DNA from: Marinomonas posidonica IVIA-Po-181
GTDB taxonomy: Bacteria; Pseudomonadota; Gammaproteobacteria; Pseudomonadales; Marinomonadaceae
Direction: 5' to 3'
DNA: 64,000 bases
NCBI RefSeq assembly: GCF_000214215.1
Contig: NC_015559.1
Location: 3,645,001-3,709,000, forward strand
Part shown: positions 1 through 64,000 of the stretch, one piece after another
Numbering within the stretch: position 1 is the stretch's first letter
How the letters are laid out: each line of letters begins with the position of its first letter
The notes under the pieces: model-generated
Told to the model about the DNA's origin: nothing
What the model saw: the letters and a program-made list of their open reading frames with translations, nothing else
Database searches by the model: none
Position numbers and translations under genes: made by a program

Positions 1-161
1 AGACCTTTGTTATGAAGGTTGAGTACCGGCTGACGAAACGCTTTTGGTAACAATAAGGTCGCCAAAGGCGCTAGAGCACCAAAAAGCACAGTCGACAATA
101 CGTAGTAAACAAAGAATATAGCGGATCCAATCCACGATCGAAGTGACTCCCAAAGACTCAT
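1..161 (-). CDS. N-terminal part of a membrane protein, probably a PlsC-type acyltransferase (runs off the window)
   Basis: An open frame starts at an ATG at 161 and is still open at base 1, giving about 53 residues that begin MSLWESLRSWIGSAIFFVYY. A good ribosome site (AAGGAG) lies 10 bases upstream and the gene starts only 19 bases after the acyltransferase stop at 181, so the two are probably co-transcribed. The visible part is one hydrophobic segment (residues 10-40) followed by a basic stretch, as at the start of 1-acylglycerol-3-phosphate acyltransferases. No catalytic motif is in the window, so the family is inferred from layout and neighbour. Confidence 0.5.
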   Translation of the reverse strand, partial: MSLWESLRSWIGSAIFFVYYVLSTVLFGALAPLATLLLPKAFRQPVLNLHNKG

Positions 162-180
162 TAAAACCTTACTCCTTGTT

Positions 181-1287
181 TTATTTTGCTAAATATTTTT
201 GCTGCTGCTTCAACGGGTTGGCGTACATAGCCAAGACAGTATCACGCAAGTCTTGCGGGCATTCTTCAAGATAACGTGAGAACGCAGTATCCGTCGATGC
301 TTGCCCAAGCTGCATGGCTAACGCCGCTTCGTTCGTCGATTGAATGGCGTAATTCGAAATAATTTGGCGATCCACTTCCTCAACAAACTCTTCTGGCGTT
401 TCAAAGCCATCTTTAATCACATCACCAAAGGTTACAACCACCTTACCTTTTTGCCCGACAATGCCATTTTTAATGCTATCCATGTCTTCAAATTCGGCTT
501 TTTCGTAACTGCCAGTGGAAGACTTTTGATGCAATTCATTAGCTTTATCAAACGCACAAGGGTCGTACTCGTAAGAGATGGAAACCGGTACGACTTTTAA
601 ATTAGCCATCGCCTCAGCAAAAGACTTTTTCTCTTTCTTCTGACTCATGAAGAACATTTTAATGATGGCCGGATCCGTTTGATCCAAGCCGTCTTTTGCA
701 CGGCCTTCTTTTTGCGCAATCCAAATATTGGACTGATCTTTAGTCAAAGATTCAGTGATGTAAGCCGACAACTGACCAAAAGCCGCCATCATTTCTCGAA
801 TACCATTAGCCGAACGCTTCACAATAAAGCTTTTGTTCAGACGCATCAGATCTGACACGAAAGGACGACGTAACAGGTTATCACCAATGGCAATTCGAAC
901 TGTGTCTAATCCCGCCAAATACAAACCGTAATTCACAAACGCAGGGTCCATGGCAATGTCTCTGTGATTTGACAGAAACAAATACCCAACCCCTTTTTCC
1001 AGTTTTTCAATGCCACGATATTCCACATTCGTGGTCGTGGTTTTAATCATGCGCGCCATGTAATCGGCTACGCGCATTTGGAACTCGTGTACATTTGAGA
1101 TATTGGCAACCTGACGCTTCAACGCCAATTTGACCACCAACGCCAACGGACCATGCATCCATTTCGGCCATTTAGCAAAGCGAAAACCAATAATCGTATT
1201 AATAAAGTCTGGTGTCGTAACCAGATTTTGCAGCACCTCGGCGACTTCATCGTCGTTGTAAGGGCGTATGTCGTGAAACTGATCCAT
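181..1287 (-). CDS. PlsC-family glycerolipid acyltransferase
   Basis: 368 residues. The acyltransferase motif is seen at residues 106-115 (SNHRDIAMDP; His108), followed by an invariant-looking basic/glycine motif around KEGRAK near residue 194. This is the family that moves an acyl chain from acyl-CoA or acyl-ACP to a glycerolipid at the inner membrane face. The spacing from the catalytic His to Asp114 is five residues, not the usual four (HX4D); a HRDIxxD form is common in a subgroup of these proteins, and Asp110 is an alternative. No clear transmembrane helix is seen, so it is probably a peripheral protein. It lies upstream of a second, truncated membrane gene and 44 bases downstream of the protease gene. 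The exact acyl acceptor cannot be told. Confidence 0.8.
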   Translation of the reverse strand: MDQFHDIRPYNDDEVAEVLQNLVTTPDFINTIIGFRFAKWPKWMHGPLALVVKLALKRQVANISNVHEFQMRVADYMARMIKTTTTNVEYRGIEKLEKGVGYLFLSNHRDIAMDPAFVNYGLYLAGLDTVRIAIGDNLLRRPFVSDLMRLNKSFIVKRSANGIREMMAAFGQLSAYITESLTKDQSNIWIAQKEGRAKDGLDQTDPAIIKMFFMSQKKEKKSFAEAMANLKVVPVSISYEYDPCAFDKANELHQKSSTGSYEKAEFEDMDSIKNGIVGQKGKVVVTFGDVIKDGFETPEEFVEEVDRQIISNYAIQSTNEAALAMQLGQASTDTAFSRYLEECPQDLRDTVLAMYANPLKQQQKYLAK

Positions 1288-1331
1288 TTATTTTTCCGTT
1301 AGTAAAAACTAAGCTGTTTTTCGTATTATAT

Positions 1332-4253
1332 TTACAAAGATTGAATGTCAAAACCGAGCGATTCCAACTCGTCACGCTTGGTGACAGAGGAAACCACAGC
1401 AATGTTTTCATTCTCTTTCGTGAGGTATGTCTTGGCGACCTGTTGCAGTTGCTCAATCGTCACAGACAAGACTTTTGCTCGAAACGCTTCTCGGTAAGCA
1501 AGACTACGGCCATGTAACTGAACATAGAAATCACTTTGCGCTTCACCAGCAGGTGAACTTGGTTTATCCATAGAACCAATCACACCTAAAATAGCTTCCT
1601 CTAATGCTTCATCGCTATGAGCGTCATTTAGCAACCACTCTATAGAAGCATCAAAGTCGGCCAATGTTTCTGTCAATCTTGGATCACGGTAAGAGTAGAA
1701 ACGAAATGAGCCAGTGCCGCCGTCAAAGGTAGCGCCACCGCCATAAGCACCACCCTGCTCTCGTATCGCACGATGCAAAAAGCCATTTCTCAAGAAACCA
1801 CCCAATACGGTCAACGCCGCGACATCAGGATGATCACCAAAGGCCGTTTGGTAGGCCTTACTACAGAAGCTGACTTGCGTTGAGGTCAACCAAGCCAATT
1901 TCAATTGACCTTGTTGGGCAGGCAAAGCAAAGTGCGTATCCGTGTCTCCAGCTGGCAAGTCCGCAAACACCTCATTCACTTGCGTCATGATGCTCGCCTC
2001 ATGTTGCGCTTCGGCGACCAACAACATCTGTTTCTTGGCTTGCAACAACTTGCTGTGTATACGCTTAAAAACAGCCAAAACCTGTTGCACCGCCACGCTG
2101 TCTTCTTTCATCGCATCGTCTAAAGCGATGGCCGAACGAATACCCGACATACCACCCCATGCTTCTTGCTGAGCGGCTAAACCAGAGATAGCACTAGCCG
2201 CTGCCGCCATCGCCAAAGAGTGACCTTGCCCTGTCACCGACTGTTCGCGGCGTGCTCGGCGCTGTGCCACTAACTCTTTGACACGGTTTTCTTCATCGAA
2301 ACGCACATTTAACATGGTGTCACGTAACAACTCGCTCATGGCGTTGACATTCGGAACCAAGGCTTTAGAGGAAAGAATGAAATAGCCTTTTACCTCTTGT
2401 CGATCATTGATCGTCGCTCTAATCGAGTTCGACGCACCAAGACCACCACAAACTTGTGCCTGCTTTTCTTGTATCGCAAGATAATCTTGATGACCAACTC
2501 CAAGCTCGGTCATCACCGAAGAGAACAACGGCAAATAACTGGTTTCTTCCTCGTCCAGCTCGGGCAGTTCAACAACCAATTGCTGATATACCAGACCATT
2601 TGTCCCTTGAGGATAAAAGGTAATAGGCAAACGTCCCGCTACCTGCTCTCGATCGTATTCAGGTAAACGTGCTGGCACATCTTCTAAGCCGACTTTCGGC
2701 AAGATACTCATATCATCCACTTGAGCTTGGCGCTCTTTAAGCGCTTCACTACGCGCGATAATTTGCTGCGCTTCGGCTTCAGACAAAGACGCTTTAATAT
2801 GACATAAACGATCTTTCTCGGCCTGATTACGACGGGCTTCTAAGGCATCGTCTGGGCTTAACGTCAAGGTGACACGATGGGCATTCGACAACAATAAGCT
2901 TTTAATCAAATTCGGAATATAATCCTGCGCTTGCACTCGTTCACGCATGGCTTCAATAACCGGATCCAAATCCAGCTGAGCAATCACATCACCAGAATGC
3001 ACAGCTGTCGACAACCCAGCCAAGATCAGTTGCAAGCCATAAGGGTAACTGCCACCACCAATTTCACGTTGGCTTAGCTCCAACTGATGCAACATGGCGT
3101 CAACCATATCCTGTTGAACGCCATGTTCTGCAATCTCTTCTAAACTGGAAAAGATTAACGCTTCGACCTTACTAGAGTCTTCTCGCTTAACCCCTTCCAG
3201 GCCACACATGAAGCTCATTTCTTTATTACTGTCTTCCAGTCCACACAGAGGCGAGGGCGCGCGTCCAAGATCAGAGTTTTCCAACACTCGACGCAATGGC
3301 GAAGCACTGTTATCCAACAACACACTGGACAATAATTGCGCTTCAAACTGCTGAGTTAAATCCGTACTTTCGCCCAATAACCAGCCGACAACCACATGAC
3401 TACCGTCTTCTTTCACTTCGTCAGCGGCATAACCTTCTTCCACGCGAACGGGTGAGAAATAACGTTTTGCATTCGGCACACTGACTTGCGTATCAAGACG
3501 CTCAAAACGACTCAATACCTTATTCTCAAATTCTTCTTGCAATGTATCAGCAGGAATATCACCAAAGGTCATAAAAACCGCATTGGAAGGATGGTAATGG
3601 GTACGGTAGAAGGCCAACAAATCATCGTAAGACAGATCAGGAATATCCGTCGGTTCGCCACCAGAGTTAAAGTGGTAAGTATTACTCGGGAACAGATATT
3701 TTGTCAGAGTTTGCCACAAAACAGAGGTGGTTGAACTCATCGCCCCTTTCATTTCATTAAACACCACGCCTTTAAACGTCAGATCAGACTCGGCGTTATC
3801 AGGCTCAGCAAATTCTAAACGGTGACCTTCTTGAGAGAAGTCCAACTCATCCAGACGAGAAAAGAACACTGCGTCCAAATACACATCCAATAAGTTATGA
3901 AAATCTTTCTTGTTCTTACTGGCAAAGGGATACGCCGTCCAATCAGACGAGGTAAACGCATTCATGAAGGTATTTAATGAACGACGAATCATCATAAAGA
4001 AAGGATCGCGCACGGGGAAACGCTCAGAACCACACAATACTGTGTGTTCCAAAATATGCGCCACACCACAAGAATCGGTAGGGACGGTTTTTAGCCCGAC
4101 CAAGAAAACGTTTTCATCATTATCCGATGCGATGTGAAAATGCTTTGCGCCGGTGACGATATGCTCGAACTCCTGAACACTGGCGTTCAGAGCGTCAATA
4201 AACTCACTGCGAATAAATTTAAACGCAGGATGGTGCGCGATGCGATCTGTCAT
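1332..4253 (-). CDS. M16C zinc metalloprotease, presequence-protease (PreP) type
   Basis: 973 residues, the normal length of PreP/Cym1/falcilysin proteins, which are two M16 halves joined by a linker and close around short unfolded peptides. The inverted zinc motif HILEH is at residues 66-70 (His66, Glu69, His70) and the third ligand is Glu167 in the NEMKG motif, so the N-terminal half is catalytically complete. A Tyr/Gly-rich C-terminal pocket (EQGGAYGGGATF) matches the substrate-binding arginine/tyrosine region. No signal peptide is seen, so the enzyme is expected to be cytoplasmic and degrade peptides. ATG start at 4253, with its own promoter upstream. Confidence 0.88.
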   Translation of the reverse strand: MTDRIAHHPAFKFIRSEFIDALNASVQEFEHIVTGAKHFHIASDNDENVFLVGLKTVPTDSCGVAHILEHTVLCGSERFPVRDPFFMMIRRSLNTFMNAFTSSDWTAYPFASKNKKDFHNLLDVYLDAVFFSRLDELDFSQEGHRLEFAEPDNAESDLTFKGVVFNEMKGAMSSTTSVLWQTLTKYLFPSNTYHFNSGGEPTDIPDLSYDDLLAFYRTHYHPSNAVFMTFGDIPADTLQEEFENKVLSRFERLDTQVSVPNAKRYFSPVRVEEGYAADEVKEDGSHVVVGWLLGESTDLTQQFEAQLLSSVLLDNSASPLRRVLENSDLGRAPSPLCGLEDSNKEMSFMCGLEGVKREDSSKVEALIFSSLEEIAEHGVQQDMVDAMLHQLELSQREIGGGSYPYGLQLILAGLSTAVHSGDVIAQLDLDPVIEAMRERVQAQDYIPNLIKSLLLSNAHRVTLTLSPDDALEARRNQAEKDRLCHIKASLSEAEAQQIIARSEALKERQAQVDDMSILPKVGLEDVPARLPEYDREQVAGRLPITFYPQGTNGLVYQQLVVELPELDEEETSYLPLFSSVMTELGVGHQDYLAIQEKQAQVCGGLGASNSIRATINDRQEVKGYFILSSKALVPNVNAMSELLRDTMLNVRFDEENRVKELVAQRRARREQSVTGQGHSLAMAAAASAISGLAAQQEAWGGMSGIRSAIALDDAMKEDSVAVQQVLAVFKRIHSKLLQAKKQMLLVAEAQHEASIMTQVNEVFADLPAGDTDTHFALPAQQGQLKLAWLTSTQVSFCSKAYQTAFGDHPDVAALTVLGGFLRNGFLHRAIREQGGAYGGGATFDGGTGSFRFYSYRDPRLTETLADFDASIEWLLNDAHSDEALEEAILGVIGSMDKPSSPAGEAQSDFYVQLHGRSLAYREAFRAKVLSVTIEQLQQVAKTYLTKENENIAVVSSVTKRDELESLGFDIQSL

Positions 4254-4339
4254 TCTCTACCTCGATAGAATTAGAATACGATGACTCAATAAAATGGTTC
4301 TTATGGCTAACTTAACCAGCAGCCAATTAAAGTGACGGA

Positions 4340-4348
4340 ATTATAGCA
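4340..4348 (-). promoter_or_regulatory. Extended -10 promoter for the M16 protease gene
   Basis: Read on the minus strand the sequence is TGCTATAAT, a perfect extended -10 element (TGnTATAAT). The start site would be near 4333, leaving an 80-base leader before the ATG at 4253. No convincing -35 hexamer is seen, which is normal for extended -10 promoters. Confidence 0.55.
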
Positions 4349-4407
4349 AAATCCCCACATTTACTGCACCAAATAACACTCAAGCATTCTGTAGAGAATG
4401 CCAAAAT

Positions 4408-4983
4408 TTAACGTTTTTGATGCCGCTCCCAGTTTTCTAAACGGGCTTTCTCACTCTTTTTAAACAGCACATAAACCGCCCCTAAACCACCGTGATAACG
4501 TTGGGCACTGTGGAAAGCCATCACCTCATCGATATCACGCAACCACTTATTGATGTAACTCTTTAATGTAGCTTGGTTTTCTGGCGTACGATCACCTTTG
4601 CCGTGCACTATGATGCCCACTCGAATATCGTGATTCATACAATCTTGAGTAAACTGAAACACCTCTCGTCGAGCTTCTTCAACCGTCCGACGGTGTAAAT
4701 CCAAACGAGATTCCACACCATATTTACCCTGACGTAAACGCTTGAATACCCCATCCTGCACACCAGAACGCTTAAATTCCAGCATATCATTTGGGTCTAC
4801 CCGCTCAACATAATCCTTCGATAAGTAGTTTTTGTCTTCAAATTTGCCTTCTAATGCCGCTTTTTGACGGGCCTGAAAATCGGTCTCGCCTTGCTTCTTA
4901 CCCAAATACACTTCGGTCTTTTTCAGCGGACGAATGCCTTTCACTTCCTCGGCAAATAAAGAAAACTCTTCATCCTCAGCCAT
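4408..4983 (-). CDS. smrA: Smr-domain protein, SmrA (YdaL) type endonuclease
   Basis: 191 residues. The Smr domain carries its two signature motifs: LDLH at residues 94-97 and HGKG at 127-130. The rest matches the E. coli YdaL/SmrA pattern as I remember it: a PLK motif near the N terminus, a (L)EFKR..G...GV..RLR.GKY stretch before the domain, and an ENWERH motif at the C terminus. Smr proteins are metal-dependent nucleases; the relative SmrB cleaves mRNA at collided ribosomes, but a role for SmrA is less settled. The gene lies downstream of a strong promoter and a leader ending in a terminator hairpin (5031-5160), so its expression may depend on read-through. Confidence 0.85.
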   Translation of the reverse strand: MAEDEEFSLFAEEVKGIRPLKKTEVYLGKKQGETDFQARQKAALEGKFEDKNYLSKDYVERVDPNDMLEFKRSGVQDGVFKRLRQGKYGVESRLDLHRRTVEEARREVFQFTQDCMNHDIRVGIIVHGKGDRTPENQATLKSYINKWLRDIDEVMAFHSAQRYHGGLGAVYVLFKKSEKARLENWERHQKR

Positions 4984-5030
4984 AACGACTCACCTCAAAA
5001 CTCACCATAATGTCTTATCAGACAGCCAAA

Positions 5031-5146
5031 TAAACAAAAGGCTCCCATAGGAGCCAACACATTCCGTTTATCCCTGCTTTCACCTCAGTGAAAGTCACTG
5101 TTTCACTTGCCCCTCTCGGCAAGTTACAAGACACACTTTCATATGG
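5031..5146 (-). ncRNA. Candidate small RNA or attenuating leader of smrA
   Basis: The minus strand contains three consecutive stem-loops: ACTTGCC/GGCAAGT with a 6-base loop (5105-5125 region), CTTTCAC/GTGAAAG with a TGAG loop (5075-5095 region), and GGCTCC-CATA-GGAGCC (5040-5055) followed on the minus strand by TTTTGTTT. The last is a Rho-independent terminator. A near-consensus promoter sits just upstream (5152-5160), so a transcript of about 115 bases is predicted. It ends about 50 bases before smrA, so it may be a free small RNA or a terminating 5' leader. I do not recognise the family. Confidence 0.55.
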
Positions 5147-5151
5147 GAATC

Positions 5152-5160
5152 ATTATAACA
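5152..5160 (-). promoter_or_regulatory. Extended -10 promoter of the small RNA / smrA leader
   Basis: The minus strand reads TGTTATAAT, an exact extended -10 element. TAGTTG lies about 17 bases upstream as a weak -35. The predicted start is near 5145. Confidence 0.6.
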
Positions 5161-5297
5161 GGATATACATTCGACAACTAATTTTGATACTCACCCGAAA
5201 CACTCGTTGATTCGCACTAAAAAAAGACCAAGTGAACAAAATTGCACCAATAGAAAACCCAAATTGCTCGAAAAGACACTAAATGGCGTATTTTCAC

Positions 5298-5315
5298 TTG
5301 GCATGATTAGTGCTT
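5298..5315 (+). promoter_or_regulatory. Sigma-54 (RpoN) type -24/-12 promoter of the guanidine operon
   Basis: The sequence TTGGCATGATTAGTGCTT carries the GG dinucleotide at 5300-5301 and the GC dinucleotide at 5312-5313, exactly 12 bases apart, as RpoN promoters need. It fits TGGCAyr-N4-yTGCw with one mismatch. The start site would be near 5325, which leaves the guanidine-I aptamer inside the transcript. A GCACCA half-site at 5244-5249 resembles half of an NtrC site, but no full palindrome is seen. The match is by eye. Confidence 0.6.
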
Positions 5316-5369
5316 GATCAATAGGTGTTCGTACCCTTGGAAAGTCGAACATGACAATTTATTCAATAG

Positions 5370-5473
5370 AGAGCTAGGGTTCCGATATCAAAACTTACCT
5401 TGATATGACTGGTCCGAGAGCTTTCGACCTTGATGTTTCAAGGTTACACGGCGGGATAAAAGCCCGGGAGACC
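5370..5473 (+). promoter_or_regulatory. Guanidine-I riboswitch (ykkC class)
   Basis: The conserved blocks of the class are present in order: CTAGGGTTCCG (5374-5384), ACTGGTCCGAGAG (5408-5420), and ACACGG-CGGGATAAAAGCCCGGGAGA spread over 5446-5471. These form the aptamer that binds free guanidinium and turns on downstream genes. A 10-base perfect complement lies on each side (GTACCCTTGG at 5331-5340 and CCAAGGGTAC at 5488-5497). The 3' strand overlaps a TGGC/GCCA hairpin and an ACATGG/CCATGT stem (5474-5504), so these pairings compete and probably form the expression platform. No U-run follows, so control of ribosome access to the gene at 5535 is more likely than termination. Confidence 0.93.
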
Positions 5474-5534
5474 ACATGGCGATTTTGCCAAGGGTACTCC
5501 ATGTGTAACTAACAAACTGAAAAGGTAACTCCCT

Positions 5535-6587
5535 ATGAACTTCCCAAAGAATAAAGTACCCGCTCTACTGTTTGCTCTACTCGCTTCTTCTCAGACTTTT
5601 GCCAAAGAAGACTTTAAAGTCTGCTGGTCAATCTACGCCGGTTGGATGCCTTGGGCTTACGCTGAACAATCCGGCATTGTCGATAAATGGGCTGAAAAGT
5701 ACGACATCAACATCGATATCGTGCAGATCAATGACTATGTCGAATCCATGAACCAGTATACCGCTGGCCAATTCGATGCTTGTACCATGGCGCAAATGGA
5801 TGCATTAACCATTCCAGCCGTCGGTGGCGTAGACAGTACGGTGTTAATTGCCGGTGACTACTCAAACGGCAATGACGCCATCATCCTGTTCGGAGAGGAC
5901 GATCTAGCAGATATCAAAGGTCAAAGCGTCAATCTCGTCGAATATAGTGTTTCTCACTACTTACTCGCTCGCGGATTAGACACCATAGGATTAAGTGAAC
6001 GCGACGTCCAAGTGGTTAATACGTCAGATGCGGATCTGGTCTCTGTGTTTGGTACCGGCGATGTCTCTGCAACCGTTACATGGAACCCTTTGGTGAGTGA
6101 AATTCTCTCCATGCCAAACACCTATGACGTGTTTAACTCATCACAAATTCCAGGTGAGATCATTGATGGCCTCATAGTCAATACTAAGACACTGAATGAC
6201 AATCCAGCCTTAGGCAAAGCATTAACCGGTGCTTGGTTTGAAATCATGTCCAAAATGTCAGGGAACAGTGACAGTGCGAAAGACGTTCGCACGCTTATGG
6301 CAGAAGCCGCCGAAACAGACCTAGCCGGTTATGACGCACAATTGGCTAAAACGCACATGTATTACACGCCAGAAGCGGCTTTAGAACTGGTTAATAGCCC
6401 TCAGCTCGTTGAAACCATGAAACATGTGGCGGAATTTTCCTTCGAACACGGCCTATTAGGTGATGGCGCGCCAAGTGCGGATGTTGTGGGGATTGAGATG
6501 CCAGCAGGCACCTATGGAAACCCTGACAACATTAAGCTTCGTTTCGATAATACCTACATGAAAATGGCAGCGGACGGAAAACTGTAA
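5535..6587 (+). CDS. Periplasmic binding protein of guanidine/urea-type ABC transporter
   Basis: 350 residues with a signal peptide at about 1-23, cleaved after SQTFA. The mature part is a type II binding protein of the NMT1/TauA/NrtA group (CWSIYAGWMPWAYAEQSG at the start, ligand-cleft residues around QFDACTMAQMDA). This subgroup is found beside urea-carboxylase genes. It is the first gene after the guanidine-I riboswitch, so guanidinium is the likely ligand, though urea or an amidine is not excluded. A 13-bp hairpin follows the stop and may set the binding protein at a higher level than the membrane parts. The start ATG has AAAGG nine bases upstream. Confidence 0.85.
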   Translation: MNFPKNKVPALLFALLASSQTFAKEDFKVCWSIYAGWMPWAYAEQSGIVDKWAEKYDINIDIVQINDYVESMNQYTAGQFDACTMAQMDALTIPAVGGVDSTVLIAGDYSNGNDAIILFGEDDLADIKGQSVNLVEYSVSHYLLARGLDTIGLSERDVQVVNTSDADLVSVFGTGDVSATVTWNPLVSEILSMPNTYDVFNSSQIPGEIIDGLIVNTKTLNDNPALGKALTGAWFEIMSKMSGNSDSAKDVRTLMAEAAETDLAGYDAQLAKTHMYYTPEAALELVNSPQLVETMKHVAEFSFEHGLLGDGAPSADVVGIEMPAGTYGNPDNIKLRFDNTYMKMAADGKL

Positions 6588-6597
6588 GCGCTTTTTC

Positions 6598-6627
6598 AGC
6601 GTGCTTTGTCAATCGACAAAGCACGCT
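6598..6627 (+). other. Intercistronic 13-bp hairpin after the binding-protein gene
   Basis: AGCGTGCTTTGTC (6598-6610) and its exact complement (6615-6627) flank the loop AATC. No U-run follows, so it is not a classical terminator. Hairpins at this place, between a binding-protein gene and a permease gene, usually block 3' exonucleases and stabilise the upstream message. Confidence 0.7.
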
Positions 6628-6654
6628 ATCGAAACACTTCAGTAAGGCGTGATT

Positions 6655-7473
6655 ATGAAGAAACTCGTGAATTACTCTCCCTCTCCAGTCAACCAGATTT
6701 TACTCGGTTTACTGCCTTTTGTTGTGCTTTTGATTGTCTATATGATGGGCTCCGATGCCCGTTTATCGATCAATCCAAGTGACAAACTATTACCCTCATT
6801 TGGGCAAATGGGCGACGCCATCTATCGTCTCGCCTTTGAACCCAGCCGCCGCACCGGTGAACTGGTGTTTTGGCAAGATACCCTAAGCAGCTTATTACGC
6901 TTATTAGCTGGCGTTGGCATCGCCGCTATTTTCGGCTTGTTAGTTGGCTTGCTGACCGGTGCCTTACCGGTAATTTACGCCACCTTCGCACCACTGTTAA
7001 CCGTGATTTCACTTATCCCACCACTGGCGATTTTACCGATTTTGTTCATCATCATTGGCTTAGGAGAAGCCTCTAAAATTACCCTCATTGCCATTGGCGT
7101 GGCACCCTTTATCGCCCGTGACATTCAGCGCCGTACTCAGGAAATCCCCTCAGAACAACTGGTAAAGGCACAAACCCTCGGAGCCAGCACCTTGCAAATA
7201 TTCATTCGAGTGCTGCTCCCTCAAGTGATGCCGAAATTGATCGATGCGGTTCGATTGTCTCTCGGCACGGGGTGGTTATTTCTGATCGCCGCGGAAGCCA
7301 TTTCCTCCACTGACGGCTTGGGGTATCGCATCTTCTTAGTCAGACGCTATATGTCCATGGACATTATCTTGCCTTACGTGGCTTGGATCACCTTATTGGC
7401 GTTCCTCATCGATTACTTGTTAAGTGCGCTCAACGCTCGCCTCTACCCATGGAATCAGGAGGGTAAGTCATGA
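6655..7473 (+). CDS. ABC transporter permease (NrtB/SsuC/TauC type)
   Basis: 272 residues from the ATG at 6655, which is preferred over the GTG at 6649 because TAAGG sits seven bases before it. About six membrane helices are seen (residues 12-29, 75-100, 105-135, 140-155, 195-220, 240-260). The EAA loop that docks on the ATPase is at about residues 163-195 (SEQLVKAQTLGAS...VLLPQVMP). It forms the inner-membrane channel for the ligand caught by the preceding binding protein. Its stop overlaps the next start by four bases (ATGA). Confidence 0.87.
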   Translation: MKKLVNYSPSPVNQILLGLLPFVVLLIVYMMGSDARLSINPSDKLLPSFGQMGDAIYRLAFEPSRRTGELVFWQDTLSSLLRLLAGVGIAAIFGLLVGLLTGALPVIYATFAPLLTVISLIPPLAILPILFIIIGLGEASKITLIAIGVAPFIARDIQRRTQEIPSEQLVKAQTLGASTLQIFIRVLLPQVMPKLIDAVRLSLGTGWLFLIAAEAISSTDGLGYRIFLVRRYMSMDIILPYVAWITLLAFLIDYLLSALNARLYPWNQEGKS

Positions 7474-8264
7474 ATCAGCCCCTAATTGAAGCACGTCAAC
7501 TGGGTAAGCAATATGGTCAGGACATCATTCTCGAAGGCGTAAACACACAAGTACACGAAGGCGAATTTGTCACACTAGTGGGCGCTTCCGGCTGTGGCAA
7601 AAGTACCTTCCTCAAAATGATTCTGGGCATTGAGCAAGCCAGCTCAGGCGAACTGCTACTCAATGGCGACACCATACCAAACGAACCTGGACCAGACCGT
7701 GGCATTGTCTTTCAGCAATATTCCGTCTTCCCACACATGACCGTATTGGAAAATGTCATTGCCGCGAAAGGTTTTCAGAAAGCCTCATTAACAGGGTATT
7801 TGTTTGGTAAGGAAAGGCGTCTTGCCCAACAAGAAGCCACCGAGATGCTCACTCAAGTCGGATTGAGTCATGCATTAAAACGCTACCCTCATGAACTGTC
7901 TGGCGGTATGAAACAACGACTCGCCATTGCCCAAGCCATTATTTGCAAACCTCGTATCCTGTTATTAGACGAACCATTTGGTGCCCTCGACCCCGGTATT
8001 CGAGGCGATATGCACACATTGATTTTAGACCTTTGGAAAGCGCACAACCTGACCATTTTCATGGTGACCCATGATCTAAAAGAAGGCTTTCATCTCGGCA
8101 CACGTCTGTGGGTCTTCGACAAAATTCGCCACGATCCACAGGCGCCAAATGCTTATGGTGCGTCCATAACCTATGACTTACCAGTCGGCGAATCGGACAC
8201 TAGAACCTATGACGACTTACATCAACAGCTCACTCACCAACAACAGACCTCAGAAAAGGCTTAA
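7470..8264 (+). CDS. ABC transporter ATPase (NrtD/SsuB type)
   Basis: 264 residues. Walker A GASGCGKST is at 38-46, the Q-loop lies in IVFQQYSVF, the signature LSGGMKQR and the Walker B ILLLDEPFGALD follow in order, and the switch histidine is in MVTHDLKEG. It powers uptake of guanidine (or a related small cation) through the permease. The 45-residue C-terminal tail is longer than in SsuB. Translation is probably coupled to the permease by the ATGA overlap. Confidence 0.88.
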   Translation: MNQPLIEARQLGKQYGQDIILEGVNTQVHEGEFVTLVGASGCGKSTFLKMILGIEQASSGELLLNGDTIPNEPGPDRGIVFQQYSVFPHMTVLENVIAAKGFQKASLTGYLFGKERRLAQQEATEMLTQVGLSHALKRYPHELSGGMKQRLAIAQAIICKPRILLLDEPFGALDPGIRGDMHTLILDLWKAHNLTIFMVTHDLKEGFHLGTRLWVFDKIRHDPQAPNAYGASITYDLPVGESDTRTYDDLHQQLTHQQQTSEKA

Positions 8265-8289
8265 TGCGTCCCAACACCTGACGCATTAA
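8261..8289 (+). other. Intercistronic 10-bp hairpin after the ATPase gene
   Basis: TTAATGCGTC (8261-8270) and GACGCATTAA (8280-8289) pair exactly across a 9-base loop and include the ATPase stop codon. No U-run follows. It marks the border between the transporter genes and the enzyme genes. Confidence 0.6.
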
Positions 8290-8306
8290 ATGAAAAGGAG
8301 ACAAGC

Positions 8307-9023
8307 ATGAAGCAATATCAAACCGTGATTCCACCCGCTAGCCATTGGTCTTTCCGCATGCGCCGTGGCACCCAGCTCACCCTGACCGATGTTGAAGGCG
8401 GAGCAAACGTGGGCATGGTCTTTTATAACCCAGAAAATCTACTGGAACGTTATAACGCCCCCGACACCTTAAAAGCACAACACACCTTCAAATTGACCAA
8501 AGGCCATTGTCTTTACTCAGACATGGGGCGCATTTTCGCGTCCATTATTGAAGACTCTCTTGGTTGGCATGAAAGCGTTTGTGGTAATAGTCACGCCTCT
8601 CATATTGAAAGCCAATGGGGCAAGCGGGATTACCAACAAGACCGCAATAACTGGCAACAAAATGGCCACGATGCCATGTTGGTGGAAATGGCCAAATACG
8701 GTTTAACTCAGGCAGACATCACCGCCAACCTAAACCTGTTCAGTAAAGTCGAAACCGACGACGAAGGCTCAATGACACTGATTGAACAGCACAGCAAAGC
8801 AGGTGACCACCTGACCCTTCGCTTTGAAATGGACACACTCGTTATCTTGTACACCTGTCCACATCCTCTTAGCCAAGCCGACCACTACCCTCGCAAACCT
8901 ATTTCATTGCGATTGGAAAAGGCCTTACCAGTCGCCGATGACGACCTTTGTAAAAATTCACGACCAGAAAATCAACGAGGTTTTGCAAACAACAGCCTAT
9001 ATCACTTCGGACTGGAGGCCTAA
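8307..9023 (+). CDS. DUF1989 urea-carboxylase-associated protein 1; probable carboxyguanidine deiminase subunit
   Basis: 238 residues, one of two DUF1989 paralogues placed side by side. The family is known as urea-amidolyase-associated protein (UAAP1). In characterised guanidine-degrading bacteria the two proteins together deiminate carboxyguanidine to allophanate and ammonia (CgdA/CgdB). Candidate metal or catalytic residues lie in the VCGNSHASHIE stretch (residues 91-101) and in the YTCPHPLS motif near 190. A strong site AAGGAG precedes the ATG. I cannot tell which of the two published subunit names applies. Confidence 0.82.
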   Translation: MKQYQTVIPPASHWSFRMRRGTQLTLTDVEGGANVGMVFYNPENLLERYNAPDTLKAQHTFKLTKGHCLYSDMGRIFASIIEDSLGWHESVCGNSHASHIESQWGKRDYQQDRNNWQQNGHDAMLVEMAKYGLTQADITANLNLFSKVETDDEGSMTLIEQHSKAGDHLTLRFEMDTLVILYTCPHPLSQADHYPRKPISLRLEKALPVADDDLCKNSRPENQRGFANNSLYHFGLEA

Positions 9024-9026
9024 ATC

Positions 9027-9674
9027 ATGATCAAAGAAAGTCAATTTGACGCTCACAACGCCAACCAAAAATACACCGTCGATTCTGGGGACTATTTCAT
9101 TCGTTATATCCCAGCTGGGGCTACTTTTCGCTTCGTAGATTTAGAAGGAAATCAGGCCGCAGACACCCTATTCTATAACGCGCACCATCCCGCTGAACGC
9201 TACAGCGCCACCGATACCATTCGTGAACAAGGCAATGTTTACCTGACCGCTGGCTCGCAGCTGCGCTCCAATGAAAACCAAGTCATGCTAGAGATTGTTG
9301 CCGATACCTGCGGCCGTCACGACACCTTAGGTGGCGCTTGTGCCACGGAAAGTAATACCGTGCGCTACGATCTAGAAAAACGCTGCATGCATGCCTGTCG
9401 TGACAGCTGGATGCTGGCGATTGCCGAACACCCCGAATTTGACCTAGACAAACGCGACATCAGCCACAACATCAATTTCTTTATGAATGTCCCCGTCACC
9501 AGTGCCGGTGGCCTGACCTTTGAAGATGGTATTTCCGCGCCGGGCAAATACGTCGAAATGAAAGCCCACATGGATTTGATTGTGCTGATTTCGAATTGCC
9601 CTCAACTGAACAACCCATGTAACGGCTACAACCCAACGCCGATCGAAGTATTGGTTTGGGATACACATCACTAA
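9027..9674 (+). CDS. DUF1989 urea-carboxylase-associated protein 2; probable carboxyguanidine deiminase subunit
   Basis: 215 residues, paralogue of the preceding gene (shared [18 protein letters not shown]-type segment, [11 protein letters not shown] and the C-terminal [19 protein letters not shown] block). It starts three bases after the previous stop, so the two proteins are made together and likely form a heteromer. Cys residues in GGACATES and NCPQ...PCN are the best candidates for metal or catalytic roles. Role as in the UAAP2/Cgd family; substrate inferred from the guanidine riboswitches. Confidence 0.82.
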
Positions 9675-9692
9675 GGCCATTTTTCTATCCAC

Positions 9693-9743
9693 TCAGTGGA
9701 CGACCACTGACGTATTGATTAAACCGGGACGACCCGGAAAAGG
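9693..9743 (+). promoter_or_regulatory. Guanidine-II riboswitch (mini-ykkC) before the carboxylase gene
   Basis: Two adjacent hairpins both carry the loop ACGA: TCAGTGG-ACGA-CCACTGA (9693-9710) and CCGGG-ACGA-CCCGG (9724-9737), separated by 13 AT-rich bases. Paired hairpins with ACGR loops just before a ribosome site are the defining feature of the guanidine-II class, in which each loop binds one guanidinium. The second stem ends directly on the ribosome site GGAAAAGG (9736-9743), eight bases before the ATG at 9751. CCATTTTTC at 9677-9685 could act as the anti-ribosome-site strand when guanidine is absent. Found by eye; covariance scoring was not run. Confidence 0.85.
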
Positions 9744-9750
9744 TTGAAAC

Positions 9751-12700
9751 ATGTTTCACACTGTCTTAATTGCAAATCGTGGAGCGATTGCCGTACGCAT
9801 TATTCGTACTCTCAAGCGTATGCAGATTAAAACCATCGCGGTTTACGCTGAATCCGATGCCAAGAGTCGTCATGTAAAATTAGCGGATGAGGCGTACTCC
9901 TTAGGCGACGGCCCAGCCAACCAGACCTATCTGGACCTTGATAAAATCCTCACTATCGTTCATCAAAGTGGGGCGCAAGCCATCCACCCAGGTTATGGGT
10001 TTTTAAGTGAAAATGCCGACTTTGTGCGGCGCTGTGAAAACAACGGCGTGGCCTTTATTGGTCCAACAGACGAGCACATGCTGGCCTTTGGCTTAAAGCA
10101 CCGCGCCAGAGAACTCGCCCAACAAGCTCACGTTCCCTTATTGCCAGGCTCAGATTTACTGATCGATCTAGCAAGTGCCTGTGCCACGGCCCAGAAAATC
10201 GGCTACCCAGTGATGCTCAAAAGCACTGCAGGTGGTGGCGGTATTGGCATGCAGCTATGTCATAACGAGACCGAACTGAGTACTCACTTTGATTCGGTGA
10301 AACGCCTTGGTGCGAGTAACTTTGCTGATGGCGGTGTGTTCTTAGAAAAATTCATCGCTCGCGCTCGACACATTGAAGTACAAGTGTTTGCCGATGGACA
10401 AGGACAAGCCTTGGCATTGGGCGAACGAGATTGTTCCAGCCAGCGTCGTAACCAAAAAGTGGTAGAAGAATGCCCAGCTCCCAACCTTAGTCACGCCGTA
10501 CGCGAACAGCTTCATCAAACGGCTGAATCCTTACTGGCCTCGGTAAAATATCGCAATGCTGGCACAGTGGAATTCATTTATGACATGGATACCGAACAAT
10601 TCTACTTCCTTGAAGTGAATACTCGCTTACAAGTAGAGCATGGTGTAACAGAGGAAGTGTATGGCATTGATCTCGTCGAGTGGATGGTTCGTTTAGCGTC
10701 ACAAGAGCCGATGGATTTATCCACCTTGCGAACCTCACTGACACCAAAAGGTCACGCGATTCAAGTACGCCTTTATGCTGAAGACCCTTACAAAGACTTC
10801 CAACCCAGCCCTGGGTTATTAAGCTATGTCGACTTCCCTATTGCCGATCCAGAACAAGCAGAAATGGAGTCCAATACCAAGGTAAGGATTGATCACTGGA
10901 TCGAAACCGGCATTCAAGTATCCCCCTACTTTGACCCTATGCTGGCCAAGGTTATTGTGCATCATCAAGACCGGGACAGCACCCTTGCTTTGTTACAAGA
11001 CACCTTGTCACAATGTACCCTATATGGCACACAAACCAACTTAGATTATCTGCAACACTTACTGCGAGATGATGCCTTAATACAAGGCCAAGTCAGTACT
11101 CGTTATTTAAACGACTTTGTCTATCAACCCAAACGCATTGATGTATTAAGTGGTGGCACACTGACTACCTTGCAAGACTTTCCAGGCCGCCAACACCATT
11201 GGAATGTGGGCGTACCGCCGTCAGGCCCATTTGATAGTTTTCACAGTCGTTTGGCTAACCGCCTGTTAGGCAATGACATAGCATCCGCCACCATGGAAAT
11301 CACCCTACAAGGCCCTAACCTGCAATTTAGCTTTGCCACGGAAATTGCCTTGGCTGGCGCGCAAATCGACGCCAAACTGGATGGTGACACAGTGGCATTA
11401 CACCAACCGATCAAGGTACAAGCAGGTCAAACCCTAAGCTTAGGTCGTATTCGTGACGCGGGCGCTCGCTGCTATTTAGCGGTAGCTGGCGGCTTTGATT
11501 GCCCAGATTACCTAGGTTCAAAATCTACCTTCACACTGGGTCAATTTGGTGGCCATAACGGACGCGCACTGCAAACAGGCGATGTGCTCACCAGCCAATA
11601 TCAACACCCAAGCCCATCCAACCCTCAACTTCCAGAGGCTTTAATACCCACTCTCACTCACCAACATGCGTTACGTGTGATTTATGGCCCACATGGGAGT
11701 CCAGACTTCTTTACCGAAGAAGACATAGAAATCTTCTTCAATACTGACTGGGAAATCCATTATAACTCCAGCCGCACAGGGGTTAGATTGATCGGCCCCA
11801 AACCCAAATGGGCTCGTGAAAATGGCGGCGAAGCAGGCCTACACCCATCCAACATACACGACAATGCCTATGCTTTTGGCAGCATTGATTTTACCGGTGA
11901 TATGCCGGTTATTTTAGGGCCAGACGGGCCTTCTTTGGGCGGTTTTGTCTGCCCTGCCACTGTGATCACCGCAGATTTATGGAAATTAGGGCAACTCCGA
12001 GCGGGTGATAAAGTACGCTTTATCCCTGTGACACTCGAAGAGGCCGTGGCACTGGAAGCAGAACAGATCGCAAGCCTAGACAGCCTGACAGTACCGAAGC
12101 TAGACGTCACCAGCTGTGGCATTGGATCCCCCATTCTCAAAACCTTATCCGCCGAAGAGTTTGGCGACGACATTGTGTATCGGGCCGCCGGAGACCATTT
12201 TTTATTGGTGGAATACGGTGAACAGATGCTCGACATTCGTTTGCGCTTTCGAGCTCACGCATTGATGCAATGGTTAGAACAACACCCATTTGCTGGCATG
12301 AAAGAACTGACTCCGGGCATTCGCTCTCTGCAAATCCACTACGACAGCCAGCAAACCTCGTATACTGAACTGCTCGCCTTGTTAGAAACCGCAGAGCGAG
12401 CCTTGGCGGAAAAATTGACGGAGCTGACCGTCCCTTCCCGAACGGTTTACCTTCCTCTTTCATGGGATGATCGAGCCTGTCAGGAAGCCATCGACAAGTA
12501 CGCTCAATCGGTCCGATCCAATGCGCCTTGGTGCCCAAGCAACCTTGAGTTCATTCGTCGCATCAATGGCTTAGACAGCATAAACCAAGTCAAAGAGATT
12601 GTGTTTAACGCCAGCTATTTGGTGATGGGATTAGGCGATGTCTACCTTGGGGCACCCGTGGCGACGCCCATAGACCCTCGTCATCGATTGGTAACCACCA

Positions 12701-13377
12701 AGTACAATCCAGCCAGAACCTGGACCGCAGAAAACTCCGTTGGCATTGGCGGCTCTTACCTTTGCGTATACGGCATGGAAGGCCCAGGGGGTTATCAATT
12801 TGTGGGACGAACCTTACAAATGTGGAATCGCTATCGTCAAACCAGCGCCTTTAGCCAACCTTGGTTATTACGCTTCTTCGATCAGATTCGTTTCTACGAA
12901 GTCAGCCATGATGAGTTACAACAGATTCGCGCTGACTTCCCCCATGACAACTACCCCATTCGCATCGAAGAAAGTCACTTCTCCTTATCCGAGTACCAAG
13001 CTTTTATTGCCAACCACCAAGAAGACATCGAGCAATTTAAGCATTCTCGTAATCAAGCCTTTGAAGCGGAACTGGCTCGCTGGCACGCCAACGGTCAATT
13101 CCACTTTGATCAGGAAGAAGTCACCAGCACCACCAGCGAAGTCACTTGGGGAGAAGACGCCATTGTGATCGACAGCCCAGTATCCGGTAGCGTCTGGCAA
13201 ACCCAAGTTGAAAAAGGTCAAGCCGTCAAAGCGGGCCAGCTGTTAGTGATTTTAGAGTCCATGAAAATGGAAATTCCACTCCATGCCAGCTGTGATGGTG
13301 TGGTATCTGAAGTGTTATTAAACAATGGCAGCCGAGTCAACGCTGGCCAAGCCGTCGTCGTATTGGAGGAAGAATAA
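9751..13377 (+). CDS. Biotin-dependent guanidine/urea carboxylase
   Basis: 1208 residues, the usual length of bacterial urea carboxylases. Domain order: biotin carboxylase 1-450 with ATP-grasp loop GGGGIGMQL near 160 and the EVNTRLQVEHGVTEE motif; carboxyltransferase of the KipA/KipI type (AHS2 about 465-780, AHS1 about 790-1010); linker; biotinyl domain 1125-1208 with the ESMKMEIP site, biotinylated at about Lys1172. The enzyme uses ATP and bicarbonate to carboxylate guanidine to carboxyguanidine, or urea to allophanate. Guanidine is favoured here because of two guanidine aptamers and the two DUF1989 partners, which pure urea carboxylases do not need. A ligase to attach biotin must be encoded outside this window. 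Confidence 0.9.
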   Translation: MFHTVLIANRGAIAVRIIRTLKRMQIKTIAVYAESDAKSRHVKLADEAYSLGDGPANQTYLDLDKILTIVHQSGAQAIHPGYGFLSENADFVRRCENNGVAFIGPTDEHMLAFGLKHRARELAQQAHVPLLPGSDLLIDLASACATAQKIGYPVMLKSTAGGGGIGMQLCHNETELSTHFDSVKRLGASNFADGGVFLEKFIARARHIEVQVFADGQGQALALGERDCSSQRRNQKVVEECPAPNLSHAVREQLHQTAESLLASVKYRNAGTVEFIYDMDTEQFYFLEVNTRLQVEHGVTEEVYGIDLVEWMVRLASQEPMDLSTLRTSLTPKGHAIQVRLYAEDPYKDFQPSPGLLSYVDFPIADPEQAEMESNTKVRIDHWIETGIQVSPYFDPMLAKVIVHHQDRDSTLALLQDTLSQCTLYGTQTNLDYLQHLLRDDALIQGQVSTRYLNDFVYQPKRIDVLSGGTLTTLQDFPGRQHHWNVGVPPSGPFDSFHSRLANRLLGNDIASATMEITLQGPNLQFSFATEIALAGAQIDAKLDGDTVALHQPIKVQAGQTLSLGRIRDAGARCYLAVAGGFDCPDYLGSKSTFTLGQFGGHNGRALQTGDVLTSQYQHPSPSNPQLPEALIPTLTHQHALRVIYGPHGSPDFFTEEDIEIFFNTDWEIHYNSSRTGVRLIGPKPKWARENGGEAGLHPSNIHDNAYAFGSIDFTGDMPVILGPDGPSLGGFVCPATVITADLWKLGQLRAGDKVRFIPVTLEEAVALEAEQIASLDSLTVPKLDVTSCGIGSPILKTLSAEEFGDDIVYRAAGDHFLLVEYGEQMLDIRLRFRAHALMQWLEQHPFAGMKELTPGIRSLQIHYDSQQTSYTELLALLETAERALAEKLTELTVPSRTVYLPLSWDDRACQEAIDKYAQSVRSNAPWCPSNLEFIRRINGLDSINQVKEIVFNASYLVMGLGDVYLGAPVATPIDPRHRLVTTKYNPARTWTAENSVGIGGSYLCVYGMEGPGGYQFVGRTLQMWNRYRQTSAFSQPWLLRFFDQIRFYEVSHDELQQIRADFPHDNYPIRIEESHFSLSEYQAFIANHQEDIEQFKHSRNQAFEAELARWHANGQFHFDQEEVTSTTSEVTWGEDAIVIDSPVSGSVWQTQVEKGQAVKAGQLLVILESMKMEIPLHASCDGVVSEVLLNNGSRVNAGQAVVVLEEE

Positions 13378-15206
13378 TGAGCATGATCGCACCACTTAAA
13401 AAGGTTACCGACATGGGCTTTGACGCCCTAAGAGACGCCTACAAAACAGGCCAACTGACACCTGAATCCCTGATGAATGACATTCGCAGTCGTGCTGTGC
13501 AATACGATTCATACAATATCTGGATTCATTTACTCAGTGAAGCAGAACAAGCAACCTGGCTGAACGACCTAAAAAACAAAGACCTAGACACTCATCCATT
13601 GTGGGGCATTCCCTTTGCGATAAAAGACAACATCGACCTAGCTGGCATCCCCACCACCGCCGCCTGCCCTGAGTTTGCCTACACGCCAACCGATACCGCC
13701 CAAGTAGTACAGCAACTCATTGACGCGGGGGCAATACCTGTCGGGAAAACCAACTTGGACCAGTTCGCCACTGGCATCAACGGCACCCGCTCGCCCTATG
13801 GGCCGGGTCATAATGCGTTTGATTTTGACTACGTCAGCGGCGGTTCCAGTGCCGGATCATCCACCGCCGTTGCACTGGGCTTAGTGAGTTTTAGCCTAGG
13901 TACCGACACCGCAGGTTCAGGTCGAATTCCCGCTGGCTTTAACAACTTGATCGGTGTGAAACCCAGCATCGGCTTGTTGTCTGCAACCGGCATGCTACCG
14001 GCTTGTCGCAGTTTGGACTGTATGACCATTTTTGCTTTCAACTCAGACGACGCCAACACCGCCTTGGCGGCCGCTGAAGGTTACGACATGCGCGATGGCT
14101 ACAGTCGCCCTAACCCGTTTGACAATCAGACTCGACATTACGGTTTGCGCCAAGGGGAACTCACGGTGGGCATTATCCCGCCTCCGCAGTTAAAATTTTA
14201 TGGCGACAAAAACTACGAGCAAGCCTACTCTGACACCTTAGCCAAACTCAGTAACGCCGGTTTCCAGTTCAAAGAAATCGACTTTGCGCCCTTTAATGAA
14301 GTGGCGCAACTTCTCTACGAAGGCCCTTGGGTTTCTGAGCGTTATATTGCGACTCAGCCTTTAATTGATGATAACCCAGAGGCCATCTTTCCCGCCGTAC
14401 GAGAAATCATCGCCCCGGGTGGCAAACCACCTGCCACTGCCTTGTTTAAAGCTCAGTACCGCATTAATGACCTGAAACAAATCTGCCTCGCGCAACTGGC
14501 CACAGTGGACTGTATTTTAACCCCGACCGCTGGTACCCATTTCACCATCGCAGACATGCTCGAAGAACCCATTAAGCGCAACAGCGAACTGGGTTACTAC
14601 ACTAACTTCATGAACTTACTGGATTTTGCTGCGATAGCCGTGCCGGGTGCTATGACTAAAACAGGCATGCCGTTTGGCATTACCCTATTTGGCCCAACCT
14701 TTAGTGACCGCATGTTGTTGTCGATTGCCAATCGAGTACAGCGTGCTATCCCACTCAAAAAAGGCGCTCTAGATTTACCCGCTACCCCAACGAACAATAC
14801 ACCAGTCGGTCAACCCAAGGTGATTGATGTGATGGTGTGCGGCGCGCACCTAACGGGCCAGCCACTTAACTGGCAACTCACCGAGCGAGGGGCGACACTG
14901 AAAACCCAAACCACCACAGCCGCCAGCTACCGCATGTACGCTTTGGCAGGCGGCCCACCTTATCGCCCTGGACTGATTTTAGATACTGAACAAGGACAAG
15001 CCATTGAAGTGGAAATCTGGTCCGTACCAAGTGAGCACTTCGGCAGCTTTGTCGCAGGCATTCCGGCACCGCTTGGCATCGGCAAGGTGCAACTCGCCGA
15101 CGGCAGCTCAGTGTCAGGCTTCATCTGCGAACCTTACGCCATCGCAGACGCCACCGACATCAGCCACTTCGGCGGCTGGCGCAGCTACTTGGCAAGTTTG
15201 AGCTAA
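13377..15206 (+). CDS. atzF: Allophanate hydrolase
   Basis: 609 residues. An amidase-signature domain (1-450) carries the Ser-Ser-Lys triad: Lys83 (FAIKDNID), Ser157 (GGSSAGSS) and nucleophile Ser181 (GTDTAGSGRIPA). A C-terminal domain (about 480-609) is typical of AtzF-type enzymes and may decarboxylate the first product. It converts allophanate to two ammonia and two CO2. The ATG shares one base with the carboxylase stop and has a GGAGGA site, so the two are translationally coupled. Residues 569-609 occur again as a broken copy at 17426-17551. Confidence 0.92.
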   Translation: MSMIAPLKKVTDMGFDALRDAYKTGQLTPESLMNDIRSRAVQYDSYNIWIHLLSEAEQATWLNDLKNKDLDTHPLWGIPFAIKDNIDLAGIPTTAACPEFAYTPTDTAQVVQQLIDAGAIPVGKTNLDQFATGINGTRSPYGPGHNAFDFDYVSGGSSAGSSTAVALGLVSFSLGTDTAGSGRIPAGFNNLIGVKPSIGLLSATGMLPACRSLDCMTIFAFNSDDANTALAAAEGYDMRDGYSRPNPFDNQTRHYGLRQGELTVGIIPPPQLKFYGDKNYEQAYSDTLAKLSNAGFQFKEIDFAPFNEVAQLLYEGPWVSERYIATQPLIDDNPEAIFPAVREIIAPGGKPPATALFKAQYRINDLKQICLAQLATVDCILTPTAGTHFTIADMLEEPIKRNSELGYYTNFMNLLDFAAIAVPGAMTKTGMPFGITLFGPTFSDRMLLSIANRVQRAIPLKKGALDLPATPTNNTPVGQPKVIDVMVCGAHLTGQPLNWQLTERGATLKTQTTTAASYRMYALAGGPPYRPGLILDTEQGQAIEVEIWSVPSEHFGSFVAGIPAPLGIGKVQLADGSSVSGFICEPYAIADATDISHFGGWRSYLASLS

Positions 15207-15275
15207 CGCCTTAAACAAGGGTTAATAAAAACCAAAAAGCCTTCGTATCTATGATACGAAGGCTTTTCAATAATC
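15081..15275 (+). repeat. Direct repeat copy 1: 3' end of atzF plus terminator
   Basis: This 195-base stretch is matched without gaps by 17426-17620 (offset 2345). The coding part differs at 14 of 126 positions, while the trailing 65 bases, including the terminator, are almost identical. It brackets the monooxygenase and LysR genes. Confidence 0.9.
15235..15267 (+). terminator. Terminator of the guanidine operon
   Basis: AAAAGCCTTCGTATC and its exact complement (15-bp stem, three-base loop) end in TTTT. The A-rich 5' arm makes it able to work in both directions, so it may also end the converging monooxygenase message. Confidence 0.9.
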
Positions 15276-15308
15276 ACTCAAAGTTATTTTTCACTCCGTT
15301 TCTACCAT

Positions 15309-16427
15309 TCACAGCAATCCCTTCATCCAAATTGCACTAAGTTGTTTTTTCGAAGGAAGAATTGCTGGAGAAACCTTATTCTCTTCAGTGAAGAAGATCT
15401 GATTTGCTACTGCTCGCCCAGCATTTTGTGCATAAGTTACTTTATCGAAGCGGGTCTGATAGAAACGCTTAAGTATAGGTTCAAGGTTTACAAGATCATC
15501 CGTTTGATCAAGAATATCGACCAAATGCCACGCATCTTCCAACGCCTGACAGGCTCCTTGCCCTGACGTTGGTAACGGTGCATGAGCGGCATCACCAATA
15601 ATCAATACATTATCTTTGTGCCAATACGGTAAAGGGTCCATATCATGCACAAAAATACGATTTAGTGAATCCTGATCGACCTTATCAATCAGCTCTGGAA
15701 TAACGGGACACCAAGCAGAAAAACGCTCCTTCATTTCGTCATACCAACTTTGCTTTGAACGTTCTCTATCTATTTCACAACACCAAGCAGCCGCCCAGTA
15801 ACAACGACCCTCTTCTACAGAAACAATACCAAAGCGCTCTTTGTTTCCTCTAAAATCGACAATGGCATCTTGAAAAAATGCATCCTTTAACGGGCTAATA
15901 CCAATGATGTTGATAAACCTTTGGTAACGTGGCAATGCATTTCCTAAAAAAAGCGTGTCACGCACCACAGAACTCATTCGGCCTTCGGCACCAATCACCA
16001 AATCATATTCACCTTGCAAGGTGCGCACTTCTTTTGATGAGATATTTTTCTCAAAGTGAACCTCCCCTCCAAGTTCATTCAATTTGACATAAAGTGATTT
16101 CATTAAGTCTCGTCGAAGAATCGTAATGGTAGGAAAGCCACTTAGATCATTTACCTCTCCGATATCCAAACGGCTTTTCAAGTCACCGCTATTATCAAAT
16201 TGATAGAGATGCTTAGGCTGTCCACCTAACGCTGCCAAAGACTCAAGAACCTTCATCTTTTTAATGACAAAACAAGCATTTGGCCATAGGGTCACCCCTG
16301 CTCCAATAGTAGAAATTTGAGCTTCTCGCTCAAACACAGTGACATCAAACCCTCGCTGTTTAGCTAAAATAGCGATAGACAATCCCGCCACGCCAGCCCC
16401 AACCACTGCAATATTTAACCGCTTCAT
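15309..16427 (-). CDS. FAD-dependent monooxygenase of the salicylate-hydroxylase/HpxO group
   Basis: 372 residues from the ATG at 16427; an in-frame Met 22 codons upstream is rejected because GGAG sits eight bases before 16427 and the Rossmann GAGVAG motif then falls at residues 10-15, as usual. The second FAD motif GDAAHAPLPTSGQGACQALED is complete. Such enzymes use NAD(P)H and O2 to hydroxylate aromatic or purine rings; the substrate is unknown. The gene is divergent from a LysR gene 111 bases away, a typical self-contained catabolic module. It converges on the guanidine operon terminator. Confidence 0.8.
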   Translation of the reverse strand: MKRLNIAVVGAGVAGLSIAILAKQRGFDVTVFEREAQISTIGAGVTLWPNACFVIKKMKVLESLAALGGQPKHLYQFDNSGDLKSRLDIGEVNDLSGFPTITILRRDLMKSLYVKLNELGGEVHFEKNISSKEVRTLQGEYDLVIGAEGRMSSVVRDTLFLGNALPRYQRFINIIGISPLKDAFFQDAIVDFRGNKERFGIVSVEEGRCYWAAAWCCEIDRERSKQSWYDEMKERFSAWCPVIPELIDKVDQDSLNRIFVHDMDPLPYWHKDNVLIIGDAAHAPLPTSGQGACQALEDAWHLVDILDQTDDLVNLEPILKRFYQTRFDKVTYAQNAGRAVANQIFFTEENKVSPAILPSKKQLSAIWMKGLL

Positions 16428-16538
16428 GTAATGACTCCAATCAATATATTTCGATGTAAGACCTCCTAGTATGAACAAGGTACAATTCAACAAAAATACA
16501 GTAATATTGTTTTAACAGTCCCATAATTTGAGATAATT
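16428..16538. promoter_or_regulatory. Divergent promoter region between monooxygenase and LysR genes
   Basis: 111 AT-rich bases between two divergent starts. LysR proteins normally bind such regions to control both genes. No clear T-N11-A palindrome could be picked out by eye. Confidence 0.4.
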
Positions 16539-17426
16539 ATGATTGAGAAATTAGAACTTCAGTGGCTATTAAGTTTTCAAGCTGTCTATGAAAATCTCAG
16601 CTTTAAGCTGGCCGCTGAACAGCGCCAGATCCCTACATCCAATATCAGTCGCCATGTCGCGTTACTGGAGCAAAGTCTAAACACCAGACTATTAGAACGA
16701 ACAACTCGCAAGATGGTAGCGACAGAAGCAGGACAAAAACTGTATCAGTCAATCTCACCTTTGATTACGGCAATGGATAACGTGCTTGATGAAGTTACTA
16801 AGGACAATACAAACGTCAGAGGCCATCTAAAAATAATCGCACCAGATCTGCCTTTTTTAGCAGACATATTTGCTAACTTCTGCCACCAGCATCCTAGAAT
16901 TCAGCTAAGCTGCGATACTCAGTTAACCCCTCAAGAGAGTGTTTTAGATGGCTACGATCTGATTCTGTGTTTTAGTCGAGGCAATTTACCGGATTCAAAC
17001 TGGGTTGCAAAAGAAATGCTGCGGTGGAAGAGTTCCATTGTCGCCGCCCCTAGCTTGTTAAAAAAATATGCTCTACCGAATTCAATTGAGGACTTAATAG
17101 ATACCCCCTGCATCACCAGCTTATCCATAATGCAAGGGAAACCTTGGCGCTTTAAAAATGATCAAATCGCTTCAATACAATCCAATTACAAAGTAAACAG
17201 CGGACAAATGGCAAAAGCCGCAGCACTTAAAGGCCTTGGATTTGCCATCTTGCCGAGACAGTCATGTGAGGCAGAAATAGAATCGGGAAAATTAGTTGAA
17301 ATCCAGTTGAATCAAGAACCAGCAGACCTTGTACTCTATGCCATGTATTCAAGCAGACCATTCCCAAAGCAAAAAGTGAAAAGCATGTTGGATATGCTTT
17401 CAGCAGTTTGTGAGGATATTGCATAG
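16539..17426 (+). CDS. LysR-family transcriptional regulator
   Basis: 295 residues. The winged helix-turn-helix occupies about residues 5-65 ([20 protein letters not shown]...LLERTTRK) and the effector domain 90-290. It most likely controls the divergent monooxygenase gene. The stop codon TAG ends exactly where the second atzF fragment starts (17426), so the recombination joint touches the last base of this gene; the protein length is nevertheless normal. Confidence 0.88.
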
Positions 17427-17551
17427 GCAAAGCCCAACTTGCGGATGTCAGCTCTGTGTCTGGCTTCATCTGCGAACCTTACGCCATCGTAAACGCCACC
17501 GACATCACCCACTTCGGCGGCTGGCGCAGCTACTTGGCGAGTTTGAACTAA
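17426..17551 (+). pseudogene. Second, truncated copy of the 3' end of atzF
   Basis: The stretch encodes 41 residues in the same frame as residues 569-609 of allophanate hydrolase ([21 protein letters not shown]) with no start codon or domain. Fourteen of 126 bases differ from the intact gene; seven of thirteen changed codons are silent, more than chance would give, so the copy seems to come from a gene that had diverged while still working. It is a recombination scar, not a functional gene. Confidence 0.88.
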
Positions 17552-17579
17552 CGACTTAAACAAGGGTTAATAAAAACCA

Positions 17580-17612
17580 AAAAGCCTTCGTATCTATGAT
17601 ACGAAGGCTTTT
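17580..17612 (+). terminator. Second copy of the guanidine operon terminator
   Basis: The same 15-bp stem and TTTT tail as at 15235-15267, identical base for base. It now ends the LysR message and, being nearly symmetric, may end the toxin-antitoxin message from the other side. Confidence 0.85.
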
Positions 17613-17653
17613 CAATGATCTCTCTGTTCTGTCAGCTGAATGGTTCAAACAGA

Positions 17654-17959
17654 CTATACAAGCACATCCAGACCTTTGTCGGCGACCAAATTCAACAGTT
17701 TTAATGACGGCCCATTCGGCTTCTTAACGCCTTGCTCCCACTTTTGCACTGTGGACTTGCTAGTATTCAAATAAGCAGCAAAGACGCCCTGACTCGCTCG
17801 ATTTTTTGTACGGATACTTTTAATTTGCTCGGCTGTGAACACTTTTACTGGAGGCAAACACATGGCATCAAACTCACGCAGAGTCGTCTCTTTCATCACG
17901 CCAGCATCGTACAACTGCTGAGCGGTATCTTGCACCATGTCTAAGATTGATTTATCCAT
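17654..17959 (-). CDS. Helix-turn-helix antitoxin (HigA/NadS type)
   Basis: 101 residues with an Xre/Cro-type helix-turn-helix at about 45-95 (SQGVFAAYLNTSKSTVQKWEQG). It overlaps the end of the upstream toxin gene by eight bases and forms a toxin-first pair. It should bind the toxin and the operator at 18341-18353. Confidence 0.83.
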   Translation of the reverse strand: MDKSILDMVQDTAQQLYDAGVMKETTLREFDAMCLPPVKVFTAEQIKSIRTKNRASQGVFAAYLNTSKSTVQKWEQGVKKPNGPSLKLLNLVADKGLDVLV

Positions 17960-18326
17960 TATTTTTTACCTCGATAAATGCACCGTGTTCAATGGCGATA
18001 ATGAGCTCAATATCACTGTACTCAAGCAATTCTTTCGCTAACCTTCTTAGCGCTCTCAATTCATCAGCATCAATATTTGCTCGACTGTTTTTAGCAAAGC
18101 CATACATGAAGAATGCTCTTTGGCCAAATCTGTAAGCTAACAGTGTTCTGGCACCAGCGCTTTTTCCTCGACCACCGAGTGCCACGCGTTTTTTGAACAC
18201 ATGACCACCTAAATCCGCGTCCACTAAGCCTTTTTCAATTTCATCAACGGCTGTTATCAAAGCACTATCAGCCAAACCTTCCTTAATCGCCCAGCGATGG
18301 AATGCCTTATTTTTAAATATCCGCAT
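17952..18326 (-). CDS. RelE/HigB-type toxin
   Basis: 124 residues. The protein matches the RelE-like family that pairs with NadS antitoxins: a KKRVALGGRGKSAGARTLLAYR core followed by AFFMYGFAKNSRANI and a leucine-rich C-terminal helix. Members cleave mRNA on the ribosome. All blocks are present, so the toxin looks intact. It lies in accessory DNA next to a recombination scar. Confidence 0.82.
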   Translation of the reverse strand: MRIFKNKAFHRWAIKEGLADSALITAVDEIEKGLVDADLGGHVFKKRVALGGRGKSAGARTLLAYRFGQRAFFMYGFAKNSRANIDADELRALRRLAKELLEYSDIELIIAIEHGAFIEVKNNG

Positions 18327-18340
18327 GATTCGTCCTTGAT

Positions 18341-18353
18341 CTAATCGGATTAG
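18341..18353. promoter_or_regulatory. Palindromic operator of the toxin-antitoxin pair
   Basis: CTAATC-G-GATTAG is a perfect palindrome 15 bases before the toxin start. On the minus strand TATGAT (about 18359-18364) is a possible -10 just upstream. Autoregulation by the antitoxin is inferred. Confidence 0.6.
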
Positions 18354-18497
18354 AAATAAATCATAGCACTTAGTGATATAATTATCGAGTATTTAAATAG
18401 ACCCAAAACAAGCTTATCGATAATAATAGTCTGGTAACGATTAAAGGCCACATTCCTATATACTTATTTAAAAATCGTTTAAAAGAAGGATGGTTAG

Positions 18498-19436
18498 ATG
18501 ATAAGTGCGAACATTTGGTTTTTAGCAATTTTAACTTGGCTATTTTCCTTCGGCTTTAGCAACAATGGAGCAATTGCAACAGCAACATCTGTCACTCTCG
18601 TTATTTTGCTATTAGCTTACTTCTCACTGAAAATGAAAATTCAGCGAAAACGTTACAGTAAGAGTGATTTTAACGATCAGTACTTAAAAGAAATTAAAGA
18701 AGTAATGAAAGAACCAAAAGGCATTGAGCTCTCTGCTTATGAGGAGCGAGTACGTCGAAACTTGCTAGTCGTTTCCTTTTTTGCTTTAGCTTTCATTTCT
18801 TTAGATCTACAAATCAATTCTGAATCAAAACTTCTAGGGGGTATAACATTCTCTAACTTGACACCCAATAAGGTCTATATTTTATTAATTCTAATAATCG
18901 GGTACGAACTTGTTCATTATGTATGGAATTTGATAACTAGCTTTATGCATTGGAGAGTTCGCTTAACAGGAGTAAGCACTATAGAGCTTAGGGGAAATGT
19001 TGATGCAGCATTTTCGTCTTCTAATATTACTCCCCTAGATCATACTGGCAAAGATGAAAACTCCAACTTATATGTCTGGATGTTTGAACAAGCACTACAA
19101 CCTAAAGATGACGTAAATACAAGCTTACAAGCAACCCATTCAACTTTAGAAAAAGTGACAGAAGAATTGCAAAAAAATGAGCAAAACTCTAATACTACAC
19201 ATCTCGAAACTATACTAAAAACTCTAAATGGTAATGTTCAATCACTAAATATAAACGTAATTAAACTTATTGAGCTTGCCGAACATAAACGAATAGATGG
19301 ATCGTTACTTTATTTCGACCAATGGTTCAAATTATTAAAAAACTCTAAAAACATACAATGGATCTTTCTCGATTTTTTACTTCCAATTTCATTAGGCACC
19401 ATAGCAATAATTTTGCTAATCACAGAAATAACCTAA
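18498..19436 (+). CDS. Unknown membrane protein with coiled-coil segment
   Basis: 312 residues; I do not recognise a family. Hydrophobic segments are at about 4-19, 27-45, 88-104, 125-148 and 288-309. A charged loop (45-87) and a polar stretch of heptad character (about 205-265, rich in Leu, Glu, Asn) lie on one side. The start ATG has AAGGA upstream. Its A+T content is higher than in the flanking core genes and it sits beside a toxin-antitoxin pair, so it is probably acquired. A role in phage defence or stress signalling is possible but unsupported. Confidence 0.65.
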   Translation: MISANIWFLAILTWLFSFGFSNNGAIATATSVTLVILLLAYFSLKMKIQRKRYSKSDFNDQYLKEIKEVMKEPKGIELSAYEERVRRNLLVVSFFALAFISLDLQINSESKLLGGITFSNLTPNKVYILLILIIGYELVHYVWNLITSFMHWRVRLTGVSTIELRGNVDAAFSSSNITPLDHTGKDENSNLYVWMFEQALQPKDDVNTSLQATHSTLEKVTEELQKNEQNSNTTHLETILKTLNGNVQSLNINVIKLIELAEHKRIDGSLLYFDQWFKLLKNSKNIQWIFLDFLLPISLGTIAIILLITEIT

Positions 19437-19577
19437 ATAAAATTCCCCAGCATACGCATAGAATACTTTTATTTTGGTTTTACAAAAGCATAACCACTCG
19501 CAGCGGTTAAACGATAACATCGATGTAAGGATGATGTTTTTATCTAAACACTATACTCTCATGACCAATCTAAGATA

Positions 19578-19606
19578 TAAAAAAAGCCCCGCAGGTGCGA
19601 GGCTTT
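19578..19606 (-). terminator. Terminator of ssb
   Basis: On the minus strand AAAGCCTCGC-ACCT-GCGGGGCTTT forms a 10-bp stem with one G-U pair, followed by TTTT. It lies 32 bases after the ssb stop. Confidence 0.88.
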
Positions 19607-19637
19607 CTGGTCTTTCTGACTAAACGACAAGTCCTCC

Positions 19638-20369
19638 TTAGAACGGAATATCGTCGTCGAAGTCGTCAAAGTTTGGCGCTTGTTGTGGCTTCTGTTGCTG
19701 CGGCGCTTTTTGTTGTGGCGCTTGCTGCTGAGGAGCCTGTTGCTGAGGCGCATTGCCCCAGCTACCAAAAGACTGTGGTTGAGCCTGTGGCGCTTGCTGT
19801 TGTGGTGCCGCTTGTTGCTGAGGCTGTTGGCCGTAACCACCTTGAGCAGGTTGCTGGTTAAAGCCACCTTGTGGCGCTTGTTGTTGTGGCGCAGCTTGCT
19901 GTGGTGCTTGATTGAAGCCACCTTGTGGTGCTTGCTGCTGAGGTTGTTGACCGTAGCCACCTTGACCTTGCATGCTGTCGTAACCGCCAGCAGAAGGCGC
20001 AGCGCCGTCGTTGCGGCCATCTAGCATTTGCATTTCGCTAGCGATGATTTCTGTGGTGTAACGCTTAATGCCGTCTTTTTCCCACTCACGAGTACGCAAT
20101 GAACCTTCTACATAGACTTTAGAGCCTTTTTTGATGAAGTCACCTGCGATTTGACCTAGACGGTAGTTACCACGGTCCATGAAAGACACTCGGTGCCATT
20201 CGGTACGTTCTTGCATCTGACCTGTTTGCTTGTCACGCCAGCTTTCGGTTGTCGCCAAGCTCACGTTTGCCACAGCGCCACCAGACGGCATGAAACGCAC
20301 TTCGGCATCGTTACCGGCGTTACCTACTAAAATTACTTTGTTTACTCCACGTGCCATGACGTTCTCCAA
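19638..20369 (-). CDS. ssb: Single-stranded DNA-binding protein
   Basis: 243 residues. The OB-fold is at 1-112 ([43 protein letters not shown]) and the acidic tip DDFDDDIPF, which recruits repair proteins, is intact at the C terminus. Between them is a linker of about 110 residues made almost only of Gln, Ala, Pro and Gly in repeated QQAPQ and GGFNQ/GGYGQ units. E. coli SSB has 178 residues, so the linker is about 65 residues longer than usual. It protects single strands in replication, recombination and repair. Confidence 0.97.
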
Positions 20370-20387
20370 CTGAAATTAGTTCTTTCT

Positions 20388-21746
20388 TTATACATTAGCT
20401 TGTGGTGCAAGTTGCACCAGGGCTGCTTTGTCTAATTGCTTTTTATCCACTTTAAGATAAGCGGTTTGTTCATCTTCAAATATTTGCATGCCTTCCACTC
20501 CTTGGACGTTTGCAAGTTGTTCGGCCAACTCAGTCACTTCTGCGCTGGTCATATTAGGTAAACTGAAAGCTAAGCTGGTCAATTGGCGTGGGGCCGGTTG
20601 CACCATACAAACCAAAGACCACGCCAGAAAAATCACGCCCACTACAAAAAACACACCTTCATTCGCGTGGTGTTGTAGCAGCCATCCACCACCCACACCG
20701 CCAATAAAGGAGCCGATAAATTGATGGGTGGAAAATACGCCCATGGCCGTCCCGCGATAACCAACTGGGGCAAGTTTGCTAACCAGTGAGGGTAATACCG
20801 CTTCCATGGCATTAAAACCAATAAAGTAGCCCCACAGTAACACAGCAAACAACCAAAACAAGGAAGCTCCTTGTAGGCCAATTGAACAGATTCCAAGCAA
20901 AATAAAGACGCCAATCAGCACTTCTTTCATCTTGCCTTTCGCTTCCGCAATGATCACCAATGGTAACATACCCACAAAGGCAAAACCCATGATTGCTAAG
21001 TAAAACCAACTATGTTGTGACAAGGCGAGACCAAACTCATTGATCAAACGCCCTGGCACCACCACAAAGATGGCGGTTAAGCTGGCATGAATAAATAACA
21101 CGCTGATATTAAGAAAACGTAGACGAGCATTCTTCATCACGGCACCGAGTGCCGTTAGGCTCGGCGTGGTGTCTCGTCGGAAGGTATGTTGCACGCTATT
21201 CGGCACAGCAAACAAAATAAGCGCAATGCCGACAAAGGACAAAGCCAACGAGAGATAGAACAAGCCAGACAGCCCAACCAGTGCAAATAGCCAAGGTCCG
21301 AAGACCAGTGACAGCATAAACGACGCACCAATACTGATGCCCACACTGGCCATGGCCTTAGTTCGGTTTTGTTCCCGTGTAACGTCACTTAATAACGCCA
21401 TTAAGGTGCTGGCAATGGCCCCTGCGCCTTGCACTGCTCGCCCAATAATGAGTGTGTTAATGTCATCGGCATTGGCACAGATGAGACTGCCCAGTGCAAA
21501 CAGCAATAAGCCAATGACAATCACCCGTTTGCGACCAATTTTATCGGACCACATGCCCATTGGAATCTGCAGACAAGCTTGCGTTAGTCCATAAATCCCG
21601 ATCGCGGTTCCAATTAACGCCGCATCGGCACCCGTCAGGCCATCTGCTGCCACGCTAATGACAGGCATGATGAGAAATAAACCTAACATGCGGAACAAAT
21701 AAATCAGTGCTAAGGCGATTACTGAACGTCGTTCGAGTAGATCCAT
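20388..21746 (-). CDS. Major facilitator superfamily exporter with C-terminal domain
   Basis: 452 residues with twelve predicted helices (residues 8-385), the motif-A-like DKIGRKR after helix 2 and a 60-residue cytoplasmic tail that looks like a small alpha/beta domain (MTSAEVTELAEQLANVQGVEGMQIFEDE). The place between uvrA and ssb is conserved in Pseudomonas and relatives. Export of a small molecule is expected; the substrate is not known. Confidence 0.87.
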   Translation of the reverse strand: MDLLERRSVIALALIYLFRMLGLFLIMPVISVAADGLTGADAALIGTAIGIYGLTQACLQIPMGMWSDKIGRKRVIVIGLLLFALGSLICANADDINTLIIGRAVQGAGAIASTLMALLSDVTREQNRTKAMASVGISIGASFMLSLVFGPWLFALVGLSGLFYLSLALSFVGIALILFAVPNSVQHTFRRDTTPSLTALGAVMKNARLRFLNISVLFIHASLTAIFVVVPGRLINEFGLALSQHSWFYLAIMGFAFVGMLPLVIIAEAKGKMKEVLIGVFILLGICSIGLQGASLFWLFAVLLWGYFIGFNAMEAVLPSLVSKLAPVGYRGTAMGVFSTHQFIGSFIGGVGGGWLLQHHANEGVFFVVGVIFLAWSLVCMVQPAPRQLTSLAFSLPNMTSAEVTELAEQLANVQGVEGMQIFEDEQTAYLKVDKKQLDKAALVQLAPQANV

Positions 21747-21832
21747 AAGGAGGTCACAACCACTTAACGTTGGGGTTAAGAAAAAAAGATGCTAATTTTA
21801 CCGAATTTACCGTTGAAGCTCCATTTCAACTA

Positions 21833-21848
21833 CTGTAAAAATAGACAG
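21833..21848. promoter_or_regulatory. LexA (SOS) box between uvrA and the MFS gene
   Basis: CTGTAAAAATAGACAG is an exact match to CTGT-N8-ACAG. It lies 54 bases before uvrA, an SOS gene in gammaproteobacteria, and about 87 bases before the divergent MFS gene, so both may respond to DNA damage. Confidence 0.85.
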
Positions 21849-21901
21849 TTATTTTATTAAATGCAGATTTACTTCTGTCGATCAGTTTTTATTGGAGACC
21901 C

Positions 21902-24721
21902 ATGGATACCATTACCATACGCGGGGCCCGCACCCACAACCTGAAAAATGTGGATTTAGATATTCCAAGAGACAAGCTTGTGGTCATTACGGGGCTCTCG
22001 GGCTCAGGTAAATCCTCTCTCGCTTTTGACACCTTGTATGCCGAAGGACAGCGTCGTTACGTTGAATCTTTATCAACATACGCGAGACAGTTCTTGTCCA
22101 TGATGGAAAAACCAGACATTGATCACATTGAAGGTTTGTCTCCGGCCATTTCCATTGAGCAAAAGTCCACATCTCATAACCCAAGGTCAACGGTCGGCAC
22201 CATCACCGAAATCTACGATTATTTGCGTTTGCTATTCGCCCGCGCAGGTCAACCTCGCTGTCCAGACCATGGTGAGCCTTTGGAAGCCCAAACCATTTCG
22301 CAAATGGTGGATAAAGTCATTTCCTTGCCTGAAGACACTAAGATGATGTTGCTAGCGCCCATCGTCAAAGACCGAAAAGGTGAGCACTTACACACTATCA
22401 GTGACCTATTATCAAAAGGCTTTATTCGCGCTCGTATCGACGGCATAGTGGTCGACCTAGACGATGCACCCGCGCTGGAAAAAAACAAGAAACACACCAT
22501 TGAAGTGGTCATCGACCGCTTTAAAGTGCGGGCAGATTTGCAGCTGCGTCTGGCGGAGTCTTTCGAAACCTGTTTGGAATTGTCCGATGGCATTGCCAAA
22601 GCCATTAATATGGACGAACCGGATGAGGAATACATTTTCTCCAGTAAATTTGCTTGTCCTGTTTGTGGTTACAGCTTAACGGAACTGGAACCTCGCCTTT
22701 TCTCATTCAACAACCCAAACGGGGCTTGTCAGACTTGTGATGGCTTAGGTACGCATCAGATGTTTGATCCTGAGCGTATTATTCAGGATGACACCCTGAC
22801 TTTGGCAGAAGGTGCCATTCGCGGTTGGGGACGTCGCAGTATTTTCTACTATCAACAGCTGACAGCACTAGCTAATCACTACGGCTTTGATATCGAAGCG
22901 CCTTACAAAGACATTCCTGACAATTTTAAAAAGCGCATTTTAAATGGCTCTGGTAGCGATAAGATCAGCTTCGTTTACATTAATGAGCGCGGCGATAAGA
23001 TGACGCGTTCACACGCGTTTGAAGGTGTGATTCCGAATCTGCAACGCCGCTACCATGAAACCGAATCCGACAGTGTACGCGATGACTTGGCTCAGTACAT
23101 TAGCGTGCAACCTTGTCCAGACTGCCACGGTTCTCGCTTGAACCGTTCAGCACGTAATGTCTTCATTGAGGAACAAACTCTACCCGAGATCGTCACCTAC
23201 TCTATCTCTGACTGTTTAAGCTACTTCGAGAACTTGCAGTTAACCGGTGCCAAAGGTGAAATCGCCGCCAAGATTCTAAAAGAGATCCGCGACCGTCTGA
23301 CCTTCTTAGTGAATGTGGGTTTGGAATACCTGACCCTAGATCGTAAAGCGGATTCCTTATCCGGTGGGGAAGCACAACGAATCCGGCTTGCCAGCCAGAT
23401 TGGCGCGGGCTTGGTTGGCGTCATGTACATTCTGGATGAACCTTCCATTGGTTTGCACCAGCGCGACAATGAGCGCCTGATCGCAACCCTGACTCGCCTT
23501 CGAGACTTGGGCAATACCGTGATTGTGGTGGAACACGATGAAGACGCCATTCGCATTGCCGATCATGTTGTGGATATCGGCCCTGGTGCGGGAGTGCACG
23601 GTGGACAAGTGATTGCCAGCGGCACACCACAAGACATTATGGATTGTGAGTCGTCCATTACTGGTAAATTCCTAACCGGTGAGCGTAAGATTGAAGTACC
23701 CGCGTTACGTCATCCAGCGAAAGACGGCAAACATCTGAAGCTAATCGGCGCCACGGGCAATAATCTGAATAATGTGGATTTAAGCATTCCTCTTGGCGTC
23801 ATGACGTGTGTCACTGGGGTGTCTGGCTCAGGTAAATCGACTTTAATCAATGGCACTCTTTATCCATTGGCGGCTACGGCATTAAACGGTGCAACGACCT
23901 TAAAGCCAGCGCCACACAGTAAAGTGGAGGGCATGGACGAATTCGATAAATGTGTCGACATTGATCAGAGTCCAATTGGTCGTACTCCGCGCTCTAACCC
24001 AGCGACCTACACCGGCATTTTCACACCAATGAGAGAGCTGTTCTCAGCCACTCAAGAAGCACGTTCACGCGGTTATAAGCCAGGTCGTTTCAGCTTCAAC
24101 GTCAAAGGTGGCCGCTGTGAAGCCTGTCAGGGTGACGGTGTGATCAAGGTGGAAATGCATTTCTTACCCGATGTGTATGTGCCTTGTGATGTCTGTAAAG
24201 GCAAACGCTATAACCGTGAAACCTTAGAAATTCATTACAAAGGCAAGAACATTCACGAATGCTTAGAAATGACCATTGAAGACGCTCGTGAGTTCTTTGA
24301 CCCCGTTCCATCCATCGCTCGAAAACTGCAGACCTTGATTGACGTTGGACTGGGTTACATTCGTTTAGGACAGGCAGCCACCACCTTGTCTGGTGGTGAA
24401 GCACAACGTGTCAAACTGGCAAAAGAATTGTCTAAGCGTGATACCGGTAAGACCTTATACATTCTGGATGAGCCGACCACTGGACTGCACTTTGCCGATA
24501 TTGAGCAGTTGCTGAAAGTACTGCATCGTTTGCGTGACCACGGCAATACCATAGTAGTGATTGAGCATAATTTGGATGTGATCAAAACGGCAGATTGGAT
24601 TGTTGATCTGGGCCCAGAAGGCGGTAGTGGCGGCGGCTACATCATTGCCGAAGGGACGCCGGAAGAAGTTGCTAAGAAAGACAACTCTCATACCGCACGA
24701 TTCCTAAAAACCATGCTCTAA
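21902..24721 (+). CDS. uvrA: Excinuclease ABC subunit A
   Basis: 939 residues, the normal length. Two ABC ATPase modules are seen, with Walker [10 protein letters not shown] near residue 31 and GVSGSGKST near 640 and two LSGGEAQR signatures. The zinc modules include [10 protein letters not shown]...CQTCDG and CEACQGDG...CDVCKG. UvrA finds bulky DNA lesions and loads UvrB in nucleotide excision repair. ATG with GGAG just upstream; a terminator follows at 24744-24778. Confidence 0.98.
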
Positions 24722-24743
24722 CCTTTTCCTCTCATGCACCAAT

Positions 24744-24779
24744 AAAAAAGCACTTAGGAATTCTCTAAGTGCTTTTTTT
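24744..24779 (+). terminator. Terminator of uvrA
   Basis: AAAAAAGCACTTAG pairs exactly with CTAAGTGCTTTTTT across a 7-base loop (14-bp stem with T-tail). Confidence 0.92.
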
Positions 24780-24792
24780 ATAACGTTTTCTT

Positions 24793-24819
24793 TGTGGATA
24801 GATTGAGACTTTATCCACA
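24793..24819. other. Inverted pair of DnaA-box-like sequences
   Basis: TTATCCACA at 24811-24819 is a perfect DnaA box, and TGTGGATAG at 24793-24801 is an inverted near-match with one base difference. Together with the T- and A-rich flanks they also form a 10-bp hairpin, so a structural role is equally possible. No other boxes are near, so it is not an origin. Confidence 0.35.
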
Positions 24820-24882
24820 AAAAAATCTTTTGCCGCTATTGGTATTACTATCTTTACTAGAAACGCTTAATAATCAGGCACA

Positions 24883-24912
24883 AAAAAACCGGACTCAAGA
24901 GTCCGGTTTTTT
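24883..24912 (-). terminator. Terminator of the alpha (rpsM-rplQ) operon
   Basis: AAAAAACCGGACT and AGTCCGGTTTTTT form a symmetric stem that works on both strands. It lies 16 bases after the rplQ stop. Confidence 0.9.
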
Positions 24913-24927
24913 AATTACATACTGATG

Positions 24928-25305
24928 TTACTCAGCGGCTTCTGCTTCTGGTCGATCAACCAATTCAACATAAGCCATAGGTGCGTTGTCACCTGTACGG
25001 AAGCCACATTTCAAAATGCGAACATAACCGCCAGGACGAGCTTGGTAACGAGGACCAAGTTCAGAGAACAATTTACCTACTGCATCTTTGCTACGAGTAC
25101 GAGCAAAGGCAAGGCGACGATTCGCTACGGAATCAACTTTCGCCAATGTGATCAAAGGCTCTGCAACACGGCGCAATTCTTTTGCTTTAGGCAACGTCGT
25201 TTTAATAACTTCGTGCTCAAACAAAGAAGCAGCCATATTTTTGAACATCGCTTTACGATGCGAGCTAGTACGGTTTAAGTGACGTCCACTCTTACGATGA
25301 CGCAT
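24928..25305 (-). CDS. rplQ: Ribosomal protein L17
   Basis: 125 residues, last gene of the alpha operon. The N terminus [20 protein letters not shown] is the L17 signature. L17 binds 23S rRNA near the exit tunnel. It starts 43 bases after rpoA. Confidence 0.98.
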
Positions 25306-25347
25306 TATACATTCCTTACCAAACTACGGTGGTCAGGGAACAATGAC

Positions 25348-26352
25348 CTAGCGAGCTAGAACTTTGCTATCGTCTTTCAAACTAGCTGGTGGCCAGTTTT
25401 CTAGACGCATTCCCAAAGACAAACCACGCTGTGCTAAAACATCTTTGATTTCAGTTAACGACTTCTTACCTAGGTTAGGCGTCTTAAGAAGCTCAACCTC
25501 AGTACGTTGAATCAAATCACCGATGTAATAAATGTTCTCTGCTTTTAAACAGTTAGCACTGCGAACGGTCAATTCAAGATCATCAACCGGGCGTAGCAAA
25601 ATTGGATCAATCTCATCCTCTTCTTCTTCAACTGGTGCTTCGCTTTCACTTTCAAGCGCAACGAAGACCGCAATTTGTTGTTGAAGAATCGTCGCTGCAC
25701 GACGAATCGCTTCTTCAGGATCGATCGTACCGTTGGATTCGATGTCTAGCACCAATTTATCCAAGTCTGTACGTTGCTCTACACGAGCATTATCGACACT
25801 GTAAGCCACACGACGAACAGGGCTGAATGAGGCATCCAGTTGCAAGCGACCAATTGGACGAGTCTCATCGTCGCCAGCAACACGAGCATCAGCAGGCTCA
25901 TAACCACGGCCACGAGCGACTTTGATCTGCATAGTTAACTCTGCAGTATCGTCTAAGTGCGCAATAACATGATCCGGATTAGCGATCTCTGCATCAGCAA
26001 CTAACTGGATGTCCCCAGCCGTTACGACACCAGGACCTTTTTTACTTAGAGTAAGAGTTGCTTCATCTTGCCCGTGTAGAGCGATCGCAACTCCTTTCAG
26101 GTTAAGAAGAATTTCAATTACATCTTCTTTAACCCCTTCGATTGCGCTGTATTCGTGTAATACACCGTCGATTTCGACTTCAACAATCGCACAACCTGGC
26201 ATAGAAGATAAAAGAATACGACGCAACGCATTACCCAAAGTATGACCAAAACCACGTTCTAGCGGTTGTAGCGTAACTTTAGCGCGCGTTTTGCCTAATT
26301 CCTGAACTTCAATGTTGCGTGGGGTTAACAACTCGCTCACTGAACGCTGCAT
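25348..26352 (-). CDS. rpoA: RNA polymerase alpha subunit
   Basis: 334 residues. The N-terminal domain (1-230) drives dimerisation and beta/beta' assembly ([21 protein letters not shown]), and the C-terminal domain (about 250-320) with [18 protein letters not shown] and [10 protein letters not shown] binds UP elements and activators. The linker is acidic ([11 protein letters not shown]). Length is five residues above E. coli. Confidence 0.99.
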
Positions 26353-26385
26353 AGATCCACCTATTTCTTAATCCCAATCACCGAC

Positions 26386-27006
26386 TTACTTAGAGTAAAG
26401 TTCGACGATTAGGTTCTCATTAATTTCAGCTGATAAATCGGCACGTTCTGGAGCAGCTTTAAAAGTTGCTTCCAATTTAGTTGCATCAACTTCGATCCAA
26501 TGGATCGGCGCGCGATTTTTAGATAGCTCTAGTGCGCTTTGTACACGCAATTGCTTCTTAGCTTTTTCACGGATAGACACAACATCACCAGCTTTCACTT
26601 GGTAAGATGGAATGTTAACCGTTGCACCGTTTACTAGAATGCCTTTATGGCCTACTAGTTGACGAGCTTCCGCACGTGTAGAACCAAAACCTGCGCGGTA
26701 TACAACGTTATCTAAACGTGATTCCAAAAGTTGCAAAAGGTTTTCGCCAGTTGCGCCTTTTAGACGAGCTGCAGATTTGTAGTAGTTACGGAATTGTTTT
26801 TCAAGAACACCGTACATACGACGTACTTTTTGTTTCTCACGTAATTGCAAGCCGTAATCAGAAAGACGTCCGCGACGTGCACCGTGCACACCAGGAACTG
26901 TTTCTGCTTTACATTTAGACTCAAGAGCGCGTGAACCGCTCTTCAATTGCAAGTCGGTACCTTCACGACGAGACAACTTACAAGTTGGACCTATATAACG
27001 AGCCAT
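26386..27006 (-). CDS. rpsD: Ribosomal protein S4
   Basis: 206 residues with the S4 RNA-binding domain at about 95-160 ([14 protein letters not shown]). S4 starts assembly of the 30S body and, in E. coli, represses its own operon by binding the leader before rpsM. It lacks the zinc cysteines of C+ forms. Confidence 0.99.
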
Positions 27007-27022
27007 ATGTCTGTCTCCTCAA

Positions 27023-27415
27023 TTAAACGCGACGTTTCTTAGGTGGACGGCAACCGTTGTGCGGGATTGGCGTCACATCTGTGATGTTATTGATACGCAA
27101 GCCCAATGCATTCAATGCACGAACTGCGGACTCACGACCAGGACCAGGGCCCTTGATCATTACGTCTACGTTTTTAAGGCCGAATTCTTGTGCGACAGCA
27201 CCGGCACGTTCCGCTGCTACTTGAGCTGCGAATGGTGTACTTTTTCGAGAACCGCGAAAACCAGAACCACCGGCAGTCGCCCAAGACAATGCATTGCCTT
27301 GACGGTCGGTGATAGTCACGATCGTGTTGTTAAATGACGCGTGTACATGAGCAACACCGTCGACAACCGTCTTTTTGACTTTTTTCTTGGTATTGCGCGT
27401 AGCTGGCTTAGCCAT
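27023..27415 (-). CDS. rpsK: Ribosomal protein S11
   Basis: 130 residues; the C-terminal [18 protein letters not shown] tail and GPGPGRES motif are typical. S11 lies on the 30S platform next to the decoding site. It starts 65 bases after rpsM. Confidence 0.99.
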
Positions 27416-27480
27416 ATTGCACTTTCCTATTTAATGCTCAGCTCTAGCGATTTTTTCAGCTAGAGCGAAACGCGTTTATA

Positions 27481-27837
27481 TTACTTACGAATAGGCTTAC
27501 GAGGGCCTTTTCGTGTACGAGCGTTCGTTTTGGTACGTTGACCACGAACTGGTAGGCTGCGGCGATGACGAATCCCGCGATTACAACCTAGGTCCATCAA
27601 ACGTTTGATAGACATACTGACTTCACGTCGTAAGTCACCCTCTACAGTATACTTAGCAACTTCGCCACGAAGCTCATCAAGGATATCATCACTTAAAGAG
27701 CCTATTTTCGCAGTTTCTGCAACACCCGTAGCGGCGCAAATAGCGCGCGAACGTGTGCGACCAATTCCGAAGATGTAAGTCAGAGAAATGACCGCATGTT
27801 TATTGTCAGGAATATTGACACCGGCTATACGAGCCAT
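27481..27837 (-). CDS. rpsM: Ribosomal protein S13
   Basis: 118 residues; contains the helix-two-turn-helix region and the C-terminal [21 protein letters not shown] tail that touches P-site tRNA. First gene of the alpha operon, preceded by a structured 121-base leader. Confidence 0.99.
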
Positions 27838-27958
27838 TCACTTTACTCCGTTGTTATTGATGATTAATTCATCACTTTACTTTCATGAGGGCGGCTGATT
27901 ATGCCTACATTTGTAGGATAAATCAACCACCCATTCCCATCGTCGAGAAATCTCGTTA
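27838..27958 (-). promoter_or_regulatory. Alpha-operon leader, probable S4 translational operator
   Basis: This is the longest gap between genes in the spc/alpha part. On the minus strand GGTGGTTGATT (27921-27931) pairs with AATCAGCCGCC (27890-27900) as an 11-bp stem with two G-U pairs, with a small CCTAC/GTAGG hairpin inside. In E. coli S4 binds a pseudoknot at this same place to shut off the alpha operon. The fold here is only inferred. Confidence 0.55.
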
Positions 27959-28072
27959 TTAGCCTTGACGCTGCTTGTGACGAGGCTCAACACAAATCAC
28001 TCGAACTGAACCGTTACGACGAACGATTTTGCAGTTACGACAGATTTTCTTTACAGATGCACGTACTTTCAT
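27959..28072 (-). CDS. rpmJ: Ribosomal protein L36
   Basis: 37 residues, [19 protein letters not shown] at the start. The zinc-binding set Cys11, Cys14, Cys27, His32 is intact (C+ form). It lies between secY and rpsM, its standard place. Confidence 0.97.
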
Positions 28073-28091
28073 GTTCAACTCCAACCTACGC

Positions 28092-29423
28092 TTAACGCAT
28101 TAGGCCATTTGGACCATAACCAGTCAGATTAGACTTCTTCATTAATGATTCGTATTGCTGACTCATCAAATGACTTTGAACTTGCGACATAAAGTCCATA
28201 ACAACCACCACTACGATCAACATAGAGGTGCCGCCAAAGTAGAACGGTACGTTCCACGCAACAACAAAGAATTGAGGCATCAGAGACACTAGTGTGATGT
28301 ACAAAGCACCAAACAGTGTCAAACGAGTCATTACTCCATCAATATATCGAGCAGTATGATCGCCTGGACGAATACCCGGTAAAAAAGCACCGGATTTTTT
28401 CAAGTTATCTGCCACATCTTTAGGGTTGAACACTAGGGCTGTATAGAAAAAGCAAAAGAAAACAATTGCGATCGCAAACAACAGCACATAGAGCGGTTGC
28501 CCAGGAGCCAGTGCCAAAGAAATATTTTGCAACCATTCCATGCCTTCACCTTGACCGAACCATTGGCCGATCGACGCTGGGAACAACAGAATACTGGAAG
28601 CAAAAATTGGCGGGATAACACCAGCCATATTTACTTTAAGAGGCAAATGACTCTTTTGTGCAGCAAACACTTTTTTGCCTTGCTGACGCTTAGCATAGTT
28701 AACCGTAATACGACGCTGACCACGTTCGATGAAAACAACGAATGCGATGGTCGCAATGGCTAAAATACCAATTAGCAACAAAGCCAATATATTAATATCG
28801 CCTTGACGAGCCGACTCAAATGAGCGACCTAGAGCAGATGGTAGACCCGCCACGATACCAGCAAAGATTAGAATGGAAATACCATTACCAATGCCTTTCT
28901 CAGTGACCTGCTCACCTAACCACATTAAGAAGACAGTACCTGCCACCAAGGTCACAACAGCAACAGCATAGAATTCCATGCCAGTACTGAATGAGATGCC
29001 CTGACTCGCTAGGCCAACCGCCATAGAGGCAGACTGGACCAAGGCAAGCAGCACGGTACCGTAACGGGTGTATTGGGTAATCTTACGACGACCCGCTTCA
29101 CCTTCTTTCTTTAATTGCTCTAGCTGCGGACTCACGACCGTCAATAACTGCATAATAATTGAGGCAGAAATATAAGGCAGGATCCCAAGCGCGAAAATAC
29201 TCATACGCTCAAGAGCGCCACCTGAGAATACGTTAAATAAACTCAGTATTGTGCCTTCATTTTGATCAAACAGTGCTGACAATCTATCAGGGTTAATACC
29301 CGGAACCGGAATGTGTGCACCAATTCGATATACAATAATTGCCAAGAATACAAAGCGGATACGAGCCCAAAGCTCGCTCAATCCATTTTGCATGCCGGCA
29401 GGTAGTGAGCCACGCTTTGCCAT
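28092..29423 (-). CDS. secY: Protein translocase subunit SecY
   Basis: 443 residues with ten membrane helices; the plug region and the cytoplasmic [20 protein letters not shown] loop are typical. It is the channel through which secretory proteins cross the inner membrane, together with SecE (encoded at 54775). It directly follows rplO with no gap. Confidence 0.99.
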
Positions 29424-29858
29424 TTATTCCTCGACTTTTCCGCCAGCTGCTTCGATAGCGGCACGAGCACCTTTAGTCACTTTAAGACCACGAACGGTAA
29501 TCGCTTTGTCGATAGAGCCAGACAAGATTACACGAGCAGTTTTAATCTGATGACCTAGAATGTCGGCGTTTTTCAGAGCAGCCAAATCTACAACTTCAGC
29601 ATTTACAGCAGCAAGCTCGTTTAAACGAACCTCAGCAACATACTTTGCCTGACGCGAAGTGAAACCAAATTTTGGCAGACGCTTCTGCAAAGGCATTTGA
29701 CCGCCTTCAAAACCAGGTTTTACTGAGCCACCGGAACGAGACTTAAGACCTTTATGGCCACGTCCACCCGTTTTGCCCAAGCCGCTACCAATGCCGCGAC
29801 CTACACGTTTAGGAGCATGCTTGCTACCTTCGCCAGGACGAAGTGTATTTAAGAACAT
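29424..29858 (-). CDS. rplO: Ribosomal protein L15
   Basis: 144 residues. The glycine- and basic-rich N-terminal arm ([20 protein letters not shown]) reaches into 23S rRNA. It ends one base before the secY start codon, so translation is probably coupled. Confidence 0.99.
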
Positions 29859-29859
29859 G

Positions 29860-30045
29860 TTATTCTCCTACCACTTTAACCATGTAATAAACTTTATTAA
29901 CCATGCCACGTACAGATGGAGTATCTTCCAACTCACGTGTTTGGCCAACTTTACGCAAACCCAAGCCTTTAACTGTTTCACGGTGCTTTGGAAGACGACC
30001 GATCGGGCTACGGGTTAGTTGAACTGTGATGGTTTTATTCGCCAT
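29860..30045 (-). CDS. rpmD: Ribosomal protein L30
   Basis: 61 residues, the bacterial length. It has the L30 ferredoxin-like fold with [12 protein letters not shown] at the start. One base separates it from rplO. Confidence 0.97.
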
Positions 30046-30051
30046 GACACA

Positions 30052-30552
30052 TTACCCCAAAATTTGATCGACAGACTTGCCGCGTTTAGCCGCAATTTGC
30101 TCAGGCGCTTTCATGTCCTGCAGACCTTTAATCGTAGCGCGAACCACGTTTACTGGGTTTGTAGAACCGTAACATTTCGCCAATACGTTGTGTACGCCAG
30201 CGATTTCAAGAACCGCACGCATAGCACCACCGGCGATGATACCTGTACCTTGTGAAGCAGGTTGCATGTATACATTTGAAGAACCATGCGTTGCTTTCAC
30301 AGGATACTGAAGAGTATCGCCATTTAATTTAACAGAAATCATGTTGCGGCGAGCCTGCTCCATTGCTTTCTGTATAGCTTGAGGCACTTCGCGCGCTTTA
30401 CCGCGACCGAAGCCAACCTTGCCATTTCCATCACCAACGACTGTCAAAGCTGTGAAAGAGAAGATACGACCACCCTTTACAACTTTAGCAACGCGGTTTA
30501 CTTGAACTAGCTTCTCTTGGAGGTCGCTAGTTTGTTGATCATTAACTGCCAT
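30052..30552 (-). CDS. rpsE: Ribosomal protein S5
   Basis: 166 residues. The S5 double-stranded RNA-binding domain is at 10-75 and the [16 protein letters not shown] loop that controls accuracy of decoding looks wild-type. Six bases before rpmD. Confidence 0.99.
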
Positions 30553-30562
30553 TTGCTACCCC

Positions 30563-30913
30563 TTAGAACTCTAGACCGGCTTCACGTGCAGCATCAGCAA
30601 GAGCTTGAACGCGGCCATGGTATTTGAAGCCAGAACGATCAAATGCGACCGTAGTGACGCCTGCTTCTTTAGCGCGAGTAGCAATCAAAGTACCAACTTG
30701 TGTAGCTGCATCTTTGTTACCAGTCGCTGTAGCACGTAGAGTTTCTTCCACTGTAGAAGCGCTAGCTAGCACTTTACTACCACATGGAGAAATTACTTGA
30801 GCATACATATGGCGTGGTGTGCGATGTACAGTAAGACGATTCGCACCTAATTCACGAATATGCAAACGCGCACGACGTGCACGACGAATTCGAGATTGTT
30901 TTTTAGTGTTCAT
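30563..30913 (-). CDS. rplR: Ribosomal protein L18
   Basis: 116 residues, binds 5S rRNA. The basic N terminus and the [20 protein letters not shown] block are typical. Confidence 0.99.
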
Positions 30914-30923
30914 GAATGCCTAC

Positions 30924-31457
30924 CTACTTCTTCTTAGCTTCTTTACGACGAATAATTTCGTCAGCATAGCGAACACCTTTACCTTTATAAGGCTCAGGCG
31001 GACGGAAACCGCGAACTTCTGCAGCAACCTGACCAACGGCTTGTTTATCAATGCCTTTGATCACGATTTCTGTTTGCGAAGCACATTCAGCTGTTACGCC
31101 TTCAGGTAGTTCATAATCTACTGGGTGAGAAAAACCCAATGACAGGTTAAGTACTTTACCCTTTAGGGCAGCACGGTAACCAACACCTTGAAGAATCAAT
31201 CGTTTCTCGAAACCTTGGCTTACACCAACAACCATGTTGTTAACCAAAGCACGAGTCGTACCAGCTAGGGCACGGCTTTGTTTAGCACCATCGCGTGCTG
31301 CGAAAGTGATAACATTTTCTTCTTTAGACACTTGAACGCTTGTGTGAACGTTAAACTCTAGAGAACCTTTACCGCCTTTTACAACAACGTTTTGGCCATT
31401 TAGAGTCAAATCTACACCACTAGGAAGCGTCACCGGACTATTAGCAACTCGAGACAT
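30924..31457 (-). CDS. rplF: Ribosomal protein L6
   Basis: 177 residues with two repeated L6 domains; C-terminal [27 protein letters not shown]. Near the factor-binding centre of the 50S subunit. Confidence 0.99.
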
Positions 31458-31465
31458 ACTAACTC

Positions 31466-31858
31466 CTAGAATACTGTGCAGATTACTTCGCCGCCGATAC
31501 CAGCAGCACGAGCTGCACGATCTGTCATCACACCTTTAGAAGTAGAGATGATCGCAACACCAAGACCAGCTTCTACTTTAGGTAGGTTGCTAGTTGCTTT
31601 GTATTGACGCAAGCTTGGACGAGAAGCGCGTTTAATTTGTTCGATAACTGGCTTACCTTCGTAGTATTTCAACTCGATAGTAAGCGTTGGCTTAACTGCC
31701 TCATCTACTGAGAAGTTACCAACGTAACCTTCTTCACGTAGAACTGCAGCAATTGATGCCTTCATTTTTGACGAAGGCATGCTCACAGATGTTTTTGAAG
31801 CCATCTGTGCATTACGAATACGTGTGAACATATCCGCAAGGGTATCTTGCATACTCAT
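31466..31858 (-). CDS. rpsH: Ribosomal protein S8
   Basis: 130 residues, ends [28 protein letters not shown]8 binds central 16S rRNA and represses the spc operon in E. coli. A promoter candidate and a 130-base gap precede it. Confidence 0.99.
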
Positions 31859-31908
31859 TTAAGAGCTCCTAATTAAAAAAACCATTGTGCAGCAAATAGA
31901 GCTCGCGC

Positions 31909-31937
31909 ATAGTACACAGCAGCGAGCAGAATGTCCA
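31909..31937 (-). promoter_or_regulatory. Candidate internal promoter before rpsH
   Basis: On the minus strand TGGACA (31937-31932), 17 bases and TACTAT (31914-31909) make a good -35/-10 pair inside the 130-base rpsN-rpsH gap. It would add transcription of the second half of the spc operon. Confidence 0.45.
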
Positions 31938-31988
31938 GCTTTTAGACACCCCACTCACTGCCATGTATTATGATCGTGCTCTACTTGC

Positions 31989-32294
31989 TTACCAACTAGC
32001 TTTCTTCAAGCCTGGTACGTCGCCACGCATCGCTGCTTCACGCAACTTGATACGAGACAAACCGAAACGACGGTAAACACCGTGCGGACGGCCTGTTACT
32101 TGGCAACGATTACGCTGGCGAGAAGAAGATGAATCGCGTGGAAGCGCTTGCAATTTAAGCGTTGCTTCCCACTTTTCATCGTCCGATGCATTAACGTCGC
32201 TAATGATCGCCTTTAGAGCAGCACGCTTTTCAGCGTACTTAGCTACTAATTTGGTGCGTTTTGCTTCGCGCTGAACCATTGAAACTTTTGCCAT
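31989..32294 (-). CDS. rpsN: Ribosomal protein S14
   Basis: 101 residues, the long form without the zinc CxxC motifs. Basic; located at the 30S head. The C terminus [18 protein letters not shown] is standard. Confidence 0.98.
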
Positions 32295-32306
32295 GATTCC
32301 TACCTC

Positions 32307-32846
32307 TTATTTCTTGAAAGGGAAATTAAAGGCGGCTAACAAAGCACGACCTTCTTCGTCGGTACGAGCCGTTGTTGTGATTGTGATATCTAGACCACGT
32401 ACACGATCAACTTTATCGTAATCGATCTCAGGGAAGATGATCTGCTCTTTAACACCCATGCTGTAGTTACCACGACCGTCGAAAGACTTAGGATTAAGTC
32501 CACGGAAGTCACGGATACGTGGGATAGCAACATCAACCAAACGGTCGAAGAAATCCCACATACGCTCACCACGTAGCGTTACTTTACAACCGATCGGGTA
32601 ACCGTCACGGATTTTAAAGCCTGCTACTGATTTACGCGCCTTAGTCACTACAACTTTTTGGCCGCTAAGTGCTTGAAGATCATTTACCGCATGCTCAAGA
32701 AGTTTCTTGTCTGCGATAGCTTCACCAACACCCATATTTAAAGTGATTTTAGTGATTTTAGGCACTTCCATCACGTTCCCGTAACTAAACTCTTCTGTAA
32801 GTTTTGCTACGACCTGATCTTTATAAACTTGCTTAAGTCTCGCCAT
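32307..32846 (-). CDS. rplE: Ribosomal protein L5
   Basis: 179 residues, binds 5S rRNA and touches P-site t[14 protein letters not shown] and the C-terminal [15 protein letters not shown] motifs are seen. Confidence 0.99.
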
Positions 32847-32863
32847 GGCTATAATTCTCGCTC

Positions 32864-33181
32864 TTAGGCGTCGATCGCTTCACTGTTTGATTTAAAGATA
32901 CGTACCTTAGTACCGTCTTCATTCAATTTAAAGCCGACGCGATCCGCTTTACCTGTAGCATTGTTAAAAATGGCTACGTTAGAAACCTGGATAGGTGCTT
33001 CTTTTTCAACGATGCCGCCAGTTGAACCCTTCATAGGGTTTGGCTTCTCGTGCTTCTTGACCATATTAATGCCAGAAACAAGAACTCGGCTCTCGTCTAA
33101 TACCTTAACAACTGTACCGCGCTTACCTTTATCTTTACCGGCAATTACGATTACTTCGTCGTCACGTTTGATCTTACGCAT
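32864..33181 (-). CDS. rplX: Ribosomal protein L24
   Basis: 105 residues from the ATG at 33181, chosen because GGAGGGG lies just upstream and the KOW motif ([17 protein letters not shown]) then starts at residue 8. An upstream in-frame Met at 33226 would overlap rplN and is rejected. L24 starts 50S assembly. Confidence 0.97.
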
Positions 33182-33197
33182 AAATGTCCCCTCCCTC

Positions 33198-33566
33198 TTA
33201 CAGCACTTCAGGTGCAAGAGAAACAATTTTCATGAACTGCTCATTACGCAATTCACGTGTTACAGGGCCAAAGATACGAGTACCAATAGGCTGCCCAGAC
33301 GCATTCAGTAGAACCGCAGAGTTTACATCAAAACGGATTACAGAACCATCAGGACGACGAACACCTTTCTTAGTTCTAACGACAACAGCGTTTAGAACCT
33401 GCCCTTTTTTAACACGACCGCGAGGGATCGCTTCTTTCACTGTGACCTTAATAATGTCACCGATAGCAGCATAACGACGATGTGAGCCACCCAGTACTTT
33501 AATACACTGAACACGCTTAGCGCCGCTGTTATCTGCTACATCAAGCATCGATTCCGTTTGAATCAT
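33198..33566 (-). CDS. rplN: Ribosomal protein L14
   Basis: 122 residues, first gene of the spc operon. [21 protein letters not shown] is the signature region. Confidence 0.99.
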
Positions 33567-33617
33567 TACTGCTCTCCAATCAAATTAGATAACAAGTCTC
33601 ACGAAGGAAGGAGCAGC

Positions 33618-33878
33618 TTAAACAGCTGCTGCTTTCTCAACAACCTGAACCAGATTCCAAGTCTTAGACTTAGAGTAAGGACGTGTTTCAACGACCTTAA
33701 CAGTATCACCGATCTGGCACTCATTGTTTTCATCGTGAGCGTGTAATTTTGTTGAACGACGTACAAACTTACCGTATAGAGGGTGTTTTTCTGTACGCTC
33801 AACAAGTACTGTAATGGTTTTATCCATCTTATCGCTTACTACTTTACCAGTAGCTGTACGCGCTTTTGTTTCTGCCAT
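33618..33878 (-). CDS. rpsQ: Ribosomal protein S17
   Basis: 86 residues from MAETKART at 33878; the extra seven codons of the longer frame overlap rpmC and are left out. OB-fold, binds the 5' domain of 16S rRNA. Confidence 0.97.
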
Positions 33879-33879
33879 C

Positions 33880-34071
33880 TTAGTTACCTGCCTTATCATT
33901 TAGCACGGTTTTAACACGTGCGATATTGCGGCGAACTTGCGAGAGCAAATGAGTTTGCGCTAACTGACCAGTGGCTTTCTGCATGCGCAGATTAAATTGC
34001 TCACGTAGTAGTTCGATCAAGGTCGCTTGTAGCTCAGCTACAGACTTTTCTTGCAGTTCTTTTGCTTTCAT
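33880..34071 (-). CDS. rpmC: Ribosomal protein L29
   Basis: 63 residues, two-helix hairpin at the tunnel exit. It begins directly at the rplP stop. Confidence 0.98.
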
Positions 34072-34485
34072 CTACATCACCGTACGCGTTACGAAAGTTG
34101 TGGACAGAGGAAGCTTAGCCGCGGCCAATGCAAATGCTTCGCGAGCTAACTGCTCAGAAACACCCTCAACTTCATAAAGCATCTTGCCAGGTTGAATTTG
34201 AGCAACCCAGTATTCTACGCTACCCTTACCTTTACCCTGACGAACCTCAAGAGGTTTCTGAGTAATAGGCTTATCAGGGAATACACGAATCCAAATCTTA
34301 CCACCACGTTTGATGTGACGAGTCATTGCACGACGCGCCGCCTCAATTTGACGAGCAGTAATACGACCGCGTTCGGTCGACTTCAATCCGAATTCACCAA
34401 AGCTAACCTGGTTGCCGCGAAGAGCAAGACCGCGGTTACGACCTTTTTGCATCTTACGGAACTTAGTACGTTTCGGCTGTAACAT
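34072..34485 (-). CDS. rplP: Ribosomal protein L16
   Basis: 137 residues. The [11 protein letters not shown] terminus and [22 protein letters not shown] region are typical, the latter lining the A-site finger. Confidence 0.99.
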
Positions 34486-34495
34486 GACTTACCCC

Positions 34496-35176
34496 CTACT
34501 TAGACTTCTTCTTTTGTGCGCCTTTATCAGCACGCACTTGCTCAATACCGCCCAAGATTTCGCCTTTGAAGATCCACACTTTGACACCAATGATGCCGTA
34601 AGTTGTGCTTGCTTCATAAGTAGCGTAGTCAATGTCTGCGCGTAGAGTGTGAAGAGGTACACGACCTTCACGGTACCACTCAGCACGTGCGATTTCAGCA
34701 CCGCCTAGACGACCACTTACCTGAACCTTGATACCTTTCGCGCCGGCACGCATAGCGTTTTGTACTGCACGCTTCATTGCACGACGGAACATAACACGAC
34801 GCTCTAATTGGCTAGCAATGTTAGCTGCAACCAATTTCGCATCCATTTCAGGCTTACGAATTTCTTCGATGTTGATGTGAACAGGAACGCCCATCATCTC
34901 AGAAACTGCATTACGTAGTTTCTCAACATCTTCACCTTTCTTACCAATCACGATGCCTGGACGAGCGGTGTGAATAGTAATACGAGCTGTTTGAGCAGGA
35001 CGCTGAATCTCAATACGAGAAACAGAAGCCTGAACTAATTTTTTCTCCAAGTACTCACGTACCTGAAGATCATTTAATAGCAGCTTAGAGTAGTTTTGAT
35101 TATTCGCATACCAAGTAGAAGTATGATCTTTAACTATCCCTAGGCGTATACCAGTTGGATGAACCTTCTGACCCAT
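34496..35176 (-). CDS. rpsC: Ribosomal protein S3
   Basis: 226 residues with a KH domain (about 40-110) and the C-terminal domain; together with S4 and S5 it lines the mRNA entry channel. Confidence 0.99.
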
Positions 35177-35190
35177 TGGGTTTCTCCTAA

Positions 35191-35523
35191 TTAGTCAGCG
35201 ACTTTAACTGTAATATGGCAACCGCGTTTCAAAATACGGTCAGCACGGCCTTTGGCACGTGGCATGATACGTTTTAGAGTCATAGCCTCATCAACGTATG
35301 CCGTAGATACACGCAAGTCATCGATATCAGCACCTTCGTTATGCTCTGCATTCGCAATAGCAGACTCAAGTACTTTTTTGACAATTACTGCCGCCTTTTT
35401 AGGACTGAACGCTAAGATGTTCAGTGCTTCGCTAACAGATTTGCCGCGGATTTGATCTATAACCAAACGGGCCTTCTGCGCAGAGAGGCGAGCACCCTTT
35501 AATGAAGCGCTTACTTCACTCAT
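35191..35523 (-). CDS. rplV: Ribosomal protein L22
   Basis: 110 residues. The tunnel loop (about residues 82-98, [15 protein letters not shown]) carries no insertion or deletion of the kind linked to macrolide resistance. Confidence 0.99.
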
Positions 35524-35537
35524 GTTAATACCCCTTA

Positions 35538-35813
35538 TTACCGTTTGGCTTTCTTGTCCGCAGCATGACCACGATATGTACGGGTCGGAGCGAACTCACC
35601 CAATTTATGACCGACCATGTCTTCAGTTACTAGAACTGGAACATGTTGGCGACCATTATGGACAGCGATAGTCAACCCTACAAAATCAGGGAAGATAGTA
35701 GAACGGCGTGACCAAGTCTTAATTGGACGGCGCTCTTTTTTCTCTACCGCAGCCTCTACCTTTTTCAACAAATGAAGGTCGATAAAAGGACCTTTTTTTA
35801 GTGAACGTGGCAC
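35538..35813 (-). CDS. rpsS: Ribosomal protein S19
   Basis: 91 residues, starts [20 protein letters not shown]. Located on the 30S head with S13. Confidence 0.99.
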
Positions 35814-35828
35814 AGTCTATTCCTCTTA

Positions 35829-36653
35829 TTACTTAGTACGACGACGTACAATAAGTTTATCAGTACGCTTGTTACTGCGTGTTTTGTAGCCTTTAGTTGG
35901 CACACCCCAAGGCGTAACTGGGTGACGACCACCTTTACTACGACCTTCACCACCACCATGTGGGTGATCAACCGGGTTCATCGCCGCACCGCGAACGGTA
36001 GGACGAATACCACGCCAACGCGTAGCACCAGCTTTACCAAGAACTCGCAAGCTATGCTCAGAGTTTGATACTTCACCCAAAGTAGCACGACACTCAGTCA
36101 AAATCTTACGCATCTCACCTGAACGTAGGCGAAGAGTAACGTAACGACCTTCACGAGCAACTAGCTGAGCAGACGCACCTGCAGAACGTGCAATTTGTGC
36201 ACCTTTGCCTGGCTTAAGCTCAACACAGTGAACTGTGCTACCTACAGGAATATTTTGCAGTGGCAAAGTATTACCTGCTTTGATTGGCGCGTCAGCACCA
36301 CTAAAGACAACATTGCCTGCCGCCATACCTTTGGAAGCGATAATGTAACGACGCTCACCATCAGCATATTTAATCAATGCAATATTTGCAGAACGGTTTG
36401 GATCATATTCCAAACGCTCAACTACCGCTTGAATTCCATCTTTGTTACGACGGAAGTCAACCATACGGTAATGCTGCTTATGACCACCACCTACGTGACG
36501 CGTAGTGATGCGTCCGTTATTGTTACGTCCACCTGATTTGCTTTTCTTATCTAGCAAAGGTGCATATGGTGCGCCTTTGTGCAAATCGTTGTTAGTAACT
36601 TTAACAACGTGACGACGGCCTGCAGACGTTGGCTTACTTTTTACAACAGCCAT
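35829..36653 (-). CDS. rplB: Ribosomal protein L2
   Basis: 274 residues. The conserved [13 protein letters not shown] region with the catalytic-site His is present. L2 joins the subunits and supports the peptidyl transferase centre. Confidence 0.99.
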
Positions 36654-36667
36654 TGACCTATCTCCCC

Positions 36668-36964
36668 TTATTCAGCGACCATGAAATCAATGTCTTGGCC
36701 TTCAGCCAAACGAACGTACGCTTTTTTCACGTCGCTACGCTTGCCAAGACCACGAACTGTACGCTTAGTTTTACCTTTATGGTTCAACGTGCGAACAGAC
36801 TCAACTTTGACTTCAAATAGTGCTTCGATAGCTTGTTTGATTTCAGGTTTTGTTGCATCACCAGCTACACGAAAAACGTACTGACCATTACCTTCGGCAA
36901 CGATAGTCGCTTTTTCAGAGATGTGTGGACCCAACAGAACTTTATAAATACGTTCGCCGATCAT
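36668..36964 (-). CDS. rplW: Ribosomal protein L23
   Basis: 98 residues. L23 docks trigger factor and SRP at the tunnel exit. Its start overlaps the rplD stop by four bases. Confidence 0.99.
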
Positions 36965-37566
36965 GCTAGTGTCTCCTCAACTTGTTTCAGAGCACCAACT
37001 GTCACCAACACTTTGTCGTAAGCAATCAAGCTAACAGGATCGATAGACGCTGCATCACGTACATCCACGTTAGGGATATTACGAGCTGCTAAAAACAGAT
37101 TGTCGTCCAATTCGTGAGAAACGACCAAAACGTTTTCAACATTCAATTCTGCCATTTTTGCTGTGAAGAGCTTAGTTTTTGGAGCTTCCAATTTAAGTTC
37201 TTCAACTACAACAAGACGGTCTTGACGTACTAGTTCAGACCAGATGGTGCGCATTGCTGCACGGTACATCTTCTTGTTCACTTTCTGAGAGTGATCTTGT
37301 GGCTTAGCAGCAAATGTTACACCACCGGAGCGCCATAGAGGGCTACGGATAGTACCTGCACGTGCGCGACCAGAACCTTTTTGTTTCCAAGGTTTGCGTC
37401 CGCCACCGGCTACTTCAGAGCGTGTTTTCTGAGCGCGTGAACCCTGACGAGCACCAGCCAAGTAAGATGTAACTACTTGGTGAACTAGCGCTTCGTTGTA
37501 TTCACGAGCAAAGGCTACATCAGAAACTTCTACCGTTCCCTTTGCACCTGTAAGATTCAAGTTCAT
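36961..37566 (-). CDS. rplD: Ribosomal protein L4
   Basis: 201 residues. The tunnel loop ([21 protein letters not shown], about 50-72) is intact. In E. coli L4 also represses the S10 operon through its leader; the leader here looks too short for that structure. Confidence 0.99.
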
Positions 37567-37578
37567 TGTCTACCCCTC

Positions 37579-38217
37579 TTAGCGAGCTTTAACAGCTGAT
37601 TGAAGAATAACATCACCGTTAACTGCACCAGGAACCGCACCCTTCACAAGGATAAGGTTACGTTCAGCATCAACACGAACCACTTCTAGTGATTGAGTTG
37701 TTACTTGAGCAGCGCCCATGTGGCCAGCCATTTTTTTGCCTTTCCAAACACGACCAGGTGTTTGACATTGGCCAATGGAACCAGGAGCACGGTGAGACAA
37801 TGAGTTACCATGTGTTGCGTCTTGCGTACGGAAATTATGACGCTTAACGGCACCTTGAAACCCTTTACCCTTTGATTGACCAGTTACATCAACCATTTGG
37901 ATAGATTCGAAATCAGCAACTGTTAGTTCATCACCAACATTGATTTCTTTTTCATCACCAGACAGGCGGAACTCCCACAAACCACGACCCGCTTCAACGT
38001 TCGCTTTTGCATAGTGTCCAGCAGCAGCTTTGTTTACACGGTTTGAACGGCGAGAACCAACAGTGACTTGAACAGCTTGATAGCCATCAGTTTCTGCAGT
38101 TTTCACCTGAGTTACGCGGTTCGGTTCAACCTCGATGACGGTTACTGGCACGGATACACCATCTTCGTTGAAGATACGTGTCATTCCGGCTTTACGTCCG
38201 ACTAATTGAATAGTCAT
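37579..38217 (-). CDS. rplC: Ribosomal protein L3
   Basis: 212 residues; [14 protein letters not shown] start and the [23 protein letters not shown] loop near the peptidyl transferase centre. The glutamine methylated by PrmB is probably within GSIGQ. Confidence 0.99.
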
Positions 38218-38344
38218 TTTCTACCTCATTTGCCAGTTGTGTATGGGGCTATCACCCGCTACGGCTGACCATTCCAGATCATTCCACTAATGTGCATAAG
38301 CCGACTGATAACCAGCCGGTTCTCGCACCCCAAACTTTGAGTTA
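38218..38344 (-). promoter_or_regulatory. Structured rpsJ-rplC intergenic region
   Basis: 127 bases where most S10-operon gaps are under 20. On the minus strand CCGGCTG pairs with CAGTCGG, GGG pairs with CCC around TGATAG, and TGGAATG occurs twice ten bases apart. It could be an RNA control site for rplC; no known family was recognised. Confidence 0.35.
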
Positions 38345-38656
38345 TTAACCCAAAGAAATTTGTACTTCCACGCCTGCCGCAAGGTCTAGCTTCATTAGAG
38401 CATCAACAGTTTTTTCTGTTGGCTCAACGATGTCTAGAACGCGTTTGTGTGTACGGATTTCATACTGATCACGCGCATCTTTGTTTACGTGTGGAGAAAT
38501 CAATACAGTGTAACGCTCTTTGCGAGTAGGAAGTGGAATCGGTCCACGTACTTGCGCACCTGTACGTTTCGCTGTGTCCACAATTTCTTGTGTTGAAGCA
38601 TCAATCAGACGATGATCGAAAGCTTTCAGACGAATACGGATTTTTTGGCTTTGCAT
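38345..38656 (-). CDS. rpsJ: Ribosomal protein S10 (NusE)
   Basis: 103 residues from the ATG at 38656, the standard length, with GGAG eleven bases upstream; the longer frame from 38683 is rejected. S10 is part of the 30S head and also works with NusB in antitermination. First gene of the S10 operon. Confidence 0.98.
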
Positions 38657-38732
38657 TTCCAACTCCAAATACAATGTTGTCATGACTTAACTGTACATTT
38701 ATTAAGCCACAATCCTTTTTTAAGGACGGCGA

Positions 38733-38761
38733 ATATTAGCCACTCAAAAACTGGTTGTCAA
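38733..38761 (-). promoter_or_regulatory. S10 operon promoter
   Basis: On the minus strand TTGACA, 17 bases, TAATAT: a near-perfect sigma-70 promoter. The start would be near 38726, a leader of only about 70 bases with one small TCCTT/AAGGA hairpin. Confidence 0.8.
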
Positions 38762-38798
38762 GTAACCAATTTCAAAGTACCCAAATTAACCGCAAAAT

Positions 38799-38829
38799 AA
38801 AAAGGCTGCCTGAAACAGACAGCCTTTTT
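38799..38829 (-). terminator. Terminator of the str operon (after tuf)
   Basis: AAAAAGGCTG-C-CTG and CAG-A-CAGCCTTTTT form a stem with one mismatch and a 3-base loop, ending in a T-run on both strands. It separates tuf from the S10 promoter. Confidence 0.88.
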
Positions 38830-38853
38830 CAAAAAGTAAGATTTAAAAATCGA

Positions 38854-40077
38854 TTACTTGATGATTTTAGCTACAACGCCCGCACCAACTGTACGACCAC
38901 CTTCACGGATCGCGAAACGTAGACCTTCGTCCATCGCGATTGGGTGAATTAGTTCAACAGTCATTTGGATGTTGTCACCAGGCATAACCATTTCAACACC
39001 TTCAGGTAGTGCACAAGCACCAGTTACGTCAGTTGTACGGAAGTAGAACTGTGGACGGTAACCTTTAAAGAAAGGAGTGTGACGACCACCTTCATCTTTG
39101 CCTAGTACGTATACTTCAGCTTCGAATTCAGTGTGAGGTGTGATAGAACCAGGCTTAGCCAATACTTGACCACGCTGCACATCTTCACGCTTAGTACCAC
39201 GTAGCAAGATACCACAGTTCTCACCAGCACGGCCTTCGTCAAGAAGTTTACGGAACATCTCAACACCAGTACAAGTTGTTTTAGTTGTATCAACGATACC
39301 AACAATCTCAACTTCTTCTTGTACTTTGATGATACCGCGCTCAACACGACCAGTTACAACAGTACCACGACCTTGGATAGAGAATACGTCCTCGATAGGC
39401 ATGATGAATGCACCGTCGATTGCACGCTCTGGCTCAGGAATGTACTCGTCTAGAGTTTCAACAAGCTTCTTAACAGCTGTTGTACCCATTTCGTTGTCGT
39501 CTTGACCATTCAATGCCATCAAAGCAGAACCTGGGATGATTGGAGTATCATCACCTGGGAAGTCGTACTCAGATAGAAGGTCACGCAATTCCATTTCAAC
39601 CAACTCTAGCATTTCAGCGTATTCTTCAGAATCCGCACCGCCACAGTCTTCAGCAAGTAGGTCAGCTTTGTTTAGGAAAACAACGATGTATGGTACACCA
39701 ACCTGACGAGAAAGAAGGATGTGTTCACGAGTCTGAGGCATAGGACCGTCAGTCGCACCACATACTAGGATCGCACCGTCCATTTGAGCAGCACCAGTGA
39801 TCATGTTTTTAACATAATCGGCGTGTCCTGGGCAGTCTACGTGTGCGTAGTGACGAACTGTAGAATCATACTCAACGTGAGAAGTTGAGATAGTGATACC
39901 ACGCTCACGCTCTTCAGGAGCGTTATCGATACCGTCGAAAGCAACGGCTTCACCGCCGAATACTTCTGCACATACGCGAGTTAGTGCTGCTGTTAGAGTC
40001 GTTTTACCGTGGTCAACGTGACCGATAGTACCAACGTTAACGTGTGGTTTATTACGTTCGAACTTTTCTTTTGCCAT
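38854..40077 (-). CDS. tuf: Elongation factor Tu
   Basis: 407 residues. GTP motifs [16 protein letters not shown] and NKAD are in domain I. It brings aminoacyl-tRNA to the ribosome. It is 13 residues longer than E. coli EF-Tu, mainly a short acidic insert after the NKAD motif ([10 protein letters not shown]) and small ones in domain II. It is the only tuf in this window. Confidence 0.99.
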
Positions 40078-40112
40078 GATACATACACCTTAAATATTAG
40101 TAAGTATGATGA

Positions 40113-42206
40113 TTAATCTTCATTTTTGATGATCGCGTCTGCCACACTAGCTGGTGCTTCAGCGTATTTCTCAAACTCCATTGCATAACTTGCACGCCCT
40201 TGCGACAAGCTACGCACGTCAGTTGCATATCCGAACATCTCCCCGAGAGGAACTTCAGCACGAATAATCTTCCCTGACGGGGAATCGTCCATCCCCTGAA
40301 CAATGCCACGACGACGATTCAGGTCACCCATCACATCACCCATGTATTCTTCAGGAGTTACAACTTCCACTTTCATCACAGGCTCAAGAACACAAGGATC
40401 AGCATCCACTGCGCCTTTTCTCAAACCTTGAGAAGCTGCAATTTTAAAGGCCATTTCATTAGAGTCAACATCATGGTATGAACCATCGAACAATACCACC
40501 TTCATACCCAATAATGGGTAACCAGCGACGACACCGTTCTTCATTTGCTCTGAAACACCCTTTTCTACTGCAGGGATGTATTCTTTAGGAATAACACCAC
40601 CAACAATCTCGTTGACGAACTCAAGTCCATCTTTGTCAGATGGAATCAACTTCATCACGACGTGACCGTATTGACCACGACCACCAGATTGACGCACAAA
40701 TTTGTGGTTAATCACCACTTCTTTGCGAATTTTTTCACGGTAAGACACTTGTGGTTTACCGATATTTGCATCCACCTTAAACTCTCGTTTCATACGATCC
40801 ACGAGAATATCAAGGTGCAGCTCGCCCATTCCGGAAATAATGGTTTGCCCTGTCTCTTCATGCGTTTCCACACGGAAAGATGGGTCTTCTTGAGCTAATT
40901 TTCCTAACGCCACAGCCATTTTTTCCTGATCGGCTTGAGACTTAGGCTCAACCGCAACAGAAATAACCGGCTCTGGAAACTCCATTCGCTCTAGAACAAC
41001 AACATCATTCATATCGCAAAGTGTATCTCCGGTAGTCACGTATTTCATACCGACCGCAGCCGCTATATCACCCGCCAATACCTCTTTGATCTCTTCGCGA
41101 TTATTCGCATGCATCTGTACCATTCGACCAATACGCTCGCGCTTCTGCTTAACAGAATTGTAAACCGCATCACCCGACTTTAATGTACCTGAATACACAC
41201 GAATAAACGTTAATGTCCCAACAAATGGGTCTGTCGCTATTTTAAAAGCCAAGGCTGAAAACGGTGCATCATCATTCGCTTCACGAGCAACGACAGTTTC
41301 ACCATCTTCAAGCGTGCCTTCAATCGCTTTTACTTCCAGCGGTGAAGGCATGTATTCAACAACGGCATCAAGCACCGCCTGAACACCTTTATTCTTAAAA
41401 GCAGAACCACAAGTCACTAACACCACTTCATTATTAAGGGTGCGCGCTCGTAGACCCGCTTTTACATCCTCAACGGACAAATCCCCTTCTTCAAGGTACT
41501 TATCCATCAATTCTTCATTTGCTTCTGCTGCGGCTTCCAACATCTGCTCACGCCATTCAGTAGCAACATCAACAAGATCAGCGGGAATATCTTCCAAACG
41601 GTAAGTCATCCCCTGATCTTCTTCATTCCACATGATGGCTTTCATCAGCACCAAATCCACCACGCCTTTGAAATCTTCTTCAGCGCCAATGTTAATTTGG
41701 ATTGGAACAGCATTAGCCCCCAAACGAGACTTTAATTGCTCAACAACAGAAAAATAATCCGCTCCCGTACGATCCATCTTATTGACGAATACCATACGAG
41801 GCACTTCATATTTATTTGCCTGACGCCAAACCGTCTCAGTTTGAGGCTGAACGCCAGAAGAACCACAAAGCACAACGACAGCACCATCTAACACACGTAA
41901 AGAACGCTCTACCTCAATGGTAAAATCTACGTGTCCAGGCGTATCAATAATATTGATACGGTGCTGATCAAACTGCTGACTCATCCCACTCCAGAAACAT
42001 GTTGTTGCTGCTGAAGTAATCGTAATACCACGCTCTTGTTCTTGCTCCATCCAATCCATCGTTGCTGCGCCATCATGCACCTCACCGATTTTATGGGATA
42101 GACCAGTATAGAAAAGAACGCGTTCAGTCGTCGTCGTTTTACCTGCATCAACGTGCGCACAGATACCGATATTTCGGTAGCGGTTGATAGGGGTTTTACG
42201 TGCCAC
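40113..42206 (-). CDS. fusA: Elongation factor G
   Basis: 697 residues. GTPase motifs [21 protein letters not shown] and NKMDRTGA are at the N terminus; five-domain layout. It drives translocation. Together with rpsL, rpsG and tuf it forms the classic str operon. Confidence 0.99.
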
Positions 42207-42227
42207 TGTGTATGCTTCTCCGGACGA

Positions 42228-42701
42228 TTAGAAACGGTAGTGAGAGAATGCTTTGTTCGCTTCTGCCATACGGTGAACGTCTTCACGTTTCTTAACAGCA
42301 GAACCTTTGTTCTCAGCAGCATCTAGGATCTCGCCTGCTAGACGTAGAGCCATTGATTTTTCACCGCGCTTACGAGAAGACTCAACCAACCAACGCATAG
42401 ACAATGCTGCACGACGAGCTGGACGTACCTCTACAGGTACTTGGTAGGTAGCACCACCAACACGGCGAGATTTAACCTCAACCATTGGTTGGATAGACTC
42501 TAACGCTTTTTCGAAGATAGCCATTGGCTCTTCAGTTTTAGCGCGTTCTGCTACAGTATTTAGGGCACTGTATACAATGTGCTCTGCAACAGATTTCTTG
42601 CCACTAACCATTACGTGGTTAATGAATTTTGCAAGCAACTGACTTCCATGCTTAGGATCTGGAAGTACTTCACGCTTAGCGACGACGCGTCTTCTAGGCA
42701 T
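42228..42701 (-). CDS. rpsG: Ribosomal protein S7
   Basis: 157 residues, starts [18 protein letters not shown]7 starts assembly of the 30S head and is the likely repressor of the str operon. Confidence 0.99.
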
Positions 42702-42799
42702 TTTTATATCCTCTTCAGGTTAGCCCGAGACAATAGGATTACTGCTCGGCCTTACTGTATTAAAAAATTATTTCTAAACGATGAACTAAGTAATGAAAC
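42702..42799 (-). promoter_or_regulatory. rpsL-rpsG spacer, probable S7 translational operator
   Basis: 98 bases, like the 96-base spacer of E. coli where S7 binds. The minus strand forms GCCGAG...CTCGGGC across a 15-base loop. The role is inferred from place and size. Confidence 0.5.
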
Positions 42800-43258
<459 letters not shown>

Positions 43259-43259
<1 letters not shown>

Positions 43260-43290
43260 TAGGGAGGCGACTAAAAAATCGCCTCCCTAT
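43259..43290 (-). terminator. Hairpin after rpoC, likely terminator
   Basis: A 12-bp perfect stem (ATAGGGAGGCGA / TCGCCTCCCTAT) with an 8-base loop. The T-run of the minus strand is in the loop, not after the stem, so termination may be weak and some rpoBC message could run into the str operon. Confidence 0.6.
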
Positions 43291-43307
43291 CGATTTAAAG
43301 CAAAGAA

Positions 43308-47525
<4,218 letters not shown>

Positions 47526-47574
47526 TCATAAGGCTGGGGAATAACTTCCCCAGCAGGTCAAATGTGATTCGTGC

Positions 47575-50500
47575 TTATTCGTTTTCCAACTCGATGTCGA
47601 TACCAAGAGAACGGATCTCTTTCACCAACACGTTGAAGGACTCAGGCATGCCTGGTTCCATGCGGTGATCGCCATCTACGATGTTCTTATACATCTTAGT
47701 ACGACCATTCACATCATCCGACTTAACCGTCAACATTTCTTGTAGCGTGTATGCCGCACCGTATGCTTCTAGTGCCCATACCTCCATCTCACCGAAACGC
47801 TGACCACCGAACTGCGCTTTACCACCCAGCGGCTGCTGAGTAACCAAGCTGTAAGAACCAGTAGAACGCGCGTGCATCTTGTCATCAACCAAGTGGTTCA
47901 ATTTCAACATGTACATGTAACCAACCGTAACAGGACGCTCGAAGGCATCACCAGTACGACCGTTGTACAAGGTAACCTGACCACTTTCATTCAAGCCAGC
48001 TAGACGCAACATACGTTTAATTTCTGCCTCTTTCGCACCATCAAAGGCACCAGACGCCATTGGAACACCACCTTTAAGGTTGGCTGCCAAGGTTAGAATT
48101 TCTTCGTCTGTAAAGCTGTCCAGATCTTCCGTACGTGCACATTGCAAGTCACCTTCATAGCCATTGTAGATTTCATTTAGGAATCCACGTAACTCAGTCA
48201 CTGCTTCTGCTTTTTCACGCTCTGCCGCAAGCATTTCATTGATCTTGCGACCCAAACCTTTCGACGCCGCACCCAAGTGAGTCTCAAGAACCTGACCAAC
48301 GTTCATACGCGAAGGAACACCTAACGGGTTCAACACGATGTCCACAGGATCACCGTTCTCATCGTATGGCATGTCTTCTACCGGCATGATTTTAGAGATT
48401 ACACCCTTGTTACCATGACGGCCGGCCATTTTATCACCAGGCTGAATACGACGTTTAATTGCCACATAAACTTTCACGATCTTAAGAACGCCAGGCGCTA
48501 AATCATCACCTGTTTGTAGTTTACGTTTCTTGTCTTCAAATTTCGCATCAAGCTCTTTACGACGCTCGATCAAAGCCGCTTGCGCTTTTTCAAGCTGCTC
48601 GCTTGCTTCTTCGTTTGCCACACGAATCTTAAACCACTCTGGGTGATCTAAATTCGCTAGGTAATCCTCAGTGATCACTGCATTACGCGCTAATCCTGGA
48701 CCACCTTCAGCTTGCTGACCCACTAGGGCTTCAGCCAAACGTTCGAATGTCGCTTTCTCAACAATACGGAATTCTTCGTTCAAGTCTTTACGAACTTGAT
48801 CCAACTGAGATTTCTCAATGGACTTAGCACGCTCATCTTTCTCGATACCATCACGAGTGAAGACTTGTACGTCGATTACAGTACCGCGAGTACCTGTTTT
48901 AACACGCTGAGACGTATCTTTAACGTCCGAAGCTTTTTCACCGAAGATGGCACGCAATAGCTTCTCTTCTGGCGTCAGCTGAGTTTCACCTTTCGGTGTC
49001 ACTTTACCAACCAGAATATCGCCTGGCTCAACTTCCGCACCGATGTAAACCACACCAGAAGTATCAAGTTTCGATAGCGCACCTTCACCAACATTCGGAA
49101 TGTCGGCTGTAATCTCTTCAGGCCCAAGCTTAGTATCACGAGCCACACACGTCAGTTCCTGAATGTGGATGGAAGTAAAACGATCTTCCTCAACCACACG
49201 CTCAGAAACCAAGATGGAATCCTCGAAGTTAAAACCGTTCCAAGGCATGAAAGCGATACGCATGTTTTGACCAAGAGCCAAATCACCCATATCAACAGAA
49301 GGACCGTCCGCCATAATATCGCCAGACGCTACTTTTTCACCCTTCATTACCAAAGTACGCTGATTAATACAGGTATTTTGGTTTGAACGAACGTATTTCG
49401 TTAAGCTGTAGATATCCACACCCGCTTCACCAGCTACCGTTTCTTCCGAGTTAACTCGAACAACGATACGACTAGCATCAACAGATTCAATCTCACCACC
49501 ACGACGTGCAACGATACAAACGCCAGAATCTTTCGCGACGTTTTTCTCCATACCTGTACCGACTACTGGCTTATCTGCCTTAAGTGTTGGTACGGCTTGA
49601 CGTTGCATGTTCGATCCCATCAAGGCACGGTTGGCATCATCGTGCTCAAGGAATGGAATCAAAGACGCCGCAACAGATACAACCTGGCGTGGCGATACGT
49701 CCATCAAGTTTACTTTTTCTTTTGGAATCAAAGTGGTTTCGTGCATATGACGAACCTGAACCAACTCATCAACCAAACGGCCTTCTTCATCTACATTTGC
49801 AGACGCTTGGGCAATAACGTATTTCGCTTCATCAATCGCTGAAACGTAAACCGTTTCATCAGTGATCTTGCCATCAATTACTTTACGGTAAGGCGTCTCT
49901 AGGAAACCATAGCTGTTAGTGCGAGCATAGGTAGACAAAGAGTTGATCAAACCGATGTTTGGACCTTCCGGAGTTTCGATAGGACAAACACGACCGTAGT
50001 GAGTAGCGTGTACGTCACGTACCTCAAAACCAGCACGCTCACGTGTCAAACCACCAGGCCCCAATGCCGAAACACGACGCTTGTGCGTGACTTCAGAAAG
50101 CGGGTTGTTTTGGTCCATGAACTGTGACAATTGGCTAGAACCGAAGAACTCTTTGATTGCCGCCGCAACTGGCTTAGCATTCAACAAGTCTTGTGGCATT
50201 AGGCCATCAGCTTCTGCCATTGACAGACGCTCTTTAACGGCACGCTCAACACGCACCAAACCAACACGGAATTGGTTTTCTGCCATTTCACCAACAGAAC
50301 GAACACGACGGTTACCAAGGTGATCGATATCATCAACCATGCCGTTACCATTACGGATATCCAGCAAGGTTTTTAGAACAGCAACGATGTCTTCGTTATC
50401 TAGGACACCAGAACCTGTATCTTCATCACGACCAAGACGACGGTTGAATTTCATACGACCAACAGAAGAAAGGTCATAACGATCTTCAGAGAAGAACAAA

Positions 50501-51675
50501 CCTTGGAATAGACCTTCAGCAGATTCTTTGGTTGGTGGCTCGCCTGGACGCATCATGCGATAGATCTCAACCAACGCCTCTAACTGATTGCTAGTCGGAT
50601 CAATGCGTAATGTATCGGAAATGAATGGACCATTATCCAAGTCATTTGTATACAGGGTTTCCACTTCAGTGATGCCTGAAGAAACCAAAGCCTCTAGAAG
50701 ATCAACAGACAACTCAGTATTGGCTTCTGCGATTAATTCACCTGTTGATGGGTGAACTAGGTTCTTAGCCGTTACTTTACCAAGCATGTATTCAAGTGGC
50801 ACAGAAAGACGGTCTAAACCCGCTTTCTCAAGAATACGAATGTGCTTAGCCGTAATACGACGACCTTCTTCAACAATCACTTCGCCATTGCCGTCTGCAA
50901 TATCAAACAATGCCGTATCACCACGAAGGCGATTCGCAATCAACTCCATCTCAAAACCATCACGATTCAAGTAGAAGCGTGTTGTTTCGAAGAAAGTATC
51001 TAAGATTTGCTCTGTACCGCAACCTAATGCACGCAACAAGATGGTTGCAGGCAATTTACGACGACGGTCAATACGAACAAAGACGCAATCTTTTGGATCA
51101 AACTCGAAATCCAACCATGAACCACGGTATGGAATGACACGAGCTGAATGTAACAATTTACCTGAAGAGTGTGTTTTACCACGATCGTGATCGAAGAACA
51201 CACCAGGAGAACGATGCAATTGAGAGACAATTACACGCTCAGTTCCGTTGATAACAAAAGTACCATTGTCTGTCATGAGCGGAATTTCGCCCATGTAAAC
51301 TTCTTGCTCGCGGATGTCTTTGATGGCCTTGTTAGAGGACTCTTTATCATAAATGATGAGTCGAACTCGAACTCGCAAAGGTGCCGCGTAGGTAACACCA
51401 CGCAATTGACACTCTTTAACATCAAATACTGGCTTGCCTAAACGGTAATCGACGTATTCTAGCGCCGCATTGCCGGAAAAACTGACCATTGGAAAGACAG
51501 ATTTAAAGGCCCCATGCAGACCTAATTCCCCACGCTCTGCAATCGCTTTACCTTCTTGCAGAAAGTTGCGATAGGATTCAAGCTGAATTGCCAGCAAGTA
51601 TGGCACATCCAAAACGGGCGGCAGTTTACCGAAATCCTTACGGATACGTTTTTTCTCAGTGTATGAGTAAGCCAT
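47575..51675 (-). CDS. rpoB: RNA polymerase beta subunit
   Basis: 1366 residues from [16 protein letters not shown] at 51675; eight extra codons upstream are left out because this start matches the family. The rifampicin pocket ([20 protein letters not shown]) is wild-type. Slightly longer than E. coli (1342). Co-transcribed with rpoC. Confidence 0.99.
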
Positions 51676-51733
51676 CAGCATTCCCCAGCTTGTGCACATT
51701 GACGCAAAAGGCCCAAATCAGGCCTTACCATTG

Positions 51734-51755
51734 AATGAGAGAAAACTCTCTCATT
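51734..51755 (-). other. Hairpin in the rplL-rpoB spacer
   Basis: AATGAGAGA and TCTCTCATT form a 9-bp stem around four bases. In E. coli this spacer holds an RNase III processing site; that role here is inferred. Confidence 0.45.
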
Positions 51756-51795
51756 TTAAAAAATTCTTTTCAGTTTATTTGAGTTTCTGAAACCC

Positions 51796-51826
51796 AAAAA
51801 GGCCGGTGACAATAAAGTCACCAGCC
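51796..51826 (-). terminator. Attenuator between rplL and rpoB
   Basis: On the minus strand GGCTGGTGAC and GTCACCGGCC pair across TTTATT and are followed by TTTTT. A leaky terminator at this place lets only part of the transcription reach rpoBC in E. coli. Confidence 0.8.
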
Positions 51827-51865
51827 ATTTCGACTAGCGGTCGAAATCTGGAAATGCAAGTATCA

Positions 51866-52237
51866 TTACTTGATTTCGACAGATGCACCAGCTTCTTCAA
51901 GAGCCGCTTTAAGTGCATCAGCGTCTTCTTTAGAAACGCCTTCTTTAACAGTCGCTGGAGCGCCGTCAACCATGCCTTTAGCTTCTTTCAAGCCAAGACC
52001 AGTTGCTGCACGAACAGCTTTGATTACGTTAACTTTCTTATCGCCTGCAGCAGTAAGAACAACGTCAAATTCAGTTTGAGCTTCAGCAGAAGCACCCGCT
52101 TCAGCAGCTGGGCCAGCAGCAACAGCAGCTGCCGCAGTTACACCGAATTTTTCTTCCATTGCTTCAATCAGTTCAACAACGTCCATTACAGACATTTCTG
52201 CTACTGCATTGATGATATCTTCTTTAGTTAGAGCCAT
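51866..52237 (-). CDS. rplL: Ribosomal protein L7/L12
   Basis: 123 residues: N-terminal dimer domain, Ala-rich hinge, and C-terminal domain with [20 protein letters not shown] that recruits translation factors. Confidence 0.99.
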
Positions 52238-52319
52238 GACTCAGATTCCTAGCATTCTTTATAATCACCCGTAGGTGATAAAACAAAATATTTATCAAGA
52301 AGGGATACGGTAAATCGTA

Positions 52320-52820
52320 TTAAGCCGCTTCTTGCTCTTTTTGATCGCGTACTGCTGCAAGAGTACGTACAAACTTGCTGGTTGCGCCCTGCATAACACT
52401 CATCAGTTTCGCAATCGCTTCGTCGTATGTAGGCAATGATGCCAAACGATCAATGTCGCCTGCTGCGATCAACTCACCGTTGAACGCTAATGCTTTCACT
52501 TCAAACTTGTCGTTTTGTTTCGCGAAAGATTTCAACAAACGAGCCGCCGCACCTGGGTGTTCGTTTGAGAAAGCAATCAACGTTGGACCAACAAAGCTCT
52601 CAGTTAAGCACTCGAAGTCAGTACCTTCAACTGCACGGCGAGCCAAAGTGTTACGTACGACACGTACGAATACACCTGCTTCACGCGCTTCTTTACGAAG
52701 TGCAGTCATGCTGCTCACGGTAACACCGCGAGAATCAGCAACAACCGCAGACAACGCAGTTTTAGCTACTTCACTAACTTCGGCGACAATGGCTTTTTTG
52801 TCTTCTAGACCTAATGCCAC
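52320..52820 (-). CDS. rplJ: Ribosomal protein L10
   Basis: 166 residues; binds 23S rRNA and carries the L7/L12 dimers on its C-terminal helix. It represses rplJL translation through the upstream leader in E. coli. Confidence 0.98.
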
Positions 52821-53048
52821 TGGTTTTCTCCTGGATTAGCAGGGAACAAGTTCCCCTATTTTTACCAACTCTCCGATAAATCGAAGTACTTGCTGGTGAG
52901 TTAGATCCAGTATATCTGAATCGGGCCACACCATCTGCGCAGGACAAATATTTTTCAACATTTGATTAAACGTTTCGTTCCTGCGGTCTTTGACGGCCTG
53001 CTCAGTAAACGAATACTAGGCAGACCCCAAAGCGCATGATCTAGAAGC
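52821..53048 (-). promoter_or_regulatory. L10 leader region
   Basis: 228 non-coding bases between rplA and rplJ. The size and place match the L10(L12)4-binding mRNA leader. Short stems such as CGTT...AACG and CCGCAGG-type pairs are visible on the minus strand, but the kink-turn could not be set with certainty. Confidence 0.5.
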
Positions 53049-53750
53049 TTACTTAGCTGAGCTAAGCGCACCTAAATCAATTTGTAAACCTGGCCCCATT
53101 GTAGAAGACAAGGTTACTTTTTTCAGGTAAACACCTTTAGCAGACGCAGGTTTAGCACGACGTAAGTCAGCCAATAGCGCCTCTAAATTACCCTTGATAG
53201 CATCCGCTGCGAACTCGATAGAGCCAACGCCAGTGTGGATGATACCATTTTTATCAGTACGGTAACGAGCTTGACCCGCTTTAGCGTTCTTAACCGCTGT
53301 CGCAACATCAGGTGTTACTGTGCCAACTTTTGGGTTAGGCATTAGACCACGAGGACCAAGAACCTGACCCAGTTGACCAACGATGCGCATTGCGTCTGGA
53401 GAAGCAATAACCACATCAAAATCCAAGTTGCCAGCTTTAACTTGCTCAGCCAAATCTTCAAAACCTACAACGTCAGCACCCGCTTCTTTTGCAGCTTCAG
53501 CATTTGCACCTTGAGCAAATACAGCAACACGTACATCTTTACCTGCACCGTGTGGCAATACAGTCGAACCACGAACAACCTGATCAGATTTACGTGGGTC
53601 AACACCTAGATTGATAGAGACATCAACTGACTCTTTAAATTTCACAGTAGAAAGCTCAGACAAAAGAGCAACAGCTTCTTCTACAGAGTACAACTTAGTT
53701 GCTTCTACTTTTTCTGCGATCAAGCGAGCGCGTTTAGTTAGCTTAGCCAT
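53049..53750 (-). CDS. rplA: Ribosomal protein L1
   Basis: 233 residues, forms the L1 stalk. [18 protein letters not shown] is the signature. The start overlaps the rplK stop by one base. Confidence 0.99.
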
Positions 53751-54184
53751 TAGTTCACACCCTCAACGTCTAGACCCATAGCGCGCGCACTACCAGCAAT
53801 AGTACGAACTGCTGCATCCATATCAGAAGCAGTCAAATCTTCCTGCTTAGCATTAACAATCTCTTCTAGTTGAGCACGAGTAACCGTACCAACTTTTTGA
53901 GTGTTTGGACGTGGAGAGCCGCTCTTGATGCCAGCCGCTTTCTTAAGAAGCACTGCAGCAGGAGTCGATTTCGTTTCAAATGTGAAACTACGGTCATTGT
54001 AAACAGTGATGATTACAGGTGTTGGAAGGCCTGGCTCAACGCTTTGAGTTTTTGCGTTGAATGCTTTACAGAATTCCATGATGTTCACACCGTGCTGACC
54101 CAATGCAGGACCAACTGGTGGACTTGGGTTCGCTTGACCCGCTTTAACTTGTAGCTTGATATAAGCTTCGACTTTCTTAGCCAT
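53750..54184 (-). CDS. rplK: Ribosomal protein L11
   Basis: 144 residues from [12 protein letters not shown] at 54184; seven extra upstream codons are left out. The proline-rich [15 protein letters not shown] loop binds the GTPase centre. Confidence 0.98.
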
Positions 54185-54231
54185 TTTAAACTCCAGATGG
54201 GTCACAGCCCGAAGGCTACCCGTTTATAGAA

Positions 54232-54765
54232 TCAGGCCTTTTCAACCTGACTAAATTCCAAATCAACCGGCGTAGAGCGCCCAAAAATAAGCACCGCCAC
54301 CTTGATTCGACTTTTATCGTAATCCACCTCTTCGACAACGCCGTTAAAGTCAGCAAATGGACCTTCGTTAACACGAACCACTTCACCCACTTCAAACAAG
54401 GTTTTCGGACGAGGCTTATCAACACCATCGTTAACACGTTGCAGAATTGCATCCGCTTCACGATCAGTGATTGGTGATGGTTTATCTGCCGTTCCGCCAA
54501 TAAAGCCTAATACGCGAGACGTACCTTTCACCAAATGCCAAGAGTCGTCATTCATATCCATTTGTACTAAAACGTACCCTGGATAGAACTTTCTTTCGCT
54601 CTTGCGCTTTTTGCCATCTCGAATCTCAACCACTTCTTCGGTTGGAACCAAGATATCACCAAAATTTTCTTCCTGCCCCATAACCTGCACTCGCTCTAAT
54701 AGCGAACGCATTACGTGCTTTTCGTACCCTGAGTACGCCTGTACTACATACCATCGTTTGGTCAC
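54232..54765 (-). CDS. nusG: Transcription factor NusG
   Basis: 177 residues. The NGN domain ([12 protein letters not shown]) binds RNA polymerase and the KOW domain ([16 protein letters not shown]) binds Rho or S10. Confidence 0.99.
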
Positions 54766-54774
54766 GAGTAACTC

Positions 54775-55143
54775 CTAACTAATTACCGAGGACACAATCC
54801 AACTAAGGAGCGAGTCCACTCCCCATAGCACGAGGGACATAAAAACAACCACCGCCAATACTATCAAGGTCGTTTGAACTGTCTCTTGTCTAGTTGGCCA
54901 CACTACCCTACGAATTTCAGTCTTAGCTTCTTTCGCCAAAGTGAAAAAAGCCTTACCTTTCGCAGTCTGAAGCGCGACAAAACCAGCAACAACAGCCAAC
55001 ACCAAAATAGCAATTAAGCGATACAATAGTGATTCGGTCGCATAATAATTATTTCCAATTACGCCAACCGCAACCAACAAAACAACAATCGCCCACTTAA
55101 ACACGTCTCCGCGAGACGCTTGAGCTTCAGCACTCGAACTCAT
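54775..55143 (-). CDS. secE: Protein translocase subunit SecE
   Basis: 122 residues with three membrane helices (about 15-35, 40-58, 92-115) and the conserved amphipathic segment EIRRVVWPTRQET. Partner of SecY. Confidence 0.97.
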   Translation of the reverse strand: MSSSAEAQASRGDVFKWAIVVLLVAVGVIGNNYYATESLLYRLIAILVLAVVAGFVALQTAKGKAFFTLAKEAKTEIRRVVWPTRQETVQTTLIVLAVVVFMSLVLWGVDSLLSWIVSSVIS

Positions 55144-55183
55144 ACTTTAGGTGATCCCTAACTAAGAAATAGGATACGATTAA

Positions 55184-55259
55184 TGGCAGGCCAAGAGGGA
55201 CTCGAACCCCCAACAGCCGGTTTTGGAAACCGGTGCTCTACCAATTGAACTATTGGCCT
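55184..55259 (-). tRNA. tRNA-Trp (CCA)
   Basis: Full cloverleaf on the minus strand; acceptor AGGCCAA/TTGGCCT, anticodon loop TTTCCAAA, encoded CCA end. It has its own promoter (55279-55307) and lies 40 bases before secE. Confidence 0.97.
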
Positions 55260-55278
55260 ACATTCGTATGGGCGGAGG

Positions 55279-55307
55279 ATGATACCTAAACATGCTTGAT
55301 TAAGCAA
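55279..55307 (-). promoter_or_regulatory. Promoter of tRNA-Trp and the secE-nusG operon
   Basis: On the minus strand TTGCTT, 17 bases, TATCAT, followed by a G/C-rich discriminator (CCTCCGCCC) as in growth-rate-controlled promoters. Confidence 0.7.
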
Positions 55308-55333
55308 GGGTATCTGCCCAAAAAACAGACAAT

Positions 55334-55354
55334 AAAAAAGGCGGTTAAACCACC
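55334..55354 (-). terminator. Terminator after tRNA-Thr
   Basis: On the minus strand GGTGG-TTTAA-CCGCC is followed by TTTTTT. It closes the Tyr-Gly-Thr tRNA unit before the tRNA-Trp promoter. Confidence 0.8.
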
Positions 55355-55374
55355 CATCTTTTGCGAAGAAGAAC

Positions 55375-55450
55375 TGGAGCTCATGAGCAGACTTGAACTG
55401 CCGACCTCACCCTTACCAAGGGTGTGCTCTACCAACTGAGCTACATGAGC
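55375..55450 (-). tRNA. tRNA-Thr (GGT)
   Basis: Acceptor GCTCATG/CATGAGC, anticodon loop TTGGTAA, encoded CCA end. Confidence 0.97.
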
Positions 55451-55452
55451 AT

Positions 55453-55527
55453 TGGAGCGGGTAGCGGGAATCGAACCCGCCTCTTCAGCTTGGAAGGCTG
55501 AGGTAATAGCCACTATACCATACCCGC
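55453..55527 (-). tRNA. tRNA-Gly (TCC)
   Basis: Acceptor GCGGGTA/TACCCGC, anticodon loop CTTCCAA, encoded CCA end. Two bases separate it from tRNA-Thr. Confidence 0.97.
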
Positions 55528-55530
55528 AAA

Positions 55531-55616
<86 letters not shown>

Positions 55617-55657
55617 TTACTCAGTGCTATAACGCAACACCCCAAAAGGTGGGAGCC

Positions 55658-55685
55658 ATTATATGAATCACTTTGCTAATTGCAA
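55658..55685 (-). promoter_or_regulatory. Promoter of the tRNA-Tyr-Gly-Thr unit
   Basis: On the minus strand TTGCAA, 16 bases, TATAAT, with GGCTCCC directly after it, a G/C-rich discriminator typical of stable-RNA promoters. Confidence 0.75.
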
Positions 55686-55688
55686 GCA

Positions 55689-56393
55689 CTAACAAGGATT
55701 TTTTTCTATTTTTATCATCATCTTGCTTAAATCAAAGCGTGATAAGAAGACTTGCCAGTCTGCCGGCCTAACCGGTTGCTTAATATCAATTTGATGCAAG
55801 GGCACATTGCGAAGATGTTCATAAGTGTCGACCGAATAACCGGTCAGTTTCTCAATTCGCTGACTGGCTTGCTCTGCTCGAGCTTGCGATGAATACAATC
55901 CAAGCGAAATGCGATTTTTCATTTCAGCCCGATTAATCACAAAACTGTCAATCGACTTACCTGCCAGGTTTTTCACAATATCACTGGCCTTTTCCGGCGT
56001 CTCAGGTGCGGCAATATACAACCAAAACTTGGGCCGCTTGCCGGTGACTTCATTATCGTCATAAGACCACCCCATCTCGGCCAGCTCAGCTTCAACCTCT
56101 TTCAGACTCGATTGATGCTCTATTTCCATACGAGGGCACAAAAAAGCCTCTTTGGCCTGAGTTCTTTTCTCGACGACTTTATTTAACGCGTCAACTAAGT
56201 CATCGTTTGACACCACACCCGCATTATAATCCTCTTCTGTCACCGCTGGTGCTTCTGATAAAAGATGAATTTTTTCACTAACAGGTGGACCATAAATACT
56301 TTCTTTGCTTTGCTCAGGCTGATCCTGAACAAAACTGTGCCAACTCAAAAAAGCGGCATTAATTAAAACAACAAATAGAAAAAGCCACTTCAT
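55689..56393 (-). CDS. Membrane-anchored SPOR-like protein
   Basis: 234 residues. One N-terminal helix (residues 2-20) anchors it to the inner membrane; the C-terminal region (about 122-200) has the shape of a SPOR domain (FWLYIAAPETPEKASDIVKNL, ISLGLYSSQARAEQASQRI). SPOR domains bind glycan strands without stem peptides at the septum. A gene of this kind follows coaX in Pseudomonas and relatives. The function is not defined. Confidence 0.75.
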   Translation of the reverse strand: MKWLFLFVVLINAAFLSWHSFVQDQPEQSKESIYGPPVSEKIHLLSEAPAVTEEDYNAGVVSNDDLVDALNKVVEKRTQAKEAFLCPRMEIEHQSSLKEVEAELAEMGWSYDDNEVTGKRPKFWLYIAAPETPEKASDIVKNLAGKSIDSFVINRAEMKNRISLGLYSSQARAEQASQRIEKLTGYSVDTYEHLRNVPLHQIDIKQPVRPADWQVFLSRFDLSKMMIKIEKNPC

Positions 56394-57116
56394 TTACTGC
56401 CTCTTTATTAACTCATCACCAACTATCTTAGCCCCTAAGGCCACTAAGTTTGGTTGATATTCCATTTTGACCTGCAGAGAATCCAGCAAGGCTTTAGCAT
56501 CTCCCCCCGTGGCTACCCATTTATAATGGGAGTAATCCCGATAAATTCGCTCCAAAAAGCCTAACACCATTTCATGGCAACCTTCCGTTACTGCTCTCGC
56601 CGTTGAATTCGGCAGCCCTTCCCCAATAACGACTTCATTTTTTGTGTATCTAATTCTGGCTGTGTTTGAAATCAACGCGGCTTCCATCATAGCTAACCCG
56701 GGAGTGATATATCCCCCAAGATGCTTACCATCTTTGTTAACGACATCCACTTTAATAGCTGTACCAACATCTACCACCACAACATCACCTTCAATAAAAT
56801 GATGTGCCGCCACCACACCAAGCCAACGATCAACACCTAGCCGCTCAGGCTCTTTATACGCATTACTAACTCCGCACTGTATTAACCGACTACTCAATAC
56901 AATTAAAGCGACATCAGGATATACAAGCTTAACATTCGAGCTAAGCAGTTCACTCTGCTCTTCAGATCGAACACTGGCTAAATAAATCACATCAGGTGTA
57001 AAACCAGTCTTTTGAGGGCAAACTTCTTGTCGAAGAACCCACTGTACTTCTGAATCAATAAAAGCGGTAAATTTAACGATCGTATTTCCCGCATCAACAA
57101 CCAAAACTCTATGCAC
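56394..57116 (-). CDS. coaX: Type III pantothenate kinase
   Basis: 240 residues from a GTG start at 57116. The phosphate motif VVDAGNTIVKF (Asp8), the ERLGVDRWLGVVAAH motif and the VVDVGTAIKVDVV motif are intact. It makes 4'-phosphopantothenate, the first step of coenzyme A synthesis. Its start overlaps the end of an apparent birA remnant. Confidence 0.95.
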   Translation of the reverse strand: MHRVLVVDAGNTIVKFTAFIDSEVQWVLRQEVCPQKTGFTPDVIYLASVRSEEQSELLSSNVKLVYPDVALIVLSSRLIQCGVSNAYKEPERLGVDRWLGVVAAHHFIEGDVVVVDVGTAIKVDVVNKDGKHLGGYITPGLAMMEAALISNTARIRYTKNEVVIGEGLPNSTARAVTEGCHEMVLGFLERIYRDYSHYKWVATGGDAKALLDSLQVKMEYQPNLVALGAKIVGDELIKRQ

Positions 57117-57309
57117 TGTAAATACCTATTTCAGATCCTAATTGATCAAAAACAAACGCTAAGGATTTACAGCTATTTTTTTGATGTTGCCCGGTTTTAT
57201 TTCGAATAAGTGCACCCTGCACTACTCCAAATACATCCTCATTTCTCATTATAGTTTTGCTCTTCTTTACACTGTTTAATGCTAATTTTTTTGAACTACT
57301 CAGGCTCCT
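57109..57309 (-). pseudogene. Probable 3' remnant of birA
   Basis: An open frame of 66 codons with no good start ends by overlapping the coaX GTG. Its end (VFGVVQGA...LGSEIGIYSA) fits the C-terminal SH3-like domain of BirA (E. coli IFGISRGI...GGEISLRSA) in spacing and pattern, and birA normally precedes coaX in this group. The catalytic part is gone. The similarity is weak, so this is a reasoned guess. Confidence 0.42.
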
Positions 57310-57521
57310 TCATTAAGAACCTAAACTTAAAACCAATAACATATAGCGGTCTAAGGACTGACCGCCAATAAAAGCAAACGCCTTATTTATGACCGTATAT
57401 CTGATAGAACATAAGACATTTCTAGAATAGCATATCTAGACTGGGTCGCATTATATACGTTAATGCAAGCAATATGACAGAGTATCGACTTTCCCCTCAA
57501 AAGATCATGTGAATTTATAAA
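57310..57521. other. AT-rich spacer with no recognised gene
   Basis: No gene is seen. A 6-bp inverted repeat GCGGTC/GACCGC around eight bases is at 57346-57365. The stretch seems to be debris between the birA remnant and the IS element. Confidence 0.4.
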
Positions 57522-58067
57522 GGCGCAAATTCAGATAATAAGTGCACCACTCATGGTTGAGTAGGTGGCAAGAGAGAAGACGGCATTCTATCTACAATCA
57601 CTATGAGTCAGACATAACACAACATCGCGCTCAATATCGAAGAAAGCACTCGGCTAAAAGACAGATATCACTGAGAAGCATGGATTATGTTGAGTTTGGC
57701 CTGTCACTTAAATGGAGTCCTGAACAAATAGCAGAAATCAGTCAGTTGATTGGTTAGCCACGAATGGATTTATGACTATGTGCATGAGAGTGTTACTGAA
57801 AAACACAAGCGGAAATATATTTCGCAAATCTTTATGCTTCTTGAGAACGCGGATTGAATGAAAGTTTTAATGGTCAGCTCAGTCAATATATTCCAAAAGG
57901 AACGGATCTCAGAACTGTGACTAATCAGGAGATTGCGAAGGTGCAAAGGTCGCTAAACCTTAGGTCAAGAAAGTGCCTTGGCTATAAACAACCTGCGGTC
58001 GTGTTCGATGAACTACGAAGCGCAGCTTAATTTAGGGAGTAGTGCACTTCAGAGTTGAATTCGCGCC
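57522..58067 (+). mobile_element. Decayed IS30-family insertion sequence
   Basis: Terminal inverted repeats match at about 24 of 31 positions (57522-57552 and 58037-58067; both contain AATTCA and AAGTGCAC). Inside, broken frames give IS30 transposase pieces: KWSPEQIAE (about 57710), EWIYDYVHESV, and near the end a region like YFPKGTDLR, LRSRKCLGYKQPAVVFDEL. At 546 bases it is half of the normal 1.0-1.2 kb, so it has internal deletions and stop codons and cannot move. No target duplication is obvious. Confidence 0.82.
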
Positions 58068-58089
58068 TCTTTAAGCTGATTAAGGAAGG

Positions 58090-58245
58090 TTAATCTCTTA
58101 ACACAGAGAGGCCGTTTCTCTGAAAGACCCAAAGGGCATTGGCTAAGCCGTAGCCGGTGAACTTGTTCATACCTGCCTTAAGTAGACCTGCCACTAAAAT
58201 AAAGAAACTTAAATTAAACAAACAGTTACTTAAGCCTTTTTGAAA
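58090..58245 (-). pseudogene. Unrecognised 3' gene remnant
   Basis: An open frame without start ends with LLKAGMNKFTGYGLANALWVFQRNG-like residues and a stop at 58090. It reads like a real protein end but I do not know the family. It lies between the IS element and the amidase gene. Confidence 0.3.
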
Positions 58246-59631
58246 TCAGAATTCGGGCCAATTAATAATTTTTCCACTCCAATTTTCAAAGGCCTTTGCC
58301 AGCCCAATAACCTTAAGATCCTCAAATCGAGGGGCGACAATTTGCAAACCAATAGGGATACCACTTTTTGAAAAGCCACAATTAATCGAACACGCCGGCT
58401 GTTCTCCCATATTCCACGGCATCGTAAATGCAATATGCTCAAAAGGTTTTTGTGGGTCATTCGTGGGTGAGGCCCACTCTGCAGGATAAGAGACATTGGG
58501 ATTAACAGGAGAAAGAATGACATCAACCTCTTGGAACACAGCAGCACAGGCATCACGCATCGCCAATGTACCATCAAAACCAGCAATAACATCAAGAGGG
58601 TCCGCTTTGCCTCCTGTTTTTGCCCATTCATAGATATATGGCAAAATAGTTTGGCGTTTTTCTTCGGTCAACTTTAACATCGTGCTCCAAAAACGTGCTC
58701 GCCAAAAAACATCTAACCCATCCAACCACTCTCGTTTTAATATTGGCTCTATCTCAATGATCTCAGCACCTTCAGCTTCAAAACGTTTTGCCGCTTCAAT
58801 TATAGCTGTTTTGACTTCTGGCTCCGCTTCAATACCGCAGCCTGCATCCAACATCAAACCAATTTTCATACCGCGAACGTCTGCAGCGGGCACATTCCAA
58901 TCCAACGCCTCATAATTAACCGAGGTAGCATCACGCCAATCTGGCCTTGTGATTGTTGGCATTACCATAATGGCATCATCCACTGTACGCGTCATTGGAC
59001 CTGCAGCACGTCCAGTATAATAAGGATAAATGGGAATACGACCTAAAGTAGGCTTAAAACCAAAAAGCCCCGTCCAACCCGCAGGAAGACGAACTGACCC
59101 TCCAATATCCGTTCCAATATGTAACGTACCTAACCCAGCCGCTCCCGCGGACGCCGCACCTGCCGACGAACCTCCAGGGTTTTGTGTCAAGTCCCATGGG
59201 TTACGGCTCAAGTTATGAAATGTAGAAAGGCCCGATGACAACATACCGTAATCTGGGCAAGTCGTTTTGGCAAAAATAATAGCGCCGTCTTCTTTTAACC
59301 TAGCCGCTGTCGGGGCATCTTCTATAGCCGGTGCTTTATCCGAAGCTGCTGTCCCCAATGGAACAGAGTCACCTTGAGTCGCAATTAATTCTTTAAGGGT
59401 CACAGGCACACCATCAAGAGGGCCGCAAGGTTTATTCTTTTGCCAACGTTCCGTAGAAGCTTTCGCTTGCTCTATTGCCCATTCAGGTTTGAAAGCATAA
59501 AGTGCGTTTATTTTAGGCTCAACCCTTTCAACACGCTCAATAAGCCAGTTCATGTACTCTGATGGCGTCGTCTCACCACTGACATACGCCTGCAAAAGGG
59601 CGCGAGTATTTAGTTCAGAAAAATCAGTCAT
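58246..59631 (-). CDS. Amidase of the amidase-signature family
   Basis: 461 residues with the complete triad: Lys80 (VTLKELI), Ser155 (PGGSSAGAA) and nucleophile Ser179 (GTDIGGSVRLPA). It hydrolyses an amide to acid and ammonia. It is the last gene of a peptide-type ABC transporter operon, so its substrate is probably what the transporter brings in, for example an amidated amino acid or peptide. It lacks the extra C-terminal domain of allophanate hydrolase, and is not part of GatCAB by context. Confidence 0.87.
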   Translation of the reverse strand: MTDFSELNTRALLQAYVSGETTPSEYMNWLIERVERVEPKINALYAFKPEWAIEQAKASTERWQKNKPCGPLDGVPVTLKELIATQGDSVPLGTAASDKAPAIEDAPTAARLKEDGAIIFAKTTCPDYGMLSSGLSTFHNLSRNPWDLTQNPGGSSAGAASAGAAGLGTLHIGTDIGGSVRLPAGWTGLFGFKPTLGRIPIYPYYTGRAAGPMTRTVDDAIMVMPTITRPDWRDATSVNYEALDWNVPAADVRGMKIGLMLDAGCGIEAEPEVKTAIIEAAKRFEAEGAEIIEIEPILKREWLDGLDVFWRARFWSTMLKLTEEKRQTILPYIYEWAKTGGKADPLDVIAGFDGTLAMRDACAAVFQEVDVILSPVNPNVSYPAEWASPTNDPQKPFEHIAFTMPWNMGEQPACSINCGFSKSGIPIGLQIVAPRFEDLKVIGLAKAFENWSGKIINWPEF

Positions 59632-59688
59632 TTTCTAAAGTCCGTATGATAATAGAGGTTTTATTAAAAAGTCTGCGCACCTGATGAC

Positions 59689-60504
59689 TCAGGATAGAGG
59701 TTTACCTACCCGATGCGATTTACGTCCAATTTTATTGAGCGTCGGTTCAGCAGACAATAAACGCTCGGTATAGTCTTCCTGTGGATTATCAAGCACTTGC
59801 CGAACGGAGCCGATTTCCACCAATTTACCTGATTGCATAACTGCAACACGGTCACAAAGCTCATCAACCACGCCAATATTGTGGGTAATAAACAAAACAG
59901 AAATGCCGTATGTGTCGCGCATATTGAGAATTAATTTCAGTATTTGAGCCTGCACGGTCAAATCAAGAGCAGAAGTAGCTTCGTCAGCAACAATCAATTT
60001 GGGTTTAGTAATGAGAGCTCTAGCAATGGCAATACGTTGACGTTGCCCACCGGAAAATTCGTGCGGGTATTTATCCATATCTTCAGCCATGAGACCAACC
60101 TCTTCAAGCAAAGCTCCGATTCGGTCTCGTAACGCTTTGCCTTTTGGCGCATTTACTTCAAGGTGAAGTGGCTCTGCAATAATGCGAGCAATGCTATGAC
60201 GTGGATCTAATGAACTGTATGGATCTTGAAAAATCATTTGAAAACTAGCCCGTAGACGACGGAGTTTAGTGGCCCCTAGTGCAAAGATATCTTCGTCCTC
60301 AAACAACACATTGCCGTCTGTTGGCTTATCAAGCGCCATTACAATCCGAGCTAAGGTCGATTTACCAGAGCCGCTTTCACCAACAACCCCTAGAATTTGA
60401 CCTTTCTCAAGTTTAAGCGACACATTATCAACTGCTTTCATCATGGTGTTGCCAATGCCAAATTCTCGTGAAAGGCCAATAATTTCAAGAATGTTTTTAC
60501 TCAT
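59689..60504 (-). CDS. Peptide ABC transporter ATPase (DppF/OppF type)
   Basis: 271 residues. Walker A GESGSGKST, FSGGQRQR signature and LIVADEATSALD Walker B are all present, followed by the C-terminal oligopeptide tail (ERLLSAEPT). The stop of the upstream ATPase overlaps it by four bases. Confidence 0.9.
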   Translation of the reverse strand: MSKNILEIIGLSREFGIGNTMMKAVDNVSLKLEKGQILGVVGESGSGKSTLARIVMALDKPTDGNVLFEDEDIFALGATKLRRLRASFQMIFQDPYSSLDPRHSIARIIAEPLHLEVNAPKGKALRDRIGALLEEVGLMAEDMDKYPHEFSGGQRQRIAIARALITKPKLIVADEATSALDLTVQAQILKLILNMRDTYGISVLFITHNIGVVDELCDRVAVMQSGKLVEIGSVRQVLDNPQEDYTERLLSAEPTLNKIGRKSHRVGKPLS

Positions 60505-61328
60505 ACTGAGCCTCTCATGCCAGCGGAAATAACATCGAGACCAGCACGCGCTCTACGTGGCAAAGCCGACAAAAGTTTACGGGTATAATCATGATTGGGA
60601 TTACGCAACACCCGTTCCGTTTCTCCCTGTTCCATCTCATCACCTCGATACATAACCAATGTACGATCAGCAATACGAGCAATAACGCCAAGATCATGAG
60701 AAATTAGAATCAAGGCAATACCAAGCTCACTTACTAAATCATCAAGAATATCGAGAATTTCAGCCTGAACCGTCACATCAAGTGCCGTCGTTGGTTCATC
60801 CGCAATCAGCAAATCAGGTTTCAACGCAAGAGCAATGGCAATACCAACACGCTGACGCTGCCCTCCTGACATTTCATGAGGGTAAGAATCCATTTTTCGT
60901 TTTGCATCGGGTATTTTTACCATCTCAAGTAACCGTAAAACCTCTACATTGGCTTCCGCACGGTTAACATTACGATGCAATCTAATGCCTTCCGCAATTT
61001 GAGCTCCTACTTTCATCGCTGGATTCAATGCCGTCATGGGCTCTTGAAAAATCATGCCAATACAAGATCCTCGCAGTTTGCACAGCTGCCGTTCTGACAT
61101 CGCTAAAATATTTTCACCATTAAATAATATTTCACCTGAAGCCCTTGCTGTTTTGGGCAAAAGCCCAATAGTCGCTAATGACAACACTGATTTCCCTGAA
61201 CCACTTTCACCGACAATACCCAGAGTTTCGCCTTTGTCTAATGATAGATTTATACCATGTACGATTTCCGTTGCTGGACCGCTTTCATTTTGAAAACTTA
61301 CCTTGAGATCTTTGATATCAAGCATCAT
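60501..61328 (-). CDS. Peptide ABC transporter ATPase (DppD/OppD type)
   Basis: 275 residues. Walker A GESGSGKSV, MSGGQRQR and LLIADEPTTALD are intact. The tail ends shortly after YTRKLLSALP and lacks the cysteine cluster found in long DppD forms. Confidence 0.9.
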   Translation of the reverse strand: MMLDIKDLKVSFQNESGPATEIVHGINLSLDKGETLGIVGESGSGKSVLSLATIGLLPKTARASGEILFNGENILAMSERQLCKLRGSCIGMIFQEPMTALNPAMKVGAQIAEGIRLHRNVNRAEANVEVLRLLEMVKIPDAKRKMDSYPHEMSGGQRQRVGIAIALALKPDLLIADEPTTALDVTVQAEILDILDDLVSELGIALILISHDLGVIARIADRTLVMYRGDEMEQGETERVLRNPNHDYTRKLLSALPRRARAGLDVISAGMRGSV

Positions 61329-62143
61329 GTTGATTGCCTCCGTCTTGGATCAGTAAGATCGCGCAAACCATCACCCAATAAGTTCAACCCCAGCACTGCG
61401 ATACAAATAGCAATACCTGGGACAAAAACTAAATGCGGCGCAATTGTCAGATAAGTTTGAGCATCGGCCAACATACGCCCCCAACTAGGGGTTGGCGGGG
61501 CAATACCAAGACCAAGAAACGAAAGACCTGCTTCAGTGAGAACACCCAACCCAGTTTGAATGGCTATCTGTACAATAATTTGTGCCGCAATATTAGGAAT
61601 AACATGCTCAACCGTAATACGTGCGCTGCTTTTCCCCGCCATACGTGCCGCCAAAATATAATCACGAGCCCATATCTGTAATGCCGCGCTACGGGTGACA
61701 CGAGCAAAAACGGGAACCATAAACAATGCAATGGCAACAATAGTCGTCGTCGGTCCCCCTCCTAAAATTGCAGCTAATAAAATAGCGGAAAGCACCGGAG
61801 GAAAAGCAAATAGCACATCATTGACACGCATCACAAAAGCTTCAAATCGACCACGTTCGGAGGCCGCAGCAACCCCCAATAAGGTGCCAATAAAACCGCC
61901 GATAGCAATGGCTGAAAAAGCGATGCCCAGTGACACCCATGCTCCAGCCATGATCATCGACAACTCATCACGGCCAAAATGGTCTGAGCCTAAAATGCCA
62001 CCATCACCAGGGCCTTTTAGACGATTACCAATATTAATTGTCACGGGATCAACGGGCGTCCAAAATTGACTAAGGATAGCCGCAAAGACAAGCACTGCGG
62101 TAATAACACCACCAATAATGAGAGACCAAGGAAGACGTTTCAT
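61325..62143 (-). CDS. Peptide ABC transporter permease (DppC type)
   Basis: 272 residues with about six membrane helices and the EAA loop ARMAGKSSARITVEHVIPN. Four-base overlaps on both sides show tight coupling. Confidence 0.9.
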   Translation of the reverse strand: MKRLPWSLIIGGVITAVLVFAAILSQFWTPVDPVTINIGNRLKGPGDGGILGSDHFGRDELSMIMAGAWVSLGIAFSAIAIGGFIGTLLGVAAASERGRFEAFVMRVNDVLFAFPPVLSAILLAAILGGGPTTTIVAIALFMVPVFARVTRSAALQIWARDYILAARMAGKSSARITVEHVIPNIAAQIIVQIAIQTGLGVLTEAGLSFLGLGIAPPTPSWGRMLADAQTYLTIAPHLVFVPGIAICIAVLGLNLLGDGLRDLTDPRRRQST

Positions 62144-63084
62144 CGGCGCACCCTCAAACGTGGATCAAGCACTGTATACAAAGCATCCACAAGAAAATTA
62201 ATGCTCATAACAATCGCTGCAAAAAACAGTACTACATTTTGAATAACGATCAAATCACGCTGCGCCAGCGCCTGATAAGCCAGTGTTCCCATTCCAGGCA
62301 AAGCAAACACATTTTCCACCAGCACAGCGCCAGCAATCAGTACTGAGATCTGCATACCAAGCATGGTCACAATAGGAATCATTGCATTGGGGACAATATG
62401 TCGCCAAAGTGCGTGACTAGGCGTTGCCCCTTTCGCTCTCGCGGTGCGGACAAAATCCTCATTAGTGATTTCAATAACGGCGGCACGTGTCACTCGTGTT
62501 AACACTGCCGCTTGCGGAATAGCCAAAGCGACAGAAGGCAAAGCAAGAGCGTGAAGCGCAGGCCAAAAACCGGCTTCCCAACCTGGGAAACCACCTACAG
62601 GAAACCAATCAAATGTCAGTGCTAAACCTAAGATCAATAAAAGCCCAATCCAAAAATTAGGCACTGCGATGCCAATTTGTGAAAACAAAGAAGCGAACAT
62701 ATCCACCACACCATTAGGTCGAGCTGCGGCAAGCACGCCCAATGGAACGGAAATAAGTACAGACAGCAAAGCGGCAAGACACGTTAATGGTAACGTGACC
62801 GTTAAACGCTCACCAATCAGTTGCGCAACCGAAGTCGAATAGGTGTAGGAGTCCCCAAGGTCACCGCGTAATAAACCGATCAACCAGTCAGCGTAACGCA
62901 CCAAAAATGGTTGGTTAAGTCCAAGTTGGTTTCTCAAAGCTTCAAGGGTATCTGGCGCGGCAGACATACCAAGTATAATTTCAGCGGGATCACCGGGGAC
63001 AGCCTCCATTATCAAAAAAATAACAAAGGAAACCACTAGCAGGGTTATTATTAACCCGACAAGCGATTGTGCAATATAGCGCAT
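62140..63084 (-). CDS. Peptide ABC transporter permease (DppB type)
   Basis: 314 residues, six helices, long periplasmic loop after helix 1 (GDPAEIILGMSAAPDTLEAL) and EAA loop ARAKGATPSHALWRHIVPNA, typical of DppB. Confidence 0.92.
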   Translation of the reverse strand: MRYIAQSLVGLIITLLVVSFVIFLIMEAVPGDPAEIILGMSAAPDTLEALRNQLGLNQPFLVRYADWLIGLLRGDLGDSYTYSTSVAQLIGERLTVTLPLTCLAALLSVLISVPLGVLAAARPNGVVDMFASLFSQIGIAVPNFWIGLLLILGLALTFDWFPVGGFPGWEAGFWPALHALALPSVALAIPQAAVLTRVTRAAVIEITNEDFVRTARAKGATPSHALWRHIVPNAMIPIVTMLGMQISVLIAGAVLVENVFALPGMGTLAYQALAQRDLIVIQNVVLFFAAIVMSINFLVDALYTVLDPRLRVRR

Positions 63085-63144
63085 TGTTTAGTCCTTGGAT
63101 TCATTTAACTGGTTGCCTATTGTAATTAACAGGCAACCATAAAA

Positions 63145-64000
63145 TTATTCGTTCCAGAAAACGTCTGTCACGTCATTAGAAGGAACAGGTCCATTTCGCC
63201 ACATACCATTAAGACCTTGTTTCCAAATACCGATCTTAGGTCTTGCATAAAGAAAAAGAGCAGGGACATCTTGCGCTAGAATTTTCTGAGCATGCTGATA
63301 GCCAGATACTCTTTCTTGCTCCGTGGTGGCATTCGATACATCCACCATGGCCTTATTGAAGTCAGGGTTATCATAGTTAAAATAGTATGGATCGCGAGCA
63401 TAAATACCAATATCTAGCGGCTCCGCATGACCAATAATCGTCATATCATAATTAGTGTCTTTAAAGACATCTTGAACCCATTTCGCTGGGAATTCAGATG
63501 TCTCGATTTTCATCGTCACCCCAATCATAGAGAAATAAGCCTGCATAATTTCTGAGGCACGTTCAGCATAGGTTCGATTTGGCACTTTCATAGTGAAAGT
63601 AAAACCATTTGGGTAACCTGCTTCGGCCAACAGCTGTTTCGCTTTTGCCGGATCGTAAGGCAGAGCCGTCGTCAAATCTTCATAACCAGCATCAGAGGGT
63701 GAAAAATGGCTCCCTATTGGCGTACCTAAACCAGCATTCGTTGCATCGATAATAGCTTGCCTGTCTGTCGCCATCATCAGTGCTTGCCTTACTCGCACAT
63801 CATTAAACGGCTTTCTGGCATTGTTCATGCCAGCAATGACTTCCATTCCAGTGGTACCAATAACCGTCTCAAACGCGTTATTTTTTTCAAATTGGCTAAC
63901 AAGTTCTGGGGCAGTAAACTCTGGAATGGCATCAATACCGCCAGAAATAAGAGCAGCGGCTTGTGCCTGTGGATCACCAATAAAACGAAAAACAACTTGT
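63145..64000 (-). CDS. Peptide ABC transporter binding protein (SBP_bac_5), C-terminal part
   Basis: The frame is open to the window edge: 50 more residues precede the internal Met at 63846 and keep the family pattern (RFIGDPQAQAAALISGGIDA). About 284 residues of a 500-residue protein are visible, so signal peptide and promoter are outside. The block NARKPFNDVRVRQALMMATDR is the family signature. It binds peptides or opine-like compounds in the periplasm. Confidence 0.9.
   Translation of the reverse strand, partial: QVVFRFIGDPQAQAAALISGGIDAIPEFTAPELVSQFEKNNAFETVIGTTGMEVIAGMNNARKPFNDVRVRQALMMATDRQAIIDATNAGLGTPIGSHFSPSDAGYEDLTTALPYDPAKAKQLLAEAGYPNGFTFTMKVPNRTYAERASEIMQAYFSMIGVTMKIETSEFPAKWVQDVFKDTNYDMTIIGHAEPLDIGIYARDPYYFNYDNPDFNKAMVDVSNATTEQERVSGYQHAQKILAQDVPALFLYARPKIGIWKQGLNGMWRNGPVPSNDVTDVFWNE

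Follow-up and report, generated by a model that had tools for sequence, protein, structure and literature searches.

In the window, meaning the whole 64,000-nt stretch of DNA that was analysed, an operon for guanidine assimilation carries riboswitches of two unrelated guanidine classes, guanidine-I (Gd-I, ykkC) ahead of its importer genes and guanidine-II (Gd-II, mini-ykkC) directly ahead of its carboxylase gene. The best explanation of the locus as a whole, to which we assign a probability of about 0.72, is that guanidine would switch the operon on at two points of one mRNA, each RNA opening the start site of the gene that follows it.

Both aptamers were found with cmscan, using Rfam models over the whole window under curated cut-offs. 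The Gd-I aptamer (5363..5472, + strand; RF00442, 94.9 bits, cut-off 63, E 6e-16) is matched at full length and uncut over model positions 1-107, and so is the Gd-II aptamer with its two ACGA-loop hairpins (9694..9737, + strand; RF01068, 35.6 bits, cut-off 32, E 0.002; model positions 1-48). In the genome, a single contig of 3.9 Mb, neither model has a second match at E <= 0.001. The initial annotation, made from the letters of the sequence, had assigned both classes to a single operon, with Gd-I at its head and Gd-II about 4.3 kb further on, ahead of the carboxylase, and had named a covariance search that rejected either RNA as grounds for abandoning the idea. Neither was rejected, Gd-I does precede the importer and Gd-II directly precedes the carboxylase, and the measured distance on the same strand is 4,222 nt. 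The span given there starts at 5298, about 65 nt 5' of the Gd-I aptamer.

The two RNAs are genuine family matches, and an origin by chance or artefact was ruled out by the scores above cut-off, the genome-wide uniqueness, matches within the genus and shuffling. It is very improbable that the Gd-II match is a functionless coincidence of two GC-rich intergenic hairpins: the element is short and exceeds its cut-off by just 3.6 bits, but the same site recurs in the three other genomes of the genus in which Gd-I is present, scoring 38.3, 33.9 and 31.0 bits (this last value under the cut-off of 32), and the double ACGR-hairpin pattern, which occurs once in the window, was absent from 100 shuffles. 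Furthermore, the end of Gd-II lies 11-45 nt upstream of the guanidine carboxylase gene (gca) in 62 of 69 loci across the order that carry both RNAs.

Seven genes follow Gd-I on the + strand between 5535 and 15206, no two neighbours more than 76 nt apart. Five of them separate the two RNAs, namely those for the substrate-binding protein (5535..6587; TIGR03427, named 'putative urea ABC transporter', E 2.3e-161, over cut-off), permease (6649..7473; PF00528, with an in-frame ATG at 6655) and ATP-binding protein (7470..8264; PF00005) of an ABC importer, and two deiminase-type DUF1989 genes, UAAP1 (8307..9023; TIGR03425, E 2.2e-95, over cut-off) and UAAP2 (9027..9674; TIGR03424, E 1.4e-97, over cut-off). 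Lying 3' of Gd-II are gca (9751..13377; TIGR02712, named urea carboxylase, 1822.5 bits) and the allophanate hydrolase gene (13377..15206; TIGR02713, over cut-off). Co-transcription of all seven is likely, because they share a strand and narrow gaps and the + strand from 8592 to 10930 is free of sigma-70-like sites in a promoter scan. Asp713 of the carboxylase aligns with K. lactis Asn1330 (alignment to 5i8i), a position that is described as Asp in guanidine carboxylases and not Asp in urea carboxylases (PMC11410670, available text), the latter having Asn (PMC12186494, available text). The guanidine-type Asp was present in 102 of the 104 loci with gca, and the motif was not found in the remaining two. 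General knowledge of these proteins, together with operon position compared with cgdA/B as described in the available text of PMC12508155, makes UAAP1 and UAAP2 probable subunits of carboxyguanidine deiminase. On its gene content, the operon is one of guanidine assimilation of the known guanidine carboxylase type, comprising importer, carboxyguanidine deiminase, guanidine carboxylase and allophanate hydrolase.

Structure prediction suggests how the first RNA may act, since the Gd-I leader looks like a translational switch in which the 5' arm of aptamer stem P2 serves as anti-Shine-Dalgarno. In the predicted ligand-free fold (MFE), ACCUU within this arm (5427..5431, + strand) is base-paired to 5522-5526, a part of the Shine-Dalgarno (AAAAGGU; 5520..5526, + strand) that precedes the substrate-binding protein gene, and the P2 3' arm plus core, GGUUACACG (5442..5450, + strand), pairs with its downstream complement UGUGUAACU (5502..5510, + strand), a predicted part of the expression platform. 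The predicted mean probability that the Shine-Dalgarno core is paired to the aptamer is 0.71, and the Shine-Dalgarno is mainly aptamer-paired in 90 of the 110 leaders folded out of 115 Gd-I loci. Complements of the P2 3' arm are enriched 3' of the aptamer across relatives (109 loci), the window's own p being 0.025. In a permutation test on 101 of the 110 leaders (nine had no anchor motif), reduced to 43 genus representatives, the duplex between P2 arm and own start site averaged -12.97 kcal/mol against -10.54 (sd 0.39) after permutation, and none of 5000 permutations was as good. Similarly, a test with a looser anchor and script-picked start codons covered 94 loci that have three or more other genes; in 57 of them (15.4 expected) the P2 arm's best partner among the operon genes was its own start site. 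Single loci vary: among the 43 representatives, a mean of 31% of cross-family swaps match or surpass the binding of the own partner, and the best tenth is reached by only 14. In one leader of the same genus (L062) the Shine-Dalgarno window is 0.65 open in the full leader vs 0.43 without the aptamer, and in 33 of 110 leaders the Shine-Dalgarno is less than 30% open even without it.

No intrinsic terminator was found between Gd-I and the first gene of the window in three scans; the usual terminator platform was not seen here, and a guanidine-I riboswitch can work through another. A strict scan (threshold <= -8 kcal/mol), covering 113 of the 115 loci since two lack a gene after Gd-I, called terminators in four leaders (L063, L087, L134, L167), the L063 site being 3' of the chosen start codon. 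A loose scan called 31 of 110 leaders, same-genus L118 included, many of the hairpins lying inside or overlapping the aptamer. In a second locus set the strict scan called 3 of 78 leaders and the loose scan, run on 16 of those 78, called 6, including the Enterobacter and Pantoea leaders (L234, L240, L249) missed by the strict one. A hairpin at the aptamer 3' end followed by a T-run occurs in these three and in L087, L134, L167 and L225. The figures for the second set are not independent of the main set because 20 of the 80 second-set loci are the same DNA as main-set loci, with 12 in the training set of model R1 (of the 20 extra loci that this model found, five were in its training set).

At the second RNA, Gd-II adjoins the ribosome-binding site of a guanidine gene: the Shine-Dalgarno AAAAGG of gca (9738..9743, + strand; ATG at 9751) lies directly 3' of its stem P2. 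In the window's local MFE structure the linker (9715-9720) pairs with the GG of this Shine-Dalgarno, a pairing without cross-genus support, since folds of linker and downstream region across genera gave p 0.25 (pairs) and 0.89 (energy). Co-variation with the Shine-Dalgarno was found in 31 genus representatives for none of the candidates, namely the upstream 35 nt, P1, linker, P1 plus linker, P2, and linker plus P2 (all p 0.24-0.89). Selection by hairpin pattern produced both the 75 Gd-II loci and the 45 loci of alignment A3, so that the 100% pairing there is by construction.

The initial annotation proposed a search for co-occurrence of the two models. Across 390 genomes of the order to which the window belongs, 69 have Gd-I followed by Gd-II at most 12 kb away on the same strand, where random placement would give about 0.1 such pairs by our own estimate. 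Both RNAs exceed the curated cut-off in 57 of the 69; in the other 12 one falls below it (Gd-II in 11, Gd-I in G192). The presence of Gd-II is associated with gene order. It occurs in 85 of 88 importer-first loci, in which importer genes stand between Gd-I and the carboxylase, vs 3 of 16 enzyme-first loci; counted by genus, with vs without Gd-II, the figures are 37/3 and 3/5 (Fisher p 0.0015, ignoring descent). The exceptions are three enzyme-first loci with Gd-II and three importer-first loci without a clear one, borderline L136 (E 0.011) being scored as without. The earlier suggestion that the carboxylase could be gated separately agrees with the comparative data, namely the position of Gd-II and its tracking of an intervening importer.

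In the best explanation, when guanidine is absent the P2 5' arm (ACCUU) would mask the Shine-Dalgarno ahead of the substrate-binding protein gene, while the downstream complement would hold the P2 3' arm; guanidine, if bound by this copy, would stabilise the aptamer, allowing P2 to re-form and the importer start site to open. At the other end of the presumed mRNA, guanidine may dock the two Gd-II hairpins and so open the carboxylase start site. The carboxylase, far downstream and behind its own 76-nt gap, would get its own gate, a second switch being needed because the first would open the importer end only. A wider reading, to which we give somewhat better than even odds, has Gd-I acting translationally in this bacterium and many relatives in the order, so that the operon would be under two-point translational control with each class opening its own gene. 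Gd-II would then be kept where the importer separates the carboxylase from Gd-I, and usually be absent where the enzymes follow Gd-I directly.

A transcriptional Gd-I, acting through a terminator or Rho, would instead gate the whole operon, with Gd-II as a second, translational gate on the carboxylase only: a serial AND giving a later and somewhat steeper carboxylase response. This was the idea of the initial annotation and accords with what Sinn et al. presume for Vreelandella boliviensis (PMC12508155, available text), with the usual description of Gd-I as transcriptional (PMC12186494, available text), and with the terminator-like hairpins that end the Enterobacter and Pantoea leaders and those of a few other relatives. 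However, the window's leader lacks a terminator in all three scans and its aptamer arm is predicted to mask the start site with cross-genus co-variation. In addition, multiplying serial Gd-I and Gd-II gating with the published V. boliviensis KDs gave an effective carboxylase slope of only 1.2-1.8 vs 1 for Gd-I alone, a modest effect, and with a cooperative Gd-II (n 1.5 or 2) the slope was not raised by including Gd-I (1.51 and 1.77). The argument for a steeper carboxylase requires Gd-I control of the whole operon, and the window's leader looks translational; we consider this account unlikely. Less likely again, and in our view improbable, is that Gd-II is kept mainly for its ligand range. In V. 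boliviensis, methylguanidine is a ligand of Gd-II alongside guanidine, whereas Gd-I showed no methylguanidine binding in the tested range (PMC12508155, available text), so the carboxylase could be induced while Gd-I stays silent. Within the operon, though, gca is followed directly by the allophanate hydrolase gene (13377), with neither mgdH nor mgdL in between, and the same adjacency is seen in other paired loci, for example L068, L076 and L113.

If translational control by Gd-I is correct, it would explain why an operon headed by a guanidine switch keeps a second one inside. The gene-order pattern and the predicted translational leader together offer a concrete, testable reason for the second switch, and they call into question the presumption of Gd-I termination in such operons, as it appears in the available text. 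A translational Gd-I platform was found neither among the matches listed in a search confined to open-licence literature nor in the available text of PMC12508155, PMC12186494, PMC9481103, PMC7266159, PMC7736828, PMC7544219, PMC5486947, PMC2864571, PMC3766115, PMC9788540 and PMC11410670. The gene-order association and the Gd-I co-variation go beyond this available text.

The arrangement itself is already known and common in related bacteria, and the surprise is therefore small. The initial annotation knew of no described operon with both classes; such operons appear in PMC12508155 and PMC12186494, as far as their available text goes, and a novel arrangement was rejected on these grounds. By the definition in a review of tandem riboswitches (PMC9481103, available text), a tandem has no ORF between its RNAs, and none is given there for the four guanidine classes; the window resembles same-ligand tandems in that a presumed single mRNA has two riboswitches with a common ligand, but with five genes between them it is not a tandem. 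The closest described system is the guanidine carboxylase operon of V. boliviensis (Sinn et al., 2025, Nat Commun, PMC12508155, available text), with Gd-I in the 5' leader and Gd-II between cgdB and gca, a layout described as 'like in several other bacteria', with Nelson et al. (2017) cited for the co-occurrence. Its Gd-I and Gd-II bind guanidine in vitro with KDs of 44 uM and 93 uM, and its operon proteins are strongly raised on guanidine. Compared by description and not by sequence, the two differ in that the V. boliviensis Gd-I is presumed transcriptional whereas the window's leader has no terminator and a predicted anti-Shine-Dalgarno (among enterobacteria, the Enterobacter and Pantoea leaders also differ from the window's in their terminator-like hairpin), and in that mgdH and mgdL stand between gca and atzF in V. 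boliviensis whereas gca overlaps the allophanate hydrolase gene in the window. Otherwise the window has the same layout of Gd-I leader, ABC importer, cgdA/B-type genes (the deiminase function of UAAP1/2 being presumed), Gd-II, gca and allophanate hydrolase (atzF). Similarly, operons of Raoultella, Erwinia and Klebsiella, known by description, place importer and deiminase under Gd-I and carboxylase and allophanate hydrolase under Gd-II (PMC12186494, available text), the same division between the two classes as in the window.

A run of seven genes occupies 5535-15206 on the forward strand, and their NCBIfam and Pfam names give, in order, the substrate-binding protein, permease and ATPase of a 'putative urea' ABC transporter, UAAP1, UAAP2, urea carboxylase and allophanate hydrolase. 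UAAP1 and UAAP2 are presumably carboxyguanidine deiminase (cgdA/B), judging by their position. The guanidine-I (Gd-I) aptamer lies ahead of the first gene at 5363-5472 (94.9 bits, cut-off 63) and the guanidine-II (Gd-II) aptamer at 9694-9737, in the 76-nt gap ahead of the carboxylase (35.6 bits, cut-off 32). Each class has one match genome-wide (E <= 0.001), and the Gd-II pattern occurs once in the 64 kb window and in 0 of 100 shuffles. With both models above cut-off, the initial annotation was correct in observing two guanidine riboswitch classes in one gene run, Gd-I heading it and Gd-II preceding the carboxylase. Furthermore, Asp713 of the carboxylase aligns with Asn1330 of Kluyveromyces lactis urea amidolyase, a position at which Asp is described as separating guanidine from urea carboxylases (PMC11410670), which suggests that the operon probably serves guanidine and that the 'urea' names are an old misnomer.

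Around the operon, a strong hairpin that resembles a terminator and ends in a T tail (15231-15271, minus strand) separates it from a convergent gene for an FAD-dependent monooxygenase (15309-16493), which is related to the urate hydroxylase HpxO, below the cut-off for that family. A match to the Pseudomonas sRNA P26 at 51800-51857 (minus strand) is barely above its cut-off (39.1 vs 36), and a cluster of four tRNA genes (55187-55614, minus strand) lies about 3.3 kb beyond it.

The proposed search for co-occurrence of the two Rfam models was run on 390 genomes of the order and found Gd-I in 110, Gd-II in 101 and both in 75. In 69, a Gd-II lay downstream of Gd-I on one strand, no more than 12 kb away. 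Spacing was 4.1-4.6 kb in 51 of these 69 pairs, and both RNAs passed curated cut-offs in 57. The guanidine carboxylase gene (gca) was the next gene in 62 pairs, starting 11-45 nt after the end of Gd-II, and UAAP1 in six (39-1228 nt); no gene was found in one. Seven loci (L079, L081, L089, L099, L101, L103, L104) have Gd-II at the boundary between importer and enzymes, before UAAP1 rather than gca, with importer proteins only 25-46% identical to those of the window; L099 is the one where no gene was found after Gd-II. Of the 18 genomes searched within the genus, 4 (counting the one that the window comes from) had both RNAs and 14 (among them G026 and G065) had neither, a patchiness which suggests that the operon is gained or lost as a unit. 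Multiple Gd-I copies were also seen: three and then a single Gd-II in under 9 kb of genome G377 (C14:464203-472855), two in several genomes of its family, and two successive leaders in Pseudomonas peli (L248, 4384-5927), each ahead of its own substrate-binding protein paralogue.

A second set of 80 named loci, collected via the importer protein, comprised some incomplete at contig or flank ends and 20 that were the same DNA as order loci. Gd-I matched in 78, Gd-II in 66 (3.9-4.7 kb past the start of the importer match) and both in 64, including Marinomonas, Marinobacterium, Alcanivorax, Pseudomonas, Enterobacter, Pantoea, Thiocapsa and Parazoarcus.

In the order's 115 Gd-I loci, of which the Rfam model (E <= 0.001) gave Gd-II in 69 and not in 46, mapping the window's proteins related the second aptamer to gene order. 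A Gd-II-like hairpin pair, often with ACGG loops, lies between UAAP2 and gca in many of the 46, and a Gd-II model built here (R1) added 20 copies (E < 0.001; five from its training set), giving 89 of 115 loci. The copies before gca, many ACGG-looped, are those of L131, L138, L143, L145, L146, L148-L151 and others, likewise L154, L156, L158 and L159. Since R1-found copies are absent from the order-wide RF01068 search, which used stricter filters, the arrangement is commoner than that search shows. Of the 104 loci that have gca, those with Gd-II number 85 of the 88 whose gca is set apart from Gd-I by importer genes vs 3 of 16 with the enzymes first; by genus, the counts with and without Gd-II were 37/3 vs 3/5 (Fisher p 0.0015, uncorrected for kinship). 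The segment between UAAP2 and gca was merely 14-41 nt in 9 of 13 enzyme-first loci without Gd-II. Gd-II is thus retained where the carboxylase is distant from Gd-I.

How each aptamer acts is a separate question. Gd-I is described as usually a transcriptional switch (review PMC12186494), and that of Vreelandella boliviensis was presumed transcriptional by Sinn et al. (PMC12508155). Three scans of the window's Gd-I leader found no terminator-like site, and its minimum free energy fold pairs ACCUU (5427-5431), in the 5' arm of aptamer stem P2, with AAGGU of the Shine-Dalgarno, while the P2 3' arm pairs with a downstream complement; the 125-nt fragment has a z of -3.1, and 0 of 200 shuffles fold as well. 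In predicted folds of 110 leaders, mean Shine-Dalgarno openness was 21% in the full leader vs 37% without the aptamer, and in 90 the site paired chiefly to the aptamer; same-genus L062 was reversed (65% vs 43%). If this pairing were selected, each arm would be expected to fit the start site of its own locus better than foreign ones; across 43 genus representatives the mean duplex was -12.97 kcal/mol vs -10.54 (sd 0.39) on permutation, with 0 of 5000 as good. At single loci the signal was looser, a median 24% of cross-family swaps being at least as stable as the own partner. Arms preferred their own start site over the same operon's other genes at 57 of 94 loci (15.4 expected) and in 22 of 42 genus representatives (7.0 expected). 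The second helix, of the P2 3' arm with its complement, was weaker (p <= 0.05 in 38 of 109 leaders, 5.5 expected; 14 of 47 genus representatives). These lines of evidence are all computational, and the platform in the window is predicted to be translational, not of the terminator type. Counting against this, some relatives and the enterobacteria have a T-run hairpin at the aptamer 3' end, so the platform varies by lineage. For Gd-II, both hairpins form in the local fold and the linker pairs GGUUGA, overlapping the end of the Shine-Dalgarno, which fits the proposed unmasking model (PMC7544219, PMC5486947); this linker pairing showed no co-variation across genera, and the mechanism therefore rests on the literature.

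The suggestion that two aptamers make the carboxylase respond more steeply fared less well. In a simple product of both responses using the reported V. boliviensis KDs (Gd-I 44 µM guanidine; Gd-II 93 µM guanidine, 83 µM methylguanidine; PMC12508155), the effective slope was 1.18, 1.51 and 1.77 for Gd-II slopes of 1, 1.5 and 2. Where Gd-II is already cooperative, the added Gd-I mainly lifts the half-point (132-142 vs 93 µM). If Gd-I is translational, the product would not apply unless polarity couples the genes. The small gain and this restriction leave the claim weak.

The arrangement itself is already described, although the initial annotation knew of no such operon while not excluding one: in V. 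boliviensis, Gd-I leads the operon and Gd-II stands ahead of gca (Sinn et al., 2025, PMC12508155), a layout introduced there with 'Like in several other bacteria', citing Nelson et al. (2017). The same split is reported for Raoultella, Erwinia and Klebsiella (PMC12186494). A tandem-riboswitch review (PMC9481103) gives no guanidine tandem, but pairs with an intervening ORF were excluded there. What remains of value is the rule that links Gd-II to gene order, together with the translational platform predicted for Gd-I; experiments could decide both quickly. In Alcanivorax and Alloalcanivorax operons (L189, L203, L208, L213, L214, L250), Gd-II is matched where expected, ahead of gca, scoring 43.9-55.5 bits with R1 (L203 and L250 being in its training set). 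These loci differ from the context given in PMC9788540, which places Gd-II within Alcanivorax only in A. dieselolei and A. xenomutans, ahead of a sugE-like gene.
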